Source: Sphingomonas parva (ex Maeng et al. 2020) (GTDB taxonomy: Bacteria > Pseudomonadota > Alphaproteobacteria > Sphingomonadales > Sphingomonadaceae). Taken from it: a stretch of 64,000 nucleotides of DNA. Below, piece after piece: positions 1 through 64,000 of the stretch. Position numbers and translations under genes: made by a program. Position 1 is the first letter of the stretch, and the number at the start of each line of letters is the position of its first letter. Location of the stretch: positions 1 to 64,000 of the forward strand of contig NZ_SPDV01000021.1 of the NCBI RefSeq assembly GCF_004564275.1, written 5' to 3'. The notes below the pieces were generated by a model. That model had not been told where the DNA came from. It worked only from the letters and a program-made list of their open reading frames with translations, and searched no databases.

Positions 1-613
1 CAGGCCTGCCGCGCATGTACCCAAAGGCGCCATTCTCGACGAGCTGACGGAACTGGTCGCCGCCCGCAGAGGACTGATGCGCGACCGTACCGCCTCTCTC
101 AATCGCGCCAAAAGCCAACAGATCGCGCTCCTCAAACACCAGGCCGCGCAGCGGCTCAACCAAATCGAGCGTCAGGTCGCAGCCATCGACCGGCAATGCA
201 GGCAGCTGATCGCACGCGAGACCGGCCTCGCCCATCGGCTCGCAATCCTGAGCAGTATTCCCGGTATCGGCGAAACGACCGCCATAGCCATCCTCGCGGA
301 CATGCCAGAGCTCGGACAGCTCGAGCCGAAACAGGCCGCCAGCCTCGCCGGCCTCGCGCCCGTCACCCGCCAGTCCGGCGCCTGGCGCGGCAGAAGCTCA
401 ATCCGCGGAGGGCGCGCCCACCTCCGCCAGGCGCTCTACATGCCAGCCCTCGTCGCCTTGCGCTTCAACCCACCCCTGAAAGCCAAATACCAGGCGCTTA
501 CCAAGGCAGGAAAGCCCGCCAAAATTGCGATCACGGCCATCATGCGAAAGCTGATCATCCTCGCCAATGCTCTGTTGCGCGATGAACGAAAATGGACCCC
601 GACTATCGCTTGA
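1..613 (+). mobile_element. IS110-family insertion sequence, right part only
   Basis: The left edge of the window lies inside an IS110-type element. Only the C-terminal half of its transposase and a short 3' flank are present. No terminal inverted repeat is recognisable after the stop codon, which is usual for the IS110 group. The right boundary is not defined by the sequence and lies somewhere between the stop at 613 and the next gene at 664. Confidence 0.75.
2..613 (+). CDS. IS110-family transposase, 5'-truncated by the window edge
   Basis: The frame is open from base 2, so the protein starts outside the window. The visible 203 residues match the C-terminal Transposase_20 half of IS110/IS1111 transposases: a coiled basic stretch, then a helix-hairpin-helix-like SIPGIGETTA segment, then LAGLAPVTRQSG and a final KLIILANALLR helix. 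In this family the N-terminal half carries a DEDD RuvC-like nuclease domain and the C-terminal half the catalytic serine region, so the nuclease half is not visible here. No disruption is seen in the visible part. Whether the copy is intact depends on sequence outside the window. Confidence 0.85.
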   Translation, partial: RPAAHVPKGAILDELTELVAARRGLMRDRTASLNRAKSQQIALLKHQAAQRLNQIERQVAAIDRQCRQLIARETGLAHRLAILSSIPGIGETTAIAILADMPELGQLEPKQAASLAGLAPVTRQSGAWRGRSSIRGGRAHLRQALYMPALVALRFNPPLKAKYQALTKAGKPAKIAITAIMRKLIILANALLRDERKWTPTIA

Positions 614-663
614 CCAAAACGGATACTCTAGCGGCGCGCGCGCGGACTGGCTAAGACTGCGCC

Positions 664-1077
664 GTGCCTTCCGTGTCCCGCTCCCTCCTTCTCGTCTCGC
701 TCTGCGCTGCCGCGGCGGGGTGCTTCCTGCCGGTGCGGGAGACGGTCTATTCGCGCTGCGAGGCCCTCGCCGCGACCGGCTGGACCGCCCGTCTCGAGCC
801 TCGGGCGGGTGGAGGTGGCGCGGTTGCCGTGGCCGGCAGCATCACCCTGCCGAGCGCAGGCTATGAGGTGACCCTGGAACGCGGGCCGGTCGAGCGGATC
901 GAACCGCGGGCGCTGCAGGTGTTGGTACGGACTCGCGCGCCCGACGCGCCGGCCGCGCAGGCGGTGACGCAATATGGCGTTTCCGGCGTGTTCCCCTATG
1001 ACGGGGAGATCGGCGCCGTCGCGCTCCGCTGCGGGGACGGCATTCTCGCCGTGACGCAGATCGCGCCCAAGGGCTGA
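664..1077 (+). CDS. Small predicted lipoprotein of unknown function
   Basis: 137 residues from a GTG start. The N-terminus is a short hydrophobic signal ending in an AAGC lipobox (Cys20), so it is probably lipid-anchored. The mature part has no domain I recognise. It reads as a small beta-rich periplasmic domain with two further cysteines. The gene lies alone between the IS110 remnant and the convergent MAPEG gene, whose stop is only 8 bases away. No strong Shine-Dalgarno is seen before the GTG, so the start is uncertain. A function cannot be assigned. Confidence 0.6.
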   Translation: MPSVSRSLLLVSLCAAAAGCFLPVRETVYSRCEALAATGWTARLEPRAGGGGAVAVAGSITLPSAGYEVTLERGPVERIEPRALQVLVRTRAPDAPAAQAVTQYGVSGVFPYDGEIGAVALRCGDGILAVTQIAPKG

Positions 1078-1084
1078 GCGAGCT

Positions 1085-1489
1085 TTAGCCGAGCGACGCG
1101 GTCAGAGCCGGGCGGAGCACCATCGCGATGCCGACGATGCTGATCATGAAGACGATCGTGCGGATCACCGGAATGCCCGCCGCGTAAAGCGGCAGATAGA
1201 CGATCCGCGCGGCCAGCCAGAGCAGCGCGCCGGCGGCGGTCCAGCGGCTCCCCAGCCCGGCGATCGCGACGATCAGGATCGCCGCCGCCATGATCGGAAA
1301 GGTCTCGAAGAAGTTCGCTTGCGCCCGCGCCAGCCGCCCGACGATCGGGTCGGGCGGCGGCAGGTCCTGGTCGCGCGCGCCGACGTTCCACTTGGTGCCA
1401 TATTGGCGGGTCTTGAAGCGCACCGCGATGAAGATGTGCGCGATACCCAGGATGCAGCCCCAGGCCAGGACGGAGAGCTCGACGGTCAT
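1085..1489 (-). CDS. MAPEG family membrane protein
   Basis: 134 residues from the ATG at 1489; the open frame extends further upstream but that part is low-complexity and unlikely to be coding. The protein has about four hydrophobic helices, with the motif ARAQANFFETFP between helices 1 and 2. This is the hallmark of the MAPEG family (membrane-associated proteins in eicosanoid and glutathione metabolism). Bacterial members are small inner-membrane proteins, some with glutathione-transferase or peroxidase activity; the substrate here is unknown. It is divergent from the Rieske oxygenase gene, with 97 bases between the starts. Confidence 0.85.
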   Translation of the reverse strand: MTVELSVLAWGCILGIAHIFIAVRFKTRQYGTKWNVGARDQDLPPPDPIVGRLARAQANFFETFPIMAAAILIVAIAGLGSRWTAAGALLWLAARIVYLPLYAAGIPVIRTIVFMISIVGIAMVLRPALTASLG

Positions 1490-1586
1490 GGCGCGACTGT
1501 CTGCGAACGGGTGGCCGGACGCAAGAGCGCAGGGACAGCAGGGGGCTGCTGGTGACAGGAGCGGCGTGGTTTGGCACAAGGGCAGG

Positions 1587-2738
1587 ATGTCGAGCGCCCC
1601 GCACCTCGTGGAAGCCGCCGAGCTGAGCCTGCCCGGCTGGGTCTATCGCGATCCCGAGTTCTTCGCGGTCGAGATGGAGAGGGTGATCCGCCCGGCGTGG
1701 CAGATCGTCTGCCACGACAGCGACATCGCCGAGCCGGGAAGCTGGACGACGATCGACTATCTCGGCGAGAGCGTGATCGTGATCCGCGGCGACGACGGCG
1801 CGGCGCGCGCGTTCGCGAACGTCTGCCGTCACCGTGCCTCGCGGCTGGTCAGCGGGACCTCGGGCTGCGCGCGGCGCCTGACCTGCCCTTATCATGCCTG
1901 GACCTACGGGCTCGACGGGCGGCTGATCGGCGTCCCGCACAAGCAGGATTATCCCGGCCTCGATCCTGCAGCCCTCGGCCTCGTCCCGATCGAGCTCGAC
2001 CGGTGGCGCGGCTTCCTGTTCGTCCGGCTGGCGAACGGCGGCCCGTCGGTGGCGGACATGATGGCGCCCTACGATCACGAGGTGGAGCCGCACCGGTTCG
2101 AGGATCTGCGCGCCCTCGGACGAGTCACGCTGCGGCCGCGCGAGGTGAACTGGAAGAATGTCTCGGACAATTATTCGGACGGCCTGCACATTCCCGTCGC
2201 CCATCCCGGCCTCACCCGGCTGTTCGGCCGCGGCTATCGGATCGACGCCGCGGCCCATGTCGATCGGATGTCCGGCGATCTGCTCGACCGCCCGTCCTCC
2301 AATCTCTCCGAGCGCGCCTACCAGGCGATGCTCCCGGTCGCGGAGCACCTGCCCGAAGCGCTTCGCCGCCGCTGGCTCTATTTCAAGCTCTGGCCGAACG
2401 TCGCCTTCGACATCTATCCGGATCAGGTCGATTTCATGCAGTTCCTGCCGGTGTCGCCGACCGAGACGCTGATCCGCGAGATCAGCTATGCCCTGCCGGA
2501 CGGGCGCCGCGAGATGCGCGCCGCCCGCTACCTGAACTGGCGCATCAATCGGCGGGTCAACCAGGAGGACACCGCCCTGATCCTCCGCGTCCAGCAGGGA
2601 ATGGCCTCGCGCAGCTGGACGCCCGGACCGCTCGGCGAGAGCGAGGTCTGCCTGAGGAGCTTCGCCCGCAAGCTGCGCCGCCTGATTCCCGAAGCCAATC
2701 TGCACCAGCCGCCGGGCCCGGGCTGGAGCCGGGGCTGA
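1587..2738 (+). CDS. Rieske non-heme iron aromatic-ring-hydroxylating oxygenase, alpha subunit
   Basis: 383 residues. The Rieske [2Fe-2S] site is complete: Cys80-x-His82 (CRH) and Cys100-x2-His103 (CPYH). The mononuclear iron site of the C-terminal catalytic domain is also seen as Asp198-x2-His201-x4-His206, with a likely third ligand Asp near FDIYPDQVDF. Such subunits take electrons from a reductase or ferredoxin and hydroxylate or demethylate aromatic or quaternary-ammonium substrates. No reductase, ferredoxin or beta-subunit gene is adjacent, so redox partners must be encoded elsewhere and the substrate cannot be named. The start at 1587 gives the family's usual N-terminus; the in-frame upstream extension is not protein-like. 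Confidence 0.88.
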   Translation: MSSAPHLVEAAELSLPGWVYRDPEFFAVEMERVIRPAWQIVCHDSDIAEPGSWTTIDYLGESVIVIRGDDGAARAFANVCRHRASRLVSGTSGCARRLTCPYHAWTYGLDGRLIGVPHKQDYPGLDPAALGLVPIELDRWRGFLFVRLANGGPSVADMMAPYDHEVEPHRFEDLRALGRVTLRPREVNWKNVSDNYSDGLHIPVAHPGLTRLFGRGYRIDAAAHVDRMSGDLLDRPSSNLSERAYQAMLPVAEHLPEALRRRWLYFKLWPNVAFDIYPDQVDFMQFLPVSPTETLIREISYALPDGRREMRAARYLNWRINRRVNQEDTALILRVQQGMASRSWTPGPLGESEVCLRSFARKLRRLIPEANLHQPPGPGWSRG

Positions 2739-2777
2739 TTCGCGGGGCGCATCCTCCCCGTCGGTTCAGGATCCGGA

Positions 2778-3023
2778 TCAGTCGCTGAAGCGCGGGCGGA
2801 ACTTGCGGCGTTCGGGATCGGGGCGGCAGGGAAAGCGACGCTTGATGCAATCGTTGAAATAGCGGCCGGCCGAGGGCGCGCGCCGGATCCCCTCGAAAAT
2901 CGCGCTCGGTACGTCCGAATAGATGTAGCGGCCGGTCTCGCGGAACCAGATGCTCAGCGTGCGGTCCGTTTCGTCATAGGCGACGCGGGCGATCACGCTC
3001 GACGATAATCTGGCGGCACGCAC
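2778..3023 (-). CDS. KTSC domain protein
   Basis: 81 residues, almost entirely one KTSC domain (named for a KTSC tetrad and found at the C-terminus of some lysyl-tRNA synthetase-related proteins and as short stand-alone proteins). The conserved pattern is visible: SSSVIARVAYD near the start, a strand IWFRETGRYIYSDVP, then helix FEGI and SAGRYFNDCIK. The biochemical role of stand-alone KTSC proteins is not established; a nucleic-acid-binding role has been suggested. It is convergent with the oxygenase gene (39 bases apart) and divergent from the DUF1801 gene. Confidence 0.8.
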   Translation of the reverse strand: MRAARLSSSVIARVAYDETDRTLSIWFRETGRYIYSDVPSAIFEGIRRAPSAGRYFNDCIKRRFPCRPDPERRKFRPRFSD

Positions 3024-3158
3024 GACCGGTCTCCACGCGGAATCGTGCCCGAGCGCTCCGCCGACTCCGCCGTTCCCGGCATCGCGCCGGACCGAATCGA
3101 TTCAGCGCTGGAACGAGTCGGGCTTGCCTGCCGCAGCGCCAGGAGCGATGCTGACCCG

Positions 3159-3755
3159 ATGAGCCGAGATCCCCGCGTCGATGCCTATATCGCCAAGCAG
3201 CAGGACTTCGCGCGTCCCATCCTCGAGCGGATTCGCGCCGATTTCCACGCTGCCCTGCCGGACGTCGAGGAGGCGATACGCTGGGGCATGCCGGCCTTTC
3301 TTCACAAGGGGCGCCTGCTTGCCAACATGGCAGGGTTCAAGGCGCACGCCACCCTCGGCCTGCGACGGGGCTCCGAAGTGGTGGAGACGCAGGCGAGCGA
3401 AAAGGCGATGGGCCAGTTCGGACGGCTGACGAGCGTCGCCGATCTGCCGGACGAACGGACGCTTCGCGATGCGATCGGCAAGGCGGCTGCGCTCGCCGAG
3501 CAAGGGCCGGCGCCGAAGCCGAAGAAGGCGCCCAGGCCCGATCTGCCCGTTCCTCCCGATTTCGCCGCAGCCCTTTCGGGCGTCGCGTCGGCGGAAGCCA
3601 ATTTTGCCGGGTTCAGTCCCAGCTGCCGCCGGGAATATCTCGAATGGGTGACCGAGGCGAAGCGGCCGGAAACACGCTCGAAGCGGATCGCGCAGGCCGT
3701 GGAGTGGATCGCCGAGGGCAAGAGCCGCAACTGGAAGTATGAGAAAGGCCGCTAA
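3159..3755 (+). CDS. DUF1801 / YdeI-OmpD-associated family protein
   Basis: 198 residues from the ATG at 3159, where the conserved domain begins. An earlier in-frame ATG at 3045 would add 38 unconserved residues. The N-terminal half is a DUF1801 (YdhG-like) domain: DAYIAKQQ, then EEAIRWGMPAF and ANMAGFKAHATLGL. The C-terminal third is the YdeI/OmpD-associated helical motif, with FSPSCRREYLEWVTEAKR and RIAQAVEWIAEGK. Members are cytosolic and their function is undefined. The two-domain layout is common in alphaproteobacteria and Bacteroidetes. Confidence 0.8.
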   Translation: MSRDPRVDAYIAKQQDFARPILERIRADFHAALPDVEEAIRWGMPAFLHKGRLLANMAGFKAHATLGLRRGSEVVETQASEKAMGQFGRLTSVADLPDERTLRDAIGKAAALAEQGPAPKPKKAPRPDLPVPPDFAAALSGVASAEANFAGFSPSCRREYLEWVTEAKRPETRSKRIAQAVEWIAEGKSRNWKYEKGR

Positions 3756-3849
3756 GCCACCACCGGCCGTGGCATTTTCCCTTCCGTCCTTAATACAACT
3801 TAAAACCTCTCCGGGTACCCCGTGGGGCTTCGCAGCACGCAGGTTCCCG

Positions 3850-6192
3850 ATGTATCACGCGCCCGTAAACCTGGACCTTGACCAGCCGGAACCGGAGCCG
3901 GCGGAGCTTGCCGACGACGGCGTCGCCGTCGACGCAAGCAGCCAGAGGCTCCGGGACGCGCATCTTCACAACAGCCAGGCGCAGACCCGGGCCCATTTCG
4001 CGCCGTTCTTCTCCGCCACCGCCATGGCCGGGGCGATGCTCGTCGCCTGGGCGATGTTCGGCGGAGTCTCGCTTCCGGTGATCGGCGGCTGGCTTGCCCT
4101 GGTCGGCGTCGCCTACGTTGCTTACTGGCGGCGCGCCGTACGCGACGGCTCTTCGGCCAACAGCCGCTCCGCGGAAGGGCAGCCGCTGATCCGCTCCATC
4201 GGCGACGCGGTGGTCCTCGCCGCCGTCTGGGTCTCGCTGCCCACCTATGCCTTTGCGACTCTTCCGCACGAGGCGCAGGTGGTGATCGGCGGCGTCATGG
4301 CCGCGATGATCATCGCGGCGATCGGCCTCGCCGCCGCGCCCGCCGCCGCCTTTGCCTGGATCGCCTCGATGACGGCCGCCCTGTGCTGCGCCTATTATCT
4401 CGGCAGCTCGCAGCTCGCCCCCACCGTCGGCCTGACCATCGTCGGCGTCGCCGCGGTGGGCATCGTCGGGGTCGCGCGCCTGACGCGCTGGAGCTTCGAG
4501 CAGCTGCAGACGATCGCCAACGTCCGCACCCAGGCCGAATCGGTCCGCCTGCTGCTCAAGGAATATGAGCATCGCGGCGTCGGCTGGCTCTGGCAGGTCG
4601 ATGCGGAGAACCGCGTCGTCTACATCTCGTCGCGGATGACCTCGCTGCTCGGCCGCTCGGCCAACCAGCTGATCGGCCATTCGCTTCCGGCGACCCTCGG
4701 CGGCAACAGCGCCCTCGGCCGCACCCTGCTCGATCGCCAGCCGTTCGCCAGCCTGGAAATGGAGCTGAAGACCCGCCGCGGCACGCGCTGGATCAGCCTC
4801 GCCGGTGATCCGATCATCGACATGGGCGGCCAGTTCCAGGGCTTCCGCGGCGTCGGCTCGGACATCACCGAAGTCCGCAAGACGCAGGAACGGCTGACCA
4901 ACCTCGCCAACATGGACGTGCTGTCCGGCCTGCCGAACCGCGGCCGCGTGCGTCAGCTGCTCGGTGAGGCGCTCTCCGCCGCCACCACGGGCAACGTGCC
5001 CTGCGCGATCATGTTTCTCGATCTCGACGGCTTCAAGCCGGTCAACGACACGTTCGGCCACCCCAAGGGCGACGCCGTGCTGAAGAGCGTGTCGCAGCGC
5101 CTCGTCAAGGAAGTCGGCGAGGTCGGCCATGTCGGCCGGATGGGCGGCGACGAGTTCGCCATTGTCATCCGCGACGCGCAGAGCCGCAGGAAGGTCGAGG
5201 ATCTGGCCCGCCGGATCATCCACGCGGTGGCGGAGCCCTATCATATCGACAAGGCGGAGATCCGCATCGGCGTGTCGATCGGCTGCGCCTTCGGCCCGAT
5301 CGACGGCCAGAGCGTCGACGATCTGATCCAGAAGGCCGATCTCGCGCTCTATCAGGCCAAGGCCCAGGGCCGCGGCACCTGCTGCTATTTCTCCGCGGAC
5401 ATGCAGAACGAGGCCGAGGACCGGCTCCGTCTCGAGCAGGATCTGCGCCAGGCGCTGACCCTGAAGCAGTTCCGCCTCGACTATCAGCCGCTGGTCAGCG
5501 CCGCCGATCAGAGCCTGGTCGGGTTCGAGGCGCTGATCCGCTGGCATCACCCGACCCGCGGCATGGTGTCGCCGGCCGAATTCATCCCGCTGGCCGAGGA
5601 AACCGGCCTGATCATGCAGCTCGGCGACTGGGTGATCGAGGAGGCGTGCCGGGCGGCCGCGGTGTGGCCGGACTTCATCAGCGTCGCGCTCAATCTGTCC
5701 GCGCGCCAGTTGATCCTCCCGGCGCTGCCGAACACGGTCAGCGAGGCGCTCGCGCGCTACAAGCTCAAGGCCAACCGGCTCGAGCTCGAAGTGACCGAGT
5801 CCGTCTTCCTCGGCGACTCGGAAGGATCGCTGGACGTGCTGAAGCGGCTCCGGGCGCTCGGCGTCGGCATCGCGCTCGACGATTTCGGCACCGGTTATTC
5901 CTCGCTCGGCTATCTGAACAAGGCGGTGTTCCACAAGCTCAAGATCGACGGCAGCTTCGTGCGCGAAGCCGCCAACAATCGCGAGACGGTGGCGATCATC
6001 CAGTCGATCGTCAGCCTCGCCAAGAGCTTCCGCATGACGGTCACCGCGGAAGGCGTCGAGACCGCCGACGATTTCACCCGGATGCGCGATCTCGGAGTCC
6101 ACCAGATCCAGGGCTATCTGTTCGGCCGCCCGATGAGCTTCGAGCGCGCCACCGACCTGGTCCACGGCGTCCAGACGAAGATGACCGCCTGA
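3850..6192 (+). CDS. Membrane-anchored PAS-GGDEF-EAL protein (c-di-GMP cyclase/phosphodiesterase)
   Basis: 780 residues from the ATG at 3850; an upstream in-frame ATG at 3739 overlaps the previous gene and is less likely. Order: acidic N-terminus, about five or six membrane helices (residues ~55-210), a PAS-like sensor (~240-340, GVGWLWQVDAENRVVYISS), GGDEF (active-site GGDEF at 432-436, intact), then EAL (Glu560-Ala-Leu562, DDFGTGYSSL from Asp677, TAEGVET, IQGYLFGRP). Both catalytic motifs look competent, so it may make or degrade cyclic di-GMP depending on the signal. The membrane part suggests an envelope or lipid-borne input. It is monocistronic in appearance; the next gene starts 23 bases on. 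Confidence 0.9.
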   Translation: MYHAPVNLDLDQPEPEPAELADDGVAVDASSQRLRDAHLHNSQAQTRAHFAPFFSATAMAGAMLVAWAMFGGVSLPVIGGWLALVGVAYVAYWRRAVRDGSSANSRSAEGQPLIRSIGDAVVLAAVWVSLPTYAFATLPHEAQVVIGGVMAAMIIAAIGLAAAPAAAFAWIASMTAALCCAYYLGSSQLAPTVGLTIVGVAAVGIVGVARLTRWSFEQLQTIANVRTQAESVRLLLKEYEHRGVGWLWQVDAENRVVYISSRMTSLLGRSANQLIGHSLPATLGGNSALGRTLLDRQPFASLEMELKTRRGTRWISLAGDPIIDMGGQFQGFRGVGSDITEVRKTQERLTNLANMDVLSGLPNRGRVRQLLGEALSAATTGNVPCAIMFLDLDGFKPVNDTFGHPKGDAVLKSVSQRLVKEVGEVGHVGRMGGDEFAIVIRDAQSRRKVEDLARRIIHAVAEPYHIDKAEIRIGVSIGCAFGPIDGQSVDDLIQKADLALYQAKAQGRGTCCYFSADMQNEAEDRLRLEQDLRQALTLKQFRLDYQPLVSAADQSLVGFEALIRWHHPTRGMVSPAEFIPLAEETGLIMQLGDWVIEEACRAAAVWPDFISVALNLSARQLILPALPNTVSEALARYKLKANRLELEVTESVFLGDSEGSLDVLKRLRALGVGIALDDFGTGYSSLGYLNKAVFHKLKIDGSFVREAANNRETVAIIQSIVSLAKSFRMTVTAEGVETADDFTRMRDLGVHQIQGYLFGRPMSFERATDLVHGVQTKMTA

Positions 6193-6215
6193 TCCGACTG
6201 GGCTAGGGTTCGGCG

Positions 6216-6713
6216 ATGCGCCGGACCCTGCCTCTTCTAGCCGTTCTCGCCGCCGCCGGCTGCGGCCGCGACGATCCGCCGCCGCCCGCCGAGCAGGCGA
6301 AGTCGAACGCGATGGTGCCGGCTTCGCCGCCGGCCGCGGCGCAGCCCGTGCCGCCATCCCGCCGGGACGAGCAGGAGACCGACGACGCGGCCGCCGTCCT
6401 GCGGCGTTACTACGATCATATCGAGGCGGGCCGCTATCGCGAGGCGTGGGCGATGCGCAGCACGAGCGAGGAGGGACTGGAGCGCTTTCGGCGCAATTTC
6501 GCCGCTTATGATCGCTATCAGGTGACGCTCGGCCATCCGACCGAGCCCGTCCAGGCGGACGGCTGGACCTATGTCGAGATCCCGATCCAGATCCTCGGGA
6601 CGCTCAAGGGCGGCAAGGGCTTCGGCAGCGTCGGCAGCATCACCATGCGAAAGGCCGGCGGCGCCCGCGGCGCGACCGATGCGCAGCGGGAGTGGCACAT
6701 CTACACGGGGTAA
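6216..6713 (+). CDS. Predicted lipoprotein, unknown function
   Basis: 165 residues with a signal ending in a LAAAGC-type lipobox (Cys16), then a Pro/Ala-rich linker (~20-45) and a compact C-terminal domain. The domain begins AAAVLRRYYDHIEAGRYREAW, a helical pattern typical of NTF2-like/SnoaL-type periplasmic domains, followed by beta strands. I infer an NTF2-like fold but cannot name a ligand. It starts 23 bases after the GGDEF-EAL gene on the same strand and could be co-transcribed with it. The linker is typical of outer-membrane lipoproteins. Confidence 0.7.
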   Translation: MRRTLPLLAVLAAAGCGRDDPPPPAEQAKSNAMVPASPPAAAQPVPPSRRDEQETDDAAAVLRRYYDHIEAGRYREAWAMRSTSEEGLERFRRNFAAYDRYQVTLGHPTEPVQADGWTYVEIPIQILGTLKGGKGFGSVGSITMRKAGGARGATDAQREWHIYTG

Positions 6714-6731
6714 GGGAGCCTTTACGCTCAA

Positions 6732-6749
6732 GTGATGTTATGTCATCAC
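6732..6749. promoter_or_regulatory. Palindrome upstream of the exbD-like gene, possible operator
   Basis: Perfect 6-base arms GTGATG and CATCAC are separated by TTATGT, ending 35 bases before the exbD start. The site lies in the gap after the lipoprotein gene, where a transcription-factor operator would be expected. I do not recognise the regulator. The GTTAT core weakly recalls Zur-type sites but does not fit them well. Confidence 0.35.
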
Positions 6750-6784
6750 CTGATGCAGTGACACGCCGTGAGGAGGATGACCCC

Positions 6785-7228
6785 ATGATCCGTCGCTACA
6801 CTCGCCGCCGCACCCCGTTGCTCGCCGGCCCGGCCGAGACGCCGATCAGCGACCTCAACACGACGCCGCTGATCGACGTGATGCTGGTGCTGCTGATCAT
6901 GTTCATCGTCACCATCCCGCTCGCCACCCACGGCATCAAGATGGATCTCCCGACGGGACCGGGGGGCGTGGAGCCGGAGACCCATCGCCTGGACCTCGAC
7001 CGTACCGGCCGCCTCGCCTTTGACGGCGTGCCGGTCGCGCCCGCGGCCCTGGCGCCGCGCCTGCGCGCGATGCTCGCGGACAATCGCGACAATGTGCTTC
7101 ACTTCCGCACCGACGGCGATGCGCGCTATGAGGATTTCGACCGCACCCTGGCGATCGTCAAGGGCGCCGGCGTCGAGCGGATCGGCTTCCTCGGCAACGA
7201 GGCATTCGTCGCGGCGCTGGAGCGTTAA
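6785..7228 (+). CDS. ExbD/TolR family biopolymer transport protein
   Basis: 147 residues. A consensus AGGAGG at 6771-6776 sets the ATG at 6785. The layout is that of ExbD/TolR: a short cytoplasmic N-terminus with ISDLNTTPLIDVMLVLLI, one membrane helix (~29-48) bearing the conserved proton-channel Asp31, then a periplasmic domain. ExbD works with an ExbB/TolQ pentamer and TonB or TolA to pass proton-motive force to the outer membrane. No exbB, tonB or tolQ gene lies nearby, so this copy must borrow partners or belong to a variant system. The periplasmic domain is fairly short. Confidence 0.88.
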   Translation: MIRRYTRRRTPLLAGPAETPISDLNTTPLIDVMLVLLIMFIVTIPLATHGIKMDLPTGPGGVEPETHRLDLDRTGRLAFDGVPVAPAALAPRLRAMLADNRDNVLHFRTDGDARYEDFDRTLAIVKGAGVERIGFLGNEAFVAALER

Positions 7229-7294
7229 AGCCGGGAAACACCGCGCGGCGCCGGGCATTGAAGCGGTAGCCCCGCGACAAGGAGAGGATGTGGA

Positions 7295-7678
7295 ATGAAG
7301 CTAGGAATCCCGCTCGTCGCGCTTGGCCTTCTCTGCACCGGCTGCGGCGGCGGCGACGCCGAACAGAGCAGCCAGAACGTCACCAGGATCAAGGCCGCCA
7401 ATCCGGTTTCGGACCAGCTCAAGGGCATGACCGAAATCTATCGCTACCTCGGCCTGCGCCGGGCGATCACCGACTCCGGGCAGCGCTGCAAAAAGGTCGA
7501 TCGCGGCGCCTATCAAGAAGATTACAAGACGATGGCGCTGTGGACGGCGCATTGCACCGATACCGGCGACTGGGCGATCTTCATCGCGCCGAATGCCGAC
7601 GTTCAGGTGCGCCGGTGCGGCCATATGGAGCAGCTCGGACTGCCCGCCTGCCGGGTCTCGCCGGCTCCGCAATCCTGA
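7295..7678 (+). CDS. Predicted small lipoprotein
   Basis: 127 residues starting 8-10 bases after a GGAGAGG ribosome-binding site. The signal peptide ends in LCTGC (Cys17), a lipobox, followed by a Gly-rich tether. The mature domain has four further cysteines (near residues 66, 88, 109 and 117) that could form disulfides in the periplasm. No family is recognised. A GC-rich hairpin follows the stop, so it is probably a single-gene unit. Confidence 0.65.
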   Translation: MKLGIPLVALGLLCTGCGGGDAEQSSQNVTRIKAANPVSDQLKGMTEIYRYLGLRRAITDSGQRCKKVDRGAYQEDYKTMALWTAHCTDTGDWAIFIAPNADVQVRRCGHMEQLGLPACRVSPAPQS

Positions 7679-7686
7679 AGAAGGTA

Positions 7687-7717
7687 CCCCGCCGCGGAAG
7701 GGGGATCCGCGGCGGGG
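7687..7717 (+). terminator. GC-rich hairpin after the lipoprotein gene
   Basis: An 11-bp perfect stem (CCCCGCCGCGG with its complement) and a 9-base loop begin 9 bases after the stop codon. No T-run follows, so if it terminates transcription it is not a textbook intrinsic terminator. It may instead protect the mRNA 3' end. Confidence 0.35.
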
Positions 7718-7861
7718 GCCTTGGGACCGGGAACAAGGGGGGAACCCGGCCTGTGTGGCCGCCAGGGAGGATGCGGCCAGTCCTAATGTGGGACTAAGTT
7801 CCCGGAATTGAAGGGTCTTTTCGAAGATTTTGACGGTTTCGCCGGTGCTCCTGCACCGTCC

Positions 7862-7886
7862 GGAACCGTGCCGGTGCGGGCCCGTT
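7862..7886 (+). promoter_or_regulatory. EcfG (general stress response) type promoter
   Basis: GGAAC at 7862-7866 and CGTT at 7883-7886 are separated by exactly 16 bases. This is the consensus for the alphaproteobacterial general-stress sigma factor EcfG/SigT (GGAAC-N16/17-CGTT). The distance to the ATG at 7918 leaves a leader of about 25 bases, a plausible fit. The assignment rests on motif match only. Confidence 0.55.
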
Positions 7887-7917
7887 CCCCGGTTGCCGCG
7901 AGAACGAGGAAACAGCG

Positions 7918-8274
7918 ATGAGCAGCGAGAAGAGCGACGATCGTGCCGTGCCGGCGGCCGGATCGACCGAAAGGCCGGGCGCGATGCAGGGCGCCGCCGG
8001 CACCGAGACGATCAGGCCGGTCCCCTCCGGCAACGCTCTTGGAGGCGACGGCGGCAGCGGCGACTATGGCGCCGCGCGCGGCAGCGGCGGCAGCGATCTT
8101 GCGGAGACGGGCCGCGGCGGCGGCAGCGTCCGCCCGACGGAGCCGCCGTCGCAGGTCGATGACGCGCGTCGGCGGAGCAGCGGCCGAGGCGCGGCCACAG
8201 GAGCGGCGGACGGCGGGGTCGAAGGCGGTCCCGGCGGCCGCACGGCGGGATCCGGAAATCCCGGAGGCGCCTAG
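7918..8274 (+). CDS. Gly-rich low-complexity protein, probable stress-induced
   Basis: 118 residues, strongly enriched in Gly, Ala, Ser and Arg, with no signal peptide and no folded domain visible; it is likely intrinsically disordered. The ATG follows an AGAACGAGGAAA leader with a weak Shine-Dalgarno. The reason to believe it is a gene is the EcfG-like promoter ending 32 bases upstream. Many EcfG targets in alphaproteobacteria are small, disordered or hypothetical proteins. Function is unknown. Several overlapping frames are open here because of high GC, so coding status is not certain. Confidence 0.5.
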   Translation: MSSEKSDDRAVPAAGSTERPGAMQGAAGTETIRPVPSGNALGGDGGSGDYGAARGSGGSDLAETGRGGGSVRPTEPPSQVDDARRRSSGRGAATGAADGGVEGGPGGRTAGSGNPGGA

Positions 8275-8305
8275 AACCGGGTGAACCGCAGGGGCTGTGG
8301 TTCGT

Positions 8306-8566
8306 TCAGCCCCCATGGTCAACGTCGCACCACCTCGCTTCGTTCGCAGCGCCGGCCCCGGCGTCCCGCTCGGCCAGGCGCTGCAGCAAGGCTTCGCGCT
8401 CGCTCGCGGGGGTCTGCCCCGCGTCCTTCAGCAGCTCATCGAGCGCTTGAACCGCATCACCTGAGGTCACCCTGCTCCGCGGGGGCGCGTCGACGGCAGG
8501 CCGAAAGCCGCTCCGGTCGGTGTCGCTTGGAATGTCGGAGGGCGCGGTGTAACCCCGCCGTCCCAT
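8306..8566 (-). CDS. Small hypothetical protein
   Basis: 86 residues on the minus strand, opposite to its neighbours and only 21 bases from the start of the divergent peptidase gene. The first half is Pro/Arg/Ser-rich; the second half reads as an amphipathic helix (DAVQALDELLKDAGQTPASE) with strong third-position GC, which favours coding. A GGGTGAGG stretch 10-20 bases upstream could be a ribosome-binding site. No family is recognised. It could be spurious. Confidence 0.4.
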   Translation of the reverse strand: MGRRGYTAPSDIPSDTDRSGFRPAVDAPPRSRVTSGDAVQALDELLKDAGQTPASEREALLQRLAERDAGAGAANEARWCDVDHGG

Positions 8567-8587
8567 GATCCCGAGGCCTCACCCTTC

Positions 8588-10759
8588 ATGCGCGTTCTCG
8601 TTGCTTGCTTGCTTCTTTCCGTTTCCGCCTGCGCGATGAGCGACACGTCTTCCCCCGCAGCTTCGCAGGCGCCGCGCGCCACGCTCGCCTATCCGGTGAG
8701 CGAGCGGCAGGAGATCGTCGAGGACCATTTCGGAACTGCCGTCGCGGACCCCTATCGCTGGCTCGAGGAGGACGTGCGGGTGAGCCCCAAGGTGCGTCAG
8801 TGGGTCTCGGAGCAGAACGCCCTCACCGAATCCTACCTCGCCGCCCTCCCGGGCCGGGCCGCCTTCGCGCGGCGGATGACCGAGCTGTTTTCCTACGAGC
8901 GCTTCGGCGTGCCCGAGAAGAAGGGCGGCCGCTATTTCTACAGTCGCAATACCGGCCTTCAGAACCAGAACGTGCTCTACGTACGCGAAGGGCTGGACGG
9001 CGCGCCGAAGATGCTGATCGATCCCAATACCTGGTCGGCCGACGGCGCGACGGCTCTCGCCGAGTGGGCGCCGTCCGAGGACGGCAAGCGCCTGCTCTAT
9101 TCGGTGCAGGAGGGCGGCACCGACTGGCGGATCGTCAAGGTGCTGGACGTCGACAGCGGCACGATCCTCCCGGACGAGGTCCATTGGGTGAAATTTTCCA
9201 ACATCGCCTGGGCTAAGGACGGTTCGGGCTTCTTCTATTCGCGCGTCCCGGAGCCGAAGGCCGAGCAGCAGTTTCAGTCGCTCAACGAGAATCATGCCGT
9301 CTACTTCCACGCGCTCGGGACGGCGCAGACGCAGGACAGGCTGGTCTTCGCCCAGCCCGATCGTCCGAAGCTCTCGAATGTCGTACAGGTCTCCGACGAC
9401 GGGCAGTGGCTGATCGTCACGTCCTCGGAAGGGACGGACGACCGCTACGAGATCACCCTGATCGGTCTCGGCGCCTCTCACGCGGCGCCCCTCCGCTTCG
9501 TCACCGGCCTCGAGAACAACTGGAGCTACGTCGGCAATCTCGGCGACACCTTCTACTGGATCACCAACAAGGACGCGCCGCGGCTGAGGATCGTCGCCAC
9601 CGACATCCGCCGGCCGGTCTCCGAAGCGCGCGAGATCGTCGGTGAGGACAGGTCGACGCTGGAAGGGGCTTCGCTCGTCGGCGGCCGCCTGATCGCTTCC
9701 TATCTGACCGATGCCAGGACCGAGGTCCGCACCTTCACGCCGGACGGAAAGAGGCTCGGCGAGGTGGCGCTGCCCGGCATCGGCACAGCGGCCGGCTTCA
9801 GCGGCGAGGTGGACGATGCGGAGACGTTCTTCGCCTTCTCGACCTACAATGTCCCGACGACGATCTATCGCTACGATGCCGAAAGCGGCCGGATCGCTGC
9901 CTGGGCGGAGCCGAAGGTCGCGTTCGATCCGAATGATTTCGCGGTGGAGCAAAGATTCTACCGGTCGAAGGACGGGACGCGCATTCCGCTCTTCCTGGTC
10001 CGCCGCAAGGATCTCGACCCGGCCAAGCGCCACCCGACGTTGCTCTACGGCTATGGCGGCTTCAACGTCTCGCTGACGCCAAGCTTCTCCTCCACCAACC
10101 TCGCCTGGGTGGAGCAGGGGGGCGTCTACGCCGTCGCCATTCTTCGCGGCGGCGGCGAATACGGCAAGGCGTGGCACGATGCCGGCCGGCTCGCCAACAA
10201 GCAGAACGTCTTCGACGATTTCATCGCGGCGGCGGAGTATCTGGTCGAGGAGAAGGTCACCTCGCCGCAGCAGCTCGCCATCTACGGGCGGTCGAACGGC
10301 GGCCTGCTGGTCGGCGCCGTCGTCAATCAGCGGCCGGATCTCTTCGCCGCGGCGCTGCCCGCGGTCGGCGTGATGGACATGCTCCGCTTCGATCGCTGGA
10401 CGGCCGGCCGCTATTGGGTCGACGATTACGGCCATCCCGACCGGGCAGCGGACTTCCGTATCCTCCGCGCCTATTCGCCCTACCACAACATCCGCTCCGG
10501 CACTCGCTATCCCGCGATCCTCGCGACGACGGCGGACACCGACGATCGCGTCGTCCCCGGTCACAGCTTCAAATATGCCGCGGCGTTGCAGGCGGCCGAG
10601 ACCGGCGACGCCCCGAAGCTGATCCGGATCGAGACCCGCGCCGGACATGGCTCAGGCAAGCCGACCGAGAAGGTGATCGAGGAATATGCCGACATGTGGG
10701 CCTTCATCGCGGCGCATACCGGCCTCGAGGTCGAGGCAGCTCCTGCGGCTCGTCGCTGA
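8588..10759 (+). CDS. Prolyl oligopeptidase (S9A family), predicted lipoprotein or exported form
   Basis: 723 residues. The N-terminus is a short signal ending in SVSAC, which fits a lipobox, so the enzyme is probably periplasmic or lipid-anchored. Residues ~35-440 form the seven-bladed propeller of S9A enzymes; the C-terminal alpha/beta-hydrolase domain holds the triad: nucleophile Ser569 in GRSNGG, the Asp in the DTDDRVVPGHS segment, and His687 in AGHGSGKPTEK. S9A enzymes cleave short peptides after proline (EC 3.4.21.26) and do not act on whole proteins. Length and motif spacing are normal. The gene appears monocistronic. Confidence 0.92.
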   Translation: MRVLVACLLLSVSACAMSDTSSPAASQAPRATLAYPVSERQEIVEDHFGTAVADPYRWLEEDVRVSPKVRQWVSEQNALTESYLAALPGRAAFARRMTELFSYERFGVPEKKGGRYFYSRNTGLQNQNVLYVREGLDGAPKMLIDPNTWSADGATALAEWAPSEDGKRLLYSVQEGGTDWRIVKVLDVDSGTILPDEVHWVKFSNIAWAKDGSGFFYSRVPEPKAEQQFQSLNENHAVYFHALGTAQTQDRLVFAQPDRPKLSNVVQVSDDGQWLIVTSSEGTDDRYEITLIGLGASHAAPLRFVTGLENNWSYVGNLGDTFYWITNKDAPRLRIVATDIRRPVSEAREIVGEDRSTLEGASLVGGRLIASYLTDARTEVRTFTPDGKRLGEVALPGIGTAAGFSGEVDDAETFFAFSTYNVPTTIYRYDAESGRIAAWAEPKVAFDPNDFAVEQRFYRSKDGTRIPLFLVRRKDLDPAKRHPTLLYGYGGFNVSLTPSFSSTNLAWVEQGGVYAVAILRGGGEYGKAWHDAGRLANKQNVFDDFIAAAEYLVEEKVTSPQQLAIYGRSNGGLLVGAVVNQRPDLFAAALPAVGVMDMLRFDRWTAGRYWVDDYGHPDRAADFRILRAYSPYHNIRSGTRYPAILATTADTDDRVVPGHSFKYAAALQAAETGDAPKLIRIETRAGHGSGKPTEKVIEEYADMWAFIAAHTGLEVEAAPAARR

Positions 10760-10832
10760 GCAGCAACAGTTCATCCCGCGGTCAGGACCGGCTGCGTAAC
10801 GAAGCTCCAGGGACTGACCAGGGAGATTGACG

Positions 10833-11225
10833 ATGAAGACGATTGCGTGCGCGGCTGCCGCCGCGCTGCTCGCCGCCGGCGCGGCGCCGGCCGATGCCCG
10901 CGGCCGCTGGCACCACCGCCATCATGACGATGTCGATGCCGGCGACGTCGTGGCCGGCGTCGCGATCGTCGGCGGCATCGCCGCGCTGGCCTCGGAGATC
11001 AAGCAGGGCAACCGCGCCAAGCAGGACGCCGCCGTCGACAATTGTGCCGACGAGGCAGAGTATCGCGGCCGCGGTCCCGTTTCCGAGATCACCCACGTCA
11101 GCAAGCGCAAGGGCTATTACACGGTGGAAGGCCTGCTGGACGGCGAGGAGAGCGGCACCACCGCCTTCACCTGCACGGTTCGGAACGGCCGCATCTACAG
11201 TCTGCGTCTCGGCGGCGAGGCCTGA
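10833..11225 (+). CDS. Small secreted protein, paralog of the next gene
   Basis: 130 residues. GGGAGA at 10821-10826 points to the ATG at 10833 rather than the in-frame TTG six bases earlier. A Sec signal peptide (~1-23, ending ADA) is followed by a His/Asp-rich patch and then DAGDVVAGVAIVGGIAALAS, a glycine-zipper-like hydrophobic segment. The C-terminal part carries two cysteines (DNCADEA and FTCTVRNGR), probably a disulfide. The same order of motifs recurs in the gene at 11367, so the two are diverged tandem duplicates. No named domain is recognised; a role in the envelope is inferred from the signal peptide. Confidence 0.75.
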   Translation: MKTIACAAAAALLAAGAAPADARGRWHHRHHDDVDAGDVVAGVAIVGGIAALASEIKQGNRAKQDAAVDNCADEAEYRGRGPVSEITHVSKRKGYYTVEGLLDGEESGTTAFTCTVRNGRIYSLRLGGEA

Positions 11226-11259
11226 GCCGGGGCCCGCCGCGGCGCGGGTCCCGGGGAAG

Positions 11260-11287
11260 CTGAACGGCGCCCAACCGGGCGGTTCAG
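11260..11287 (+). terminator. Imperfect hairpin between the two paralogs
   Basis: CTGAACGGCGCCC pairs imperfectly with GGGCGGTTCAG across an AACC loop. It lies 35 bases after the first paralog's stop and about 80 bases before the second gene. No T-run follows, so terminator function is only a suggestion. Confidence 0.3.
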
Positions 11288-11366
11288 CACGCCGTCATCC
11301 GGACCTTGCTAGAAGGATCCTGCAAGCCCGTGTCTCAGGGGCGGATGTTTCAGGAGGGTTCTTGCC

Positions 11367-11861
11367 ATGAAGGCAGTCACCAAGCTCATCACCGGCGCCG
11401 CCACTGCTGCGCTGCTCACCGTCTCTGCCAGCCCGGCCGAGGCCCAGTACCGCTACCGTCACCGTGACCGCGGGATCGATGCGGGCGACATCATCACCGG
11501 CGTCGCCATTCTCGGCGGGATCGCGGCCGTGGCCTCGGCCCTCGACCGCGACGGCGGCCGCTACGGCTCCAATTATCGCAGCCGCTATCGCGATGGCTAT
11601 TCGGCGGCGGTGAACGCCTGCGGCTACGAGGCCGAGCGTATCGGCCGCGGCCGCGTCCGCATCACCGACGTCGATCGGACCGGCAACGACCGCTACCGCG
11701 TTCGCGGCGTCGTCGAGGGCCGGGACGATTATCGCTACGACCGCTACGATCGTTCCTATCGCTACGACGATCGCTACAGCCGCTACGATCGCGACTTCGG
11801 CCGCGAGGATTTCACCTGCTACGCCCGGGGCAACGGACGGGTCACCGACTTCAACCTCTAG
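11367..11861 (+). CDS. Small secreted protein with Arg/Tyr/Asp-rich segment, paralog of the preceding gene
   Basis: 164 residues with a consensus AGGAGG at 11351-11356. The signal peptide (~1-26, ending AEA) is followed by a segment, DAGDIITGVAILGGIAAVAS, that aligns with the preceding gene product, and by two cysteines (NACGYEAE and FTCYARGNGR) in the same relative places. Between them is an insert (~114-148) of repeated R-Y-D units that is absent from the paralog. This is probably a flexible charged or aromatic surface region. It is followed by a strong terminator, so it ends a transcription unit. Function unknown. Confidence 0.78.
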   Translation: MKAVTKLITGAATAALLTVSASPAEAQYRYRHRDRGIDAGDIITGVAILGGIAAVASALDRDGGRYGSNYRSRYRDGYSAAVNACGYEAERIGRGRVRITDVDRTGNDRYRVRGVVEGRDDYRYDRYDRSYRYDDRYSRYDRDFGREDFTCYARGNGRVTDFNL

Positions 11862-11902
11862 GGCTGGAGCGGGGCCGGTCCTGCCGGTCGGTTGCTGGAC
11901 AG

Positions 11903-11940
11903 ATATGCGCGCGCGTCCTATCGCGCGCGCATATTTTTTG
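11903..11940 (+). terminator. Strong intrinsic terminator before guaA
   Basis: A perfect 13-bp stem (ATATGCGCGCGCG and its complement) with a 6-base loop is followed immediately by six T residues. It separates the small secreted-protein unit from guaA, whose start is 22 bases downstream. guaA must therefore have its promoter within or very near this structure, or be read through it. Confidence 0.85.
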
Positions 11941-11961
11941 CCCTGACGCGCCGGAGACTCC

Positions 11962-13521
11962 ATGACCGTTCAGCCTTCCGACTCGATCCTCATCGTCGAC
12001 TTCGGGAGCCAGGTTACCCAGCTCATCGCCAGACGCGTTCGCGAGGCCGGCGTGTACAGCGAGGTCGCGCCGTTCAGCCGGGCCGTCGAGGCCTATGAGC
12101 GGCTGCAGCCCAAGGGCATCATCCTCTCCGGCGGGCCCGCCTCGGTCACCACCGAGCAGAGCCCGCGCGCGCCCCAATTCCTGTTCGAGGCCGGGGTGCC
12201 GATGCTCGGCATCTGCTATGGCCAGCAGCTGATGGCCGAGCAGCTGGGCGGCCGCGTCGTCACCGGCGATCACAGCGAGTTCGGCCGCGCCTTCGTCGAG
12301 ATCCAGGACGGCTGCGCGTTGTTCGATGGCCTCTGGGCGCCGGGCGAGAAGCATCAGGTTTGGATGAGCCATGGCGACAAGGTCGATGCGCTTCCTCCCG
12401 GGTTCCGCATCGTCGCTCAGTCGGACGGCGCACCGTTCGCCGCGAGCGCAGACGACGAGCGCCGCTTCTACGGCGTCCAGTTCCACCCAGAGGTCGTCCA
12501 CACGCCCGACGGCGCCAAGCTAATCGGTAACTTCGTGCGCAAGGTCTGCGGCCTGGCCGGCGACTGGACGATGGCCGAGTTTCGCGCGACCAAGATCGCG
12601 GAAATTCGCGAGCAGGTCGGGCGTGGAAAGGTGATCTGCGGCCTTTCCGGCGGCGTCGACAGTGCCGTCGCCGCCGTCCTGATCCACGAGGCGATCGGCC
12701 ACCAGCTGACCTGCGTCTTCGTCGACCACGGCCTGATGCGCCATGGGGAGGCGGAGCAGGTCGTCTCGCTGTTCCGCAATCATTACAACATCCCGCTCGT
12801 CCATGTGGACGCCGAGGCGATGTTCCTGGACGGACTTTCCGGCGTGACCGATCCCGAGGCCAAGAGGAAGTTCATCGGCAAGACCTTCATCGATGTTTTC
12901 GAGGCCGAGGCGAAGAAGATCGGCGGCGCCGATTTCCTGGCGCAGGGCACCCTTTATCCGGATGTGATCGAGAGCGTCAGCTTCACCGGCGGGCCGTCGG
13001 TCACGATCAAGAGCCACCACAATGTCGGCGGCCTGCCCGAGCGCATGAACATGAAGCTGGTCGAGCCGCTCCGCGAGCTGTTCAAGGACGAGGTGCGCGA
13101 GCTCGGCCGCGAGCTCGGCCTTCCCGACGCCTTCGTCGGCCGGCATCCGTTTCCCGGGCCGGGGCTTGCGATCCGCATTCCTGGCGAGGTCAGCAAGGAG
13201 CGCTGCGACATCCTGCGCAAGGCAGATGCCATCTACCTGGAAGAGATCCGTAACGCCGGGCTCTACGACGCGATCTGGCAGGCCTTCGCCGTGCTGCTTC
13301 CGGTGAAGACGGTCGGCGTGATGGGCGATGGCCGCACTTACGACAGCGTCTGCGCGCTGCGCGCGGTCACCTCGACGGACGGCATGACCGCCGACATCTA
13401 CCCGTTCGACGCCGCTTTTCTCAGCCGGGTCGCGACCCGCATCATCAATGAGGTGCGCGGCATCAACCGCGTCGTCTACGATTATACCTCGAAGCCGCCG
13501 GGCACCATCGAATGGGAGTGA
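11962..13521 (+). CDS. guaA: GMP synthase (glutamine-hydrolysing)
   Basis: 519 residues, normal length. The N-terminal class-I glutamine amidotransferase domain (~1-200) has the nucleophile Cys85 in GICYGQQ and the FHPEVVHT histidine-glutamate. The ATP-pyrophosphatase domain (~205-400) has the P-loop [12 protein letters not shown], and the C-terminal dimerisation domain ends in [14 protein letters not shown], the canonical GuaA tail. It converts XMP to GMP using glutamine and ATP in purine biosynthesis. The gene stands alone after a strong terminator; purL lies elsewhere in this window, so purine genes are scattered, as is common in alphaproteobacteria. Confidence 0.98.
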
Positions 13522-13733
13522 GTGCGCCGAAGACCAGGCAGTCAGATGCCGGGTGCCGCCGCGGCCCCGCGCCCGAAACGAACCTCCCGGCGGCTCCGTA
13601 CCCGCCAGATGTCGGCACGTGACGATGCGCAAGATGTTGCATCATATGCTGCTTGCGAGCCGGAGCCGAAAAGTCGATCCCGAAAGTTCTTGATTGCAAC
13701 TTACTTTGCAGCAAGGTGCCGCGACTATTCGGG

Positions 13734-13763
13734 TTTACATCTTTTGCTGATGCACTGTAATGT
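13734..13763 (+). promoter_or_regulatory. Possible sigma70-type promoter for the short peptide gene
   Basis: TTTACA (13734-13739) and TAATGT (13758-13763) are separated by 18 bases and lie 35 bases before the peptide's start codon, in an unusually AT-rich stretch for this genome. The fit to -35/-10 consensus is moderate. Confidence 0.35.
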
Positions 13764-13797
13764 CCGCCTCAAGCGACAACGCATTAGGGAGCGAGAG

Positions 13798-13938
13798 ATG
13801 CGTGGCTTGAACAGGATTCCGACCAACCAGGAACATGCGATTCGGACGGCGTGGCAAAAGCCGCGGCTTCGGAAATTCAGTGCGGGCGACGCTGAATCTT
13901 CCGGTTCCGGAACGACGGACGGCGGCGTCCTTTCCTGA
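13798..13938 (+). CDS. Short RiPP-precursor-like peptide
   Basis: 46 residues. AGGGAG at 13786-13791 with a 6-base spacer to the ATG gives a clear translation start. The peptide has a leader-like first half ending in AWQKPRLRKFSAGDAE, then a Ser/Gly/Thr-rich tail SSGSGTTDGGVLS. The arrangement W-x-K-P-x-L followed by AG-x-AE resembles the leader/core layout of lasso-type and related RiPP (ribosomally made, post-translationally modified peptide) precursors and many short sphingomonad peptides. This is recalled from family knowledge, not a search. No cyclase, PqqD-like protein, protease or transporter is next to it, so any maturation would act in trans. It could also be a plain small protein. 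Confidence 0.5.
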   Translation: MRGLNRIPTNQEHAIRTAWQKPRLRKFSAGDAESSGSGTTDGGVLS

Positions 13939-14171
13939 AGCTCCTCGCCGAGTTCCAAGCTAAGATACCGATGGTGTTCTTGGTCGCTGCCTAGTTGCAC
14001 GCGGCTGCGGCTTTCCTTGCCGACAGCTGCGAGCGTCTGGTTGCGAGCGAGCCGGATCTCGGGTGCGCGCCTGTCGTGAGGCATTTCGCACGGGGCTCTG
14101 CATGCGGTTGGCGCGCTTTTGCGCGAATACGATCCGCAGCCGGGTCGTAGGACCCTGCCGCACACGGTCAA

Positions 14172-14217
14172 ACCAAGATCGCCTCAGGCTGAATCAGCCT
14201 GAGGCGTGGATCTTGGT
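14172..14217 (-). terminator. Two-tier hairpin downstream of the beta-helix gene
   Basis: ACCAAGATC pairs with GATCTTGGT around an inner perfect 10-bp stem (GCCTCAGGCT with its complement) and a 5-base loop, leaving only a 3-base bulge. On the minus strand it is followed by a short T-run. Together with the hairpin at 14253 it probably terminates the minus-strand transcript; the unusual strength and symmetry could also indicate a dispersed repeat unit. Confidence 0.45.
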
Positions 14218-14252
14218 CTCAACCATCTGAATGGCGTGCGAGACAGGCTATC

Positions 14253-14277
14253 GGTGGAAGCGCGAAGCGCTTCCACC
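14253..14277 (-). terminator. Perfect 11-bp hairpin 16 bases after the beta-helix gene
   Basis: GGTGGAAGCGC and its exact complement are separated by a 3-base loop. The structure lies just downstream of the minus-strand stop at 14293. It lacks a T-run, so it may act with the next hairpin. Confidence 0.45.
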
Positions 14278-14292
14278 TCAGCCGATCGCGCT

Positions 14293-15270
14293 CTAGTTGA
14301 ACGCGCCGTTGGTCGTGTTGCCGTCGAGGATGTTGCCCCCGAGATTGTTGATGAACGCGCCGGCGAGCGGATTTACGCCGGTGCCGTTGCCGGTGATCGC
14401 CGTGGTCGCGACGCGCACGCGCGAGTTGCCGATGTTGGCGATGATCCCGAAATTGGTGTTGTTGAAGATGGTGCTGTCGACCACCATCACCACCGCCTGA
14501 GGAACCGCCGCGGCCGTGGAGACCAAGGCGATGCCCTGGCCTGAACTCGAAAATTCGCTGCGCACGACGGAGACGGTCACGCCGGCAGCGCCGGTGGTCG
14601 CCGTGGTATCGACTCGCAGGCTGCTGCCCGCGTTGTTGGCGAAGCGAACGTTGTCGAGCGAGACTCGCGCCGTGCCGCTCCCCGTCGGCTTGACCTCCAT
14701 GCCCCCGCCGGTGCCGCCGGACGGGCCGCTGGTGACCACCGAGCTGTTGATGACCGCGACAGTGGCGCTGTTCGCGGAGGGCGCGATCGAGATTCCGAAG
14801 CCGCCTTTCTGATTCTGGATGAAGACGTCCTCGACGACCAGGGACTTGCCCGAGATGAAGCGGATGCCGTTCAGGCCCGGAGTCGTGCCCGCGCCGTTGA
14901 TCGAGAGGCCGCGCAGGCGAACCTCCGACTGGCCCGGCGTCGCCGACAGGGAATCGTTGATGACGAAGCCGTTGATGCCGCCCGAGTTCAGCGTGCTGCC
15001 CATCGTGCCCGTGCAATCGACGGTGATCGACTTGGTGATCGTCAGAGTGCCGTAGCCGCCCGGATCGAGGCAGTTGATCTCGCCGCCGGCGGCGGTCTTG
15101 GAGATTGCGCCGGCGAAGGTCTTGCACGGCGCGGTTCGGCTGCAAGGATTCACATCGTCCCCGACACCGGAGACCCAGGTGCGCGTCGCCTGCGCATGCG
15201 CGGGCGCGGCGAAGGCAAAGGCGGCAACGGCCGCGGTGGCAACGCTGGCGAGCTTCATTCCGGTTTTCAT
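14293..15270 (-). CDS. Secreted right-handed beta-helix protein (copy 1)
   Basis: 325 residues with a clear Sec signal (~1-26, cleavage after AHA). The mature protein opens with TRTWVSGVGDD, then [17 protein letters not shown] and GGEINCLDPGGYG, giving four cysteines likely paired in the periplasm. The rest is a ladder of short beta strands with Asn/Gly/Thr turns (NGIRFISGK, VVEDVFIQN, VVDSTIFNN), the pattern of a parallel beta-helix of the pectate-lyase-like type. No catalytic residues can be assigned. Many such proteins bind or cleave polysaccharide, but the function here is unknown. A close paralog lies 349 bases upstream on the same strand. No outer-membrane anchor or secretion-system signal is visible. 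Confidence 0.82.
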   Translation of the reverse strand: MKTGMKLASVATAAVAAFAFAAPAHAQATRTWVSGVGDDVNPCSRTAPCKTFAGAISKTAAGGEINCLDPGGYGTLTITKSITVDCTGTMGSTLNSGGINGFVINDSLSATPGQSEVRLRGLSINGAGTTPGLNGIRFISGKSLVVEDVFIQNQKGGFGISIAPSANSATVAVINSSVVTSGPSGGTGGGMEVKPTGSGTARVSLDNVRFANNAGSSLRVDTTATTGAAGVTVSVVRSEFSSSGQGIALVSTAAAVPQAVVMVVDSTIFNNTNFGIIANIGNSRVRVATTAITGNGTGVNPLAGAFINNLGGNILDGNTTNGAFN

Positions 15271-15618
15271 GGCTATACCCCTGTGACTGACGTCCCCAGC
15301 TGCCGAACATACTCGAATTCGGGCGGCACCGACAGTCGGGAGGCGGAGGAGATCAAATCGAGGCCAAGGAAAAAGATGCTTTTTCCTCGGTGATCGCCCG
15401 CCCGCGCGTCGTCCTTCCAGGTGTATGAAAGTCCGCGATATTTTATCAATGCGGACCGGCGGATTTGCCGCCAGGGCTGCAAGGAGGCTCCTGCAGGCGG
15501 CGGTGAAAGGACTTGGCTCCTACATCAATTTCGAAGAAAAAAAGCGAGTGGCGAAGCGAAACCAAACTATGAGTCGCCCGATCCGCCTCCAACTCCGACC
15601 CGATCCGGCCGAAAGGCT
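15271..15618. other. 348-base intergenic stretch between the two beta-helix genes
   Basis: No gene supported; the open plus-strand frame here has poor codon bias and no ribosome-binding site. It contains a perfect 9-bp hairpin (15367-15387, AGGAAAAAG arms, 3-base loop) located about 100 bases before the minus-strand start at 15270. The stretch is also richer in A/T than its surroundings, so it probably holds the promoter and leader of copy 1 and the 3' end of copy 2. Confidence 0.45.
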
Positions 15619-16611
15619 TTACATCTTCGGCACCGTCGGGATGCTGAAGGTCCCGGAATCGCCGTTGCCGCTCAGCCGGTTGTCCCCATAGCTGCCGATC
15701 CGAGCGCTCCCGACAGCCATCACTCCGAAGCCATTTCCCGTGATCGTCGAGTCGCCGACGAAGATGCTGGTTCCGCCGCCGTTGCCGATGATCCCGAAGC
15801 TCGCATTGTTGGCGATGACGCTGCGATTGACCGACACGATGGCGGGCGTGGCCGAAGCGCTCCCGGCCAGCACGGCCAGCCCCTGGCTGCCGCCGGCGAG
15901 ATGGCTCTCCTCTATCGAGACGCGAACCCAAAGCCCGGTCGTGGCGCTGCTGTCGATGCGGATGCCGTTCGAGGCATTGTTGTCGATCCTGGCACCGCGG
16001 ACCGTCAGATTGACCGAAGCGTTGCCGGTCGGTCGTACCTGGATGCCGCTGCCGGTGGTGCCGAGGCCGTTGTCATGGATGTAGGAATCGGAAACGAAGA
16101 TCTCGGCGGTCCCCGTCGAGGGCGTGATCTGGATGCCGTTGCCACCCGGGCCGGCGAAGGCGAAGTTGAAGACTTCGACCTTGTGCAGGTGCAGCGCGGC
16201 GCCGCGAACGAAGTGGATGCCGTTGATCCCCGAAGCATCGGGCGTGCCGCCGTCGATCGCGATGTCCCTGAGCGTCACGACGATGCCGTCGCCGTCGATG
16301 ATGATGCCCGTCACGTGCGAGGCGTTGATCGACCCGAACACCCCAGAGCAATCGATCGTCACCGACTTGGTGATCCGCGTCGCGCCGTAGCCGGCCGAAT
16401 CCACGCAATTGATCTCGCCTCCGGGCAGGGTCTTCGACAGGGCGCCGGGAAAGGTCTTGCAGGGCGAGGTTCTGGAGCAGGGATTGACGTCGTCGCCGGT
16501 GCTGGACACCCAGGTGCGCGAGGCCATCTGGGCCTGGCTCGGCGCCGACCAGAGCATCGCCATCGCTGCGCAGGAAGCCAGGAGCGCACGTCTTCCGCAG
16601 GTCACTGGCAT
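15619..16611 (-). CDS. Secreted right-handed beta-helix protein (copy 2)
   Basis: 330 residues from the ATG at 16611. A GTG two codons later (16605) has better spacing to the GAGGGGG ribosome-binding site and could be the true start. The signal peptide is twin-arginine-free and ends near SQA. The mature part begins [11 protein letters not shown], then [17 protein letters not shown] and [13 protein letters not shown], closely matching copy 1, followed by the same Asn/Gly-rich beta-helix ladder ([37 protein letters not shown]). The two are clearly paralogs from an old duplication. The ligand or substrate is unknown. It may be co-transcribed with copy 1 across the 348-base gap. Confidence 0.8.
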
Positions 16612-16742
16612 CCCCCTCGATGGCAGAGTCGCGTCGCCGCAAGGATAAGCGAACGGCGGCGCCGAGGCCAGTCGCGGCGTGTCTCCGCAGCGGCGGTGAC
16701 CCGCCATGTGGCAAAATCGGCGGCAAGCCGATAAGGGGAGGC

Positions 16743-17603
16743 ATGTCCGTCACCCACTCGCTCGACACCTCGACCAGCCGCGCCAATCCGCTGCCGACGC
16801 CGATGAAGCGACTCACCGTTCCGAAGCTCCAGGCGATGAAGGGTGGCGATCCGATCGTGATGCTTACCGCTTACACGGCCCGGATGGCGCAGCTGCTCGA
16901 TCCGCATTGCGACATCCTCCTCGTCGGAGACAGTCTCGGCCAGGTCATCTACGGTCTTCCCTCCACCGTCCCGGTGACGATGGAGATGATGTGCGCGCAT
17001 GGGGCGGCGGTGGTCCGCGGCTCCTACCATTCCGTCGTCGCCGTCGATCTGCCGTTCGGCAGCTACGAGGCGAGCCCCGAGCGCGCGTTCGACTGCGCCG
17101 CCCGCATCTTGAAGGAGACCGGCGCCGCGGCGGTGAAGATGGAGGGGGGAGAGGCGATGGCCGAGACCGTCGCCTTTCTCGTCAGTCGCGGCATCCCGGT
17201 GATCGGGCATGTCGGGCTGACGCCCCAGGCGGTGAACGCGCTCGGCGGCTATGGCGCGCGCGGCCGCAGCGAGGCCGAAGCGGCGAAGATCGTCGCCGAC
17301 GCAAGAGCGATCGACGCCGCCGGCGCCTTCCTGCTGGTGATAGAGGGCGTGATGGAGTCGGTCGCTGCCGAGGTCACCCGCCTGGTCTCCTGCCCGACGA
17401 TCGGCATCGGCGCCTCGTCCGCCTGCGACGGCCAGGTGCTGGTCACCGAGGACATGCTCGGCCTGTTCGAGCGGACGCCGCGCTTCGTCAAACGCTACGA
17501 GGATCTGGCGGCCCGGATCGAGGCCGCCGCCGCCGCTTATGCCGGCGAGGTCCGGGCGAGGGGCTTCCCCACCGAGGAACAGGTCTACCGTCCCAAAGTC
17601 TGA
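16743..17603 (+). CDS. panB: 3-methyl-2-oxobutanoate hydroxymethyltransferase
   Basis: 286 residues. A strong AGGGGAGG just upstream fixes the ATG at 16743. PanB transfers a hydroxymethyl group from 5,10-methylene-tetrahydrofolate to alpha-ketoisovalerate, giving ketopantoate, the first committed step of pantothenate and CoA synthesis. Family motifs are present: [27 protein letters not shown] (metal-binding Asp), VDLPFGSY (second metal-binding Asp), [24 protein letters not shown], and LLVIEGV with the catalytic Glu. Length is typical. No panC is adjacent. The gene is divergent from the beta-helix genes. Confidence 0.97.
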
Positions 17604-17730
17604 GGGGGCTTGCCGTTTCCTTGCCCGGCCCGGTAGAGGTGCGCCGGGGCAAAATACCGGCACGACCTTCCGTTCATCCTGAGTTTCGCTTCGCCGGACG
17701 ATGAAGGGCCGGCCATTTCGGAGAATATTC

Positions 17731-18438
17731 TTGGCGATCAAGCCCGCAGACAATGAGTCCTTCTACCGCGAGGTCGACGAAGAGCTGCGCCGCGACCAGA
17801 TGCGCACCCTTTGGGAGCGCTACGGCAAGCTGGCGATCCTCGCCGTCGTGCTCATCCTCGCCGCCATCGCCGGCGTGATCTGGTGGAAGAACCAGCAGCA
17901 GGTGAAAGCCGGCAAGCAGGGGCAGGAGCTGCTCGCCGCGTTCGACGACGTCGCCCAAGGCAAGAAGAGCGCGGCCGGGCCGCGCTTCGACGCGCTCGCC
18001 AAGTCCGACAGCCCCGGCTATCGCGCCGCGGGGCTGCTCACCAAGGCCGATCTGGCGATCGAGGCGAACAATCTCGATGCCGCCGCCGCCTTGTTCCAGC
18101 AGGTCTCAAGGGACGAGAGTCTCGACCAGAATTATCGCGATCTCGCGCTGATCCGCCTCACCCACGTGCAGTTCGACAAGCTTGCCCCCCAGGCAGTGGT
18201 CGATCGGCTGAAGGGCTTCGCCGTCGCCGGCCATCCCTGGTTCGGCAGCGCAGGGGAAATGGTCGCGATCTCCTACCTCAAGCTCAACAAGCCGAACGAG
18301 GCGGGGAAGATCTTCGCCGCACTCGCCAAGGACAAGAAGGTCCCGGATTCCCTGCGCTCCCGCGCCACGCAGATGGCCGGCTCGCTTGGCATCGACGCCG
18401 TCGAGGATTCGGCCGCAACACAGGAAGCTAAGCAATGA
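17731..18438 (+). CDS. YfgM-like tetratricopeptide membrane protein
   Basis: 235 residues from a TTG at 17731. GGAG at 17720-17723 is ideally placed for this TTG, and the protein then begins LAIKPADNESFYREVDEELRRDQ, as homologs do; the ATG at 17701 would add ten unlike residues. A single membrane helix (~35-53, ending IWW) is followed by a periplasmic TPR_21-type helical region. YfgM-like proteins associate with the Sec translocon and periplasmic chaperones. The stop overlaps the bamB start by 4 bases, so the two are translationally coupled, and der follows: the widely conserved YfgM-BamB-Der order. Confidence 0.87.
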   Translation: MAIKPADNESFYREVDEELRRDQMRTLWERYGKLAILAVVLILAAIAGVIWWKNQQQVKAGKQGQELLAAFDDVAQGKKSAAGPRFDALAKSDSPGYRAAGLLTKADLAIEANNLDAAAALFQQVSRDESLDQNYRDLALIRLTHVQFDKLAPQAVVDRLKGFAVAGHPWFGSAGEMVAISYLKLNKPNEAGKIFAALAKDKKVPDSLRSRATQMAGSLGIDAVEDSAATQEAKQ

Positions 18439-19757
18439 AGCGCGTCATTCTCGTACTCGCCGCGGCGAGCCTCGTCGGCGGCTGCGGCGTCTTCGGGGGC
18501 AAGGGGGACAAGAAGACCACGCCGACCGTCGGCGAACGGATCCCGGTCCTCTCGGCCGAAGCCGCGATCCAGGTCGATCCGGCGCTCGCCGGCGTTGCCG
18601 TCGTGCTGCCGCCGGCGCAGGTCAACACCGAATGGTCGCAGCCGGGCGGCAACGCGGCGAAATCGATGGGCCATCTGGCGCTGGCCGGTTCGCCCTCGCA
18701 GATCTGGCGCTCGAGCATCGGCTCGGGCAGCAGCACCAAGGGCCAGCTCGCCGCCGCACCGGTCGTCGCCGATGGCAAGGTCTTCACCATCGACACCCAG
18801 GCCGTCGTCCGCGCGATCAACGCCGATACCGGCGCGACCCTGTGGCAGAGCCAGGTGCGCGGCGAGAACGCGCCTGAGAACGCGCTGTTCGGCGGCGGCG
18901 TCAGCTACGAGGCGGGGCGCCTCTACGCGACCAACGGTGCGGGCTATGCGGCCGCGCTCGATGCGTCGAACGGCAGCATCCTCTGGATCAAGCGCCCCGG
19001 CGGGCCGCTGCGCGGCGCTCCGACGATCGCCAACGAGAATGTCTATGTCGTCAGCCAGGACAACCAGCTCTACGCGCTGAACCCCGCCGACGGGGCCACG
19101 CGCTGGACCGGCGCCGGGGCGGCCGAGATCGCCGGCGTCTTCGGCAACGCGGCTCCGGCCGCGGCGCAGGGGACCGTCGTCGCCGGCTTCTCCTCGGGCG
19201 AACTCAACGCCTATCGCTACGAGAACGGCCGCATCCTGTGGCAGGATGCGCTGGCGCGGACCAGCATCTCCACCGCCGTCACCACCCTCTCGGACATCGA
19301 CGCCGAGCCGGTGATCGATCAGGGCCGCGTCTATGCGGTCGGCCAGGGCGGACGCATGGTCGCGCTTGAGCTGGTCACCGGTCAGCGTATCTGGGAGATC
19401 AACGTCGCCGGCATCTCCACCCCGTGGGTGGTGGGCGAGTGGGTGTTCGTTGTCACCGACGAGGGGCAGTTGCTCTGCGTCGCCCGCGCCACCGGCCGGG
19501 TCCGCTGGATGAGCCAGCTGCGCCGCTATCGCGATGTCAACGACAAGAAGGGCGTGGTCACCTGGTCCGGCCCGGTGCTCGCCGGCGATCGGCTGATCCT
19601 CGCCAATTCGCTTGGCGACATCGTCAACGTCTCGCCGTTCGACGGGACCGTTCAGTCGACCGTCTCGACCAACATGCCGGTGTCGCTCAGCCCGGTCGTC
19701 GCCAACAACACCCTCTACATCCTGCACAGCAACGGTCAGCTCAGCGCCTGGCGCTGA
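18435..19757 (+). CDS. bamB: Outer-membrane assembly lipoprotein BamB
   Basis: 440 residues. The signal ends in LVGGC, a lipobox, so this is a lipoprotein. The body is a PQQ-type beta-propeller with repeated W-x2-blade endings (GATLWQSQVRGE, GSILWIKRPGG, GATRWTGAG, GRILWQDALAR, GQRIWEINVAG, GRVRWMSQLRR). BamB is the propeller subunit of the BAM complex, which folds beta-barrel proteins into the outer membrane; it acts as a scaffold for BamA. It overlaps the YfgM-like gene and lies 85 bases before der. The PQQ-like repeats are structural and do not imply dehydrogenase activity. Confidence 0.93.
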   Translation: MKRVILVLAAASLVGGCGVFGGKGDKKTTPTVGERIPVLSAEAAIQVDPALAGVAVVLPPAQVNTEWSQPGGNAAKSMGHLALAGSPSQIWRSSIGSGSSTKGQLAAAPVVADGKVFTIDTQAVVRAINADTGATLWQSQVRGENAPENALFGGGVSYEAGRLYATNGAGYAAALDASNGSILWIKRPGGPLRGAPTIANENVYVVSQDNQLYALNPADGATRWTGAGAAEIAGVFGNAAPAAAQGTVVAGFSSGELNAYRYENGRILWQDALARTSISTAVTTLSDIDAEPVIDQGRVYAVGQGGRMVALELVTGQRIWEINVAGISTPWVVGEWVFVVTDEGQLLCVARATGRVRWMSQLRRYRDVNDKKGVVTWSGPVLAGDRLILANSLGDIVNVSPFDGTVQSTVSTNMPVSLSPVVANNTLYILHSNGQLSAWR

Positions 19758-19842
19758 GCGCCGGCCCTCTTCCCCCGCGCCCAGAGGTCGGGCGGGAGAG
19801 GGCGGTTGACCGTGCACCTCAGAAGCGGCAGGGCAGCGCGCT

Positions 19843-21210
19843 ATGGCCAAGCAGCCCACCGTCGCGATCATCGGCCGTCCCAACGTCGGCAAATCCACCC
19901 TGTTCAACCGCCTGGTCGGCAAGCGCCTGGCGCTCGTCGACGACAGGCCGGGCGTCACCCGCGACCGGCGGGAGGGCGAGGCGAGTCTGCTCGGGCTCGA
20001 GTTCCGGATCATCGACACCGCCGGTTACGAGGACGAGGATCCGCAGACGCTGCCGGGCCGCATGCGCGCCCAGACCTCGGCGGCGCTGCGCGAAGCCGAT
20101 GCGGCCCTGTTCCTGATCGACGCGCGCGCCGGCGTCACGCCGCTCGATGAGGAAATCGCGCGCTGGCTGCGCTCCGAGACGACGCCGGTCATCCTCGCCG
20201 CCAACAAGGCCGAAGGGAAGGCCGGCGAGTCCGGGCTGCTCGAGGCCTATTCGCTGGGCCTTGGCGAACCGGTGCCGATCAGCGCCGAGCATGGTGAGGG
20301 TGTCGTCGATCTGTTCGAGCATCTGCGCCCTCACGTCGAGCGCGAGGAGGAGGACGAGCCGGAGCCTGAGGACGAGAACGATCGTCCGCTGAAGCTGGCG
20401 ATCGTCGGCCGACCCAATGCCGGCAAGTCGACGCTGATCAACCGCATCCTGGAAGAGGAGCGGCTGATTACCGGACCGGAAGCCGGGATCACGCGCGATT
20501 CGATCTCGATCGACTGGGAGTGGCAGTCGCCCGACGGGCGCGCCCGGCCGGTCCGGCTGATCGACACCGCCGGCATGCGCAAGAAGGCGAAGGTCCAGGA
20601 CAAGCTCGAGAAGCTCTCGGTCGCGGATGGCCGCCGCGCGGTCGAGTTTGCCGAGGTCGTCGTCCTGCTTCTCGACGCCACTCTCGGCCTCGAGGCGCAG
20701 GACCTGCGCATCGCCGATTACGTGCTGCAGGAAGGCCGCGCCCTGCTGATCGCGATCAACAAATGGGACGTTGCCGAGAACCACAGCCAGCTCTTCCAGG
20801 GCATTCGCGCGGCGCTTCAGGAGGGGCTCTCGCAGGCGCCCGGCGTCCCGCTGCTCGCCGTCTCGGCGATGACCGGCAAGGGGCTCGATCAGTTGCTCGC
20901 CGCCGCCTTCGAAATCCGCGAGGTATGGTCGCGGCGCGTCTCGACCGGCCAGCTCAACCGCTGGTTCGAGGATGCGATCGAGCGCAACCCGCCGCCGGCG
21001 CCCGGCGGCAAGCGGATCAAGCTGCGCTACATCACCCAGGTCAACACCCGGCCGCCCGCCTTCGTGATCTTCGGCAATCGCCTCGAGATGCTGCCGGACA
21101 GCTATCTGCGCTACCTGACCAACGGAATGCGCAAGGAGCTCGATTTCGGCGCGGTGCCGGTACGGATATCGACCCGCACGTCGCGCAACCCCTACGGCAA
21201 GGACAGCTGA
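19843..21210 (+). CDS. der: Ribosome-assembly GTPase Der (EngA)
   Basis: 455 residues with the two tandem GTPase domains that define Der. The first has the P-loop GRPNVGKSTLFN (~9-20), DTAGYED and NKAEG; the second has GRPNAGKSTLIN (~187-198), DTAGMRKKAK and NKWD. The C-terminal KH-like domain (~365-455) contains PPAPGGKRIKLRYITQ and NPYGK. Der is essential for maturation of the 50S ribosomal subunit. An acidic linker (EREEEDEPEPEDEND) joins the domains. Gene order after bamB is conserved across proteobacteria. Confidence 0.98.
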   Translation: MAKQPTVAIIGRPNVGKSTLFNRLVGKRLALVDDRPGVTRDRREGEASLLGLEFRIIDTAGYEDEDPQTLPGRMRAQTSAALREADAALFLIDARAGVTPLDEEIARWLRSETTPVILAANKAEGKAGESGLLEAYSLGLGEPVPISAEHGEGVVDLFEHLRPHVEREEEDEPEPEDENDRPLKLAIVGRPNAGKSTLINRILEEERLITGPEAGITRDSISIDWEWQSPDGRARPVRLIDTAGMRKKAKVQDKLEKLSVADGRRAVEFAEVVVLLLDATLGLEAQDLRIADYVLQEGRALLIAINKWDVAENHSQLFQGIRAALQEGLSQAPGVPLLAVSAMTGKGLDQLLAAAFEIREVWSRRVSTGQLNRWFEDAIERNPPPAPGGKRIKLRYITQVNTRPPAFVIFGNRLEMLPDSYLRYLTNGMRKELDFGAVPVRISTRTSRNPYGKDS

Positions 21211-21272
21211 GCGGCGCCCCTTGCCAACCTTGCCCGTCGAGCCGCACAGTCGCTCGGCAACGCGGGGAGAGC

Positions 21273-22007
21273 ATGATGCCGCCCAGGCCGGTCCCGATCG
21301 CATTCGCCGCGCTTTTTCTCTCGCCGCCGGCCGCCTACGCACAGACGCCGCCGGCGGTCGCCGGAATCGAGCGGCGGGTGCAGGAAGTCCGGGCGGAGCT
21401 GCTGAAGCCGGGACCGGTGGTTCCGGGCTGGAACGTCGGGGGTGCCGACCCCGCCCTGGCGCTTGAGAGAGCAGGCGCGGACCAGCATTATCTCCTCATC
21501 GAGGACGGGGAGGAGCGGATCGTCCAGATCCGCAGCGATCGCAGGATCGCGCATTTCGCCCCGGGGACCTGGCGGCCGATCGACAGCTACGGCTCGGCCA
21601 TCGCCTACGCCGAGCGGCCGTCGATCGGCTTCGCGCCGATCGGCACCCGTTTCGTGATCGGCACGCGCGTGCATGGCTGGCGGGAGAATGGCCTTACCTG
21701 CAGCAAGGGGATGAGCCACGCGATCCTCTACGAGATTCCGGGCGCGCCGGCGGACGGTCTGTCCCGGGACGCGGCGATCGGCATGTTCCGCATCTCGATG
21801 CTCGCCCTGGAGGACCAGACGATCTGCGAACGTGCCGAGGGCAGCGCCGCGACCGGCTGGAGGATCAGATCGCTGCTTCCCGACGGACGTGACCTGCCCG
21901 CGCTGAACCAGGGCGAGCCCCGTCTCACCGTCGTTCCGGCCGCCCCGATCGCCGAGCTGGTGCGCGGCAAGAGACTCGAACCGACGGACGGGACAGCCGA
22001 GCGCTAG
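21273..22007 (+). CDS. Secreted protein of unknown function
   Basis: 244 residues starting with two adjacent ATGs (21273 and 21276); GGGGAGA ends three bases before the first, so the second has the better spacing. A Sec signal (~1-24, ending AYA) precedes a mature protein with two cysteines (LTCSKGMSH, QTICERAEG) and a beta-rich pattern. No domain is recognised. Its stop overlaps the stop of the convergent DUF418 gene by 4 bases. It follows der by 62 bases but is unlikely to share its function. Confidence 0.7.
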   Translation: MMPPRPVPIAFAALFLSPPAAYAQTPPAVAGIERRVQEVRAELLKPGPVVPGWNVGGADPALALERAGADQHYLLIEDGEERIVQIRSDRRIAHFAPGTWRPIDSYGSAIAYAERPSIGFAPIGTRFVIGTRVHGWRENGLTCSKGMSHAILYEIPGAPADGLSRDAAIGMFRISMLALEDQTICERAEGSAATGWRIRSLLPDGRDLPALNQGEPRLTVVPAAPIAELVRGKRLEPTDGTAER

Positions 22008-23263
22008 GCGGCTGTCGTGCGGCGCGGCCGGCGGAGCGGCTGGAGCGCGCCGCGGGCGAGCGATCGCCACACCCATTCGAACGGGCCGTAGGCGAAGCGG
22101 TCCAGCCACGGCTTCGACCAGAGCAGCATGACGGCCCAGGCGGAAAGGACGATCAGCCACAATTGGGCACGGCCGAGGTGCCCGTAGAGGCCGAGCCCGT
22201 AGCCGTAGAACAGGCCGGTCATGACGATGCTGGTGCCGAGATAGTTGCTGAACGCCGCCCGGCCCGCGGCAGCGAGGCGCTCTCCGAGCGCGCCGCCGCC
22301 GCCGCGCGTCAGCAGGATGATCAGCGCGGCCCATCCGACGACCATCGGCGGCCGGACGATCTGCGACGCCGCCTCGACCAGGCCGAAGACGAGGGCGGGC
22401 GGAAAGTGCGTCTCGAGCAGCCAGGCCGCGAAGCCGGCCTGCACTGCGATCGTCAGGCCGAGGCTCCATGCCGCGACGCGGCGATACGCCCGGTCGGGCC
22501 ACGTCCCGGCGAGGAAGCCGCTGCGCAGCGCCGCCATGCCGAGCAGCATGTAGCCGATCGCCTCCCAGCCGAAGAGCAGGATGCCATCGATCGGATCCGA
22601 ACCCTGGACGTGCCAGCGATAGCCGACGATGTCGCCATAGCTGCCGCGATACAAAGCGAGCGTCTCGGCCAGGATGTTCGGATCGGGGCGGCCATAGCTG
22701 TTCTCGAGGATCCAGGCCTGCTTCACCATCTCGGTCGGGGCGCCTGGCGCGGTCGCGGCGGCCGCCGCCGCGAAATAGCCGGCGCTGCTCATCGCCTGGA
22801 GCAGGAGATCGACGAGCAGGAAGGCGAGCCCGAAGCGGATCAGCTGGCGGACTTCCATCTGGTGGAAGAACCATGCCGCGGCGCCGGCGACCGCATATTC
22901 GAACAGGATGTCGCCGCGCCAGATCAGGTAAAAATGGGCGAGGCCGATCACGCCCAGCCACAGCATGCGGCGATAGTGGATGGCCGCCGAAGGCTCGCCG
23001 CGCGCGTCGGCACGCTCGATCACGAGCAGCATGCTGCCCCCGAACAGGAAGGAGAAGAGGCCGCGCATCTTTCCGTCGAACAGGACGAAGGAGGCCGCCC
23101 AGGCCGCGTAATCGGCCGCGGAAGGGCTGCCATAGGCCGCCGGGTTGTCATAGGCCTGCGGCGGCAGCGCGAACTCGACGATGTTCATCGTCAGGATTCC
23201 GAGCACGGCGACCCCGCGAAGCACGTCGAGGGTGCGGATGCGCGCGAAGGCATCGCTGCTCAT
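22004..23263 (-). CDS. DUF418 family integral membrane protein
   Basis: 419 residues with about ten hydrophobic helices. The N-terminal RIRTLDVLRGVAVLGIL is the signature of the DUF418/YeiB group, related to the acyltransferase-3/heparan-alpha-glucosaminide-acetyltransferase-like superfamily. The conserved DUF418 C-terminal half contains GRAAFSNYLGTSIVMTGLFYGYG and a late FEWVWRSL motif. The substrate is unknown. It lies 61 bases downstream of bfr on the same strand and could belong to the iron-regulated bfd-bfr unit, though an iron link for DUF418 proteins is not established. Confidence 0.88.
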   Translation of the reverse strand: MSSDAFARIRTLDVLRGVAVLGILTMNIVEFALPPQAYDNPAAYGSPSAADYAAWAASFVLFDGKMRGLFSFLFGGSMLLVIERADARGEPSAAIHYRRMLWLGVIGLAHFYLIWRGDILFEYAVAGAAAWFFHQMEVRQLIRFGLAFLLVDLLLQAMSSAGYFAAAAAATAPGAPTEMVKQAWILENSYGRPDPNILAETLALYRGSYGDIVGYRWHVQGSDPIDGILLFGWEAIGYMLLGMAALRSGFLAGTWPDRAYRRVAAWSLGLTIAVQAGFAAWLLETHFPPALVFGLVEAASQIVRPPMVVGWAALIILLTRGGGGALGERLAAAGRAAFSNYLGTSIVMTGLFYGYGLGLYGHLGRAQLWLIVLSAWAVMLLWSKPWLDRFAYGPFEWVWRSLARGALQPLRRPRRTTAA

Positions 23264-23324
23264 CTGGCGCGTCCCTGTGGGCGCCGGCGGACCGCGGGGA
23301 GCGGGATCCTTGCCGGAGCCCGGC

Positions 23325-23804
23325 TCAATCCTCGGCGGGCTTGGACTGGAGCTGGATGTAGTTGGCGAGGCCCATCTGCCGGATCATGTCGAACTGGCGC
23401 TCGAGGTGATCGACATGCTCTTCCTCGTTGCCGAGGATCTCGGCGAACAGGTCACGGCTGACATAGTCGCGAACCGCCTCGCAATGCTGGATGGCGCCGC
23501 GCAGCTGCTCGACGGCCTCGACCTCGAGGTCGAGATCGGAGCGCAGCACCTCCTCGACCGTCTCGCCGATGCGCAGTCGCCCGAGCAGCTGGAAGTTGGG
23601 CAGGCCCTCGAGGAACAGGATGCGCTCGGCAAGCCGATCGGCATGCTTCATCTCGTCGATCGACTCGTGCCGCTCGTAGGCGGCGAGGCGGGCGATGCCC
23701 CAATTGTCGAGCAGCCGATAGTGCAGCCAATATTGGTTGGTCGCCGTCAGCTCGTTCTTGAGCGCTTCGTTGAGAAGCTCGATGACGCGTGCGTCGCCCT
23801 TCAT
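23325..23804 (-). CDS. bfr: Bacterioferritin
   Basis: 159 residues. All six ferroxidase-centre ligands of Bfr are present at the canonical positions: Glu18, Glu51, His54, Glu94, Glu127, His130. The haem ligand Met52 is also present, so this is a haem-binding bacterioferritin rather than a ferritin. It forms a 24-mer that oxidises Fe(II) and stores it as a mineral core. bfd, whose product releases the iron, lies 105 bases upstream on the same strand, and a Fur-type palindrome precedes bfd. DUF418 follows. Confidence 0.96.
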
Positions 23805-23909
23805 GTGCCGGCTCCCCTGGGCTGTCTCTCGAGCAGCCTTTCGGCCGAAGGGCGAACACCGTCAAGACCCGCGCGCCGGACCGCACGGATGAAGGGTCCT
23901 GTTGCCGCC

Positions 23910-24080
23910 TCAGGCGGCCGACTGCTCTGCGGCGATCACTTCGCGGGCGAAGGAGAAGCACTGGCCGCAGCGCGGTTTGCGGCCGAACGCCCGATAGGCG
24001 CTGGTGGGGCAGGACGCGCCATCGCGGGCGGCCTTGCGGACGTCGCACTCGCGAATCGCATTGCAGACACAGACGATCAT
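23910..24080 (-). CDS. bfd: Bacterioferritin-associated ferredoxin
   Basis: A 56-residue gene, easily missed because of its size, read on the minus strand from ATG at 24080 to TGA at 23910. It starts MIVCVCNAIRE and ends with GRKPRCGQCFSFAREVI, giving the four cysteines Cys4, Cys6, Cys38 and Cys41 of the BFD-like [2Fe-2S] fold. Bfd docks on bacterioferritin and passes electrons to its haem to release stored iron. It is followed by bfr after 105 bases, and a 15-base Fur-type palindrome lies 22 bases before its start, consistent with induction in iron shortage. Confidence 0.9.
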   Translation of the reverse strand: MIVCVCNAIRECDVRKAARDGASCPTSAYRAFGRKPRCGQCFSFAREVIAAEQSAA

Positions 24081-24101
24081 GGAGATCGGAAATAGCGATA
24101 A

Positions 24102-24116
24102 TGCGACTAAGTCGCA
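24102..24116. promoter_or_regulatory. Fur-type palindrome upstream of bfd-bfr
   Basis: TGCGACT-A-AGTCGCA is a perfect 7-1-7 inverted repeat. It fits the TGC-rich palindromes bound by Fur-family iron regulators in alphaproteobacteria. It sits in the 51-base gap between the DUF3052 stop and the bfd start, exactly where an operator for the minus-strand bfd-bfr unit should be. Confidence 0.6.
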
Positions 24117-24131
24117 ATAGCGGACATCTGC

Positions 24132-24542
24132 CTATTGCCGAAGCGCCTTGCGAATGACGAGCTTCAGGCCGGACCAGGTCTCGTCCACGGCGCAGACCTT
24201 CACGTCGACCAGCCCCGTGGGGAGCGCGACCGCCCGGACCAGATCCTCGCTGACCTCGCTCGGCACGCGCGACGCCTTCTTCGGCCACGACACCCAGAGC
24301 ATGCCGTCCGGCGCGAGCAGCGGGCGCAGGCGCTCGACGGCCTCCTCCAGGGCAACGCGCGTGGTGACGAAGACATGCGCGGCGTCGATCGGCGCCTCGG
24401 CCGCTCCTCGACATTCCAGCGCAACGCCCGAGGCGGCGATCGCGCGCTGGACCTCGACGGGCATGTTCTCCCACCAGATCCGCTGACCGTCCTTCAGCGT
24501 CAGCTTCTTCGCCAGCGGCGTACCCGAATAGCCCGTCGCCAT
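24132..24542 (-). CDS. DUF3052 family protein
   Basis: 136 residues from the ATG at 24542; GGGAGG lies six bases upstream of this start, which argues against the adjacent in-frame GTG. The N-terminus ATGYSGTPLAKKL is the DUF3052 signature, and the rest is an alpha/beta domain with VFVTTRVALEEAVERL, then LLAPDGMLWVSWPKKAS, resembling a degraded methyltransferase-like fold. Function is not known. It lies downstream of purL on the same strand (59-base gap) and upstream of the Fur site. Confidence 0.82.
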   Translation of the reverse strand: MATGYSGTPLAKKLTLKDGQRIWWENMPVEVQRAIAASGVALECRGAAEAPIDAAHVFVTTRVALEEAVERLRPLLAPDGMLWVSWPKKASRVPSEVSEDLVRAVALPTGLVDVKVCAVDETWSGLKLVIRKALRQ

Positions 24543-24601
24543 CACGCGCCTCCCGCCCGGGAGGATAGCACAGGTCGTGATGCTGTCGCCGCGAGGCTGG
24601 A

Positions 24602-26812
24602 TCAGGCGACGGTGAGCTCGCCGCCCATCAGGCTGGGGAAGAAACCCTCATGGGCGTCGCGGAGCCGGGCGAGCGGGAGGTGCAGCCTGCCGTCCTCGTC
24701 AGCGAGCGCATCGCCTCCGATCGTGCCGACGAAGCTCAGCGGTACGCCGGCCGCGGCCGCGGCGTGCTGGAGGGCCTCGCTGTCGCGGGTGGTGACGAGA
24801 TAGCGTCCCTGGTCCTCGCCGAAGAGGAAGGCGGCGGACCGTGGCAGGTCCGCGTCCAGCATCGCGCCCAGCCCGCCGGCCAGCGCCATCTCCGCCAGCG
24901 CCACGATGAGGCCGCCATCGGAGACGTCGTGCACCGCGCTGACGGCGCCCTCGCCGATCAGGCCGCGAACGAAGGCGCCGTTGCGTTTCTCCACGGCGAG
25001 ATCGACCGGCGGGGGCGGGCCGGCCTCGCGGCCGGCGATCTCGCGCAGCCAGAGGGACTGGCCGAGATGGCCCTTGGTCTCGCCGATCAGGTAGATCGCC
25101 TCGCCTTCGCCCTTGAAGGCGATCGTTGCCGATTTCGACCAGTCCTGCAGCAGGCCGATGCCGCCGATCGCCGGCGTCGGGAGAATCGCGGAGCCGCTGC
25201 CGTCCTCGTTCTTGGTCTCGTTGTAGAGCGAGACGTTGCCGGAGACGATCGGGAAGTCGAGGGCGCTGCACGCCTCCGCCATGCCCTCGATGCAGCCGAC
25301 GAACTGGCCCATGATCTCGGGACGCTGGGGGTTGCCGAAGTTCATGCAGTCGGTCGTGGCGAGCGGCGTCGCGCCGACGGCGCTGAGGTTGCGATAGCAT
25401 TCGGCAATCGCCTGGCGGCCGCCCTCCACCGGATCGGCGAAGCAGTAGCGCGGGGTCACGTCGGTGGCGATCGCAAGACCCTTCGCGGTGCCGTGGACCC
25501 GGACGACGGCCGCGTCGCCGCCGGGCCGCTGGACCGTGTCGGCGCCGACCATGTGATCATATTGCTCCCAGATCCAGCGGCGGCTGGCGAGGTCCGGCGA
25601 CGCCATCAGCGCGAGCAGGTCCGCGGCCGGGTCCGCGCTCTCCGCCACCGCGCCGAGCGGCGCCGGCTGGGGCGTCGGCACCCAGGGCCGATCGTAGCAG
25701 GGAGCGTCGTCGGCGAGCGGGGCGAGCGGTATGTCGGCGGCGATCTCGCCGTTCCAGCGCAGCACCAGATGGCCGGTGTCGGTGACCTTGCCGATCACCG
25801 CGAAATCGAGCTCCCACTTGCGGAAGATCGCTTCGGCCTCGGCCTCGCGTCCGGGCTTCAGCACCATCAGCATCCGCTCCTGACTCTCGGAGAGCATCAT
25901 CTCGTAGGGCGTCATGCCTTCCTCGCGGCAGGGCACCGCGTTCATGTCGAGCTCGAGCCCGACGCCGCCCTTCGACGCCATCTCCACGGACGAGGAGGTG
26001 AGGCCGGCCGCCCCCATGTCCTGGATGGCGACGATCGCGTCAGACCCCATCAGCTCGAGGCACGCCTCGATCAGCAATTTCTCGGTGAACGGATCGCCGA
26101 CCTGGACGGTGGGGCGCTTCTCCTCGCTGTCCTCGGAGAAATCGGCGGACGCCATGGTCGCGCCGTGAATGCCGTCGCGGCCGGTCTTGGAGCCGACGTA
26201 CACCACCGGATTGCCGATGCCGGCGGCGGCCGAATAGAAGATCTTGTCGGTCTCGGCGATGCCGACGGTCATCGCATTGACCAGGATGTTGCCGTCATAG
26301 GCGCGGTGGAAATTGACCTCGCCGCCCACCGTGGGGACGCCGACGCAATTGCCGTAGCCGCCGATGCCCGAGACGACGCCGGAGATCAGGTGCCGCATCT
26401 TGGGATGGTCCGGCCGGCCGAAGCGCAGCGCGTTGAGGTTGGCGACCGGCCGCGCGCCCATAGTGAACACGTCGCGCAGGATGCCGCCGACCCCGGTCGC
26501 CGCGCCCTGATAGGGCTCGATGTACGACGGGTGGTTGTGACTCTCCATCTTGAAGATCGCCGCCTGGCCGTCGCCGATATCAACCACGCCGGCATTCTCG
26601 CCGGGACCCTGGATCACCCACGGCGCCTGGGTGGGCAGCTTCTTCAGGTGGATTCGGGACGATTTGTACGAGCAATGCTCGGACCACATCACCGAGAAGA
26701 TGCCCAGCTCGGTGATGTTCGGCTCACGTCCCATCGCGTGCAGCACGCGGGCATATTCTTCCTGGGACAGGCCGTGCTCGGCGACGATCTCGGGGGTAAT
26801 GGAATCGGTCAT
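24602..26812 (-). CDS. purL: Phosphoribosylformylglycinamidine synthase, large subunit (small-type PurL)
   Basis: 736 residues, the length of the small PurL that works with separate PurQ and PurS subunits. It converts FGAR to FGAM using ATP and ammonia from PurQ, in step four of purine synthesis. N-terminal motifs [18 protein letters not shown] and [12 protein letters not shown], the glycine-rich [20 protein letters not shown], and [19 protein letters not shown] are present, with a repeated AIRS-like architecture in the C-terminal half ([18 protein letters not shown]). purQ and purS are not in the window. The VOC gene is divergent from its start. Confidence 0.97.
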
Positions 26813-26905
26813 GGCGGCCTCCTATTCGATCGATGCCGGTTTGTCGAAACCCGCCGCACGTGATAGGATGATCACCCTTTGTTCCCAGGCGCGAAGGAGG
26901 TGGCG

Positions 26906-27394
26906 ATGAGCGTGGATCCGATCCCCGAAGACTATCGTTCGATCACTCCCTATCTGGTCGTGCGCGGCGCCGCGGCCGCGCTGGATTTCTACCGGCGTGC
27001 GTTCGGCGCCGAGGAGATTCTCCGCCTGCCGATGGGCGATCGCATCGGCCATGCCGAGCTCCGCATCGGCAATTCGATCGTGATGCTGGCGGACGAATTC
27101 CCCGAGATGGACATATTGGGTCCGCAGTCGCGCGGCGGTGCGACGTCGAGCCTGCTTCTCTACACCGAGGATGTCGATGCGATGTTCGCGCGGGCGGTGG
27201 ACGCCGGCGCGACGGCCGAGCGGCCTCCCGAGGACCAGTTCTACGGAGACCGGATGGGGACGCTGCGGGACCCGTTCGGCCAGCGCTGGTCGGTCGCCAC
27301 CCACAAGGAGGATGTGCCGGAGGACGAGATGCGCCGCCGGATGGAGGCGATGTCGGCCGGAGCGGCGGCGCCGGCCGCGGCCGAAGCGGTCTGA
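26906..27394 (+). CDS. VOC superfamily (PhnB-like glyoxalase/bleomycin-resistance fold) protein
   Basis: 162 residues, preceded by a strong AAGGAGG at 26894-26900. The start ITPYLVVRGAAAALDFYRRAFGAEE and the later GDRMGTLRDPFGQRWSVATH are typical of the YdeR/PhnB-type VOC proteins, which pair two beta-alpha-beta-beta-beta modules. The family includes glyoxalases, dioxygenases and non-enzymatic binding proteins; metal ligands are not certain here, so activity cannot be named. The last 25 residues are an Ala/Glu-rich tail. Divergent from purL; a terminator-like hairpin follows. Confidence 0.87.
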   Translation: MSVDPIPEDYRSITPYLVVRGAAAALDFYRRAFGAEEILRLPMGDRIGHAELRIGNSIVMLADEFPEMDILGPQSRGGATSSLLLYTEDVDAMFARAVDAGATAERPPEDQFYGDRMGTLRDPFGQRWSVATHKEDVPEDEMRRRMEAMSAGAAAPAAAEAV

Positions 27395-27401
27395 TCGGGC
27401 T

Positions 27402-27426
27402 CTCCCCACGCATTGGGCGTGGGGAG
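27402..27426. terminator. Hairpin between convergent genes
   Basis: A perfect 10-bp stem (CTCCCCACGC and complement) with a 5-base loop lies 7 bases after the VOC stop and 29 bases beyond the convergent lipoprotein stop. It can serve transcripts from both sides, although neither flank has a long T-run. Confidence 0.5.
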
Positions 27427-27454
27427 GCGCATCATGACCTGGAAGGGCTGCGGC

Positions 27455-27832
27455 TCAGGCCTTGCAGCTCTGGGTGCCCTTGCCCGGGGCGGTAAGGCTG
27501 ACCTGGGCGGCGTTCTCGGAGAGCGACCAGCCTTCCGCAACGTAGGGCGGCTTGCCCGCTTCGGCGGTCAGCACCGTCGGCGTCCCGTTCTTCTCGGTGC
27601 GGATGCGGGCCGTGTCGTTGGTGTAGAAATCCACGTAGACTAGGCTGTTGTCCTTGCAGCGGAAGGTCCGGCTCGCCTGGATCATCGGCGGGGCCTCGGT
27701 GAGGGGCGGGGCGTTCTTCAGCGCTTCCGCCTGCGGGTCGTCGGCGTTGGCGGTGATCGTCTCGGGCTCGCTGTTGCACCCGGTGAGGGTGAGGGCTGCC
27801 AGCGAGGCGGCAGCAATAAGGGCTTTGCTCAT
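27455..27832 (-). CDS. Small lipoprotein resembling MliC-type lysozyme inhibitors
   Basis: 125 residues from the ATG at 27832. The signal ends in LTLTGC, a lipobox. The C-terminal domain begins with TFRCKDNSLVYVDFY and ends in a final Cys (TQSCKA), with an intervening strand pattern like that of the membrane-bound inhibitor of C-type lysozyme (MliC/PliC). The typical central motif of MliC is only loosely matched, so this is a tentative resemblance. An MliC-like protein would protect peptidoglycan from host lysozyme. A run of eight A/T bases just before the start leaves a weak ribosome-binding site. Confidence 0.6.
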   Translation of the reverse strand: MSKALIAAASLAALTLTGCNSEPETITANADDPQAEALKNAPPLTEAPPMIQASRTFRCKDNSLVYVDFYTNDTARIRTEKNGTPTVLTAEAGKPPYVAEGWSLSENAAQVSLTAPGKGTQSCKA

Positions 27833-27999
27833 AAGTTTTTTTTCGCCACTGGCGCTCCCTGCGTCAAGCGTTTTTGCAACTGCTTCGCAACAGCCTTTCG
27901 CGGCGCTAGCCGGTCGTGGACCGCCATGATGCCAAGACGGGTTGCGGTTGGCGAGCAATTCCGTACGCTTTAGGGTGTGAGGGTGAAAACGGAGCCGAA

Positions 28000-28260
28000 A
28001 TGCAGCGCGTCCGGATCGGACTGACGGGCCTCGCCTTCGTGTTCGTGCTCGTCCTGCTGGGTGCGGTGTTCACGCGCCCGACCGCAGAGGAGCCGATAAC
28101 GGCGAACAGCCTTGCCCATGGCGCGCAGCCGGGAAGCGCGGCCGGCAACGAGGCCGAGCCGACCGAGCCGCTCGCCGAGCTCGGCGTCGCGCCAGGCAAT
28201 CCCGACGACAACAGCAGCGCGCGTGCGGGGCAGCCGGTTGCACCCTCGGGCAAGCGCTGA
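28000..28260 (+). CDS. Small single-pass membrane protein
   Basis: 86 residues from the ATG at 28000, preceded by GGAG. One hydrophobic helix (~7-24, LTGLAFVFVLVLLGAVF) is followed by an acidic, Pro/Ala/Asn-rich periplasmic tail with no recognisable domain. The 3' end overlaps the beginning of the next gene by 38 bases, so the two are probably co-translated. It likely works with the larger membrane protein that follows; its role is unknown. Confidence 0.62.
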   Translation: MQRVRIGLTGLAFVFVLVLLGAVFTRPTAEEPITANSLAHGAQPGSAAGNEAEPTEPLAELGVAPGNPDDNSSARAGQPVAPSGKR

Positions 28261-29521
28261 ACCTGCCCGTCTCGCCGGCCTCGCGGCCGCCGTCGTCCTG
28301 CTCGCCGCCGCCGAGCTGCTGATCGGTGCTTCCGTCAGCCTCGCCGCCGGCTATCCGCGTGCCGAGGCGCAGATCTTCCTCGCTGCGAGACCCTGGCTGC
28401 TCCTGCTCCTCGCCTTGATCGTCAGGCGGTGCCACTTGGTCGGCCGCGTCGCGCTCTTCGGCCTCTTTCTGGTCGCGGCCTGTGCCGCCGAGGGCCTCTA
28501 CCTGCTGAGGCTCGGCAACGCCGCGCCCTGGCCGGAGCTGCTCCGCGGCGCGGCCGCCGCGGCGATGGCGATCGCGCTGCTCGACGCGGCGTTCTCCTAC
28601 GTCCATCGGGCGTTGGGGCGGCCGGGACTTGCCGCCGTCGTCCTGGCGAGCGCCGTGCTGCTCGCCGCGCCCGCGGTCCGGAATGGCTGGCGGACGGCCG
28701 CTACGGCCGTCGAGACGCCGCGGCCGGCGTCGCGAAAGCCCGACCTTCTGCTGATGACCGCGCTGCCGATCGGGTGGGGGGAGGGGGGAGCCTTCGATCC
28801 GGCGTCGCGGCCCGCGGCCGCCTATCGCCTGCTGCAGGAGGAGTTCTCCGTTCGACCGATCGACACGCTGGAGCCGGCGAGTCTCGACGGCAGGCTGCTG
28901 CTGCTCGCCCAGCCGCGCTGGCTCGCCCCGGCCGAGCTGGTCGCGCTCGACGAATGGGTTCGCGCCGGCGGCCGCGCGTTGATCCTCACCGACCCCCTTC
29001 TCGAATGGCCTTCGGAGCTTCCGCTCGGCGATGTCCGGCGCGCGCCCCCGGTCGGACTGCTCGGGCCGTTGCTCGATCATTGGGGTCTCGGCATTGCGGG
29101 CCGCCAAGCGGACGCCGGCGGTCTCGAGGATGGCCGCCGGCTGGTTCTTCGTCAGGCAGGGCACCTCGTCACGAGCGGTCCCGCCTGCCGCATCGTCCGC
29201 GACTATCGAGCCGAATGCAGGATCGGCAGGGGCGTGGCGACCGTCATCGCCGATGCGGATCTGCTTCGCGACGATCTCTGGATGGGCGGCGGCGCGGACG
29301 GGGGCGCCCGCGAGCATAGGCGGGCGGACAATCCGTTGATCCTCGCCGACTGGCTGGACGATCTTGCCGGCATCTCGCGCAACCGGGCTCGGGGACGGGT
29401 GATCTGGGCGGAGCCCGGCTCGCGGCCGCTCGACGCCGCTCGGATCGTCGCCGGAGGTCTGCTCCTGCTCGCCGCCGCATTCGCCGTCGCCGCCTTGCTT
29501 CTGCGCCGCCGCGCAGGGTAA
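28223..29521 (+). CDS. Membrane protein with Gldg/DUF4350-like soluble domain
   Basis: 432 residues if the GTG at 28223 is used (TTG at 28238 is an alternative; neither has a strong ribosome-binding site). About five N-terminal helices are followed by a soluble alpha/beta domain (~170-390) with RPAAAYRLLQEEFSVRPID, LDEWVRAGGRALILTDP and LLDHWGLGI. This is the pattern of DUF4350/ABC_transp_aux (GldG-like) domains, which have a glutamine-amidotransferase-like fold without catalytic residues. A C-terminal helix ends the protein. Such proteins often accompany ABC exporters or MoxR-type operons, but neither is nearby. Confidence 0.7.
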   Translation: MRGSRLHPRASAEPARLAGLAAAVVLLAAAELLIGASVSLAAGYPRAEAQIFLAARPWLLLLLALIVRRCHLVGRVALFGLFLVAACAAEGLYLLRLGNAAPWPELLRGAAAAAMAIALLDAAFSYVHRALGRPGLAAVVLASAVLLAAPAVRNGWRTAATAVETPRPASRKPDLLLMTALPIGWGEGGAFDPASRPAAAYRLLQEEFSVRPIDTLEPASLDGRLLLLAQPRWLAPAELVALDEWVRAGGRALILTDPLLEWPSELPLGDVRRAPPVGLLGPLLDHWGLGIAGRQADAGGLEDGRRLVLRQAGHLVTSGPACRIVRDYRAECRIGRGVATVIADADLLRDDLWMGGGADGGAREHRRADNPLILADWLDDLAGISRNRARGRVIWAEPGSRPLDAARIVAGGLLLLAAAFAVAALLLRRRAG

Positions 29522-29529
29522 CCACAGAC

Positions 29530-29538
29530 TTATCCACA
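29530..29538 (+). promoter_or_regulatory. Exact DnaA-box sequence upstream of mraZ
   Basis: TTATCCACA matches the strict DnaA-box consensus. A second site with one mismatch (TTATCCACG) lies at 29669-29677. Two boxes in a 268-base gap before the dcw cluster could tie its transcription to DnaA, or be chance; no AT-rich unwinding region is seen, so this is not an origin. Confidence 0.4.
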
Positions 29539-29612
29539 GCCTCATCAACCAGGGGAAGAATACCTAGCGCACCCGGAACAAACCGCGAAAAACCGCGCCT
29601 TTCCCTTGGCGT

Positions 29613-29646
29613 GGCATGAAATCCCCAAAAAAGGCATCAAATCCCC
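29613..29646. repeat. Tandem direct repeat in the mraZ leader
   Basis: GGCATGAAATCCCC (29613-29626) and GGCATCAAATCCCC (29633-29646) differ at one base and recur at a 20-base period. On the complementary strand they read as GGGGATTT repeats. MraZ binds spaced GGG-containing direct repeats upstream of its own gene, so these are the likely MraZ autoregulatory boxes. Confidence 0.5.
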
Positions 29647-29718
29647 TTCCATCCCAAGGGCGGGAATGTTATCCACGGGCTTCTAGTTCGGGGCACTTCT
29701 CTGTCGGCCGCTGTGGCG

Positions 29719-29745
29719 CGCCGAAGCGCACGTCGCGCTTCGGCG
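29719..29745 (+). promoter_or_regulatory. Leader hairpin before mraZ
   Basis: A perfect 11-bp stem (CGCCGAAGCGC and complement) with a 5-base loop lies 44 bases before the mraZ GTG start. A run of six T residues occurs about 18 bases later, so it may act as an attenuator or leader structure for the dcw transcript rather than as a plain terminator. Confidence 0.4.
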
Positions 29746-29789
29746 AACGGGGAAGGTCCGTGTTTTTTGTGGAGCGGGGCGCAAAAGGC

Positions 29790-30275
29790 GTGGAGATCGA
29801 CGACTTCTTTCAGGGAAGCGCGCTCAACGCGGTGGATGCCAAGGGGCGTCTTTCCGTTCCCGCCTTCGTCCGCTCGGTGATCGAGCGCGGCTCCGAAGCG
29901 CGTGCGATCGTCATCGGCGCCCACGAGATCTCGCCCTGCCTCACCGCCTACGGCCGCAACTATGCGCGCAACCTCTATCGCGAGATGGAGCGTCGCCGGC
30001 TCGCCGAAGAGGAGCGCGGCGGCACGATCCAGGATCATTATGCGCGCGCCCGTCGCACCTTCGGCATGACCGAGGACGTGCCCTACGACACCAGCGGCCG
30101 CATCATCCTGCCCCCGATGATGCGCCGCAAGGGCGGCATCGAGGATCTCGCCCTGTTCGTCGGCGTCGGCGGCACCGTCGAGATCTGGAACCCGCGAGTC
30201 GCTCTGGAGCAGGGCGATGCGGATCTTCGCGACATCGCCGCCTGGCGCCTGGAAGAGAAGGGGATCGCCCTGTGA
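29790..30275 (+). CDS. mraZ: Transcriptional regulator MraZ
   Basis: 161 residues from a GTG at 29790, where homology begins ([24 protein letters not shown]); longer in-frame starts add unconserved sequence. It contains two AbrB/SpoVT-like DNA-binding repeats, seen as [16 protein letters not shown] and [18 protein letters not shown]. MraZ is a ring-shaped DNA-binding protein that represses or modulates the dcw operon by binding repeats upstream of its own gene; suitable direct repeats lie at 29613. Its stop overlaps the rsmH start by 4 bases. It is the first gene of the cluster. Confidence 0.95.
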
Positions 30276-31264
30276 GCCCGGAGACTGCCGCCCCGCACGT
30301 CCCGGTTCTCCTCGACGAGGTGATCGCCGGTCTCGCCATCGCACCCGGCGAGACCCATGTCGACGGCACCTTCGGGGCCGGCGGCTATACCCGTGCCATC
30401 CTCGAGAAAGGGGCTGCCCGTGTGTTCGCCTTCGATCGCGATCCCGACGCGATCCGTGAAGGCGAAAAGGTGGCGGCCGCTTGCGGGGGGCGCCTGACGC
30501 TGGTGCCGGAGCGTTTTTCCCGGATGCGTCAGGCGCTTGCCGCCCGCGACGTGGAGCAGGTCGATGGCGTGACGCTCGACATCGGCGTCTCCTCGATGCA
30601 GCTCGATCGCGCCGAGCGCGGCTTTTCCTTCCAGGCCGACGGGCCGCTCGACATGCGCATGTCGCAGGAAGGGGAGAGCGCCGCCGACTTCCTCAACCGT
30701 GCGTCCGAGGAGGAGATCGCCGACGTCCTCTATCATTTCGGCGAGGAGCCGAAGTCGCGGCGCATCGCTCGCGCCATCGTCGCCGCCCGCCCGCTCGCCC
30801 GCACCGGGGAGCTTGCCGCCGTCGTCCGCAAGGCGCTCGGCTGGCACGCGGGAATGAAGAAAGATCCCGCGACTCGCACGTTCCAGGCGATTCGCATCTA
30901 TCTTAACGAAGAGTTGAGAGAGCTCGAGGACGGGCTCGAGGCGGCCGAGCAGGTCCTGCGGCCGGGAGGGCGTCTGGCCGTCGTCACCTTCCACAGCCTC
31001 GAGGATCGCCTGGTGAAGCGCTTCCTCAAGGAGCGGAGCGGCGCCACCCCCGCAGGGTCGCGGCATCTGCCGCAGCAGGCCGCGTCAGGGCCGGCGCCGA
31101 GCTTCGAGGCCGTCGCCAAGCCGGCCCGCGCCGGCGAGGCGGAGACCGCCGCCAATCCGCGGGCGCGCTCGGCGACTCTCCGGGTCGCGCGCCGGACCGC
31201 CGCTCCGGCGTGGAGCAGCAAGAAGAATTCGCCGGCTACCGGCAATGAAGGTGTGTTCGAATGA
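30272..31264 (+). CDS. rsmH: 16S rRNA (cytosine-1402-N4)-methyltransferase
   Basis: 330 residues with a GTG start inside the mraZ stop (GTGA overlap). Rossmann-type methyltransferase with the SAM motif [14 protein letters not shown] (~29-42), the conserved [15 protein letters not shown] and LDMRMSQ, and late [13 protein letters not shown]. RsmH methylates N4 of C1402 in 16S rRNA, together with RsmI, in the ribosomal P site. It is second in the dcw cluster in nearly all bacteria. The C-terminal 30 residues are a basic extension. Coupled to ftsL by another 4-base overlap. Confidence 0.97.
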
Positions 31265-32058
31265 TCGTACAGGGTTTCAAGTCGGTGATCTGGGTGGCGA
31301 CCGTCGGTGGCGCCGCCCTGTCCTGCTACATGGTCTCCCTGCAGGTCGCGACCGAGCGGGCCGAGCTGGTCAAGGTCGAGCGGCAGATCATCGCCGCCAA
31401 GCGTGAGATCCGCTCGCTTCAGACGGAGCTCGGCACGCGCGGCCGTCTGTCGCAGCTCGAGCAGTGGAACGCCGAAGTGCTGGCGCTCGCCGCGCCGTCG
31501 TCGGCCCAGTATCTCAGCGACGGCGTGAAGCTCGCCCGCTTCGAGCGGCGCGATCCGACTCTGGGCGAGCGCGCCGCCGACGTCCGCATGGCCGCGATGC
31601 ACACCGGCGAGCCGGCGCCGACAGCGCCGCTGAAGCCCGCAATCGTGCGCGCCGTGGCCGCGGCGCCGGTCACGGCGGCCCCGACCGTTCAGCGCGCCAG
31701 CTTCACCCCCACGGTGGGCCTTCGGCAGATGGTGGCCGCCGCCAAGCCGGTCGAGCGCAAGCCTGCCGCGCCGCAGCCCGCGTCCGTCAAGGCCGTCGCC
31801 ACGAGTGCCAAGCCGGTCGCGACCGCCAAGGGCGAGGCGGCCGGTCCTGCCAAGCTTGCTGCGGCCCGCGACGCCGTGAAGCCGGCTGCCGATACCAAGG
31901 CGGCTGCGCGTCCGGACGCCAAGCCGGCCGCGCGCAGCGAGCCGAAGATCGTCGCCAAGGCCCCGGCCGCGAAGCCGCGCACCTCGCGTCTGGACGGCAA
32001 GCTCGTTGCCGAGATCAACTCCGCCGCCCGCAAGGGCCAGGGGAGCGGCGGCAACTGA
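31261..32058 (+). CDS. ftsL: Cell-division protein FtsL with long Ala/Lys/Pro-rich tail
   Basis: 265 residues, far longer than the ~100-residue FtsL of enterics. The N-terminal part has the FtsL layout: a single membrane helix (~10-28) and a coiled coil (~30-70: [19 protein letters not shown]), ending around QLEQWN. Residues ~110-265 are a low-complexity tail of Ala, Lys and Pro ([16 protein letters not shown]), predicted disordered and positively charged. The identification rests on position between rsmH and ftsI plus topology. FtsL joins FtsQ and FtsB in the divisome. The tail's periplasmic placement suggests contact with peptidoglycan, an inference. Confidence 0.8.
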
Positions 32059-33743
32059 TGGCCACGCTTGCAGCAGACGCCGCCAGGTTCGGAGGCGCTC
32101 CCAACCGGCCGCAGGCCCTGGCGCTGACCTATCAGCGCCTGATGCTCGTCATGCTCGTCTTCGCCGGCGTGACGCTGATGATCGTCGGCCGCCTGCTCTT
32201 CCTGCAGGTGTTCACCGACCGCTCCGGCGCCGCCGAGCTGTCCAACCCGCTGATCCCGCCGCGGGCCGACATCGTCGACCGTAACGGCGTTCCGCTTGCC
32301 CGGACGATCGATGCCTGGTCGATCGGCGTCCACCCCGACCGGATGATCAGCAATCCGTCGGAGCTCGCCGCCAAGCTCGCCGAGCTGATGCCGGAGAAGA
32401 GCGCCGACCAGTACAAGGCGATGCTGACCTCGGGCCGGACTTTCCTTTATCTCAGCCGTCGTGCCGTGCCCGAGCTCGTCTCGGCGGTGAACGCGCTGGG
32501 GGAGCCGGCGATCGTCTTCGACCGCGAGCCCGAGCGCCTCTATCCCCAGACGGCGCTGGCCGGCCACGTCCTCGGCTGGACCGACTTCGACGGCCACGGC
32601 GTCACCGGCATGGAAAAGGTGCTGGAGAGCCGGCTGTCCGATCCGGCCCTGCGCGGGCAGCCCGTCGGGCTGGCGATCGACAGCCGGGTGCAGGCCGCGA
32701 TGGAGGCGGAGCTCGGCGCCGCGGTGGCCAAGCACAGCGCCGAAGGCGGCACCGGCATCGTCCTCGACGTGCGCACCGGCGAGCTGGTCGCCATGGCCTC
32801 GATGCCGACGTTCAACCCGAACGCGGCCGGCAAGTCCGATCCCAACGCCTTGTTCAACCGCGCGACGATGGGCGTGTACGAGCTCGGCTCGACCTTCAAG
32901 CCGATCACCGTCGCCGCCGCGCTCGACGCCGGCGTGATCAAGTCCGTCTCCCAGCGCTACCCGTCGAACGCGCCGGTGCAGATCGGCCGCTTCCGGATCA
33001 AGGACGATCATCCGATCCCGGGCAGCGCCAACATCGTCGAGACGCTGGTCCATTCGTCGAACATCGTCACGGCGCAGATCGCCGACCAGATGGGGGCAGA
33101 GCGCATGCAGGCGGCGTTCCGCGCGCTCGGCTTCCACGAGCCGGCCTATGTCGAGCTGGAGAAGGCGCGCCCGCTCTTCCCGCGCGAGTGGAGCCGGGCC
33201 ACCGTCCTCACCAGCGGCTTCGGCCACGGCATCGCCGTCTCGCCGCTTCACCTCGCCAGCGCCTATGCGGCGCTGGTCAACGGCGGCATCTGGCGTCCGG
33301 CGACGTTGCTGAAGGTGTCGAAACCAAGTGCAGGCCGCAGGGTCTACTCGGAAGAGACCAGCCTCAAGATGCGCAAGCTGCTGCGCATGGTCGTCGTCGC
33401 CGGCACCGGTCGCAAGGGAGACGCGGCAGGCTTCCGCGTCGGCGGCAAGACCGGGACGGCCGAAAAGGTCTCGGCCGCCGGCGGCTATTCGCGAAAAGTG
33501 AACGTCTCGACGTTTGCGGCGGCCTTCCCGATGGACAATCCGCGTTATGTCGTCATCGCGATGCTGGATGCCCCGAAAGCCACTGCAGACACGTTCGGCT
33601 TCACCACCGCCGCCTGGACGGCTGCGCCGGTCGTGTCGAAGGTGATCGCGCGCACCGGACCGCTTCTCGGCATCGTCCCGGACGAGAGCCGTGAGATCGA
33701 TCTTTCCGACATGATGGCCCTGGTCGCCAAGCAGGAGCATTGA
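32058..33743 (+). CDS. ftsI: Peptidoglycan D,D-transpeptidase FtsI (PBP3)
   Basis: 561 residues from ATG at 32058, overlapping the ftsL stop by one base. One N-terminal membrane helix (~25-50) is followed by the PBP-dimer domain and the transpeptidase domain. The catalytic motifs are all seen: SxxK as Ser278-Thr-Phe-Lys, SSN at Ser333-Ser334-Asn335, and KTGT from Lys464. FtsI cross-links septal peptidoglycan with FtsW and is the target of cephalexin-type beta-lactams. Its stop overlaps the murE start by one base (TGATG). Confidence 0.97.
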   Translation: MATLAADAARFGGAPNRPQALALTYQRLMLVMLVFAGVTLMIVGRLLFLQVFTDRSGAAELSNPLIPPRADIVDRNGVPLARTIDAWSIGVHPDRMISNPSELAAKLAELMPEKSADQYKAMLTSGRTFLYLSRRAVPELVSAVNALGEPAIVFDREPERLYPQTALAGHVLGWTDFDGHGVTGMEKVLESRLSDPALRGQPVGLAIDSRVQAAMEAELGAAVAKHSAEGGTGIVLDVRTGELVAMASMPTFNPNAAGKSDPNALFNRATMGVYELGSTFKPITVAAALDAGVIKSVSQRYPSNAPVQIGRFRIKDDHPIPGSANIVETLVHSSNIVTAQIADQMGAERMQAAFRALGFHEPAYVELEKARPLFPREWSRATVLTSGFGHGIAVSPLHLASAYAALVNGGIWRPATLLKVSKPSAGRRVYSEETSLKMRKLLRMVVVAGTGRKGDAAGFRVGGKTGTAEKVSAAGGYSRKVNVSTFAAAFPMDNPRYVVIAMLDAPKATADTFGFTTAAWTAAPVVSKVIARTGPLLGIVPDESREIDLSDMMALVAKQEH

Positions 33744-35158
33744 TGCGTCTTGGAATGCTGATCGGAAGCGGTGACGAGGCCCGCGTCACCGGCTTCGCGA
33801 TCGACCATCGCAAGGTCGCTCCCGGCACCGTGTTCGGCGCATTCCGCGGTACCGTCTTCAACGGCGAGGATTTCGTCAGCGGCGCGATCGAGGCGGGTGC
33901 CGTCGCCGTCGTCGCCCGGCCGGACGTCCGCGTCGAAGGTGCCGCCCACGTTGCCAGCGAGGAGCCGCGGCGCGAGTTCGCCCGGCTCGCCGCGCGCTTC
34001 TTCGCGCCCTTCCCCGAGACGGTGGTCGCGGTCACCGGCACCAACGGCAAGACTTCGAACGTCGAGCTGACCCGGCAGCTCTGGCGGATGGCGGGGCATC
34101 ACGCCGCCTCGATCGGCACATTGGGCGTTACCACCTCCGAGGATCAGGTGACGACCGGCCTCACCACGCCCGATATCGTCACCTTCCTGTCGAACATGGC
34201 GGGGCTCGCCCGCGAGGGCGTCAGCCATGCCGCGTTCGAGGCGTCGAGCCATGGCCTGGCGCAATACCGTACCGAGGGGCTGCCGGTCCGGGCCGCCGCC
34301 TTCACCAACCTCAGCCGCGACCACCTCGATTACCATCAGACGATGGAGGCCTATTTCGAGGCCAAGATGCGCCTGTTCACCGAGGTGGTGGAGCCGGACG
34401 GCGCCGCGGTGGTGTGGATGGACGATCCCAAGTCCGAAGAGGTCATCCGGCGCTGCCGCGAGCGCGGGCTGCGGCTGCTCACCGTCGGGCGCAACGGCGA
34501 GACTCTCCGCCTGATCTCTCGCACGCCCTCCCAGCTCGGCCAGACGCTGGTGATCGAGGCGGAAGGCGCGCGGCACGAGCTGAAGCTGCCGTTGATCGGC
34601 GCCTACCAGGCCGCCAATGCGCTTACCGCCGCCGGCCTGGTTCTCGCCACCGGCGGCGAACTCGAGCAGATCCTCGCCAGCCTGGCACGCGTGCATCCGG
34701 TTCGCGGCCGGCTCGAGCGCGCGGTGATCACCCGCGCCGGAGCCCCGGTCTACGTCGACTACGCTCATACCCCGGACGCGATCGAGGCCGCGATCGAGGC
34801 GCTGCGTCCGCATGCCGCCGGCAGGCTGATCATCGTCTTCGGCGCCGGCGGCGACCGCGACGTCGGCAAGCGCCCGGAAATGGGCGCGGCCGCAACCCGG
34901 CTCGCCGATCTCGTCATCGTCACCGACGACAATCCGCGCAGCGAGGATCCGGCCGCGATCCGCCGCGACGTTCTCGCCGGCGCCCCGGGCGCGCGGGAGG
35001 TCGGCGGACGTCGCGAAGCGATCGCCGCCGCGATCGCGGAGGCGGGACCCGACGACATCATCCTGCTCGCCGGCAAGGGGCATGAGCAGGGGCAGATCGT
35101 CGGCGACGAGGTGCTTCCGTTCGACGACGTTCAGGTCGCAAGGGAGTGCGCCGCATGA
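33743..35158 (+). CDS. murE: UDP-MurNAc-tripeptide synthetase, meso-DAP-adding
   Basis: 471 residues from the ATG at 33743, one base overlapping ftsI. Central Mur-ligase ATPase motif GTNGKTSNVELTRQLW, then YVDYAHTPDAIEAAIEAL, and the DNPR motif in VTDDNPRSEDP, which marks ligases that add meso-diaminopimelate rather than lysine. It extends UDP-MurNAc-L-Ala-D-Glu with the third stem residue in the cytoplasm. The peptidoglycan of this organism should therefore be of the DAP type. The stop overlaps murF by 4 bases. Confidence 0.97.
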   Translation: MRLGMLIGSGDEARVTGFAIDHRKVAPGTVFGAFRGTVFNGEDFVSGAIEAGAVAVVARPDVRVEGAAHVASEEPRREFARLAARFFAPFPETVVAVTGTNGKTSNVELTRQLWRMAGHHAASIGTLGVTTSEDQVTTGLTTPDIVTFLSNMAGLAREGVSHAAFEASSHGLAQYRTEGLPVRAAAFTNLSRDHLDYHQTMEAYFEAKMRLFTEVVEPDGAAVVWMDDPKSEEVIRRCRERGLRLLTVGRNGETLRLISRTPSQLGQTLVIEAEGARHELKLPLIGAYQAANALTAAGLVLATGGELEQILASLARVHPVRGRLERAVITRAGAPVYVDYAHTPDAIEAAIEALRPHAAGRLIIVFGAGGDRDVGKRPEMGAAATRLADLVIVTDDNPRSEDPAAIRRDVLAGAPGAREVGGRREAIAAAIAEAGPDDIILLAGKGHEQGQIVGDEVLPFDDVQVARECAA

Positions 35159-36537
35159 CCGCCGCTCTGTGGACCTCGTCCGAGATCGCCGAAGCCGTCG
35201 GTGGCCGCGCCGCCGGCGACTTTGCTGTCTCCGGCGTGACGTTCGATTCGCGCGAGGTCGGGCCGGGAGACCTGTTCCTCGCCCTGAAGGGCGAGGCGAC
35301 CGACGGCCACCGCTTCCTCGACAAGGCCTTCGATGCCGGCGCCGCGGGCGCGATCGTCTCGCAGCCGATCGACCGGCCGCACGTCCTCGTCGGCGATACG
35401 ATGCAGGCCCTGATCGATCTCGGGCGGGCATCGCGTGCGCGCAGCACCGCTCGGATCTGCGGCGTGACCGGCTCGGTCGGCAAGACCGGCACCAAGGAGG
35501 CGCTCTACGCCGCCCTCGACCGCGCCGCGCCGGGCGAGGCGCACCGGTCGGTGAAGAGCTACAACAACCACACCGGCGTGCCGCTGTCGCTCGCCCGGAT
35601 GCCGCGCGACACGCGCTTCGGCGTGTTCGAGATGGGCATGAACCATGCCGGAGAGCTTGCCGACCTCACGCAGCTGGTGCGCCCGCATGTCGCCATCGTC
35701 ACCGCGATCGCGCCGGCCCACCGCGAGTTCTTCGCGTCGGAGGAGGAGATCGCCGACGCCAAGGGCGAGATCTTTCGCGGCCTGCAGGAGGGCGGCAACG
35801 CGCTCGTGCCGTTCGACAGCCCGCATCGCGATCGGCTGATCGCCGCGGCGAGGCCGCACGCAGCCACGATCCTGACCTTCGGCCGCGGCGAGGGCGCCGA
35901 TATCCGCGCCCGCGACGTGGTCGCCGCGCCGTCCGGCGGCTCCCTCGTCACCGCGATTTTCCCGGAGGCGGAGCTCACCTTCACGATCTCGCAGCATGGT
36001 GAGCATTGGGTCTCGAACGCCCTTGCCGTGCTCGGCGCCGTCGAGGCGCTCGGCGGCGATCTCGCGGCCGCAGGTCTCGCGCTCGCCGACATGCCTGGCC
36101 TGAAGGGCCGGGGCGAGCGCCACCGCATCGCCGCGGGCGAGGGCGAAGCGCTGCTGATCGACGAGAGCTACAATGCCAATCCGGCCTCGATGGCCGCGAC
36201 GCTGAAGACGTTCGGAGCGCAGCCGGTCGCCGGGCGGCGCATCGCCGTGCTCGGGGCAATGCGCGAGCTCGGCGTCTCTTCGGAGGATTTCCACGCCGAG
36301 CTGGCCGGCCCGATCGAGGCGGCCCGGGTCGATTACGCAATCCTGGTCGGCGAAGAGATGGCGCCGCTGGCGAAAGCCCTTGGCCAAAAGGTTAAAATGG
36401 CGCATGTGCCGGATACCGCTTCGGCGATAGGCCTCGTCCGTGACGAGATCGGATCGGGCGACGCGATACTCGTCAAGGGATCCAATTCGATCGGACTTGC
36501 CCGCCTCGTAGAGGTGCTGGCGAGCGGGAAACGCTGA
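35155..36537 (+). CDS. murF: UDP-MurNAc-tripeptide--D-alanyl-D-alanine ligase
   Basis: 460 residues. Mur-ligase ATPase motif [17 protein letters not shown], then [14 protein letters not shown]-type helix ([14 protein letters not shown]), and the C-terminal [15 protein letters not shown]. MurF adds the preformed D-Ala-D-Ala dipeptide, completing the UDP-MurNAc-pentapeptide. It overlaps murE by 4 bases and mraY by one base. Its D-Ala-D-Ala substrate comes from the ddl gene further along the same cluster. Confidence 0.97.
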
Positions 36538-37607
36538 TGTTCTACTGGATTGCCGAACAGCTGGGCTTCCCGGGGCTTCTCAACCTCGTCCGCTACATCA
36601 CCTTCCGCGCCGGCGCCGCGACCGCCACCGCCCTCGTCCTCGGGCTGATCCTCGGGCCGAAGTTCATCGGCTGGCTGCGCGTGCGGCAGGGCAAGGGGCA
36701 GCCGATCCGCGCCGATGGCCCGCAGGCGCATCTCGCCAAGCGCGGCACGCCGACCATGGGCGGGCTGATGATCCTCACCTCGCTCACCGTGGCGATGCTG
36801 CTGTGGATGAACTTCTCGAACCGCTACCTCTGGGCGTGTCTGTTCATCACCGTCGGCTTCGGGCTGATCGGCTTCCTCGACGATTACGACAAGGTCACCA
36901 AGCGCAGCCACAAGGGCGTTTCGGCCCGCGTCCGCCTGCTCGCCGAGTTCGTCGTCGCCGGCATCGGCACGACGATCATCTGCTGGGGCGCCGGCACCGA
37001 GCTCTACATTCCCTTCTACAGCGGCCCGGTCATCTATCTCGGGCCGTTCTACATCCTGTTCGCCTCGTTCGTCGTGGTCGCGTTCGGAAATGCGGTGAAC
37101 CTCACCGACGGCCTCGACGGGCTCGCGACCATGCCGGTGATCATCGCCAGCCTCGCCTTCCTCGTCATCTCCTACCTGGTCGGCAACGCGATCTTCGCCA
37201 GCTATCTGGGCGTGCCGCACGTGTTCGGCGCCGGCGAGCTGACCATCCTGTGCTCGGCGATGGTCGGTGCGGGCCTCGCCTTCCTCTGGTTCAATGCGCC
37301 GCCGGCGGCCGTGTTCATGGGCGATACCGGCAGTCTCGCGCTCGGCGGCGCGCTCGGTGCGATCGCGGTCGCGACCCGGCACGAGATCGTCCTCGGCATC
37401 ATCGGCGGCCTGTTCGTGGTCGAGGCGATGAGCGTGATCATCCAGGTCTTCTTCTACAAGCGCACCGGCAAGCGCGTGTTCAAGATGGCGCCGATCCACC
37501 ACCATTTCGAGCAGATGGGCTGGTCCGAGCCGACCGTCGTCATCCGCTTCTGGATCATCAGCTTCGTCCTCGCGCTCGCCGGCCTCTCCACCCTGAAGCT
37601 GAGATGA
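36537..37607 (+). CDS. mraY: Phospho-MurNAc-pentapeptide transferase (lipid I synthesis)
   Basis: 356 residues with ten hydrophobic helices. Conserved polyprenyl-phosphate transferase motifs are present: [19 protein letters not shown] (metal-binding aspartates) and [13 protein letters not shown], and the late [13 protein letters not shown] loop. MraY transfers phospho-MurNAc-pentapeptide to undecaprenyl phosphate in the inner membrane, giving lipid I. Start and stop overlap murF (1 base) and murD (4 bases). Confidence 0.98.
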
Positions 37608-38902
37608 TCGTCAGCGCCGCCTTCGCCGGGAAGTCGTTTGCGGTGCTCGGCCTGGCGCGCTCGGGCCGCGCGACCGTCGACGCCCTGCTCGCCAGCGGCG
37701 CGCAGGTGATGGCGTGGGACGAAAAGCCGGAAGCGCGCGCGGCGCTCCCGGCGCACCCGAACCTCAGGATCGCCGATCCGCTGGTCACCGCGCTCTACGG
37801 CTATTCCGGCATCGTCGTCTCGCCCGGCGTTCCGATCAACCGCCATCCGATCGCCGAGCGCAGCCGCCGCGCCTCGGTGCCGTTGATCGGCGACATCGAA
37901 TTGTTCGCCCGCGCCCGCGCCGACCTGCCGCCGCACAAGGTCGTCGGAATCACCGGCACCAACGGCAAGTCGACGACGACGGCGCTGATCCACCACGTCG
38001 TGCGCAGCGCCGGCCTCCCCGCCGCACTGGGCGGGAATATCGGCCTGCCGATCCTCGGCCAGGATCCGCTCCAGCCGAACGACGCCGGCCCGGGCGTCTA
38101 TGTGCTCGAGCTCTCCTCCTACCAGATCGATCTCACCCTCGGCCTCGATTGCGACGTCGCGGTGCTGCTCAACGTCTCACCGGATCATCTCGATCGCTAC
38201 GACGGGATGGACGATTATGCCGCGTCCAAGGCGCGGCTGTTCGCCATGCAGTCGCCCGAGCGCCCGGCGATCATCGCCGCCGAGGACGATTATACGCGGG
38301 CCATCGCAGGGCAGATCGAGGGTCGCCGGATCCTCGTTTCCTCGCAGGACGTGAAGAACCAGTCGCGCTGGCCATCGCTCCAGGGGCCGCACAACGCCCA
38401 GAATGTCGCCGCCGCCGTCGCGGCCGCGCGCGAGCTCGGCATTGCCGACGCCGACATCGCCGGTGCGCTGGAGACCTATCCCGGCCTGCCGCACCGCATG
38501 GAGCGCGTCGCCGAGCGTGCGGGCGTGCTGTTCGTCAACGACAGCAAGGCGACCAACCCGACCTCGACCGCGCCGGCGCTCGCCGCTTACCCTGCGGTGC
38601 ACTGGATCCTGGGCGGGCTGCGCAAATCCGACGATCTCGACGCCTGCGCGCCCTATCTCGATCATGTGCGCGCCGCCTATACGATCGGCGAGGCCGGTCC
38701 GCTGTTCGCCAACCTGTTGTCCGCAAAAGGAAAGGTTGTTGAAAACAGCGGGACGCTAGAGACCGCGGTGGCGAACGCGGCGGAGCGGGCGGAGCCGGGC
38801 GAAGTCGTCCTGCTCTCGCCGGCCTGCGCGTCGTTCGATCAGTTCAGGGATTATGAGGCGCGGGGCGACGCCTTCCGCGCGCTCGTGGAGGCTTTGGCAT
38901 GA
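37604..38902 (+). CDS. murD: UDP-MurNAc-L-alanine--D-glutamate ligase
   Basis: 432 residues from the ATG at 37604. N-terminal nucleotide-sugar-binding motif GLARSGRAT, central [19 protein letters not shown]-terminal [19 protein letters not shown] and [19 protein letters not shown], the MurD signature. It adds D-glutamate to UDP-MurNAc-L-Ala. It overlaps mraY and ftsW by 4 bases each, part of the unbroken coupling through the cluster. Confidence 0.97.
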
Positions 38903-40098
38903 GCGTGATGGGGCACCTCAAGGACAGGACGGCAAACCGCCTCGGCCGGTCGGACCGCAGCGCGGTCGGGCGCTGGTTCTGGGAGATCGACCGCGTCCTC
39001 CTTTTCTTCGTCGCCGTACTGATCGCGATCGGCCTGGTCGCCGTCGCAGCGGCCTCACCGGCCGCGGGCCAGCGCTATTCCGGCGGCAGCGTCAGCTTCG
39101 CACCGCTTCATTATTTCTACCGCCAGCTGATGTGGATCATGGTCGCGCTGCCGGTGATGGTCGGCGTGTCGATGCTGCCGCGCGCCAAGGCGCGGCGGCT
39201 GTGCCTGATCGGCGCCGGCTTTTTCACCATGCTCCTGTTCCTCGTACCGATCATCGGCGCCGAGGTGAACGGCGCCCGCCGCTGGATCGGCATGGGCTTC
39301 GCCCAGTTCCAGCCGTCCGAGTTCCTGAAGCCGCTCTACATCGTCTCGATCGCCTGGCTGCTGTCGCTCAAGAACCAGGACGCAAGCCTGCCGGTCCTGC
39401 CGCTCTCCGGCATCGTCACCGCGCTGATTGCAATGCTGCTCATGCAGCAGCCGAATTTCGGTGAGACGATCATCTTCGTCTCCGCCTGGGTGCTGCTGCT
39501 GACGCTTTCGGGCGCGCCGCTGCGCTTCCTCGTCTTCCTCGGCCTCGCCGGCCTCGTCGGCATCGTGCTCGCCTATTTCTTTTACGACGTGGCGACGGTC
39601 CGCATCGACGCCTTCCTGTTCTCGGGGGCGGAGCACGACACCTATCAGACCGACAGCGCGCTGCGCACGCTCACCGCCGGCGGCCTGTTCGGCGCCGGCC
39701 CCGGGGCCGGGATGCGCAAGTTCCAGCTCCCCGAGCCGCACACCGACTATATCTTCTCCGTCATCGGCGAGGAATTCGGGATCATCGCCTGCCTGGCGAT
39801 CGCGATCATCTATCTCGTCATCGTCGCCCGCGTGATGATCCGCCTGCTGCACGAGGAGGACCAGTTCGTCGTCCTGGCGGCCGCCGGCCTCGTCACCCAG
39901 TTCGGCCTGCAGGCGCTGATCAACATGGCGGTCAACGTCCAGCTCGCCCCGTCCAAGGGCATGACGCTCCCGTTCATCAGCTACGGCGGCTCGTCGATGG
40001 TCGCCCTCTCGATCGGCATGGGCCTGCTGCTCGCCTTCACCCGCAGAAATCCCTATCTGCACCGCTCCCCTTATGTCGTGAAATGGAGCGGTCGATGA
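38899..40098 (+). CDS. ftsW: Septal peptidoglycan glycosyltransferase FtsW
   Basis: 399 residues, SEDS family, ten membrane helices. Typical motifs are GARRWIGMGFAQFQPSEFLK, GGLFGAGPGAGMRKFQLPE with a periplasmic catalytic loop (HTDYIFSVIGEEFG), and PFISYGGSSMVALSIGMG. FtsW polymerises glycan strands at the septum with FtsI. The Asp in HTDYIF corresponds to the conserved catalytic aspartate of SEDS proteins. Overlaps murD and murG by 4 bases. Confidence 0.96.
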   Translation: MSVMGHLKDRTANRLGRSDRSAVGRWFWEIDRVLLFFVAVLIAIGLVAVAAASPAAGQRYSGGSVSFAPLHYFYRQLMWIMVALPVMVGVSMLPRAKARRLCLIGAGFFTMLLFLVPIIGAEVNGARRWIGMGFAQFQPSEFLKPLYIVSIAWLLSLKNQDASLPVLPLSGIVTALIAMLLMQQPNFGETIIFVSAWVLLLTLSGAPLRFLVFLGLAGLVGIVLAYFFYDVATVRIDAFLFSGAEHDTYQTDSALRTLTAGGLFGAGPGAGMRKFQLPEPHTDYIFSVIGEEFGIIACLAIAIIYLVIVARVMIRLLHEEDQFVVLAAAGLVTQFGLQALINMAVNVQLAPSKGMTLPFISYGGSSMVALSIGMGLLLAFTRRNPYLHRSPYVVKWSGR

Positions 40099-41258
40099 CC
40101 CAGTCGCGCCATTATGTCCTCGCCGCCGGCGGTACCGGCGGACACATGATCCCGGCGCATGCTTTGGCCGAGGAGCTGATGCGGCGCGGCCATCGCGTCG
40201 CCCTGGTCACCGACGATCGCGGCGCGCGCATCCCCGGCCTGTTCGACGGCGTCCAGGTCCATGTCCTTCCCGCCGGCCGGCTGAGCGGCGGCCCGATCGG
40301 CTGGCTCAAGGCGCTGCGCAAGATCTTCCTCGGCCGCGCCATGGCGCTCCGCCTCTACGAGACCTTCCGTCCGTCGGCCGTGATCGGCTTCGGCGGCTAT
40401 CCGGCGCTGCCGGCGCTGATGGCGGCGCAGCGCGACCGGATTCCCACGCTGGTGCACGAGCAGAATGCGGTGCTCGGCCGGGTCAATCGTCTCGTTGCCG
40501 GCAAGGTCGATGCGATCGCGACCGCCTATGATCAGATCGATCGGCTCGCCAAGGCGCATCGCGAGAAGACCCATCTCGTCGGCAACCCGGTCCGCGACGA
40601 GGTCCTGGCGCTGCGCGAGCAGCCTTATCCGGCCCTGGGCGAGGACGGCATCTTCCGCGTGCTGGTCACCGGCGGCAGCCAGGGCGCAACCGTGCTCAGC
40701 CGCGTCGTGCCCGACGGGCTCGGCATGCTGCCGGAGCACTTCCGCCGCCGGCTGCAGGTCACCCAGCAGTGCCGCGCCGAGGATATCGAGGAGGTTCGCG
40801 GCCGCTATGCGAGCCTCGGCATTCCGGCCGATCTCGCCACCTACATCACCGACATGTCGGACAAGCTGGCCTGGTCGCATCTCGTCATCGCCCGCGCCGG
40901 CGCCTCGACGATCGCGGAGCTCACCGCCGCGGGCCGGCCCGCGATCCTGGTCCCGCTGCCGAGCGCGACCGACGATCACCAGACCGCCAACGCCCGCGAG
41001 ATGGCGAAGGCCGGCGGTGCGCGGATGATCGCGCAGCGCAACTTCACCGCGGTGGAGCTCGCCAAGCAGATGCAGAAGCTGGGCCTCGAGCCGGAGGCGC
41101 TCGCCAATGCCGCCGCCCGCGCCCGCGCCGTCGGACGGCCGAACGCCGCGCGCGACCTCGCCGATCTGGTCGAGCGGACCGGCCGGGATCTCGGCTCCGA
41201 TCCGCTGCCGGCGCGCAACAACGTGCTCAGCCCCGCCGCCAGCGGAGCCTTCGCATGA
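40095..41258 (+). CDS. murG: UDP-GlcNAc:lipid I GlcNAc transferase
   Basis: 387 residues from the ATG at 40095. GT28-fold enzyme with the N-terminal acceptor motif [18 protein letters not shown] and the C-terminal UDP-GlcNAc site ([16 protein letters not shown], then [19 protein letters not shown]). It adds GlcNAc to lipid I to make lipid II on the inner face of the membrane. A slightly longer C-terminal extension follows the family end. Overlaps ftsW and murC by 4 bases each. Confidence 0.97.
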
Positions 41259-42667
41259 AGGGTGTCGGCACCGACATCGGGACGATCCACTTTGTCGGCA
41301 TCGGCGGCATCGGCATGTCCGGCATCGCCGAGGTGATGCACATCCTCGGCTACAAGGTGCAGGGCTCCGACGTCGCCGGCGGCTATGTCGTCGACGGCCT
41401 GCGCAAGGCCGGCATCGAGGTGAAGATCGGTCATCACGCCGACAATCTCGGCGACGCCGCCGTGGTCGTGGTCTCGACCGCAATCCGCAAGGACAATCCG
41501 GAGCTGGTCTGCGCCTACGAGCGCCGCATCCCGGTCGTCCGCCGCGCCGAAATGCTGGCCGAGCTGATGCGCCTCAAGTCCACGGTCGCCGTGGCCGGGA
41601 CGCACGGCAAGACGACGACGACCTCGATGGTCGCGACCCTGCTCGACGCCGGCGGCATCGATCCGACCGTGATCAACGGCGGCATCATCAACGCCTACGG
41701 TTCGAATGCGCGGCTCGGCAAATCGGACTGGATGGTGGTCGAGGCGGACGAGAGCGACGGCAGCTTCCTGCGCCTCGACGGGACGATCGCCGTCGTTACC
41801 AATATCGATCCCGAGCATCTCGATCACTACGGCAGCTTCGAGAAGGTGAAGGACGCCTTCGTCGAGTTCGTCGAGAACGTTCCCTTTTACGGCGCCGCCA
41901 TGCTCTGCGTCGATCACCCGGAAGTGCAGACGATCATGCCGCGGCTTCGCGATCGCCGGGTCGTCCCTTACGGCTTCGCCGCGGTCGCGGACATCCGCGG
42001 GGAGAACGTCCGTCCGATCCCTGGCGGCAATCTGTTCGACGTCTCGATCCGCGATCGTGCCGGCCAGGTGCGCGTCATTCGCGACATCGAGCTGCCGATG
42101 CCGGGCCGTCACAACGTGCTGAACGCCCTCGCCGCGATCGGCGTCGCCGCCGAGCTCGGCATCCCGGACGAGACGATCGCGCGCGGTCTGTCCAAGTTCA
42201 ATGGCGTGAAGCGCCGCTTCACCAAGGTGGGCGAAGTCCAGGGCGCGACCATCATCGACGATTACGGCCACCATCCGGTCGAAATCCGCGCGGTGCTCGC
42301 CGCCGCCCGCGAAGGTGCGCAGGGCAGGGTGATCGCCGTCGTCCAGCCGCATCGCTACACCCGCCTCCAGAATCTGATGGAAGAGTTCCAGGGCGCGTTC
42401 AACGATGCCGACATCGTCTACGTCGCCCCGGTCTACGCCGCCGGCGAGGAGCCGATCGAGGGCGTCGACGCGGATGCTCTCGTCGACGGCCTGAAGTCGC
42501 GTGGCCATCGCTCGGTCAAGGCCGTCGCCGATCTCGACGATCTGTCCCTCCAGCTGCGCGACATCGCGGCGCGGGGCGACATGGTGATCTGCCTCGGCGC
42601 CGGCGACATCACCAAATGGGCGGCGGCACTCGCCGACGGCATCCAGCAGGCGAGGCTGAACAAATGA
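41255..42667 (+). CDS. murC: UDP-N-acetylmuramate--L-alanine ligase
   Basis: 470 residues. N-terminal [19 protein letters not shown], ATPase loop [19 protein letters not shown], and C-terminal [18 protein letters not shown] and [15 protein letters not shown], all diagnostic of MurC. It adds the first amino acid, L-alanine, to UDP-MurNAc. It comes after murG and before murB, as in many alphaproteobacteria. 4-base overlaps on both sides. Confidence 0.98.
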
Positions 42668-43566
42668 GCGCGGCCGCGCTCGAGATGCCGCGGGTCCGCG
42701 GCCGGCTGACCGAGCAGGCGCCGCTGGCGCCGCTCGTCTGGTTCAAGGCCGGCGGCGTCGCGCAATGGCTGTTCGAGCCGAAGGACGTCGACGATCTGTC
42801 CGATTTCCTGGAAAACCTCCCGGCGGACGTGCCGGTGATGGGTCTCGGCCTGGGCTCGAACCTCATCGTACGCGACGGCGGGGTGCCGGGCGTGGTCGTC
42901 CGCCTCGGCAAGCCCTTCGCCAGGGTCGAGCGGCTCGATTCCACCACCCTGCTTTGCGGCGGCGGCGCCAGCGGCATCCTCGTGTCCTCGACCGCCCGTG
43001 ACGCGGGCATCGGCGGCCTGGAATTCCTGCGCTCGAGTCCCGGCACGGTCGGCGGCTTCGTCCGCATGAACGGCGGCGCCTATGGCCGCGAGGTCAAGGA
43101 CATATTGGTGGAGTGCGAAATCGTCCTGCGGTCGGGCGAGCGCAGGACTCTCGCGCTGCACGACCTCGGCTACACCTATCGGCACAGCGAGCTTCCCGAG
43201 GGCAGCGTCGTCGTGGGCGCGATCTTCCGCGGCCATGCCGATGCGCCCGAGGCGATCGCCCGCGAGATGGATCGCATCGCCGAGGAGCGGGAGGCGAGCC
43301 AGCCGCTCCGCTCGCGCACCGGCGGCTCCACGTTCAAGAACCCGCCGGGCACCAAGGCGTGGAAGCTGATCGACGAGGCGGGCTGCCGCGGCCTCACCGT
43401 GGGAGACGCTCAAGTTTCTGAAAAGCATTGTAATTTCCTCCTCAATCTGGGCAAGGCGAGCGCCGCCGAGATCGAGGCCCTGGGTGAGGAGGTGCGCCGC
43501 CGCGTGCTTGCGCACTCGGGTGTGACCTTGGAATGGGAAATCCAGCGCGTGGGGGTAGAAAAGTGA
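42664..43566 (+). CDS. murB: UDP-N-acetylenolpyruvoylglucosamine reductase
   Basis: 300 residues, FAD-dependent, of the shorter type-II MurB form. FAD-binding motifs TWFKAGG-like [33 protein letters not shown] and [20 protein letters not shown] are present, and the C-terminal substrate-binding [22 protein letters not shown]. The loop [12 protein letters not shown] contains the catalytic Ser. It reduces UDP-GlcNAc-enolpyruvate to UDP-MurNAc. The stop overlaps the ddl GTG start by 4 bases. Confidence 0.97.
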
Positions 43567-44513
43567 CGCAGAAGCTGCATGTCGCCGTCCTGATGGGCGG
43601 CTGGTCCGCGGAGCGTCCGGTGTCCCTGATGAGCGGTGCCGGCGTGGCCGATGCGCTCGAGAGCCTCGGCCATCGTGTCACGCGCATCGACATGGGCCGC
43701 GACGTCGCCGAGCGTCTTTCCGAGGCGAAGCCGGACGTGGTCTTCAACGCGCTCCACGGCACGCCCGGCGAAGACGGCACCATTCAGGGCCTGATGGACC
43801 TCATGGGCCTGACCTACACCCACAGCGGCCTGGTCACCTCGGTGATCGCGATCGACAAGGAGCTGACCAAGCGGCAGCTCGTCCCGCACGGCATCCGCAT
43901 GCCGGGCGGCGAGATCGTCGAGAGCGAGAGCCTGTTCGAGCGCGATCCGATGCCGCGGCCCTATGTGGTGAAGCCGGTCAACGAGGGCTCCTCGGTCGGC
44001 GTGGCGATCGTCACCGACGGCGGCAACTACGGCCAGCCGATCTCTCGCGGAACGCCCGGGCCCTGGACCGAGTTCGACCGGCTGCTTGCCGAGCCGTTCA
44101 TCCGCGGCCGCGAGCTAACCGTCGCCGTGCTGGGGGAGGAAGCGCTCGCCGTCACCGAGCTTCGTCCGAAATCGGGCTTTTATGATTTCGACGCGAAATA
44201 CACTGACGGGCTCACCGAGCATGTCTGCCCGGCGGACATCCCCGATGCGGTTCGCGACGCCGCCCTGGAGATGGCGCTCGAAGCGCATCGCCTGCTTGGC
44301 TGCAAGGGCTGCTCGCGCTCCGATTTCCGCTGGGACGACGAGCAGGGCGTCGAAGGCCTCTATCTGCTCGAGGTGAATACCCAGCCCGGCATGACTCCGC
44401 TGAGCCTGGTTCCTGAGCAGGGCAAGTATCGCGGCATGTCCTATCCCGAGCTCGTCCAGCGGATCGTCGACGAGGCGCTGCGCGAGACCAAGGCCAAAGG
44501 AGCGGCCGGATGA
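43563..44513 (+). CDS. ddl: D-alanine--D-alanine ligase
   Basis: 316 residues from a GTG at 43563. ATP-grasp enzyme with VAVLMGGWSAERPVSLMSG at the N-terminus, NALHGTPGEDGTIQGLMD, and VKPVNEGSSVGVAIV; the metal-binding EVNTQPGMTPLSLVPEQ is intact. It makes the D-Ala-D-Ala dipeptide used by MurF. The linkage of ddl directly to ftsQ and ftsA is the usual dcw order. Overlaps murB and ftsQ. Confidence 0.97.
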   Translation: MTQKLHVAVLMGGWSAERPVSLMSGAGVADALESLGHRVTRIDMGRDVAERLSEAKPDVVFNALHGTPGEDGTIQGLMDLMGLTYTHSGLVTSVIAIDKELTKRQLVPHGIRMPGGEIVESESLFERDPMPRPYVVKPVNEGSSVGVAIVTDGGNYGQPISRGTPGPWTEFDRLLAEPFIRGRELTVAVLGEEALAVTELRPKSGFYDFDAKYTDGLTEHVCPADIPDAVRDAALEMALEAHRLLGCKGCSRSDFRWDDEQGVEGLYLLEVNTQPGMTPLSLVPEQGKYRGMSYPELVQRIVDEALRETKAKGAAG

Positions 44514-45457
44514 GCGCGAAGATCGCGCGCGGCGCCGCCGCGCCACGCCCCCGCCCGAAGAACAAGGCGCCGGCCCGCGGCGGCCGCGGCCGCAAGGGCG
44601 CGGCGGAAGCCTCGCAGCTGCCCGAGGCCGTGCGTCGGGTGAGCTGGTTCGTCCTGATCGGGATGCTGGCGGCGCTCGCCATCGCCCTTCTCGCCGCCTT
44701 CCGCGTCCCTCAGATGATCGGGACCGGTCTCGGCGAGGCGATCGGCGAGGCCGGGTTTTCGATGAAGCGGGTCGAGATCAAGGGCGCCCGCAAGGTCCCG
44801 CAGCTCCAGATCTATAACATCGCCTTCGACCAGCCGACCGCGGCGATGCCGCTGATCGATCTCGAGGCGACCCGCCAGCGCCTGCTGCGCTTCGGCTGGG
44901 TGCGCGAGGCCCGCGTCTCGCGCCGCTTCCCCGATACGCTCGTGGTCGACATCGTCGAGCGCAAGCCGGCCGCCGTCTGGCAGCACAACCAGCGCCTGGC
45001 GCTGATCGACATGGACGGCGTGGTGCTCGAGCCGGTGCGGATGGACGCGATGCCGGACCTTCCGATCGTCATCGGCCCTGCCGCGAACGTGCACGCGTCC
45101 GAGCTCGGCCGTCTCGTCGACGCCGCCCCGAAGCTGCAGGCGATGATGGCGGGCGCGTCGTGGATCGGCGGCCGCCGCTGGGACATCCGCTTCCAGTCGG
45201 GCGAGATCCTGGCGCTGCCCGAGGGCGAGGCGGCGGCCCGCAAGGCCCTCGCCACCTTCGCCCGGATGGACCAGGCGACCCAGCTTCTCGGCCGCGGCTT
45301 CGTTCGCTTCGACATGCGAATCCCGGGCAAGTTCATCGTCCGCGTCTCGAACGAGCCGGGCAGCAGCGTGCCTTCGATCGCGCCGAACACCCCGCCCAAG
45401 GATGCGCCCGCCGAGACCCCGGGCACGCCCGGCATCGATCCGGCGCAGACGATCTGA
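44510..45457 (+). CDS. ftsQ: Cell-division protein FtsQ
   Basis: 315 residues: a basic Pro/Lys/Arg-rich cytoplasmic tail (~1-45), one membrane helix (~46-65), a POTRA domain (MKRVEIKGARKVPQLQIYNIAF through RRFPDTLVVDIVERKP) and the FtsQ beta domain (ALIDMDGVVLEPVRMDAMPD). A Pro-rich acidic C-terminus follows. FtsQ links early and late divisome proteins in a complex with FtsL and FtsB. The start overlaps ddl by 4 bases; its stop overlaps the ftsA start by one base. Confidence 0.94.
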   Translation: MSAKIARGAAAPRPRPKNKAPARGGRGRKGAAEASQLPEAVRRVSWFVLIGMLAALAIALLAAFRVPQMIGTGLGEAIGEAGFSMKRVEIKGARKVPQLQIYNIAFDQPTAAMPLIDLEATRQRLLRFGWVREARVSRRFPDTLVVDIVERKPAAVWQHNQRLALIDMDGVVLEPVRMDAMPDLPIVIGPAANVHASELGRLVDAAPKLQAMMAGASWIGGRRWDIRFQSGEILALPEGEAAARKALATFARMDQATQLLGRGFVRFDMRIPGKFIVRVSNEPGSSVPSIAPNTPPKDAPAETPGTPGIDPAQTI

Positions 45458-46725
45458 TGAAGCGTCCGACCGCCACGCCCGGCCGCAGGCTCGTCACCGC
45501 CCTCGACGTCGGCTCGTCCAAGGTCTCCGCGCTGATCGCCGAGCCCGGCGAGGCCGGCGAGCTGCGCATCCTCGGCACCGGCCAGCGACAGAGCCAGGGG
45601 GTCCGCCGCGGCTTCATCGCCGACATGGAGCGCACGGAAGTGGCGATCCGCGAAGCGGTCGAACAGGCCGAGCGGATTGCGGCCACCAACATCGAGGACG
45701 TGTTCGTCGGCTTCTCGGCCGGCGGACTGGTCAGCTCCGTCGCCAGCGTCGAGCTGCAGATCGGCGGCCGCCGCGTCCAGCCGCAGGACATCGACCAATT
45801 GCTCGCCGTCGGCCGGGAGTCGATCGATGCCGAAGGGCGGATGATCCTTCACGCGCTGCCCGCCCTCTACACGCTCGACGGCCTGCAGGGCGTGAAGAAG
45901 CCGCTCGGCCTCCACTCCGATCGCCTCGGCGTCGACATCCACGTCATCGCCGCCGAGCCTTCGCCGGTGCGCAATCTCGATCTGTGCGTGCGCTCGGCGC
46001 ATCTCGGCGTCCAGGCGATTGTCGCCTCGCCGGTTGCCGCAGGCAAGGCGTGCCTCAGCGAGGAGGAGCGCGAGCTCGGCGTTGCCCTGGTCGAGCTCGG
46101 CGCCGGCGTCACCAACGTCTCGGTCTTCGCCGGCGGAATGCTGGTCGGGCTCAAGTCGCTGGCGGTCGGCGGGATGGACATCACCGACGACATCGCAGCC
46201 GCGTTCGGCACCCGCCGGGTCGAAGCCGAGCGGATGAAGTGCTTCTACGGATCGGCGACAACCAGCCCGCGCGACAACCACGACATGATCGAGCTGAAGC
46301 CGATCGCCGGATCGGAGGAAGGCACCGAAGCCTCCCGCATCACCCGCGCCCAGCTCAATTCGGTCATTCGCGCACGGCTCGAGCACCTTACCAACGAGGT
46401 CGCCGGCGCGCTGAAGGAGCTCGGCTTCGGCGGGCCTTTCGGGCGCCAGGTCGTGCTGACCGGCGGCGGCTCGGAGCTGAAGGGCATCGCCGATTACGCC
46501 CAGGGCGTGCTCGGCCGCGCCGTGCGGATCGGCCGGCCGAACCTGCGTGGCCTTCCCGAAGCCCATTCCGGACCCGCTTTCACGACGCTCGTCGGCCTCG
46601 CCCAGTTCGCCGCGTCGGACGAGCTCGATCTTCGCGCCGCGGTGGCGCCGGAGCAGAATGTCCAGAAATCGAACAGCGGCAGTCTCGTTCAGCGGCTGAT
46701 CACGGCGTTCAGGAGTGGCTTTTGA
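45457..46725 (+). CDS. ftsA: Cell-division protein FtsA
   Basis: 422 residues, actin-fold ATPase. N-terminal LVTALDVGSSKVSALIAE is the phosphate-1 loop; the SHS2-type 1C subdomain follows, then VALVELGAGVTNVSVFAGG (phosphate 2) and VLTGGGSELKGIADYAQ (adenosine). The C-terminal SLVQRLITAFRSGF is an amphipathic membrane-targeting helix. FtsA tethers FtsZ to the membrane and recruits later divisome proteins. The gene ends the unbroken run of overlapping junctions; ftsZ starts 130 bases on. Confidence 0.97.
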   Translation: MKRPTATPGRRLVTALDVGSSKVSALIAEPGEAGELRILGTGQRQSQGVRRGFIADMERTEVAIREAVEQAERIAATNIEDVFVGFSAGGLVSSVASVELQIGGRRVQPQDIDQLLAVGRESIDAEGRMILHALPALYTLDGLQGVKKPLGLHSDRLGVDIHVIAAEPSPVRNLDLCVRSAHLGVQAIVASPVAAGKACLSEEERELGVALVELGAGVTNVSVFAGGMLVGLKSLAVGGMDITDDIAAAFGTRRVEAERMKCFYGSATTSPRDNHDMIELKPIAGSEEGTEASRITRAQLNSVIRARLEHLTNEVAGALKELGFGGPFGRQVVLTGGGSELKGIADYAQGVLGRAVRIGRPNLRGLPEAHSGPAFTTLVGLAQFAASDELDLRAAVAPEQNVQKSNSGSLVQRLITAFRSGF

Positions 46726-46855
46726 GACTCACTGCCGGATATCCGCGACAAAAAGCGAATCGCGTTAACGTTTTCGCTCGCACGGAGGAATCTCTTCGTG
46801 CAAAAGGAGTTAACAGTGTTTGCCCAAGCGGCGCGTGCAAAGGGGGACTGACCCA

Positions 46856-48358
46856 ATGAGCATCGACTTCATTCGTCCCGAAGTGGATGAACTGCGGCCC
46901 CGTATCTCTGTGATCGGGGTCGGTGGCGCCGGCGGTAACGCTGTCGCGAACATGATCGCCAACGACGTGCAGGGCGTCGATTTCATCGTCGCGAATACGG
47001 ACGCGCAGGCGCTCAATGCTTCGCCGGCCGATCATCGCATCCAGCTCGGCCTTCGTATCACGCAAGGTCTCGGCGCGGGTTCGCGTCCCGAGATCGGCAA
47101 GGCGGCCGCGGAAGAGGCGATCCAGGAGATCGAGGAGGCGCTCGAGGGCGCCCACATGTGCTTCATCGCTGCCGGCATGGGCGGCGGCACCGGCACCGGC
47201 GCGGCGCCGGTGATCGCCAAGGCGGCGCGCGACAAGGGCGTGCTGACCGTCGGTGTCGTCACCAAGCCGTTCAGCTTCGAGGGCAATCGCCGCGGCCGCT
47301 CGGCCGACGCCGGCATCAACGAGCTCCAGCAGCACGTCGATACGCTGATCGTCATCCCGAACCAGAACCTGTTCCGCATCGCCAATCCGAACACGACCTT
47401 CAAGGAAGCGTTCGCGATGGCCGACGAGGTGCTCCAGCAGGGCGTCCGCGGCATCACCGACCTGATGGTCATGCCGGGCCTGATCAACCTCGACTTCGCC
47501 GACGTCCGCTCGGTGATGGGCGAAATGGGCAAGGCGATGATGGGCACGGGCGAGGCTTCGGGCGACAATCGCGCGATCGAGGCGGCCGAGAAGGCGATCG
47601 CCAACCCGCTGCTCGACGGCGTGTCGATGCGCGGCGCCCGCGGCGTGATCATCTCGATTACCGGCGGCGAGGACATGCGCCTGATGGAGGTCGACGAGGC
47701 CGCCAGCCACATCAAGGAACTGGTCGATCCGGACGCCAACATCATCTGGGGTTCGGCGTTCAACAGCGAGCTCGACGGCAAGATCCGCGTCTCGGTCGTC
47801 GCGACCGGCATCGAAGCGGAGGCCGTCACCCAGGCGCCGCCGCAGCCCGCCAAGGTCTTCGCTTTCCCCGGCGCCGGCCGCTCGTCCGAAGCCAAGGCCG
47901 GCGCGCCCGCGGCCGAGCTTCCGGTGACGCCGGCAGCGGAAGCCGCCGCTGCCGAGAGCGAGGCGCAGGCCGCGTCGGTTCCGGAGCTCGATCTCGCCGA
48001 AACGGCCGACGAGCTCAGCCTCGACACGCCAGCGCCCGAAGGCGACGACGAGCTGCTGCTCGACAGCGGTGCGGCGATTGCGCCGGACGAGGGCGAGAGC
48101 TTCATCGACGAGAATGTCGCGAGCGGACCCGAGAGCCGGGCTCCCGGCGGTACCCGCAGCTGGATCACCGGCGAGGAGGCTCCTGCGGCCGCGCCGCGCC
48201 CGGCGCGCGGCAACGCCGGCGGCGGCACCCTGTTCGAGCGGATGTCCAACATCGCCCGTGGCGCCGACAAGGCGCAGGTCGAGGAAGAGCCGGCGCCGCG
48301 GCTCCGTCGCGACCCGCTCGACATCCCCCGCTTCCTGGGGCGTCAGAACAACCAATAA
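46856..48358 (+). CDS. ftsZ: Cell-division GTPase FtsZ
   Basis: 500 residues from the ATG at 46856, preceded by AGGGGG; a longer in-frame start at 46820 is not conserved. The tubulin-like core has the G-box GGGTGTG at residues 109-115. A long acidic, Ala-rich linker (~325-480) leads to the C-terminal tail [15 protein letters not shown], which binds FtsA. FtsZ polymerises into the division ring. Unlike the rest of the cluster it has a 130-base leader containing two GTTAAC sequences; whether these are CtrA half-sites cannot be decided, but separate regulation of ftsZ is likely. Confidence 0.98.
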
Positions 48359-48395
48359 GTCGCTTCCCGTCTAAGCGACGGAGAATCGGTGCTTT

Positions 48396-48429
48396 TTCGG
48401 GCGTCGCGGAGCCTTCCGCGGCGCCCGAA
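48396..48429 (+). terminator. Probable terminator of the dcw cluster
   Basis: A 14-bp stem with one G-U-type pair (TTCGGGCGTCGCGG against CCGCGGCGCCCGAA) and a 6-base loop lies 38 bases after the ftsZ stop. No T-run follows, so it could be Rho-assisted or an mRNA-stabilising structure. Confidence 0.45.
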
Positions 48430-48530
48430 CTGCAATGAAATCAATAGGTTCCCCCGCTTCATCGTTTCCGCGGACCGGCTGGGCGCACGCTCATTGCCCA
48501 CTCAGCCGCGCTTCGTTCTAAGATGACGTC

Positions 48531-50459
48531 ATGACGAAATCGCAGACGAGGGGCACCCGGTTCGGCCTTGCCATGCTGGGAGCGGGACTGATGCTGTCGG
48601 CCGTACCCGCCGGCGCACAGCTCGCGTCCGCCTTTCAGGAAAGCCCGAGCCAGGCGCTGTCGCGCCACCTCAAGAGCCTTGCCGCCAATCCGCAGAGCCT
48701 GGATCCGCTGATGGGCGCCGGCCGCGCCGCGCTCGCGCTCGGCGATGCCCAGGCCGCGCTCACCTTCTTCGGCCGCGCCGAGGAGATCGCGCCGCGCGAC
48801 GGCCGCATCAAGATGTGGATGGGCTCGGCTCTGGTCCAGCTGCAGCAGCCGCAAGGCGCGCTCAAGTTCTTCGACCAGGCGGTGAGCCTCGGCGCTCCGG
48901 AGGCCGATGTGGCCGGCGAACGCGGCCTTGCCTGGGACATCAGCGGCGATCCCCGCCGCGCCCAGCGCGACTATCGCCTCGCCCTGCAGAAGGGCGCCAA
49001 CCCCGAGGTCACCCGCCGTCTCGCTCTTTCATTGGCGCTGAGCGGCGAGCGTGAGCCGGCGCTGCGCCTGCTCGACGATCAGCTGCGCGTGCGCGATCGC
49101 GATGCGGAGCGGACACGCGCCCTGATCCTCGCCGCCACCGGCGATTCCGCCGGTGCGGTGCGCGCGGTCCAGGCCTCGATGCCGGGTGGACGCGGCAGCG
49201 CGATGGCCCCGTTCCTGGAGCGCCTGTCGGGTCTCAACGTCGCCGAGCGGGCGCGGGCGGTCCATCTCGGCGTCTTCCCGCAGTCGGGCCAGAGCGCCGG
49301 GCCGCTGCCGAACACCTACGCCGCGGCTGATCCGGTCGCTGCGGGGGCGACCGATCCGCGTCAGGCCGGCCTTGGCCGCAACCCCGATCCGAAGGCGCGC
49401 GACACCCAGCTCGCCAGCCGTGAGCCGGCGCCGGCGGGTCCCAGCGCGCGCGTCTCCTGGTCGGCCGGCAGCCGTGCGCTGAGCAGCGCCCGCCGCCAGC
49501 CCGAGGCGTCCAAGCCGGCAAGCAGCGGCGCACGATCGTCGAAGTCGGTGATCGCCGCGTCCTCGCAGTCCGCGCCTGCCGAGACGCCGCGTGAAACGAA
49601 GCTCGCGCCGGTCCCCGCTCGTGCCGAAACGGTGAAGGCCCCGGCGCCGGCCGCGACGCTGCCCGTTCAGATCGCCGCCAGCGTGCCGGCGCAGGGCACG
49701 CCCGCGGTGAACCCTGGTGCGGCGGCCGTCTCCCAGCCCACCGAAACCGCGGCTGCGATCCTGCAGCCCTCAGTTCCGTCTCGATCGCAGACCGGCTCGG
49801 CCGAGCCGCGGCCGATCGAGACCGCCGCGCTCGCACCGTCCGAGGCGCCGGCTTTCTCGCTCCCCACGGCGACCGAGCCTGCGTCCGAGTCCGCCGCGCC
49901 GGCAGACGAGGCCGCCGGCAGCCGGCTGGCCGACGTGGCCGCCACCGTCGCCGCTCTTCCGGACGTGATCGCCGAGCCTAAGCCGGCGCCCGCCAAGCCC
50001 GCCGCCGCCAAGCCGGCCGCTGCCAAGCCGGCACCCAAGGTCGCCGCGCCGCCGGCGAAGGAGGCGAAGACCGTGAAGACGGCTGCCGCCGAGAAGGACG
50101 ACAAGGCCGCCAAGCCGGGTGCCGGCAAGGCCGCGACGCCGGCCAAGGCGCAGGCGACCGCGAAGAAGCCGGCACCGCCTGCCGAGCCGGCGCGGGTGTG
50201 GGTCCAGGTCGCCGGCGGCGCGCAGAAGGCGGCCCTGCCCCGCGAGTTCGACCGCCTCAAGGCGAAGGCGCCGAAATTGCTCGCCGCCCGCAGCGCATGG
50301 ACGACGCCGCTCAAAGCCACTAACCGCCTCCTCGTCGGCCCCTTCAAGACCGAAAAGGAAGCGCAGGAATTCGTGAACGAGCTCGCCAAATCGAAACTCG
50401 ACGGCTTCGCCTGGACGAGCGAGGCCGGTCAGAAGATCGAGAAGCTTCCCGCCAAGTGA
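48531..50459 (+). CDS. TPR and SPOR domain envelope protein
   Basis: 642 residues. A signal peptide (~1-29, ending AGA) is followed by TPR-like repeats (~40-240: LMGAGRAALALGDAQAALTFFGRAE, then MWMGSALVQLQQPQGALKFFDQA). A very long Pro/Ala/Lys-rich spacer (~270-550, including AKPAAAKPAAAKPAPK) leads to a C-terminal SPOR domain (~555-635: VWVQVAGG, LLVGPFKTEKEAQEFVNEL). SPOR domains bind septal glycan stripped of stem peptides, so the protein is expected at the division site. It sits just after ftsZ, consistent with this. It overlaps dgt by 4 bases. Confidence 0.85.
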   Translation: MTKSQTRGTRFGLAMLGAGLMLSAVPAGAQLASAFQESPSQALSRHLKSLAANPQSLDPLMGAGRAALALGDAQAALTFFGRAEEIAPRDGRIKMWMGSALVQLQQPQGALKFFDQAVSLGAPEADVAGERGLAWDISGDPRRAQRDYRLALQKGANPEVTRRLALSLALSGEREPALRLLDDQLRVRDRDAERTRALILAATGDSAGAVRAVQASMPGGRGSAMAPFLERLSGLNVAERARAVHLGVFPQSGQSAGPLPNTYAAADPVAAGATDPRQAGLGRNPDPKARDTQLASREPAPAGPSARVSWSAGSRALSSARRQPEASKPASSGARSSKSVIAASSQSAPAETPRETKLAPVPARAETVKAPAPAATLPVQIAASVPAQGTPAVNPGAAAVSQPTETAAAILQPSVPSRSQTGSAEPRPIETAALAPSEAPAFSLPTATEPASESAAPADEAAGSRLADVAATVAALPDVIAEPKPAPAKPAAAKPAAAKPAPKVAAPPAKEAKTVKTAAAEKDDKAAKPGAGKAATPAKAQATAKKPAPPAEPARVWVQVAGGAQKAALPREFDRLKAKAPKLLAARSAWTTPLKATNRLLVGPFKTEKEAQEFVNELAKSKLDGFAWTSEAGQKIEKLPAK

Positions 50460-51619
50460 CGTCGCTTGCCGCTTGCGCCTGCGACCCTGCGGCGACGCGG
50501 GGCCGGCTCCACGGAGATTCGCAGGGCGGCACGCGCGGGCCGCGCGACGCCTTCCAGCGCGACCGCGACCGGATCATCCACTCGATCCCGTTCCGCCGCC
50601 TGCGCCACAAGACGCAGGTCTTCATCGCGCCGGACGGGGACCATTTCCGCGTCCGCCTGACCCACAGCCTGGAAGTGGCGCAGATCGGCCGTGTGATGGC
50701 GCGGGCGCTGGGGCTGAACGAAGACCTTACCGAAGCGCTCTGCCTCGCCCACGACATCGGCCATCCGCCGTTCGGCCATTCGGGCGAGGACGCGCTGGAA
50801 GAGGCGCTGGCCGAGGCCGGCGGCTTCGATCACAACGCCAACACCATTCGCCTGCTGACCAGGCTCGAGACGCCCTATCCGCGCCACCCGGGGCTGAACC
50901 TGAGCTGGGAGACGCTGGAGGGGCTCGCCAAGCACAATGGTCCGGTGGCGCAGCCGAGCTGGGCCCTGGCCGAGGCGGACGCCGAATTCCCGCTCGATCT
51001 CGCCACCTGGCCGAGCCTCGAGGCGCAGATCGCCGCAATCGCCGACGACATCGCCTACGACAATCACGACATCGACGACGGCCTGCGCTCCGGCCTGTTC
51101 TCGCTCGACGAGCTGCTGCAGGTGCCGTTCGTCGCCCGCGCCTGGGAGCGGGTGCGCGCGCGATACCCCGATCTCCCCGAGGAGCGGCTCCACCCCGAGC
51201 TGGTGCGGGACCAGATCGGCCTGATGGTCAACGACGTGCTCGAGGAGACGCAGCGGCGGGTGGCCGAGGCGGGCGTGCGCAATGTCGACGAGGTACGCGC
51301 CGCCGGCCGTGCCCTCGCGGGCTTCTCGGCGGCGCTCGAGGCTGAGGAGCGGCAGCTGAAGCGCTTCCTCTATGCCCATATGTACAATGCGCCGCCGGTC
51401 GCCGCCGTCCGTGTCGAGGCGCAGCGCGTCGTCGCCGGCCTCGCCGCGGCCTTCCGCGCCGATCCGTTGCTGCTTCCCCAGCAATGGCGCCCGGCCGAGA
51501 GCGGCAATGTCCCGACCCTGCGCGCCATCGGCGACTATATCGCAGGCATGACCGATCGTTTTGCGATCCGCGAGTATCGGCGCGTGGTCGGCGAGATCGA
51601 TCTGCCCGAAGGCTTCTGA
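50456..51619 (+). CDS. dgt: dGTP triphosphohydrolase-like HD-domain protein
   Basis: 387 residues from a GTG overlapping the SPOR gene stop. The N-terminal RDAFQRDRDRIIHSIPFRRLRHKTQVF is the Dgt signature, followed by RLTHSLEVAQIGRVMAR and the HD motif LAHDIGHPPFGHSGEDAL, giving the metal-binding His-His-Asp set. The family hydrolyses dNTPs to deoxynucleosides and triphosphate and thereby limits dNTP pools. This is the shorter Dgt-like class 2 form common in alphaproteobacteria; its precise nucleotide preference is not inferable here. Confidence 0.93.
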   Translation: MTSLAACACDPAATRGRLHGDSQGGTRGPRDAFQRDRDRIIHSIPFRRLRHKTQVFIAPDGDHFRVRLTHSLEVAQIGRVMARALGLNEDLTEALCLAHDIGHPPFGHSGEDALEEALAEAGGFDHNANTIRLLTRLETPYPRHPGLNLSWETLEGLAKHNGPVAQPSWALAEADAEFPLDLATWPSLEAQIAAIADDIAYDNHDIDDGLRSGLFSLDELLQVPFVARAWERVRARYPDLPEERLHPELVRDQIGLMVNDVLEETQRRVAEAGVRNVDEVRAAGRALAGFSAALEAEERQLKRFLYAHMYNAPPVAAVRVEAQRVVAGLAAAFRADPLLLPQQWRPAESGNVPTLRAIGDYIAGMTDRFAIREYRRVVGEIDLPEGF

Positions 51620-51620
51620 C

Positions 51621-52265
51621 ATGCGGATCGCGCTGGTCGGCGGAACCGGGCTGATCGGCGCATTGCTCGCGGAGCGGCTCGTCGCCGAGGGCCACGAGCT
51701 CCATCGCATCCAGCGCCGCGCCGCCGGCCGGGCAGGGGAGGAGCATGTCGCGCCGGCCGAGCGCTGGGGCGCGCTCACCGAGCAGCTGGCGCCGGAAGCG
51801 GCGATCTCGACCCTCGGCACCACGATCCGAAAGGCCGGCAGCCAGGCGGAGTTCCGCCGCGTCGACTTCGGCCTCGTCACCGAATTCGCGCGCGCCGCGC
51901 AACGCGCCGGGACCCGGCGGATGGTCTCCGTCTCCTCGGTCGGCGCCGACCCGGGATCGCGCAACTTCTACCTGCGCACCAAAGGCGAGATGGAGCGGCT
52001 GCTGGCGGGGCTCGGCTTCGCGCGCCTGGACCTTTTCCGCCCCGGCCTGCTGCGCGGCGAACGCGCAGGCGACCGCCGCGTCGGAGAGCGCATCGGCCTC
52101 GCGCTCAGCCCCGCCGCCAACCTGCTGCTGCGCGGACCGCTCAATCGCTTCGCGGCGATCGATGCGATGATCGTGGCCGATGCGATCGTCGCCGCCCTGG
52201 CGCTGCCGCCGGACGGCACCCACATCCACCACAATCGCGCAATCCGTGCGCTCGCCGGCCGGTGA
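51621..52265 (+). CDS. NAD(P)-binding Rossmann protein (TIP30/epimerase-like)
   Basis: 214 residues. The start MRIALVGGTGLIGALLAERL is a GxxGxxG nucleotide-binding loop, followed by ISTLGTTIRKAGSQAEFRRVD, MVSVSSVGADPGSRNFYLRTKGEMERLL and FRPGLLRGER. The pattern is that of the atypical short-chain dehydrogenase group around HTATIP2/TIP30 and YwnB. A Y-x3-K pair (YLRTK) could be catalytic, but the substrate is unknown. It starts 2 bases after the dgt stop, so it is in the same transcript. Confidence 0.84.
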   Translation: MRIALVGGTGLIGALLAERLVAEGHELHRIQRRAAGRAGEEHVAPAERWGALTEQLAPEAAISTLGTTIRKAGSQAEFRRVDFGLVTEFARAAQRAGTRRMVSVSSVGADPGSRNFYLRTKGEMERLLAGLGFARLDLFRPGLLRGERAGDRRVGERIGLALSPAANLLLRGPLNRFAAIDAMIVADAIVAALALPPDGTHIHHNRAIRALAGR

Positions 52266-52334
52266 GCGCCCGCCTTCAAATCCGCCGGCTCTTGGTCTAA
52301 GGCGCCGCTTCCTCACATCGGAAAACCGACAGAC

Positions 52335-54065
52335 GTGACCCTCTACGCCCGCTTCGCCGCGCATATCGACGCGATCCTCGACGCTCTCGAAGCCGAAGGG
52401 CAGCTCCCTGCCGGCCTCGAGCGCAAGGCCGTCGCGGTGGAGCCGCCGCGCGATCCGGCCCATGGCGATCTCGCCACCAACGCGGCGATGGTGCTTGCCA
52501 AGCGCGCCGTCACGAACCCGCGCGCGCTCGCCGCGCTGATCGCGCCGAAGCTCGAGGCGCTGGACGAGGTGGCGAGCGCCGAGATCGCCGGGCCCGGCTT
52601 CATCAACATCCGGCTCGTCCCCACGCTCTGGCACGACGAGCTTCGCGCCATCCTGACGGACGGCGACGATTACGGCCGCTCGCGCCTCGGCCAGGGCACC
52701 CGGATCAACGTCGAATATGTCTCGGCGAATCCGACCGGCCCGATGCACATGGGCCATTGCCGCGGCGCCGTCGTCGGCGACGCGCTGGCCAGCCTGCTCG
52801 AATATGCGGGCTTCGACGTCGTCCGAGAATATTATGTCAACGACGCCGGCGCCCAGGTCGAGACGCTCGCCCGCTCGGTCCACCTGCGCTACCGCGAGGC
52901 GCTCGGCGAGGACATCGGCGCGATCCCGGAAGGCTATTATCCGGGCGACTATCTGAAGCCGGTCGGCGCGGCGCTCGCCGAGGAATATGGTGACCGCTAC
53001 GTCGGCGCCGACGAGAGCGCGTGGCTGCCGCTGTTCCGCAAGGCCGCCGTCGCTCGGATGATGGACCAGATCCGTTCGGACCTCGCCCAGCTCGGCATCC
53101 GCCACGACATCTTCTCGCTCGAATCCGAGGTGATCGGCAGCGGCGCGGCCGATCGCGCTCTGGAGACGCTGCGGGCCAGGGGCCTCGTCTACGAGGGCAT
53201 GCTCGAGGTCCCGAAGGGCAAGACGCCCGAGGATTGGGAGCCGGTCGAGCTCACCCTGTTCCGCTCCTCGCAATTCGGCGACGATCAGGATCGCCCGATG
53301 AAGAAGTCGGACGGCAGCTGGACCTATTTCGGCGTCGACGCGGCCTATCACCTCGCCAAGGCGGAGCGCTCCGACAGCCTCGTCAACATCTGGGGCGCGG
53401 ATCACAGCGGTACCGTCAAGCGGATCCAGGCGGCGGTGCGCGCGCTCACCGACGGCAAGGTCGAGCTCGACGTCAAGCTGATCCAGATGGTCCGCCTGCT
53501 TCGCGCCGGCGAGCCGGTGAAGATGGGCAAGAGGCTCGGCACCTTCGTGACCCTGGCCGACGTGGTCGACGAGGTCGGCAAGGACGTCGTCCGCTTCACC
53601 ATGCTGACCCGCAAGGCCGATGCGCAGATGGACTTCGATTTCGCCAAGGTGGTCGAGGCGTCGAAGGACAATCCGGTCTTCTATGTCCAATATGCGCACG
53701 CCCGGATCCGCTCGCTGCACCGCCGTGCCGCCGAGGCGGGGATCGATCTGTCGGCGACGCCGGATCTCGCCCTGCTCGACGACGAGGAGCTGGCTTTGGT
53801 CCGCCTCGCGGCGCAATTCCCGCGGATCGTCGAGGGCGCGGCCCTTGCCCACGAGCCGCACCGCATCGCCTTCTACCTCGCCGATCTCGCGGCAGCCCTC
53901 CACGCGCAGTGGAACAAGGGTAACGACGATCCCTCGCGGCGTTTCCTCCTGGCACAGAATCAGGAGCTTACCCGCGCACGTCTGGAACTCGCCTCGGCAA
54001 TCGGGCAGATTGTCCGCAACGGGCTTGCCATCATGGGCGTGACGGCGGCCGAGGAGATGCAGTGA
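52335..54065 (+). CDS. argS: Arginyl-tRNA synthetase
   Basis: 576 residues from a GTG at 52335. Class-I synthetase with the Arg-type HIGH motif SANPTGPMHMGHCRGAVVGD and a KMSK equivalent in KMGKRLGTFV. The N-terminal additional domain (Add-1, ~1-95) and the C-terminal DALR anticodon-binding domain (ending NGLAIMGVTAAEEMQ) are complete. It charges tRNA-Arg. The stop overlaps the next SPOR gene by one base. The argS-SPOR-nagZ order is conserved in sphingomonads. Confidence 0.97.
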   Translation: MTLYARFAAHIDAILDALEAEGQLPAGLERKAVAVEPPRDPAHGDLATNAAMVLAKRAVTNPRALAALIAPKLEALDEVASAEIAGPGFINIRLVPTLWHDELRAILTDGDDYGRSRLGQGTRINVEYVSANPTGPMHMGHCRGAVVGDALASLLEYAGFDVVREYYVNDAGAQVETLARSVHLRYREALGEDIGAIPEGYYPGDYLKPVGAALAEEYGDRYVGADESAWLPLFRKAAVARMMDQIRSDLAQLGIRHDIFSLESEVIGSGAADRALETLRARGLVYEGMLEVPKGKTPEDWEPVELTLFRSSQFGDDQDRPMKKSDGSWTYFGVDAAYHLAKAERSDSLVNIWGADHSGTVKRIQAAVRALTDGKVELDVKLIQMVRLLRAGEPVKMGKRLGTFVTLADVVDEVGKDVVRFTMLTRKADAQMDFDFAKVVEASKDNPVFYVQYAHARIRSLHRRAAEAGIDLSATPDLALLDDEELALVRLAAQFPRIVEGAALAHEPHRIAFYLADLAAALHAQWNKGNDDPSRRFLLAQNQELTRARLELASAIGQIVRNGLAIMGVTAAEEMQ

Positions 54066-54787
54066 TGACCGACGCGCGCGCCGATGATGCCACTCCGTTC
54101 GAGGAGGACCGCCTGCCCTGGCTGGAGGCGGTCGAGGACGACGACGGAGGCGACGGGCCTTCGGCGCTGAAGATGATCGTCGGCGTGCTGATCGCGCTCG
54201 CGGGGATCGGCGCGATCGTCGGCGGCATCTTCTGGATGAACAATCGCAGCGACCAGCTCGCCGGCGGCGACGCCGAGCTGATCAAGGCGCCCGAGGGCGA
54301 TTACAAGGTTCGCCCCGACGATCCCGGCGGGATGGCCGTCGAAGGCGAGGGCGACACCGCCTTCGCCGCCAGCGAGGGCGCCGATCCGAAGGGCGCGATC
54401 AACACCAATGCGGTCGCCGAGGCGCCGGTCGGCCCCGGCTCGCAGCCGCAGCCGAGCGCGCCGGCGCAGCCGAAGAGCGGCCCATTGATCGCCGCTCCGG
54501 CCCCGACCAACGCGCCCGCCGCGACCGCGACCGCGACCGCGACCCCGCCGGCCGCCGGCCCGGGCGGAACCGTGCAGCTCGGCGCCTTCTCCAGCCAGGC
54601 GAGCGCCAATTCGGCGTGGAAGGCGCTGTCCGGACGGTTCGCCTATCTGGCGCCGCTGTCGCACAGCGTCGTTCCGGTCACCGCCGGCGGCAAGACGCTC
54701 TACCGCCTGCGGGCGAGCGGTCCCGGCGCGGGCGACATCTGCGGCCGGCTCCGCGTCGCCGGCGAATCCTGTGTAAGCGTGGACTAG
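54065..54787 (+). CDS. Single-pass SPOR domain protein
   Basis: 240 residues from the ATG at 54065 (TGATG overlap with argS). An acidic cytoplasmic part (~1-37), one membrane helix (~38-58, MIVGVLIALAGIGAIVGGIF), an Ala/Pro-rich periplasmic spacer with a short run of alternating Ala-Thr, and a C-terminal SPOR domain (~165-240: GTVQLGAFSSQASANSAWKA). It probably localises to the septum by binding denuded glycan. The gene is followed 14 bases later by nagZ, which acts on peptidoglycan fragments. Confidence 0.87.
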   Translation: MTDARADDATPFEEDRLPWLEAVEDDDGGDGPSALKMIVGVLIALAGIGAIVGGIFWMNNRSDQLAGGDAELIKAPEGDYKVRPDDPGGMAVEGEGDTAFAASEGADPKGAINTNAVAEAPVGPGSQPQPSAPAQPKSGPLIAAPAPTNAPAATATATATPPAAGPGGTVQLGAFSSQASANSAWKALSGRFAYLAPLSHSVVPVTAGGKTLYRLRASGPGAGDICGRLRVAGESCVSVD

Positions 54788-54800
54788 GACAGACCCGAAC

Positions 54801-55808
54801 GTGCAACCGGCGATCTATGGCTTCGAAGGCGAACGGCTGACCGAGGACGAGCGGAGCTTCTTCCGCGACGTGGATCCCGCCAGCTACATCCTGTTCAGGC
54901 GCAACATCGCCGATCGCGAGCAGCTGCGCGCGCTGACCGACGATCTGCGCACCATCCACGGCCGCGACGAGCTGCCGATCCTGATCGATCAGGAAGGCGG
55001 CCGCGTCGCCCGGATGCGTCCGCCAATATGGCCGGCCTTCCCGCCCGGCCAGGCCTTCGCCGATCTCTACGCCAAGGCGCCGATGAGCGCGATCGAGGCG
55101 GCGCGCGCCAATGCCCAGGCGATTGCGGTGATGCTGCGCGAGGTCGGCGTGAACGTCGATGCCCTGCCCCTGCTCGACGTCCGGCGCGAGGGCGCGCACG
55201 ACATCATCGGCGATCGCGCGCTCGGCTCGGAGCCGATGCAGGTCGCCGCCCTCGGCCGCGCGGTGATCGAGGGCCTGCGCGCCGGCGGCGTCGTCGGCAT
55301 CGTCAAGCACATGCCCGGCCACGGCCGCTCGATGAGCGACAGCCATGTCGAGCTTCCGGTCGTGCCGGCCTCCGAGACCGAGCTGGAGGACGACCTCGCG
55401 CCGTTCCGCACCCTCGCCGATGCGCCCATGGGGATGACCGCCCATGTCGTCTACACGGCATGGGACCGCGAGCGCCCGGGCAGCCTCTCGCCGGTCGTGA
55501 TCGGCGAGATCATCCGCGGGCGGATCGGCTTCGACGGGCTGCTGATGTCCGACGATCTGTGCATGCACGCTCTGACCGGCGGCTTCGACGAGCGGGCTCG
55601 GGGCGTGCTCGCCGCCGGCTGCGATCTCGCGCTCCATTGCTCGGGCGACATGGCCGAGATGGTCCAGATGGCGTCGGCGCTCGGGGAGATCGACGAACGC
55701 TCGCGCGCGCGGCTGGAGCGCGCGATGGCGACGATCCGCGGCGACGCGGACACGGCCTCCTATGACGAGCTGGCCGAAAAGCGGGATTCGCTTCTGGCCT
55801 ACGCCTGA
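54801..55808 (+). CDS. nagZ: Beta-N-acetylhexosaminidase (GH3)
   Basis: 335 residues from a GTG. Glycoside hydrolase family 3 enzyme with ILIDQEGGRVARMR, the acid/base-region motif KHMPGHGRSMSDSH (flexible His loop of NagZ) and the nucleophile Asp in LLMSDDLCMHAL. It cleaves GlcNAc from GlcNAc-anhydroMurNAc peptides in cytoplasmic peptidoglycan recycling, and in some bacteria its product induces AmpC. Length is typical. The scpA/scpB/tat genes that often follow nagZ in related genomes are not present here. Confidence 0.94.
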   Translation: MQPAIYGFEGERLTEDERSFFRDVDPASYILFRRNIADREQLRALTDDLRTIHGRDELPILIDQEGGRVARMRPPIWPAFPPGQAFADLYAKAPMSAIEAARANAQAIAVMLREVGVNVDALPLLDVRREGAHDIIGDRALGSEPMQVAALGRAVIEGLRAGGVVGIVKHMPGHGRSMSDSHVELPVVPASETELEDDLAPFRTLADAPMGMTAHVVYTAWDRERPGSLSPVVIGEIIRGRIGFDGLLMSDDLCMHALTGGFDERARGVLAAGCDLALHCSGDMAEMVQMASALGEIDERSRARLERAMATIRGDADTASYDELAEKRDSLLAYA

Positions 55809-55849
55809 GCGCTGGCTTACCCTCGCGCCGTGACGGCGAGGAGAGCGTG

Positions 55850-56269
55850 ATGCGGAGCAGGAACGGGCGGGCCACGGCGCTCGCGCTCGCGTTTTCCTCG
55901 ATCCTGCTGCCGCCGCAGGTCGCCGCCCAAGCGCCCCCGGTCGATTGCGCCGCGGTCGCCGCCGAGCGCGCGCAGATCGCCGCGCAGCTCCAGGTCCTTC
56001 GGCAGGAGATCGCCGATATCGCTCTGGGCAAGGCGCCCCGCCGCAAGGTCCGAGTGTCGGGCGGCGATGCCGCGCGCGGCGCGGCCGGCGCCGCGGCAGG
56101 ACTCCTTCTGCCTTTCCCGCTGGGGCTGCTCGCCGGCGCCGGGGCGGCTGCGACCAAGGACAGGAAGCCGAAGGCCGATCCGCCCGGCCCCGACGTGCCG
56201 GCGATGATCGAACGGCAGCAGGCGCTCGAGGCGCGCCTCGCCGAGCTGTCCGCCGCCGGCTGCGGCTGA
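55850..56269 (+). CDS. Secreted protein of unknown function
   Basis: 139 residues from the ATG at 55850, with GAGGAGAG at the right distance. A signal peptide (~1-27, ending AQA) precedes a helical segment with two cysteines at the far ends (DCAAV and the C-terminal GCG) and a central Gly/Ala hydrophobic hairpin (GAAGAAAGLLLPFPLGLLAGAGAA). The pattern suggests a small envelope protein with one glycine-zipper-like hairpin. No family is recognised. A strong terminator follows. Confidence 0.65.
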   Translation: MRSRNGRATALALAFSSILLPPQVAAQAPPVDCAAVAAERAQIAAQLQVLRQEIADIALGKAPRRKVRVSGGDAARGAAGAAAGLLLPFPLGLLAGAGAAATKDRKPKADPPGPDVPAMIERQQALEARLAELSAAGCG

Positions 56270-56412
56270 TTCCGCTCGTCGGCATCGCGCAACGGATCGT
56301 CGCGGCGCCGGGAAACGCGCGGGCAGGGCAGCGTTCAATGCCGCGGACTGAGAGCAAGGTCCCCCTGCCTTGGTCGATCCGGCTGCCACCGGTCCGACCA
56401 AGGGTGACTGGA

Positions 56413-56462
56413 GGCGTCCCGGCGCGGGTTTTTTCCTCCCCCCGCCGGGACGCCGTTTTCCT
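56413..56462. terminator. Bidirectional terminator between convergent genes
   Basis: A perfect 12-bp stem (GGCGTCCCGGCG and complement) with an 18-base loop and a following TTTT on the plus strand. It separates the plus-strand secreted-protein gene from the minus-strand FadL-type gene, whose stop is 3 bases beyond. Confidence 0.75.
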
Positions 56463-56464
56463 TT

Positions 56465-57808
56465 CTAGAAGCCGATCCGGCCGCCCAGCGAGAGCACGAC
56501 CACATGGGCGTCGCCCGTCCTCCCCGCGGTAAGGACGTCGGTCTGCGCCGGCGTGCCGGCGTAGAAGGTCTCGTCCCTGGCGATCGGCGCGGCCTCCGGA
56601 TCGGTGAAGCCGATCGCCGCGTCGAGCACGGCGCTCCGGCCGAGCCGGTAGCTCAGCCCGGCATTGTAGTTGATCCGATTGCCGTCCGGCACACGCGCAT
56701 CGCGGCTGGCGTCGCGGGTCGGCGTCTGGTCGAACTGGATGCCGGCGCGCACGGTCAGCGCGTCGGAGACCTTGCCGTCGATCCCGAAGGCGTGGCTCCA
56801 GGTGTTGCGATAGCCTTCGGCGATGAAGCTGCTCAGCGGCGCGGCGAGGTCGATCCGGTCGAACTCGCTCCAGCCGAAGCGCACCATTTGGGCGTTGAGC
56901 GTGACTCGGTCGGTCACCGCCGCCCGGCCGCCGACGATCAGCTGCCACGGCGTGCTGAACGTCGCGGTGGTCTCCGCCGCGAAGTTGCGCGCCGCGAGCG
57001 GGCCGGCGAGGCCGCTGATCGAGACATTGCCCTTCAGGCTGTGCTCGATCGCGCTCTTGTAGGAGAGGCCGAGGGTCACCCGCTTCGCCGGCCGCAGCTG
57101 CGCGCCGGCGCTCCAGCCGAGATCCACGCCGTCGCCGGTGAGGCGGAGCCGGCCATCGGGCGAGCCCGGCGCGAGGTTCGGCAAGGCGTTGGACAGCCAC
57201 GCATCGGCATATTCGACGTTGAGCGCGGCGCCGAGGCTGAGCCAGTCGGTCGCGGCGTAGGCGATCGAGGGCTGCACATCGACGCTGAACAGGCGGGTGC
57301 GGATCGCCGAATAGCGCTGCCAGCCGCTCGGATCGTAATCGGTCGTGAAGCTGTAGGGCGAGGCGACGGTGAGGCCGATCGAAAGCCGGTCGGCCAGGCG
57401 CACGGCCACCGATCCGCTCGGCAGTACGCCCTTGACGATCGGGTCGTGCATCACCGCCGCTCCACCCACCGGTGCCGGCGCGACGACCGGGCGGTCGATC
57501 AGCGTGCCCTGGTCGACGACCTGGCCGTTGGGCAGGATCGCGGTCGCGCCGAAGGCGGCATCGATCTTCAGGTTCTCGCGGCCTTCCTCGGCCCAGCCGG
57601 TCGCGGCCGGGTTCCACCACAGCGACGCCGGACCCTGGTCCGCCACCTCGCCGCTATTGGCTCGCCCCCATCCCCTAACCGATTGTTCCTGAAGGTAGAA
57701 ACCGGCGGCTTCGGCCGGCTGCCAGGCCGTTAAGAGACACGCGCCGGCAGTCCCGAAAAGCGACAGCGCCTGGATGCGGCGCGTCGCCGACCGACTTGAA
57801 TTACGCAT
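56465..57808 (-). CDS. FadL/TodX-family outer-membrane fatty-acid transporter
   Basis: 447 residues. Signal peptide (~1-34, ending AEA), then the FadL hatch start GFYLQEQSVRGWGRANSGEVAD followed by ASLWWNPAATGW, and a 14-stranded barrel pattern ending in a C-terminal Phe (GGRIGF). FadL-family porins import long-chain fatty acids or aromatic hydrocarbons across the outer membrane. Its gene is divergent from the RpfF-like crotonase gene with 247 bases between starts, which makes fatty acids the natural candidate cargo. A terminator precedes its stop on the plus strand. Confidence 0.9.
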   Translation of the reverse strand: MRNSSRSATRRIQALSLFGTAGACLLTAWQPAEAAGFYLQEQSVRGWGRANSGEVADQGPASLWWNPAATGWAEEGRENLKIDAAFGATAILPNGQVVDQGTLIDRPVVAPAPVGGAAVMHDPIVKGVLPSGSVAVRLADRLSIGLTVASPYSFTTDYDPSGWQRYSAIRTRLFSVDVQPSIAYAATDWLSLGAALNVEYADAWLSNALPNLAPGSPDGRLRLTGDGVDLGWSAGAQLRPAKRVTLGLSYKSAIEHSLKGNVSISGLAGPLAARNFAAETTATFSTPWQLIVGGRAAVTDRVTLNAQMVRFGWSEFDRIDLAAPLSSFIAEGYRNTWSHAFGIDGKVSDALTVRAGIQFDQTPTRDASRDARVPDGNRINYNAGLSYRLGRSAVLDAAIGFTDPEAAPIARDETFYAGTPAQTDVLTAGRTGDAHVVVLSLGGRIGF

Positions 57809-58017
57809 TGATACCCCATCGATGAAAGCGCCGGCGCCCCCCGCCGGCCGCAGGACGATTACGGGCGAGGCCCTTGTTTCTCAAGCTGTTTTGGCGCGTC
57901 GGAAGGTGTTTCGGCGACCCCGGAGCAAAAGCCCGTCCGACCGGGACCTTCGCGCCACACTGGACCAAGTAAAGTTGCGAATGGGGATTGGCCCGATTGT
58001 CGCCGCAGGTTTGATAT

Positions 58018-58036
58018 GGTTACAAGCATGTAAACC
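58018..58036. promoter_or_regulatory. Imperfect palindrome in the fadL-like/rpfF-like divergent gap
   Basis: GGTTACA and TGTAAACC form an interrupted inverted repeat across AGCA, ending 19 bases before the crotonase start and within a short AT-rich island of the otherwise GC-rich gap. It may be an operator for a fatty-acid-responsive regulator; the regulator is not identified. Confidence 0.3.
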
Positions 58037-58055
58037 AAATGTCTGGGGGCAAACG

Positions 58056-58994
58056 ATGAATCAGTTTTTCAGTCTGGAGGCGGCAGGCGAAGCCGAGTCG
58101 CTCCCGGGCGCCTTCGATTCGTCGGGCGGCGCCGTACTTCCCACCCGCCCCGCCGGCGCGCCGGCGGGGCGCCTGCTCGACCTCGGCCAGCTCGAGGTCC
58201 GCTGGGACGCGGCGGCGAGCGCCTTGTGGACCTGGATGACACCGGTCGATCGGCCGAACTTCAATCCGGCGATGCTGCGCGACTTCCAGCGTTGGCAGGC
58301 CGGCATCCGCGAGAGCTTCGCGGGCCCCGAAGCGGCGCTCAAATACCTCGTCCTCGGCTCGCGCTTCCCGGGCATCTACAATCTCGGCGGCGATCTCGAC
58401 CTGTTCGCCGGCTTCATCGCCCGCGGCGACCGCGAAGGCCTGGTGCGCTACGGCCGCGACTGCGTCTCGATCCTCCACAACAACATGCGCGCGCTCGATC
58501 TTCCTCTGGTCACCATCGCTCTGGTGCAGGGCGACGCCCTCGGCGGCGGCTTCGAGGCGGTGCTCTCGTTCAACGTCATCGTCGCCGAGCGCGGCGCCCG
58601 CTTCGGCCTGCCGGAGATCGCCTTCGGCCTGTTTCCGGGCATGGGCGCGCATTGCCTGCTGACCCGCAAGCTGGGCGCCGCCAAGGCCGAGCAGATGATG
58701 CTCTCCAACCGCCTCTATTCGGCCGAGGAGATGTACGAGCTCGGCCTGGTCCACATCCTCGCCGAGCCGGGCGAGGGCGAGGAAGCGGTGCGCGCCTATA
58801 TCGCCAAGAACGGCCGCAAGCAGACCGGGCACCACGGCATCTACCAGGCCTCCGGGCTGATCGCTCCGATCACGCTCGAGGAGCTCGAGGCGGTGGTGGA
58901 CGTCTGGGCCGACGCCGCGCTCAGCCTGACGCCGAGCGATCTCAAGCTGATGAAGCGCCTCGTCGAGGCCCAGTCCCGCCTCGCCGCGGTCTGA
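58056..58994 (+). CDS. RpfF-like crotonase, probable DSF-family signal synthase
   Basis: 312 residues from the ATG at 58056, behind GGGGG six bases upstream. Crotonase-fold enzyme with FNLGGD-type motif YNLGGDLDLFAGFIARGD, then IALVQGDALGGGFEAVLS (Glu167) and RFGLPEIAFGLFPGMGAH (Glu187), LYSAEEMYELGLVH, and a C-terminal LMKRLVEAQSRL. These match RpfF, the Xanthomonas/Burkholderia enzyme that makes cis-2-unsaturated fatty-acid signals from acyl-ACP. The two catalytic glutamates of RpfF are spaced 20 residues apart, as here. Plain enoyl-CoA hydratases lack this N- and C-terminal architecture. Neighbours are a FadL porin (divergent) and a GGDEF-EAL protein (convergent). The product acid is not known. 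Confidence 0.85.
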   Translation: MNQFFSLEAAGEAESLPGAFDSSGGAVLPTRPAGAPAGRLLDLGQLEVRWDAAASALWTWMTPVDRPNFNPAMLRDFQRWQAGIRESFAGPEAALKYLVLGSRFPGIYNLGGDLDLFAGFIARGDREGLVRYGRDCVSILHNNMRALDLPLVTIALVQGDALGGGFEAVLSFNVIVAERGARFGLPEIAFGLFPGMGAHCLLTRKLGAAKAEQMMLSNRLYSAEEMYELGLVHILAEPGEGEEAVRAYIAKNGRKQTGHHGIYQASGLIAPITLEELEAVVDVWADAALSLTPSDLKLMKRLVEAQSRLAAV

Positions 58995-58998
58995 CGTC

Positions 58999-59035
58999 GC
59001 GGGCCGGCGCGGCAGCGCTGGTCCGCCGGTCCCGC
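58999..59035. terminator. Hairpin between convergent crotonase and GGDEF-EAL genes
   Basis: GCGGG-CCGGCG pairs with CGCCGG-T-CCCGC around a 14-base loop, filling the 42-base gap between the two convergent stops. It probably serves both transcripts. Confidence 0.45.
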
Positions 59036-59036
59036 C

Positions 59037-61025
59037 TCAGGCGCGGCGCTGGAGGACCTCGACCTCGGCCGACCAGATTTCGCCTTTCGCCTGGGCCTCC
59101 AGCCTCCGCCGGATCACGTCCTCGCGCGACGGCCGGCCGAGGTAGAAGCCCTGCGCCGCGGTGCAGCGGGCGCCGGTGACGTAGCCGAGCTGGGTCTCGG
59201 TCTCGATGCCTTCCGCGACGATCTCCATGTCGAGCTCGGCGGCGAGACCGACGAGCGCGTGGATGATCGCCCGCGCTTCCTTCGATCGGGTGACGTCGGC
59301 GATGAAGCTGGTGTCGATCTTGATCTTGTCGAAGCGATATTTCTTCAAATAGGCCAGCGACGAATAGCCGGTCCCGAAATCGTCGATCGACAGCTTGAGC
59401 CCGATCTTCTGGAATTCGCGGATCAGCGTATTGGCCTGGGCATTGTCCTCCAGCAGCACCGATTCGGTGATCTCGAGCTCCAGCCGGTCGGCCGAGAGGC
59501 CGCTGGTGTAGAGCGACGACAGGATCATGTGCGAGAGGTGCAGGTCCTTGAGCAGGGCGGGCGACATGTTGACCGCCACCGTCACGCCGCCCGGCCATTG
59601 CGCCGCGGCGTTGCAGGCCTGGGCGAGAACCCAGTGGCTGAGCGGGGCAATCAGGCCGGTGCTCTCGGCGACGGGGATGAACTTGGCCGGGCTGATCGGG
59701 CCGAGCTCCGGATGGTTCCAGCGCAGCAGCGCTTCGCAGCAGCTGACCTTCCCGGTGCGCAGGTCGACGATCGGCTGGTAATGGACCTCCAGCTCCTCCT
59801 TCTCGATCGCGACGCGCAGCGCCGCTTCCAGGTTGCGGAGCTCGTGGAACTGGTGCTCCATCGTCTCCTCGAACAGGCAGAAGTCGTTCCGCCCGTTCGC
59901 CTTGGCGTGGTAGAGCGCCATGTCGGCGTGCTGCAGCAGCGTGTCGCCGTCGCTGCCGTGATCGGGCGCGACCGCGGCGCCGACCGATCCGGTGACCTGC
60001 AGCGAGACTCCGTCGATGTTCATCGGCAGCGAGAGGCCGCGCATCACCTCCCGCGCGAGATCCTGGACGAAGCGCTTCGAGCGGCCGCGGGCGAGCAGGA
60101 CGAACTCGTCGCCGCCGAAGCGCGCCACCGAGCCGCGACCGTCGACGATCGACGAGAGCTGCCGCGCCATCGTGCACAGCACCCGGTCGCCGGTCGGGTG
60201 GCCGAGCGAATCGTTGATCTCCTTGAACTTGTCGAGATCGACCCAGAGCACGGCGAGCGTCTCGCCCTTGGCGATCGCATCGGCGAGCTCGGTCGCCAGC
60301 CGCTCCTGGAAGGCGCCGCGATTCTCGAGGCCGGTCATCGTGTCGAAGCGGGCGAGCCGCTCGAACCGCGCGGTCAGCCTTTTCTGCTCGTGAGTCGCCG
60401 ACATCGCCTTCAGCACGGCCGAATAGGTCTGCAGCGTGATGTCGATCATGCCGACGATGAAGGTGCAGAAGACGAAGCCCAGCACCCAGCGCAGCGGGTC
60501 GTCGCTGATCAGCAGGCCGATCGCGATCGGTGCGGTCGCCAGCGAGAGCTGGACGATGGCGATGATCGGCCGGGCCGCATTGCGCCCGCAGATGCCGGCG
60601 GCGTAGCCGGTGGCGAGCGACGCCGCCATCAGATGGTAGAGCGCATTGTCGCTGCGCAACATGGTCGCGAGGGTGAGCAGGCCGAGCAGCAGCGCATAGG
60701 CCCAGGCGCCGAACTCGTAGACCACTTCGGAGCGGGTCCGCTCGTCGGTCGCCTCGCGCACCCGCGCGCGGAAGAAGACGGCATGGGCGACACGTCCGAT
60801 GCCGGTCAGCGAAATGGCGAGGGCGAACATCTGCAGCCACGGATCGCCCGAGCTGATCGCGATTGCCGCCGATACGATCGCGCCGGCGAGCGCGCCCGCG
60901 GCCAGCGAGGTCGGTGAAATGAACAAGGTGTCGACCAGCGAGCGCCGGACCTCGTCCGCCACCGTCCTGTCGATCTTTCCGATTTCGCGCAACTTGCCGA
61001 TGATGCTGGCCAAAGCCCCCTCCAT
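59037..61025 (-). CDS. Membrane-anchored GGDEF-EAL protein (c-di-GMP cyclase/phosphodiesterase)
   Basis: 662 residues from the ATG at 61025; a start at 61094 is possible but lacks a ribosome-binding site and would nearly touch the divergent gene. About six membrane helices (~35-200, MASE-like) are followed by GGDEF (intact at 304-308, with KFKEINDSLGHPTGD) and EAL (Glu431-Ala-Leu, then LSIDDFGTGYSSLAYL, VAEGIETETQL, AAQGFYLGRP). Both domains look catalytically competent. Unlike RpfR it has no PAS or FI domain, but it lies immediately convergent with the RpfF-like gene, so it is a candidate effector of that signal. Otherwise it could be an unrelated envelope sensor. Confidence 0.92.
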   Translation of the reverse strand: MEGALASIIGKLREIGKIDRTVADEVRRSLVDTLFISPTSLAAGALAGAIVSAAIAISSGDPWLQMFALAISLTGIGRVAHAVFFRARVREATDERTRSEVVYEFGAWAYALLLGLLTLATMLRSDNALYHLMAASLATGYAAGICGRNAARPIIAIVQLSLATAPIAIGLLISDDPLRWVLGFVFCTFIVGMIDITLQTYSAVLKAMSATHEQKRLTARFERLARFDTMTGLENRGAFQERLATELADAIAKGETLAVLWVDLDKFKEINDSLGHPTGDRVLCTMARQLSSIVDGRGSVARFGGDEFVLLARGRSKRFVQDLAREVMRGLSLPMNIDGVSLQVTGSVGAAVAPDHGSDGDTLLQHADMALYHAKANGRNDFCLFEETMEHQFHELRNLEAALRVAIEKEELEVHYQPIVDLRTGKVSCCEALLRWNHPELGPISPAKFIPVAESTGLIAPLSHWVLAQACNAAAQWPGGVTVAVNMSPALLKDLHLSHMILSSLYTSGLSADRLELEITESVLLEDNAQANTLIREFQKIGLKLSIDDFGTGYSSLAYLKKYRFDKIKIDTSFIADVTRSKEARAIIHALVGLAAELDMEIVAEGIETETQLGYVTGARCTAAQGFYLGRPSREDVIRRRLEAQAKGEIWSAEVEVLQRRA

Positions 61026-61113
61026 CCCCGGGGCCCTTGTGGCGGCAACTCCTTTATCTCTGATTAAGGACCCGCGGCGGGAACGAGAAAGCATTTATGA
61101 AGGTTTGCCAGCC

Positions 61114-61332
61114 ATGTTGGACGACATGGCTTCCCGACCGCACGCATTCATGTTCCAGAACGGCGCCCCCGGCCGCGTCGAGCTCGTCCTCACCACGGCC
61201 GACGGCCATCCCTGGGCGGTGACCATGTCGGCGGGAACGGAGCGCTTCATCGGTCGCTATCCGCGCCTCAACCGGCTGCTCGTCGTCGACGGGCCGCTGC
61301 TCGATTATCGCGCCGCTTATCCCGGTCTCTGA
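61114..61332 (+). CDS. Small hypothetical protein
   Basis: 72 residues from the ATG at 61114 (GAAGG ten bases upstream; ATG at 61126 is an alternative). A short beta-rich sequence, FQNGAPGRVELVLTTADGHP, with an LLVVDGPLLDYRAAYPGL end. No signal peptide, no membrane helix, no family recognised. It is divergent from the GGDEF-EAL gene and convergent with the desaturase gene, 21 bases away. Confidence 0.55.
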   Translation: MLDDMASRPHAFMFQNGAPGRVELVLTTADGHPWAVTMSAGTERFIGRYPRLNRLLVVDGPLLDYRAAYPGL

Positions 61333-61353
61333 CCGGCCGGCGCGAGCGCCCGC

Positions 61354-62298
61354 TCAGAGCGGGCTGACGTCGATTCCGCGCGCCGCCAGAACGTCACGCA
61401 TCTCGAAATAGGCCGCCTTGGTCCTGTGGTTCGGGATCGAGGGGTACAGATGGTGGACGAGGTGGGTCTCCATTCCCATCGACATGATGTGGCCGAGCCG
61501 GCTCTTGAACACCTTGGTGTTCTCGTACCGGCCCTGCTTGGTGCGCGGGTGGTGCGGCGCCCAGCTCAGATAGAAACGGATGTAGGACAAGGCGATATGC
61601 CGCGGCAGCCACCAGATCGCCGCGATCACCAGCGCGTAGCCGCTCCACGCCATCGCGAAGAAGAAGGCCATCGCGCCGAGCTGGAGGAGGGCGGTGTCGC
61701 GCTGCGCGCGCCGCGAGGCGGGCGAATCGAGCTCGGCCAGGATGCGCTTGTAATGGTGGATCGAGCCGCCGTTGCGCGGCTGGCGGTTGAGCCAGGTCTT
61801 GACGATCGCCTGCCAGGCGCTCGGCGCCTCGTCGGGATAGTCCGGATCGCGCAGCGGATCGTTGCAATGGTAATGATGCTGCAGGTGCATGATCCGCGCC
61901 ATGCTGAACGGGAAGATCAGCGGAATCGTGCTCACCTGCCCGACCAGCTCGTTCAGCCAGCGCAGCGGCTCGCCCTTGCGCGCGATGTTGCTGTGCATCG
62001 CCTCGTGCGACGTGACGTAGCCGCCGGTGGCGAGCGTCGCCGAGACGAGGAAGCCGAGCCACAGCGGGATGATTCCGGCCATCGCCAGCGGAAACAGCGC
62101 CACCCAGAGCGCGAAGCCGCCGAGGGCGGCGACCGAATAGCCCCACATCGGCACGCCCATGTGCCGCGCGGCGATCTCCCGCTCGCGCAGCAGCAGCTGC
62201 CGCCGCTCGTCGCGCGCAGGACCGGCGGCAGGGGTGCGGACCTCCGGCGCGGCGTCCGCGGCGCGGCCGGCGACGGTCTCGAGAGGCTGGGCGCTCAC
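61354..62298 (-). CDS. Membrane fatty-acid desaturase/hydroxylase
   Basis: 314 residues from a GTG at 62298 that overlaps the upstream stop (GTGA). Four or more membrane helices and the three histidine boxes of membrane desaturases: His98-x3-His102 (HEAMH), His138-x2-His141-His142 (HLQHH) and His279-x2-His282-His283 (HLVHHLYP). The di-iron centre should be complete. It introduces a double bond or hydroxyl into an acyl chain or related lipid. The class also includes carotenoid ketolases, so the substrate is not certain. It lies in the FadL/RpfF-like neighbourhood, which fits an acyl-lipid role. Confidence 0.85.
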   Translation of the reverse strand: MSAQPLETVAGRAADAAPEVRTPAAGPARDERRQLLLREREIAARHMGVPMWGYSVAALGGFALWVALFPLAMAGIIPLWLGFLVSATLATGGYVTSHEAMHSNIARKGEPLRWLNELVGQVSTIPLIFPFSMARIMHLQHHYHCNDPLRDPDYPDEAPSAWQAIVKTWLNRQPRNGGSIHHYKRILAELDSPASRRAQRDTALLQLGAMAFFFAMAWSGYALVIAAIWWLPRHIALSYIRFYLSWAPHHPRTKQGRYENTKVFKSRLGHIMSMGMETHLVHHLYPSIPNHRTKAAYFEMRDVLAARGIDVSPL

Positions 62299-62489
62299 AG
62301 CCAGCTGCCCTTGATGGTGGCGTAGCCGCCCCACAGGGATCCGAAGATCAAGCCGGCCGCGAGCGGGGAGAGGGCGAGCGGAGGCGCGATCCCCGCGAGC
62401 ACGATCAGCTCGGCCGTGACCGGCGCGATGAAGCCGATACCAAACAACAACGGCATCACGAAGAAGATGCCTTTCAGCGCCTGCTGCAT
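62295..62489 (-). CDS. Small two-helix membrane protein coupled to the desaturase
   Basis: 64 residues from the ATG at 62489; other in-frame ATGs at 62537, 62561 and 62582 are possible and the ribosome-binding sites are weak for all. Two hydrophobic helices are seen (GIFFVMPLLFGIGFIAPVTAEL-like and PPLALSPLAAGLIFGSLWGG regions). The stop overlaps the desaturase start by 4 bases, so the two are translated together and may form a complex. No family is recognised. Confidence 0.6.
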   Translation of the reverse strand: MQQALKGIFFVMPLLFGIGFIAPVTAELIVLAGIAPPLALSPLAAGLIFGSLWGGYATIKGSWL

Positions 62490-62666
62490 GGTTCCGGAAT
62501 TTCCCCTTTGCCCCTCAATTCTCAAGCCGAATAGCATGGCGGCCGCAGCCAGGACAATCATGGTGGACGCCGCGTTAATCATCGGCGCCGAGGCGAAAGA
62601 TCCGCAGCAGAGAGGGCGCCGCGCACGCGCACGGAAACAGTCGCTCCGATCGTCCGTTGTCGGGAC

Positions 62667-63371
62667 ATGTTCGATGCAGATCCTTCCCGCCGCCCCGCAC
62701 CGCGCGCCGCCTTGTTCGACGTCGACGGTACGCTCGTCGACACCAACGATCTCCATGCCGTCGCCTGGGCCGAGGCGCTCCGCCATTTCGGCCACGACTT
62801 TCCGGTCGAGACGATCCGCGAGCAGATCGGCAAGGGCGGCGACAATCTGATCCCGACCCTGCTCGGCGACATCCCCGAGGCAGAGCGCGAGGCGCTGGAG
62901 GGTTTCCGCGGCACTCTGTTCAAGCGCGACTATCTTCCGCGCGCCGCGCCTTTCCCCGGCGTCCGGCCGCTGTTCGAGCGGCTCGCGGCGGACGGCGTGC
63001 GCATCCTCCTCGCCTCCTCGTCGAACCAGGACGAGGTGGCGTTCCACCTCGCCCTGATCGGCTGCGAGGATCTCGTCTTCGCGACGACCAGCCGCGACGA
63101 TGCGGCGCATTCCAAGCCGTGCCCGGACATCTTCGAGGCGGCGCTCGACAGGGCCGGCGTCGCCGCCGAAGAAGCGATCGTCATCGGCGATTCCCCGTGG
63201 GACGTCCTTGCCGCACGGCGCGCCGGCCTGGCCGTGATCGGCTTCCGCTCGGGCGGCTTTTCCGACGACGCGCTGCTCGATGGCGGCGCGATCGCCTTGT
63301 TCGACGGCCCGCGCGATCTCCTCGCCCGCTACGCGGCATCGCCGTTCGCGAGGTTCCATGCCGAAGCTTGA
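62667..63371 (+). CDS. HAD-superfamily phosphatase (beta-phosphoglucomutase/phosphoglycolate type)
   Basis: 234 residues. Motif I LFDVDGTLVDTNDLH gives nucleophile Asp18 and acid Asp20; motif II Ser in LLASSSNQ; motif III Lys in HSKPCPD; motif IV GDSPWDVLAAR with the metal aspartates. The helical cap lies between motifs I and II (subfamily IA). It hydrolyses a small phosphate ester; which one cannot be told. The 3' end overlaps the PAP2 gene by 14 bases, so the two phosphatases are co-translated. Confidence 0.9.
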   Translation: MFDADPSRRPAPRAALFDVDGTLVDTNDLHAVAWAEALRHFGHDFPVETIREQIGKGGDNLIPTLLGDIPEAEREALEGFRGTLFKRDYLPRAAPFPGVRPLFERLAADGVRILLASSSNQDEVAFHLALIGCEDLVFATTSRDDAAHSKPCPDIFEAALDRAGVAAEEAIVIGDSPWDVLAARRAGLAVIGFRSGGFSDDALLDGGAIALFDGPRDLLARYAASPFARFHAEA

Positions 63372-63996
63372 GGACGCCGCCGAGCCGTTGCTCGCGGCCG
63401 ACGTCGAGGTCGTCGAGGCGGTCCAGCCGATCCGCGACAATCCTGTGTTCGAGCGGCTGGCCGATCTCGGCGACGAGCCGCAGCTGCGCATCCTCTGCGC
63501 GGCGACCATGGCGCTCGGCGCATTCCAGCAGGATCGCCGTCTCGTGCTCGCCGGCGCCCGCATGCTCGCGGCGCACACGCTGGCGACCTTTGCCAAGGAC
63601 TTCGTCAAGCATCGGATCGACCGCACCCGGCCGCGCTCGCTCGGCCGGGCCGAGACCGATCATCGCCTGGCCCCCGGCCGCAGCCGCGCCAAGGAGGAGA
63701 GCAGCTTTCCTTCCGGCCACGCCGCCGGAGCGGCCGCAGTCGCGCGTGCCTTCGCCCGCGCTTTTCCCGAAGCCGCGGCACCGGCCTATGCCGCCGGCGG
63801 TGTCCTCGCCGCCGCGCAGATTCCGCGCTGCGCGCATTATCCGACCGACGTCGGCGCCGGTCTGGCGATCGGCATCGCCGCCGAGGCAGCGCTGGACGCC
63901 GGTCTCGCCCTCGCCGCGAAGGCGCTGCGTCCGTCCTCCCCGGAGGTGCCGCCGCTTGCGTTCCCGATCGTGCTGCCGCTCCCGCCCGGCACCTGA
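63358..63996 (+). CDS. PAP2-family phosphatase
   Basis: 212 residues from the ATG at 63358, which overlaps the HAD gene. The three PAP2 catalytic motifs are present: K-x6-RPR (KHRIDRTRPR), SGH in SSFPSGHAAG and R-x3-H-x3-D in RCAHYPTDVG. Helices around them are moderately hydrophobic (LAAHTLATFAKDF, AAGGVLAAAQ). Members dephosphorylate lipid phosphates such as undecaprenyl diphosphate or phosphatidic acid, usually at the periplasmic face of the membrane. The exact substrate is unknown. The gene is complete, ending four bases before the window edge. Confidence 0.9.
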   Translation: MPKLEDAAEPLLAADVEVVEAVQPIRDNPVFERLADLGDEPQLRILCAATMALGAFQQDRRLVLAGARMLAAHTLATFAKDFVKHRIDRTRPRSLGRAETDHRLAPGRSRAKEESSFPSGHAAGAAAVARAFARAFPEAAAPAYAAGGVLAAAQIPRCAHYPTDVGAGLAIGIAAEAALDAGLALAAKALRPSSPEVPPLAFPIVLPLPPGT

Positions 63997-64000
63997 TCGC

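Follow-up and report, generated by a model that had tools for sequence, protein, structure and literature searches.

Does an RpfF-like crotonase gene lying beside a gene for a membrane GGDEF-EAL protein mark a DSF-type signalling circuit in Sphingomonas parva, and which of the surrounding genes would belong to it? The locus sits in a window (the whole stretch of DNA analysed, 64,000 nucleotides) with a G+C content of 69%.

The locus and its two central proteins

ORF and domain calls found all of the genes that an earlier note on this DNA had described (FadL, crotonase, GGDEF-EAL, desaturase-superfamily and two-helix ORF) in the places given there. FadL is divergent from the crotonase gene (rpfF below), and the gene for the GGDEF-EAL protein (GE) is convergent with it across a gap of 42 nt. 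The features are:

56465..57808, minus strand: FadL/OmpP1-type porin (FadL/Toluene_X; PF03349, 258 bits), a genus-level neighbour
58056..58994, plus strand: RpfF-family crotonase, candidate DSF-type signal synthase, 312 aa (NCBIfam PRK08788, PDB relatives, invariant Glu)
59037..61094, minus strand: GE, membrane GGDEF-EAL protein, candidate receptor and c-di-GMP effector, 685 aa (Pfam GGDEF and EAL)
59130..59825, minus strand: EAL domain of GE (Pfam; EALLRW and DDFGTG motifs intact)
59886..60350, minus strand: GGDEF domain of GE, residues 249-403 (Pfam; GGDEF motif intact)
60375..61025, minus strand: GE_N, the N-terminal membrane domain of GE, candidate sensor (AlphaFold model)
about 61354..62301, minus strand: FA_desaturase-superfamily protein, outside the module (PF00487, 109 bits)
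about 62295..62582, minus strand: small membrane protein (two-helix ORF), outside the module (ORF; its end overlaps the desaturase start)

The crotonase most likely starts at 58056, a longer ORF from 57774 running into FadL, and GE has an alternative start at a Met near 61022 that would give 661 aa.

The crotonase is one of eight proteins in its genome with a crotonase-domain match. It scored 352 bits against NCBIfam PRK08788 (cut-off 177) and 79 bits against PF00378; on the narrow NCBIfam RpfF equivalog model it reached 189 bits against a cut-off of 550, and it is therefore filed here as an RpfF-family protein and not as an RpfF equivalog. Glu167 (GGGFE) and Glu187 (GLPE) are unchanged in 23 of 23 aligned relatives, and both match by alignment to the catalytic glutamates of the RpfF structure 3m6m. 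In Xanthomonas RpfF these are Glu141 and Glu161. One explanation for the locus is an ordinary enoyl-CoA hydratase that serves fatty-acid breakdown, with GE as a c-di-GMP enzyme that has nothing to do with it, and the name of PRK08788, which says merely crotonase/enoyl-CoA hydratase family, would allow this. However, its top PDB relatives were 7zq7, 3m6m (RpfF), 5fus (RpfFBc in the accessible text of PMC6361424) and 6dgn (RpfF), at 2.8e-49 to 6.5e-44, and the next-best crotonase only reached 1.4e-15, so the window protein resembles RpfF structures more closely than it does the rest of the crotonases. Moreover, this crotonase family adjoins an RpfC-type kinase gene in 15 of 23 class-wide loci fetched, and the RpfC input domain is present in 40 of the best 80 of 465 RpfF-like loci. 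We give the ordinary hydratase almost no credence.

GE is one of 16 proteins with an EAL-domain match in the genome, and Pfam scored its GGDEF domain at 151 bits and its EAL domain at 243 bits, with no domain matched over the N-terminal part and no PAS domain in the window protein. The pairing of an RpfF-like synthase candidate with a membrane GGDEF-EAL protein, as first read from the locus, is thus borne out by NCBIfam, PDB relatives and Pfam. Among 18 aligned GE proteins the GGDEF motif is kept in all, an RxxD I-site at the usual spacing occurs in none, and the EAL active-site positions (Glu, Asn, Glu, Asp-Asp, Lys, Glu and Gln) are constant in all, the motif itself being spelled EAL in 16 and EVL in two. 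Both catalytic sites look intact, and GE could both make and break c-di-GMP. Since BDSF switches on the phosphodiesterase of RpfR, according to the parts available of PMC12838280 and PMC8846402, signal-activated c-di-GMP breakdown is our default guess for GE.

Conservation of the rpfF-GE pair

A sample of 199 Sphingomonadaceae genomes (family in the GTDB sense) was searched for RpfF, GE_N and the RpfC input domain. RpfF was present in 74, one per genome, and with a cut-off for GE of 50 bits, which we chose, 67 genomes had both proteins, seven RpfF without GE, 13 GE without RpfF and 112 neither. Fisher's p of 2.8e-31 describes this table only and is no true probability, because the genomes are related. 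Six of the seven RpfF genomes without GE carry the RpfC input domain, on an RpfC-type kinase encoded convergently with rpfF, and the seventh (G135) is a draft with 77% completeness. In the 67 genomes with both proteins, no RpfC input domain was seen when as many as 14 candidates were scored in each. In the genome of the window, with the same limit of 14 candidates, matches spanned only profile positions 152-220, the kinase start; this, together with a GE that lacks PAS, agrees with the earlier proposal that the known receptors are absent here. A partial RpfC-type match of 121 bits was seen in one genome that lacks RpfF (G042). The 13 occurrences of GE among 125 RpfF-less family genomes are consistent with receptor solos, and also with GE having another input.

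Within the genus of the window, RpfF occurs in six of 26 genomes, and the same six, and no others, reach at least 250 bits for GE_N; a further genome (G598) has a 342-aa protein that matches GE_N at 194 bits but in which no GGDEF or EAL domain was called, and three others have weak matches. GE adjoins rpfF in four of the five other RpfF genomes of the genus. In one of the six (G591) rpfF and GE lie on separate contigs, and each contig carries some of the customary neighbours.

Gene order was compared in the 73 other family rpfF loci, fetched with up to 9 kb on each side, several of which end at contig ends. In 17 of them the gene adjoining rpfF, and convergent with it, encodes a GE whose membrane domain is homologous. 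In six (L106-L111) a GGDEF-EAL gene without GE_N lies about 2.6 kb downstream of rpfF, with an RpfC-like hybrid kinase called between the two in five of the six; in L106, Pfam resolved the kinase as HisKA, HATPase, REC and Hpt and the next protein as REC-PAS-GGDEF-EAL. The remaining 50 share another conserved neighbourhood, without GE. Across the class, RpfF was found in 24 of 385 alphaproteobacterial genomes, 22 of them outside Sphingomonadaceae, and GE adjoined rpfF in none of the 23 loci fetched.

Among the best 80 of the 465 RpfF-like loci, GE lies beside rpfF in 15, three of whose contigs are shared with the family sample; no locus contains both RpfC and GE. These 15 are Sphingomonas phyllosphaerae, S. 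paucimobilis NBRC 13935, S. echinoides, a Candidatus Sphingomonas, Parasphingopyxis lamellibrachiae, Sphingobium chlorophenolicum, S. chungbukense, S. wenxiniae, two Sphingobium strains, a Sphingopyxis MAG, an alphaproteobacterial MAG and MAGs labelled Pseudolabrys, Hyphomicrobiales and Proteobacteria. GE and rpfF diverge in those three MAGs; the one of these non-sphingomonad loci that was scanned for domains (L195) has an extra PAS_7 after the membrane domain of GE. The gene caller missed RpfF in five of the 80 loci (L227, L246, L250, L255 and L261) and in L140. The pairing is found in numerous sphingomonads and in a handful of bacteria from outside that group.

The earlier note had drawn a 6-kb module in which FadL was a possible importer and which extended to the two-helix protein and the desaturase, and had suggested checking whether four of the genes co-occur across sphingomonads. 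What stands is the rpfF-GE pair (67 of 74 RpfF genomes), whereas none of the three other genes was found near rpfF in any of the 73 other family loci (at most 9 kb each side, less at contig ends), and conservation rules them out as module parts. FadL is beside rpfF in four of six RpfF genomes of the genus, the window included (three of five others). A close desaturase homologue occurs in two of 26 genus genomes, the window again included, with one further weak match at 29% identity; the desaturase and the two-helix ORF recur together in a single congener (L266), the only one of seven genus loci searched to hold a two-helix homologue. As the desaturase-superfamily protein scored best in NCBIfam against CrtR, a beta-carotene hydroxylase, with 87 bits where the model asks for 475, its 'fatty-acid' label is unproven. 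All three are local accessories, found beside the pair only inside the genus.

Wherever both genes share a locus (38 loci from about 35 genomes, three contigs being counted twice), rpfF and GE are immediate neighbours, 35 times convergent and three times divergent, while the flanks fall into 22 gene clusters beyond rpfF and 26 beyond GE. The pair outlives its surroundings and is conserved far beyond any fixed block of gene order.

An RpfF tree was built with FastTree from 155 rows, after 27 of 182 sequences with at least 85% identity to a kept one had been dropped. One clade of 71 rows (support 100) takes in every row with GE adjacent (27) and every row with GE elsewhere in the genome (40), together with four unclassified ones, and not one of the 59 rows whose locus contains RpfC falls inside it, sphingomonad rows included (the tree label 'RpfC_next' denotes RpfC within the fetched locus, adjacent or not). 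For GE, five linked loci (L045, L065, L186, L193 and L202) were dropped beforehand, and the trees took in 12 of 49 unlinked GE and five of the 13 from RpfF-less genomes. In both trees the rows with GE elsewhere nest within those with GE adjacent, which is why linkage of the two genes is probably ancestral. Distance matrices for RpfF and GE correlated with r 0.90 over 44 matched pairs (none of 2000 permutations was as high) and r 0.92 over the 12 unlinked pairs; both values partly reflect shared descent, and the first may do so largely.

Shared descent could in principle account for the whole association, if rpfF and GE became fixed together in an ancestor and stayed adjacent while functionally unlinked, and it is in keeping with this that both genes are widespread in the unlinked group and that GE persists in 13 RpfF-less genomes. 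We think this very improbable: adjacency has survived all of those flanking contexts in two orientations, the pair is patchy in one genus yet always together at the genome level, and GE was present in none of the RpfC loci among those 80.

The membrane domain of GE

The AlphaFold model of GE_N (pLDDT 88.4, pTM 0.85) has two N-terminal helices followed by six long ones, where simple hydropathy gave five segments. Foldseek returned no significant match to a known fold, and VIA-align gave moderate matches only, from a search that covers just the families listed there. Distant kinship aside, the idea that GE_N is a form of the RpfC input domain is rejected at the profile level (hhalign probability 0.6%). 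Membrane diguanylate and adenylate cyclases (ImcA and adenylyl cyclase 9), which have MASE-like six-helix membrane domains, are among the closest known systems, as possible relatives of GE_N. Rv1625c is another membrane cyclase of this type.

GE_N extends beyond RpfF. It was found in seven of the 385 alphaproteobacterial genomes, three of them with RpfF, and in 35 of 398 genomes of a phylum sample; among the 22 RpfF genomes outside Sphingomonadaceae in the class sample, one alone had a match, a weak one of 57 bits. Twelve GE_N regions from outside the family were fetched, 11 from the phylum matches and one (G472) from the class search. Ten had no RpfF-like neighbour. In one (G840), reached through the GE_N search alone, a full RpfF is encoded convergently beside GE, a reciprocal success, and in the last (G935) the neighbour is a divergent crotonase that was not counted as RpfF (173 bits, Asp at the first Glu position). 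The GE_N proteins of family f171 form a clade of their own. The strongest residues, Arg78, Arg148 and Gln159, are also kept in GE_N proteins without RpfF nearby, and the most-conserved residues are mostly common to GE_N proteins outside Sphingomonadaceae, so that a DSF-specific site made of these residues is unsupported. A membrane GGDEF-EAL protein without detectable kinship to GE_N lies beside RpfF in a deltaproteobacterial MAG (L262).

One possibility raised by this wider family is that the pair is functional but that the input of GE is not the RpfF product (it could be membrane state, another lipid or redox), with RpfF supplying or trimming fatty acids as a thioesterase and GE reporting membrane fatty-acid status in place of cell density. 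The presence of GE_N without RpfF nearby, core residues that are unspecific to RpfF genomes, and the broad thioesterase activity of RpfF enzymes described in the available portion of PMC4504480 fit such a role. We consider it unlikely, as GE has the same convergent position as known receptor genes and no RpfC turned up where GE is present alongside RpfF, among at most 14 candidates in each genome.

A candidate one-protein DSF receptor

We propose that rpfF and GE probably form a two-gene DSF-type circuit in which a single membrane GGDEF-EAL protein is the receptor. By analogy with RpfF biochemistry, the crotonase would convert 3-hydroxyacyl-ACP into a cis-2-unsaturated fatty acid, which would then be released; the signal would be sensed within the membrane by the helices of GE_N, and these would in turn control the phosphodiesterase and/or cyclase of GE itself. 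Levels of c-di-GMP would thereby change, in a direction we can only infer, without a kinase or response regulator, and GE would take the place that RpfC or RpfR holds in known systems. Receptor genes convergent with rpfF are described, in the sections accessible, for rpfGHC in Xanthomonas (PMC4504480) and rpfR in Burkholderia (PMC6361424), and because of this shared arrangement GE can be said to hold the receptor position in one lineage.

The RpfF/RpfR system of Burkholderia and Cronobacter likewise combines an RpfF-family synthase with a convergent GGDEF-EAL gene whose product acts directly on c-di-GMP (PMC4504480 and PMC6361424, in the parts available), but RpfR is soluble and has FI and PAS domains, whereas GE has a membrane domain and no PAS. 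With the RpfF/RpfC/RpfG system of Xanthomonas and the alphaproteobacterial RpfF/RpfC loci, GE shares convergence with rpfF, a membrane input domain and a c-di-GMP output; RpfC, however, is a hybrid histidine kinase, whereas GE involves no kinase or regulator step, and profile similarity between the two input domains is undetectable. A 2022 census of c-di-GMP sensing names RpfR as its DSF-type receptor in its accessible text (PMC8846402). Neither an RpfF-linked membrane GGDEF-EAL protein nor DSF signalling in sphingomonads was found in the open-access PMC literature, as far as titles, abstracts and some passages show.

Judged from the conserved synthase-effector pair, there is a strong case for GE as a candidate new class of DSF receptor, and its place beside rpfF points to a receptor type new to description. 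A bolder version, which we hold tentatively and at close to even chances, is that GE adds a third core class to DSF perception, namely a one-component protein that would bind the cis-2 acid in the membrane and drive GGDEF-EAL turnover, would replace RpfC in a whole alphaproteobacterial lineage of RpfF, and would act as an eavesdropping solo where the synthase is absent. As a synthase for a candidate ligand is encoded next door, the question of what GGDEF-EAL membrane domains sense is now testable. Soil, water, leaves and biofilm plants are places where sphingomonads are common, and if the proposed circuit is real, a large share of these bacteria would have fatty-acid signalling in which a single membrane protein both perceives the signal and delivers the c-di-GMP output.

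Surroundings and variants of the membrane GGDEF-EAL gene

An open reading frame lies on the strand opposite to the gene for GE, the membrane GGDEF-EAL protein convergent with rpfF, overlapping the start of GE and extending beyond it:

60799-61332 (+), open reading frame across the GE start

Each of the five other genomes of the genus that have RpfF carries a homologue of this frame, and in one of these (G591), where rpfF is on a separate contig, the homologue remains with GE. At three loci from one genus (L039, L040 and L041), GE is directly followed by a second, larger GGDEF-EAL gene, the product of which is 781 amino acids long in L039 and L041. We also note that an RpfF-less congener (G598, locus L293) encodes a 342-amino-acid protein with the GE membrane domain (192 bits), in which neither GGDEF nor EAL was called.

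Long RpfF frames and short RpfC-like proteins

RpfF was contained within unusually long frames of approximately 630-850 amino acids at six loci (L119, L120, L142, L143, L231 and L238), which could be either fusions or read-through of G+C-rich DNA upstream. Additional short proteins (276-301 amino acids) that match the input domain of the hybrid kinase RpfC adjoin the RpfF/RpfC locus in L214 and L218 and recall RpfH. Although L218 carries the label Mycobacterium sp. KBS0706, it is probably mislabelled or contaminated, as its RpfF clusters with alphaproteobacteria in the RpfF tree.

Other GGDEF-EAL proteins near RpfF

Three GGDEF-EAL proteins with hydrophobic N-termini were encoded close to RpfF in metagenome-assembled genomes (MAGs), and five betaproteobacterial MAG loci (L234, L235, L236, L239 and L241) carry a same-strand GGDEF-EAL protein with a MerR-like start after RpfF.

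GGDEF-EAL proteins near RpfF
L262, 1548-3872: hydrophobic N-terminus, with PAS_9; deltaproteobacterial MAG; adjoins RpfF
L233, 1996-4074: hydrophobic N-terminus; gammaproteobacterial MAG; one or two genes from RpfF
L251, 2004-4094: hydrophobic N-terminus; gammaproteobacterial MAG; one or two genes from RpfF
L234, 7904-9940: MerR-PAS-GGDEF-EAL (Pfam); same strand as RpfF
L235, 2169-4160: MerR-PAS-GGDEF-EAL (Pfam); same strand as RpfF

Comparison of the N-terminal part of the L262 protein with the GE membrane domain gave no detectable kinship. The MerR-PAS-GGDEF-EAL architecture comes from Pfam scans of L234 and L235, two of the five betaproteobacterial loci; in L239 one open reading frame separates the two genes. 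This MerR-start protein looks like a further, so far undescribed, partner of RpfF.
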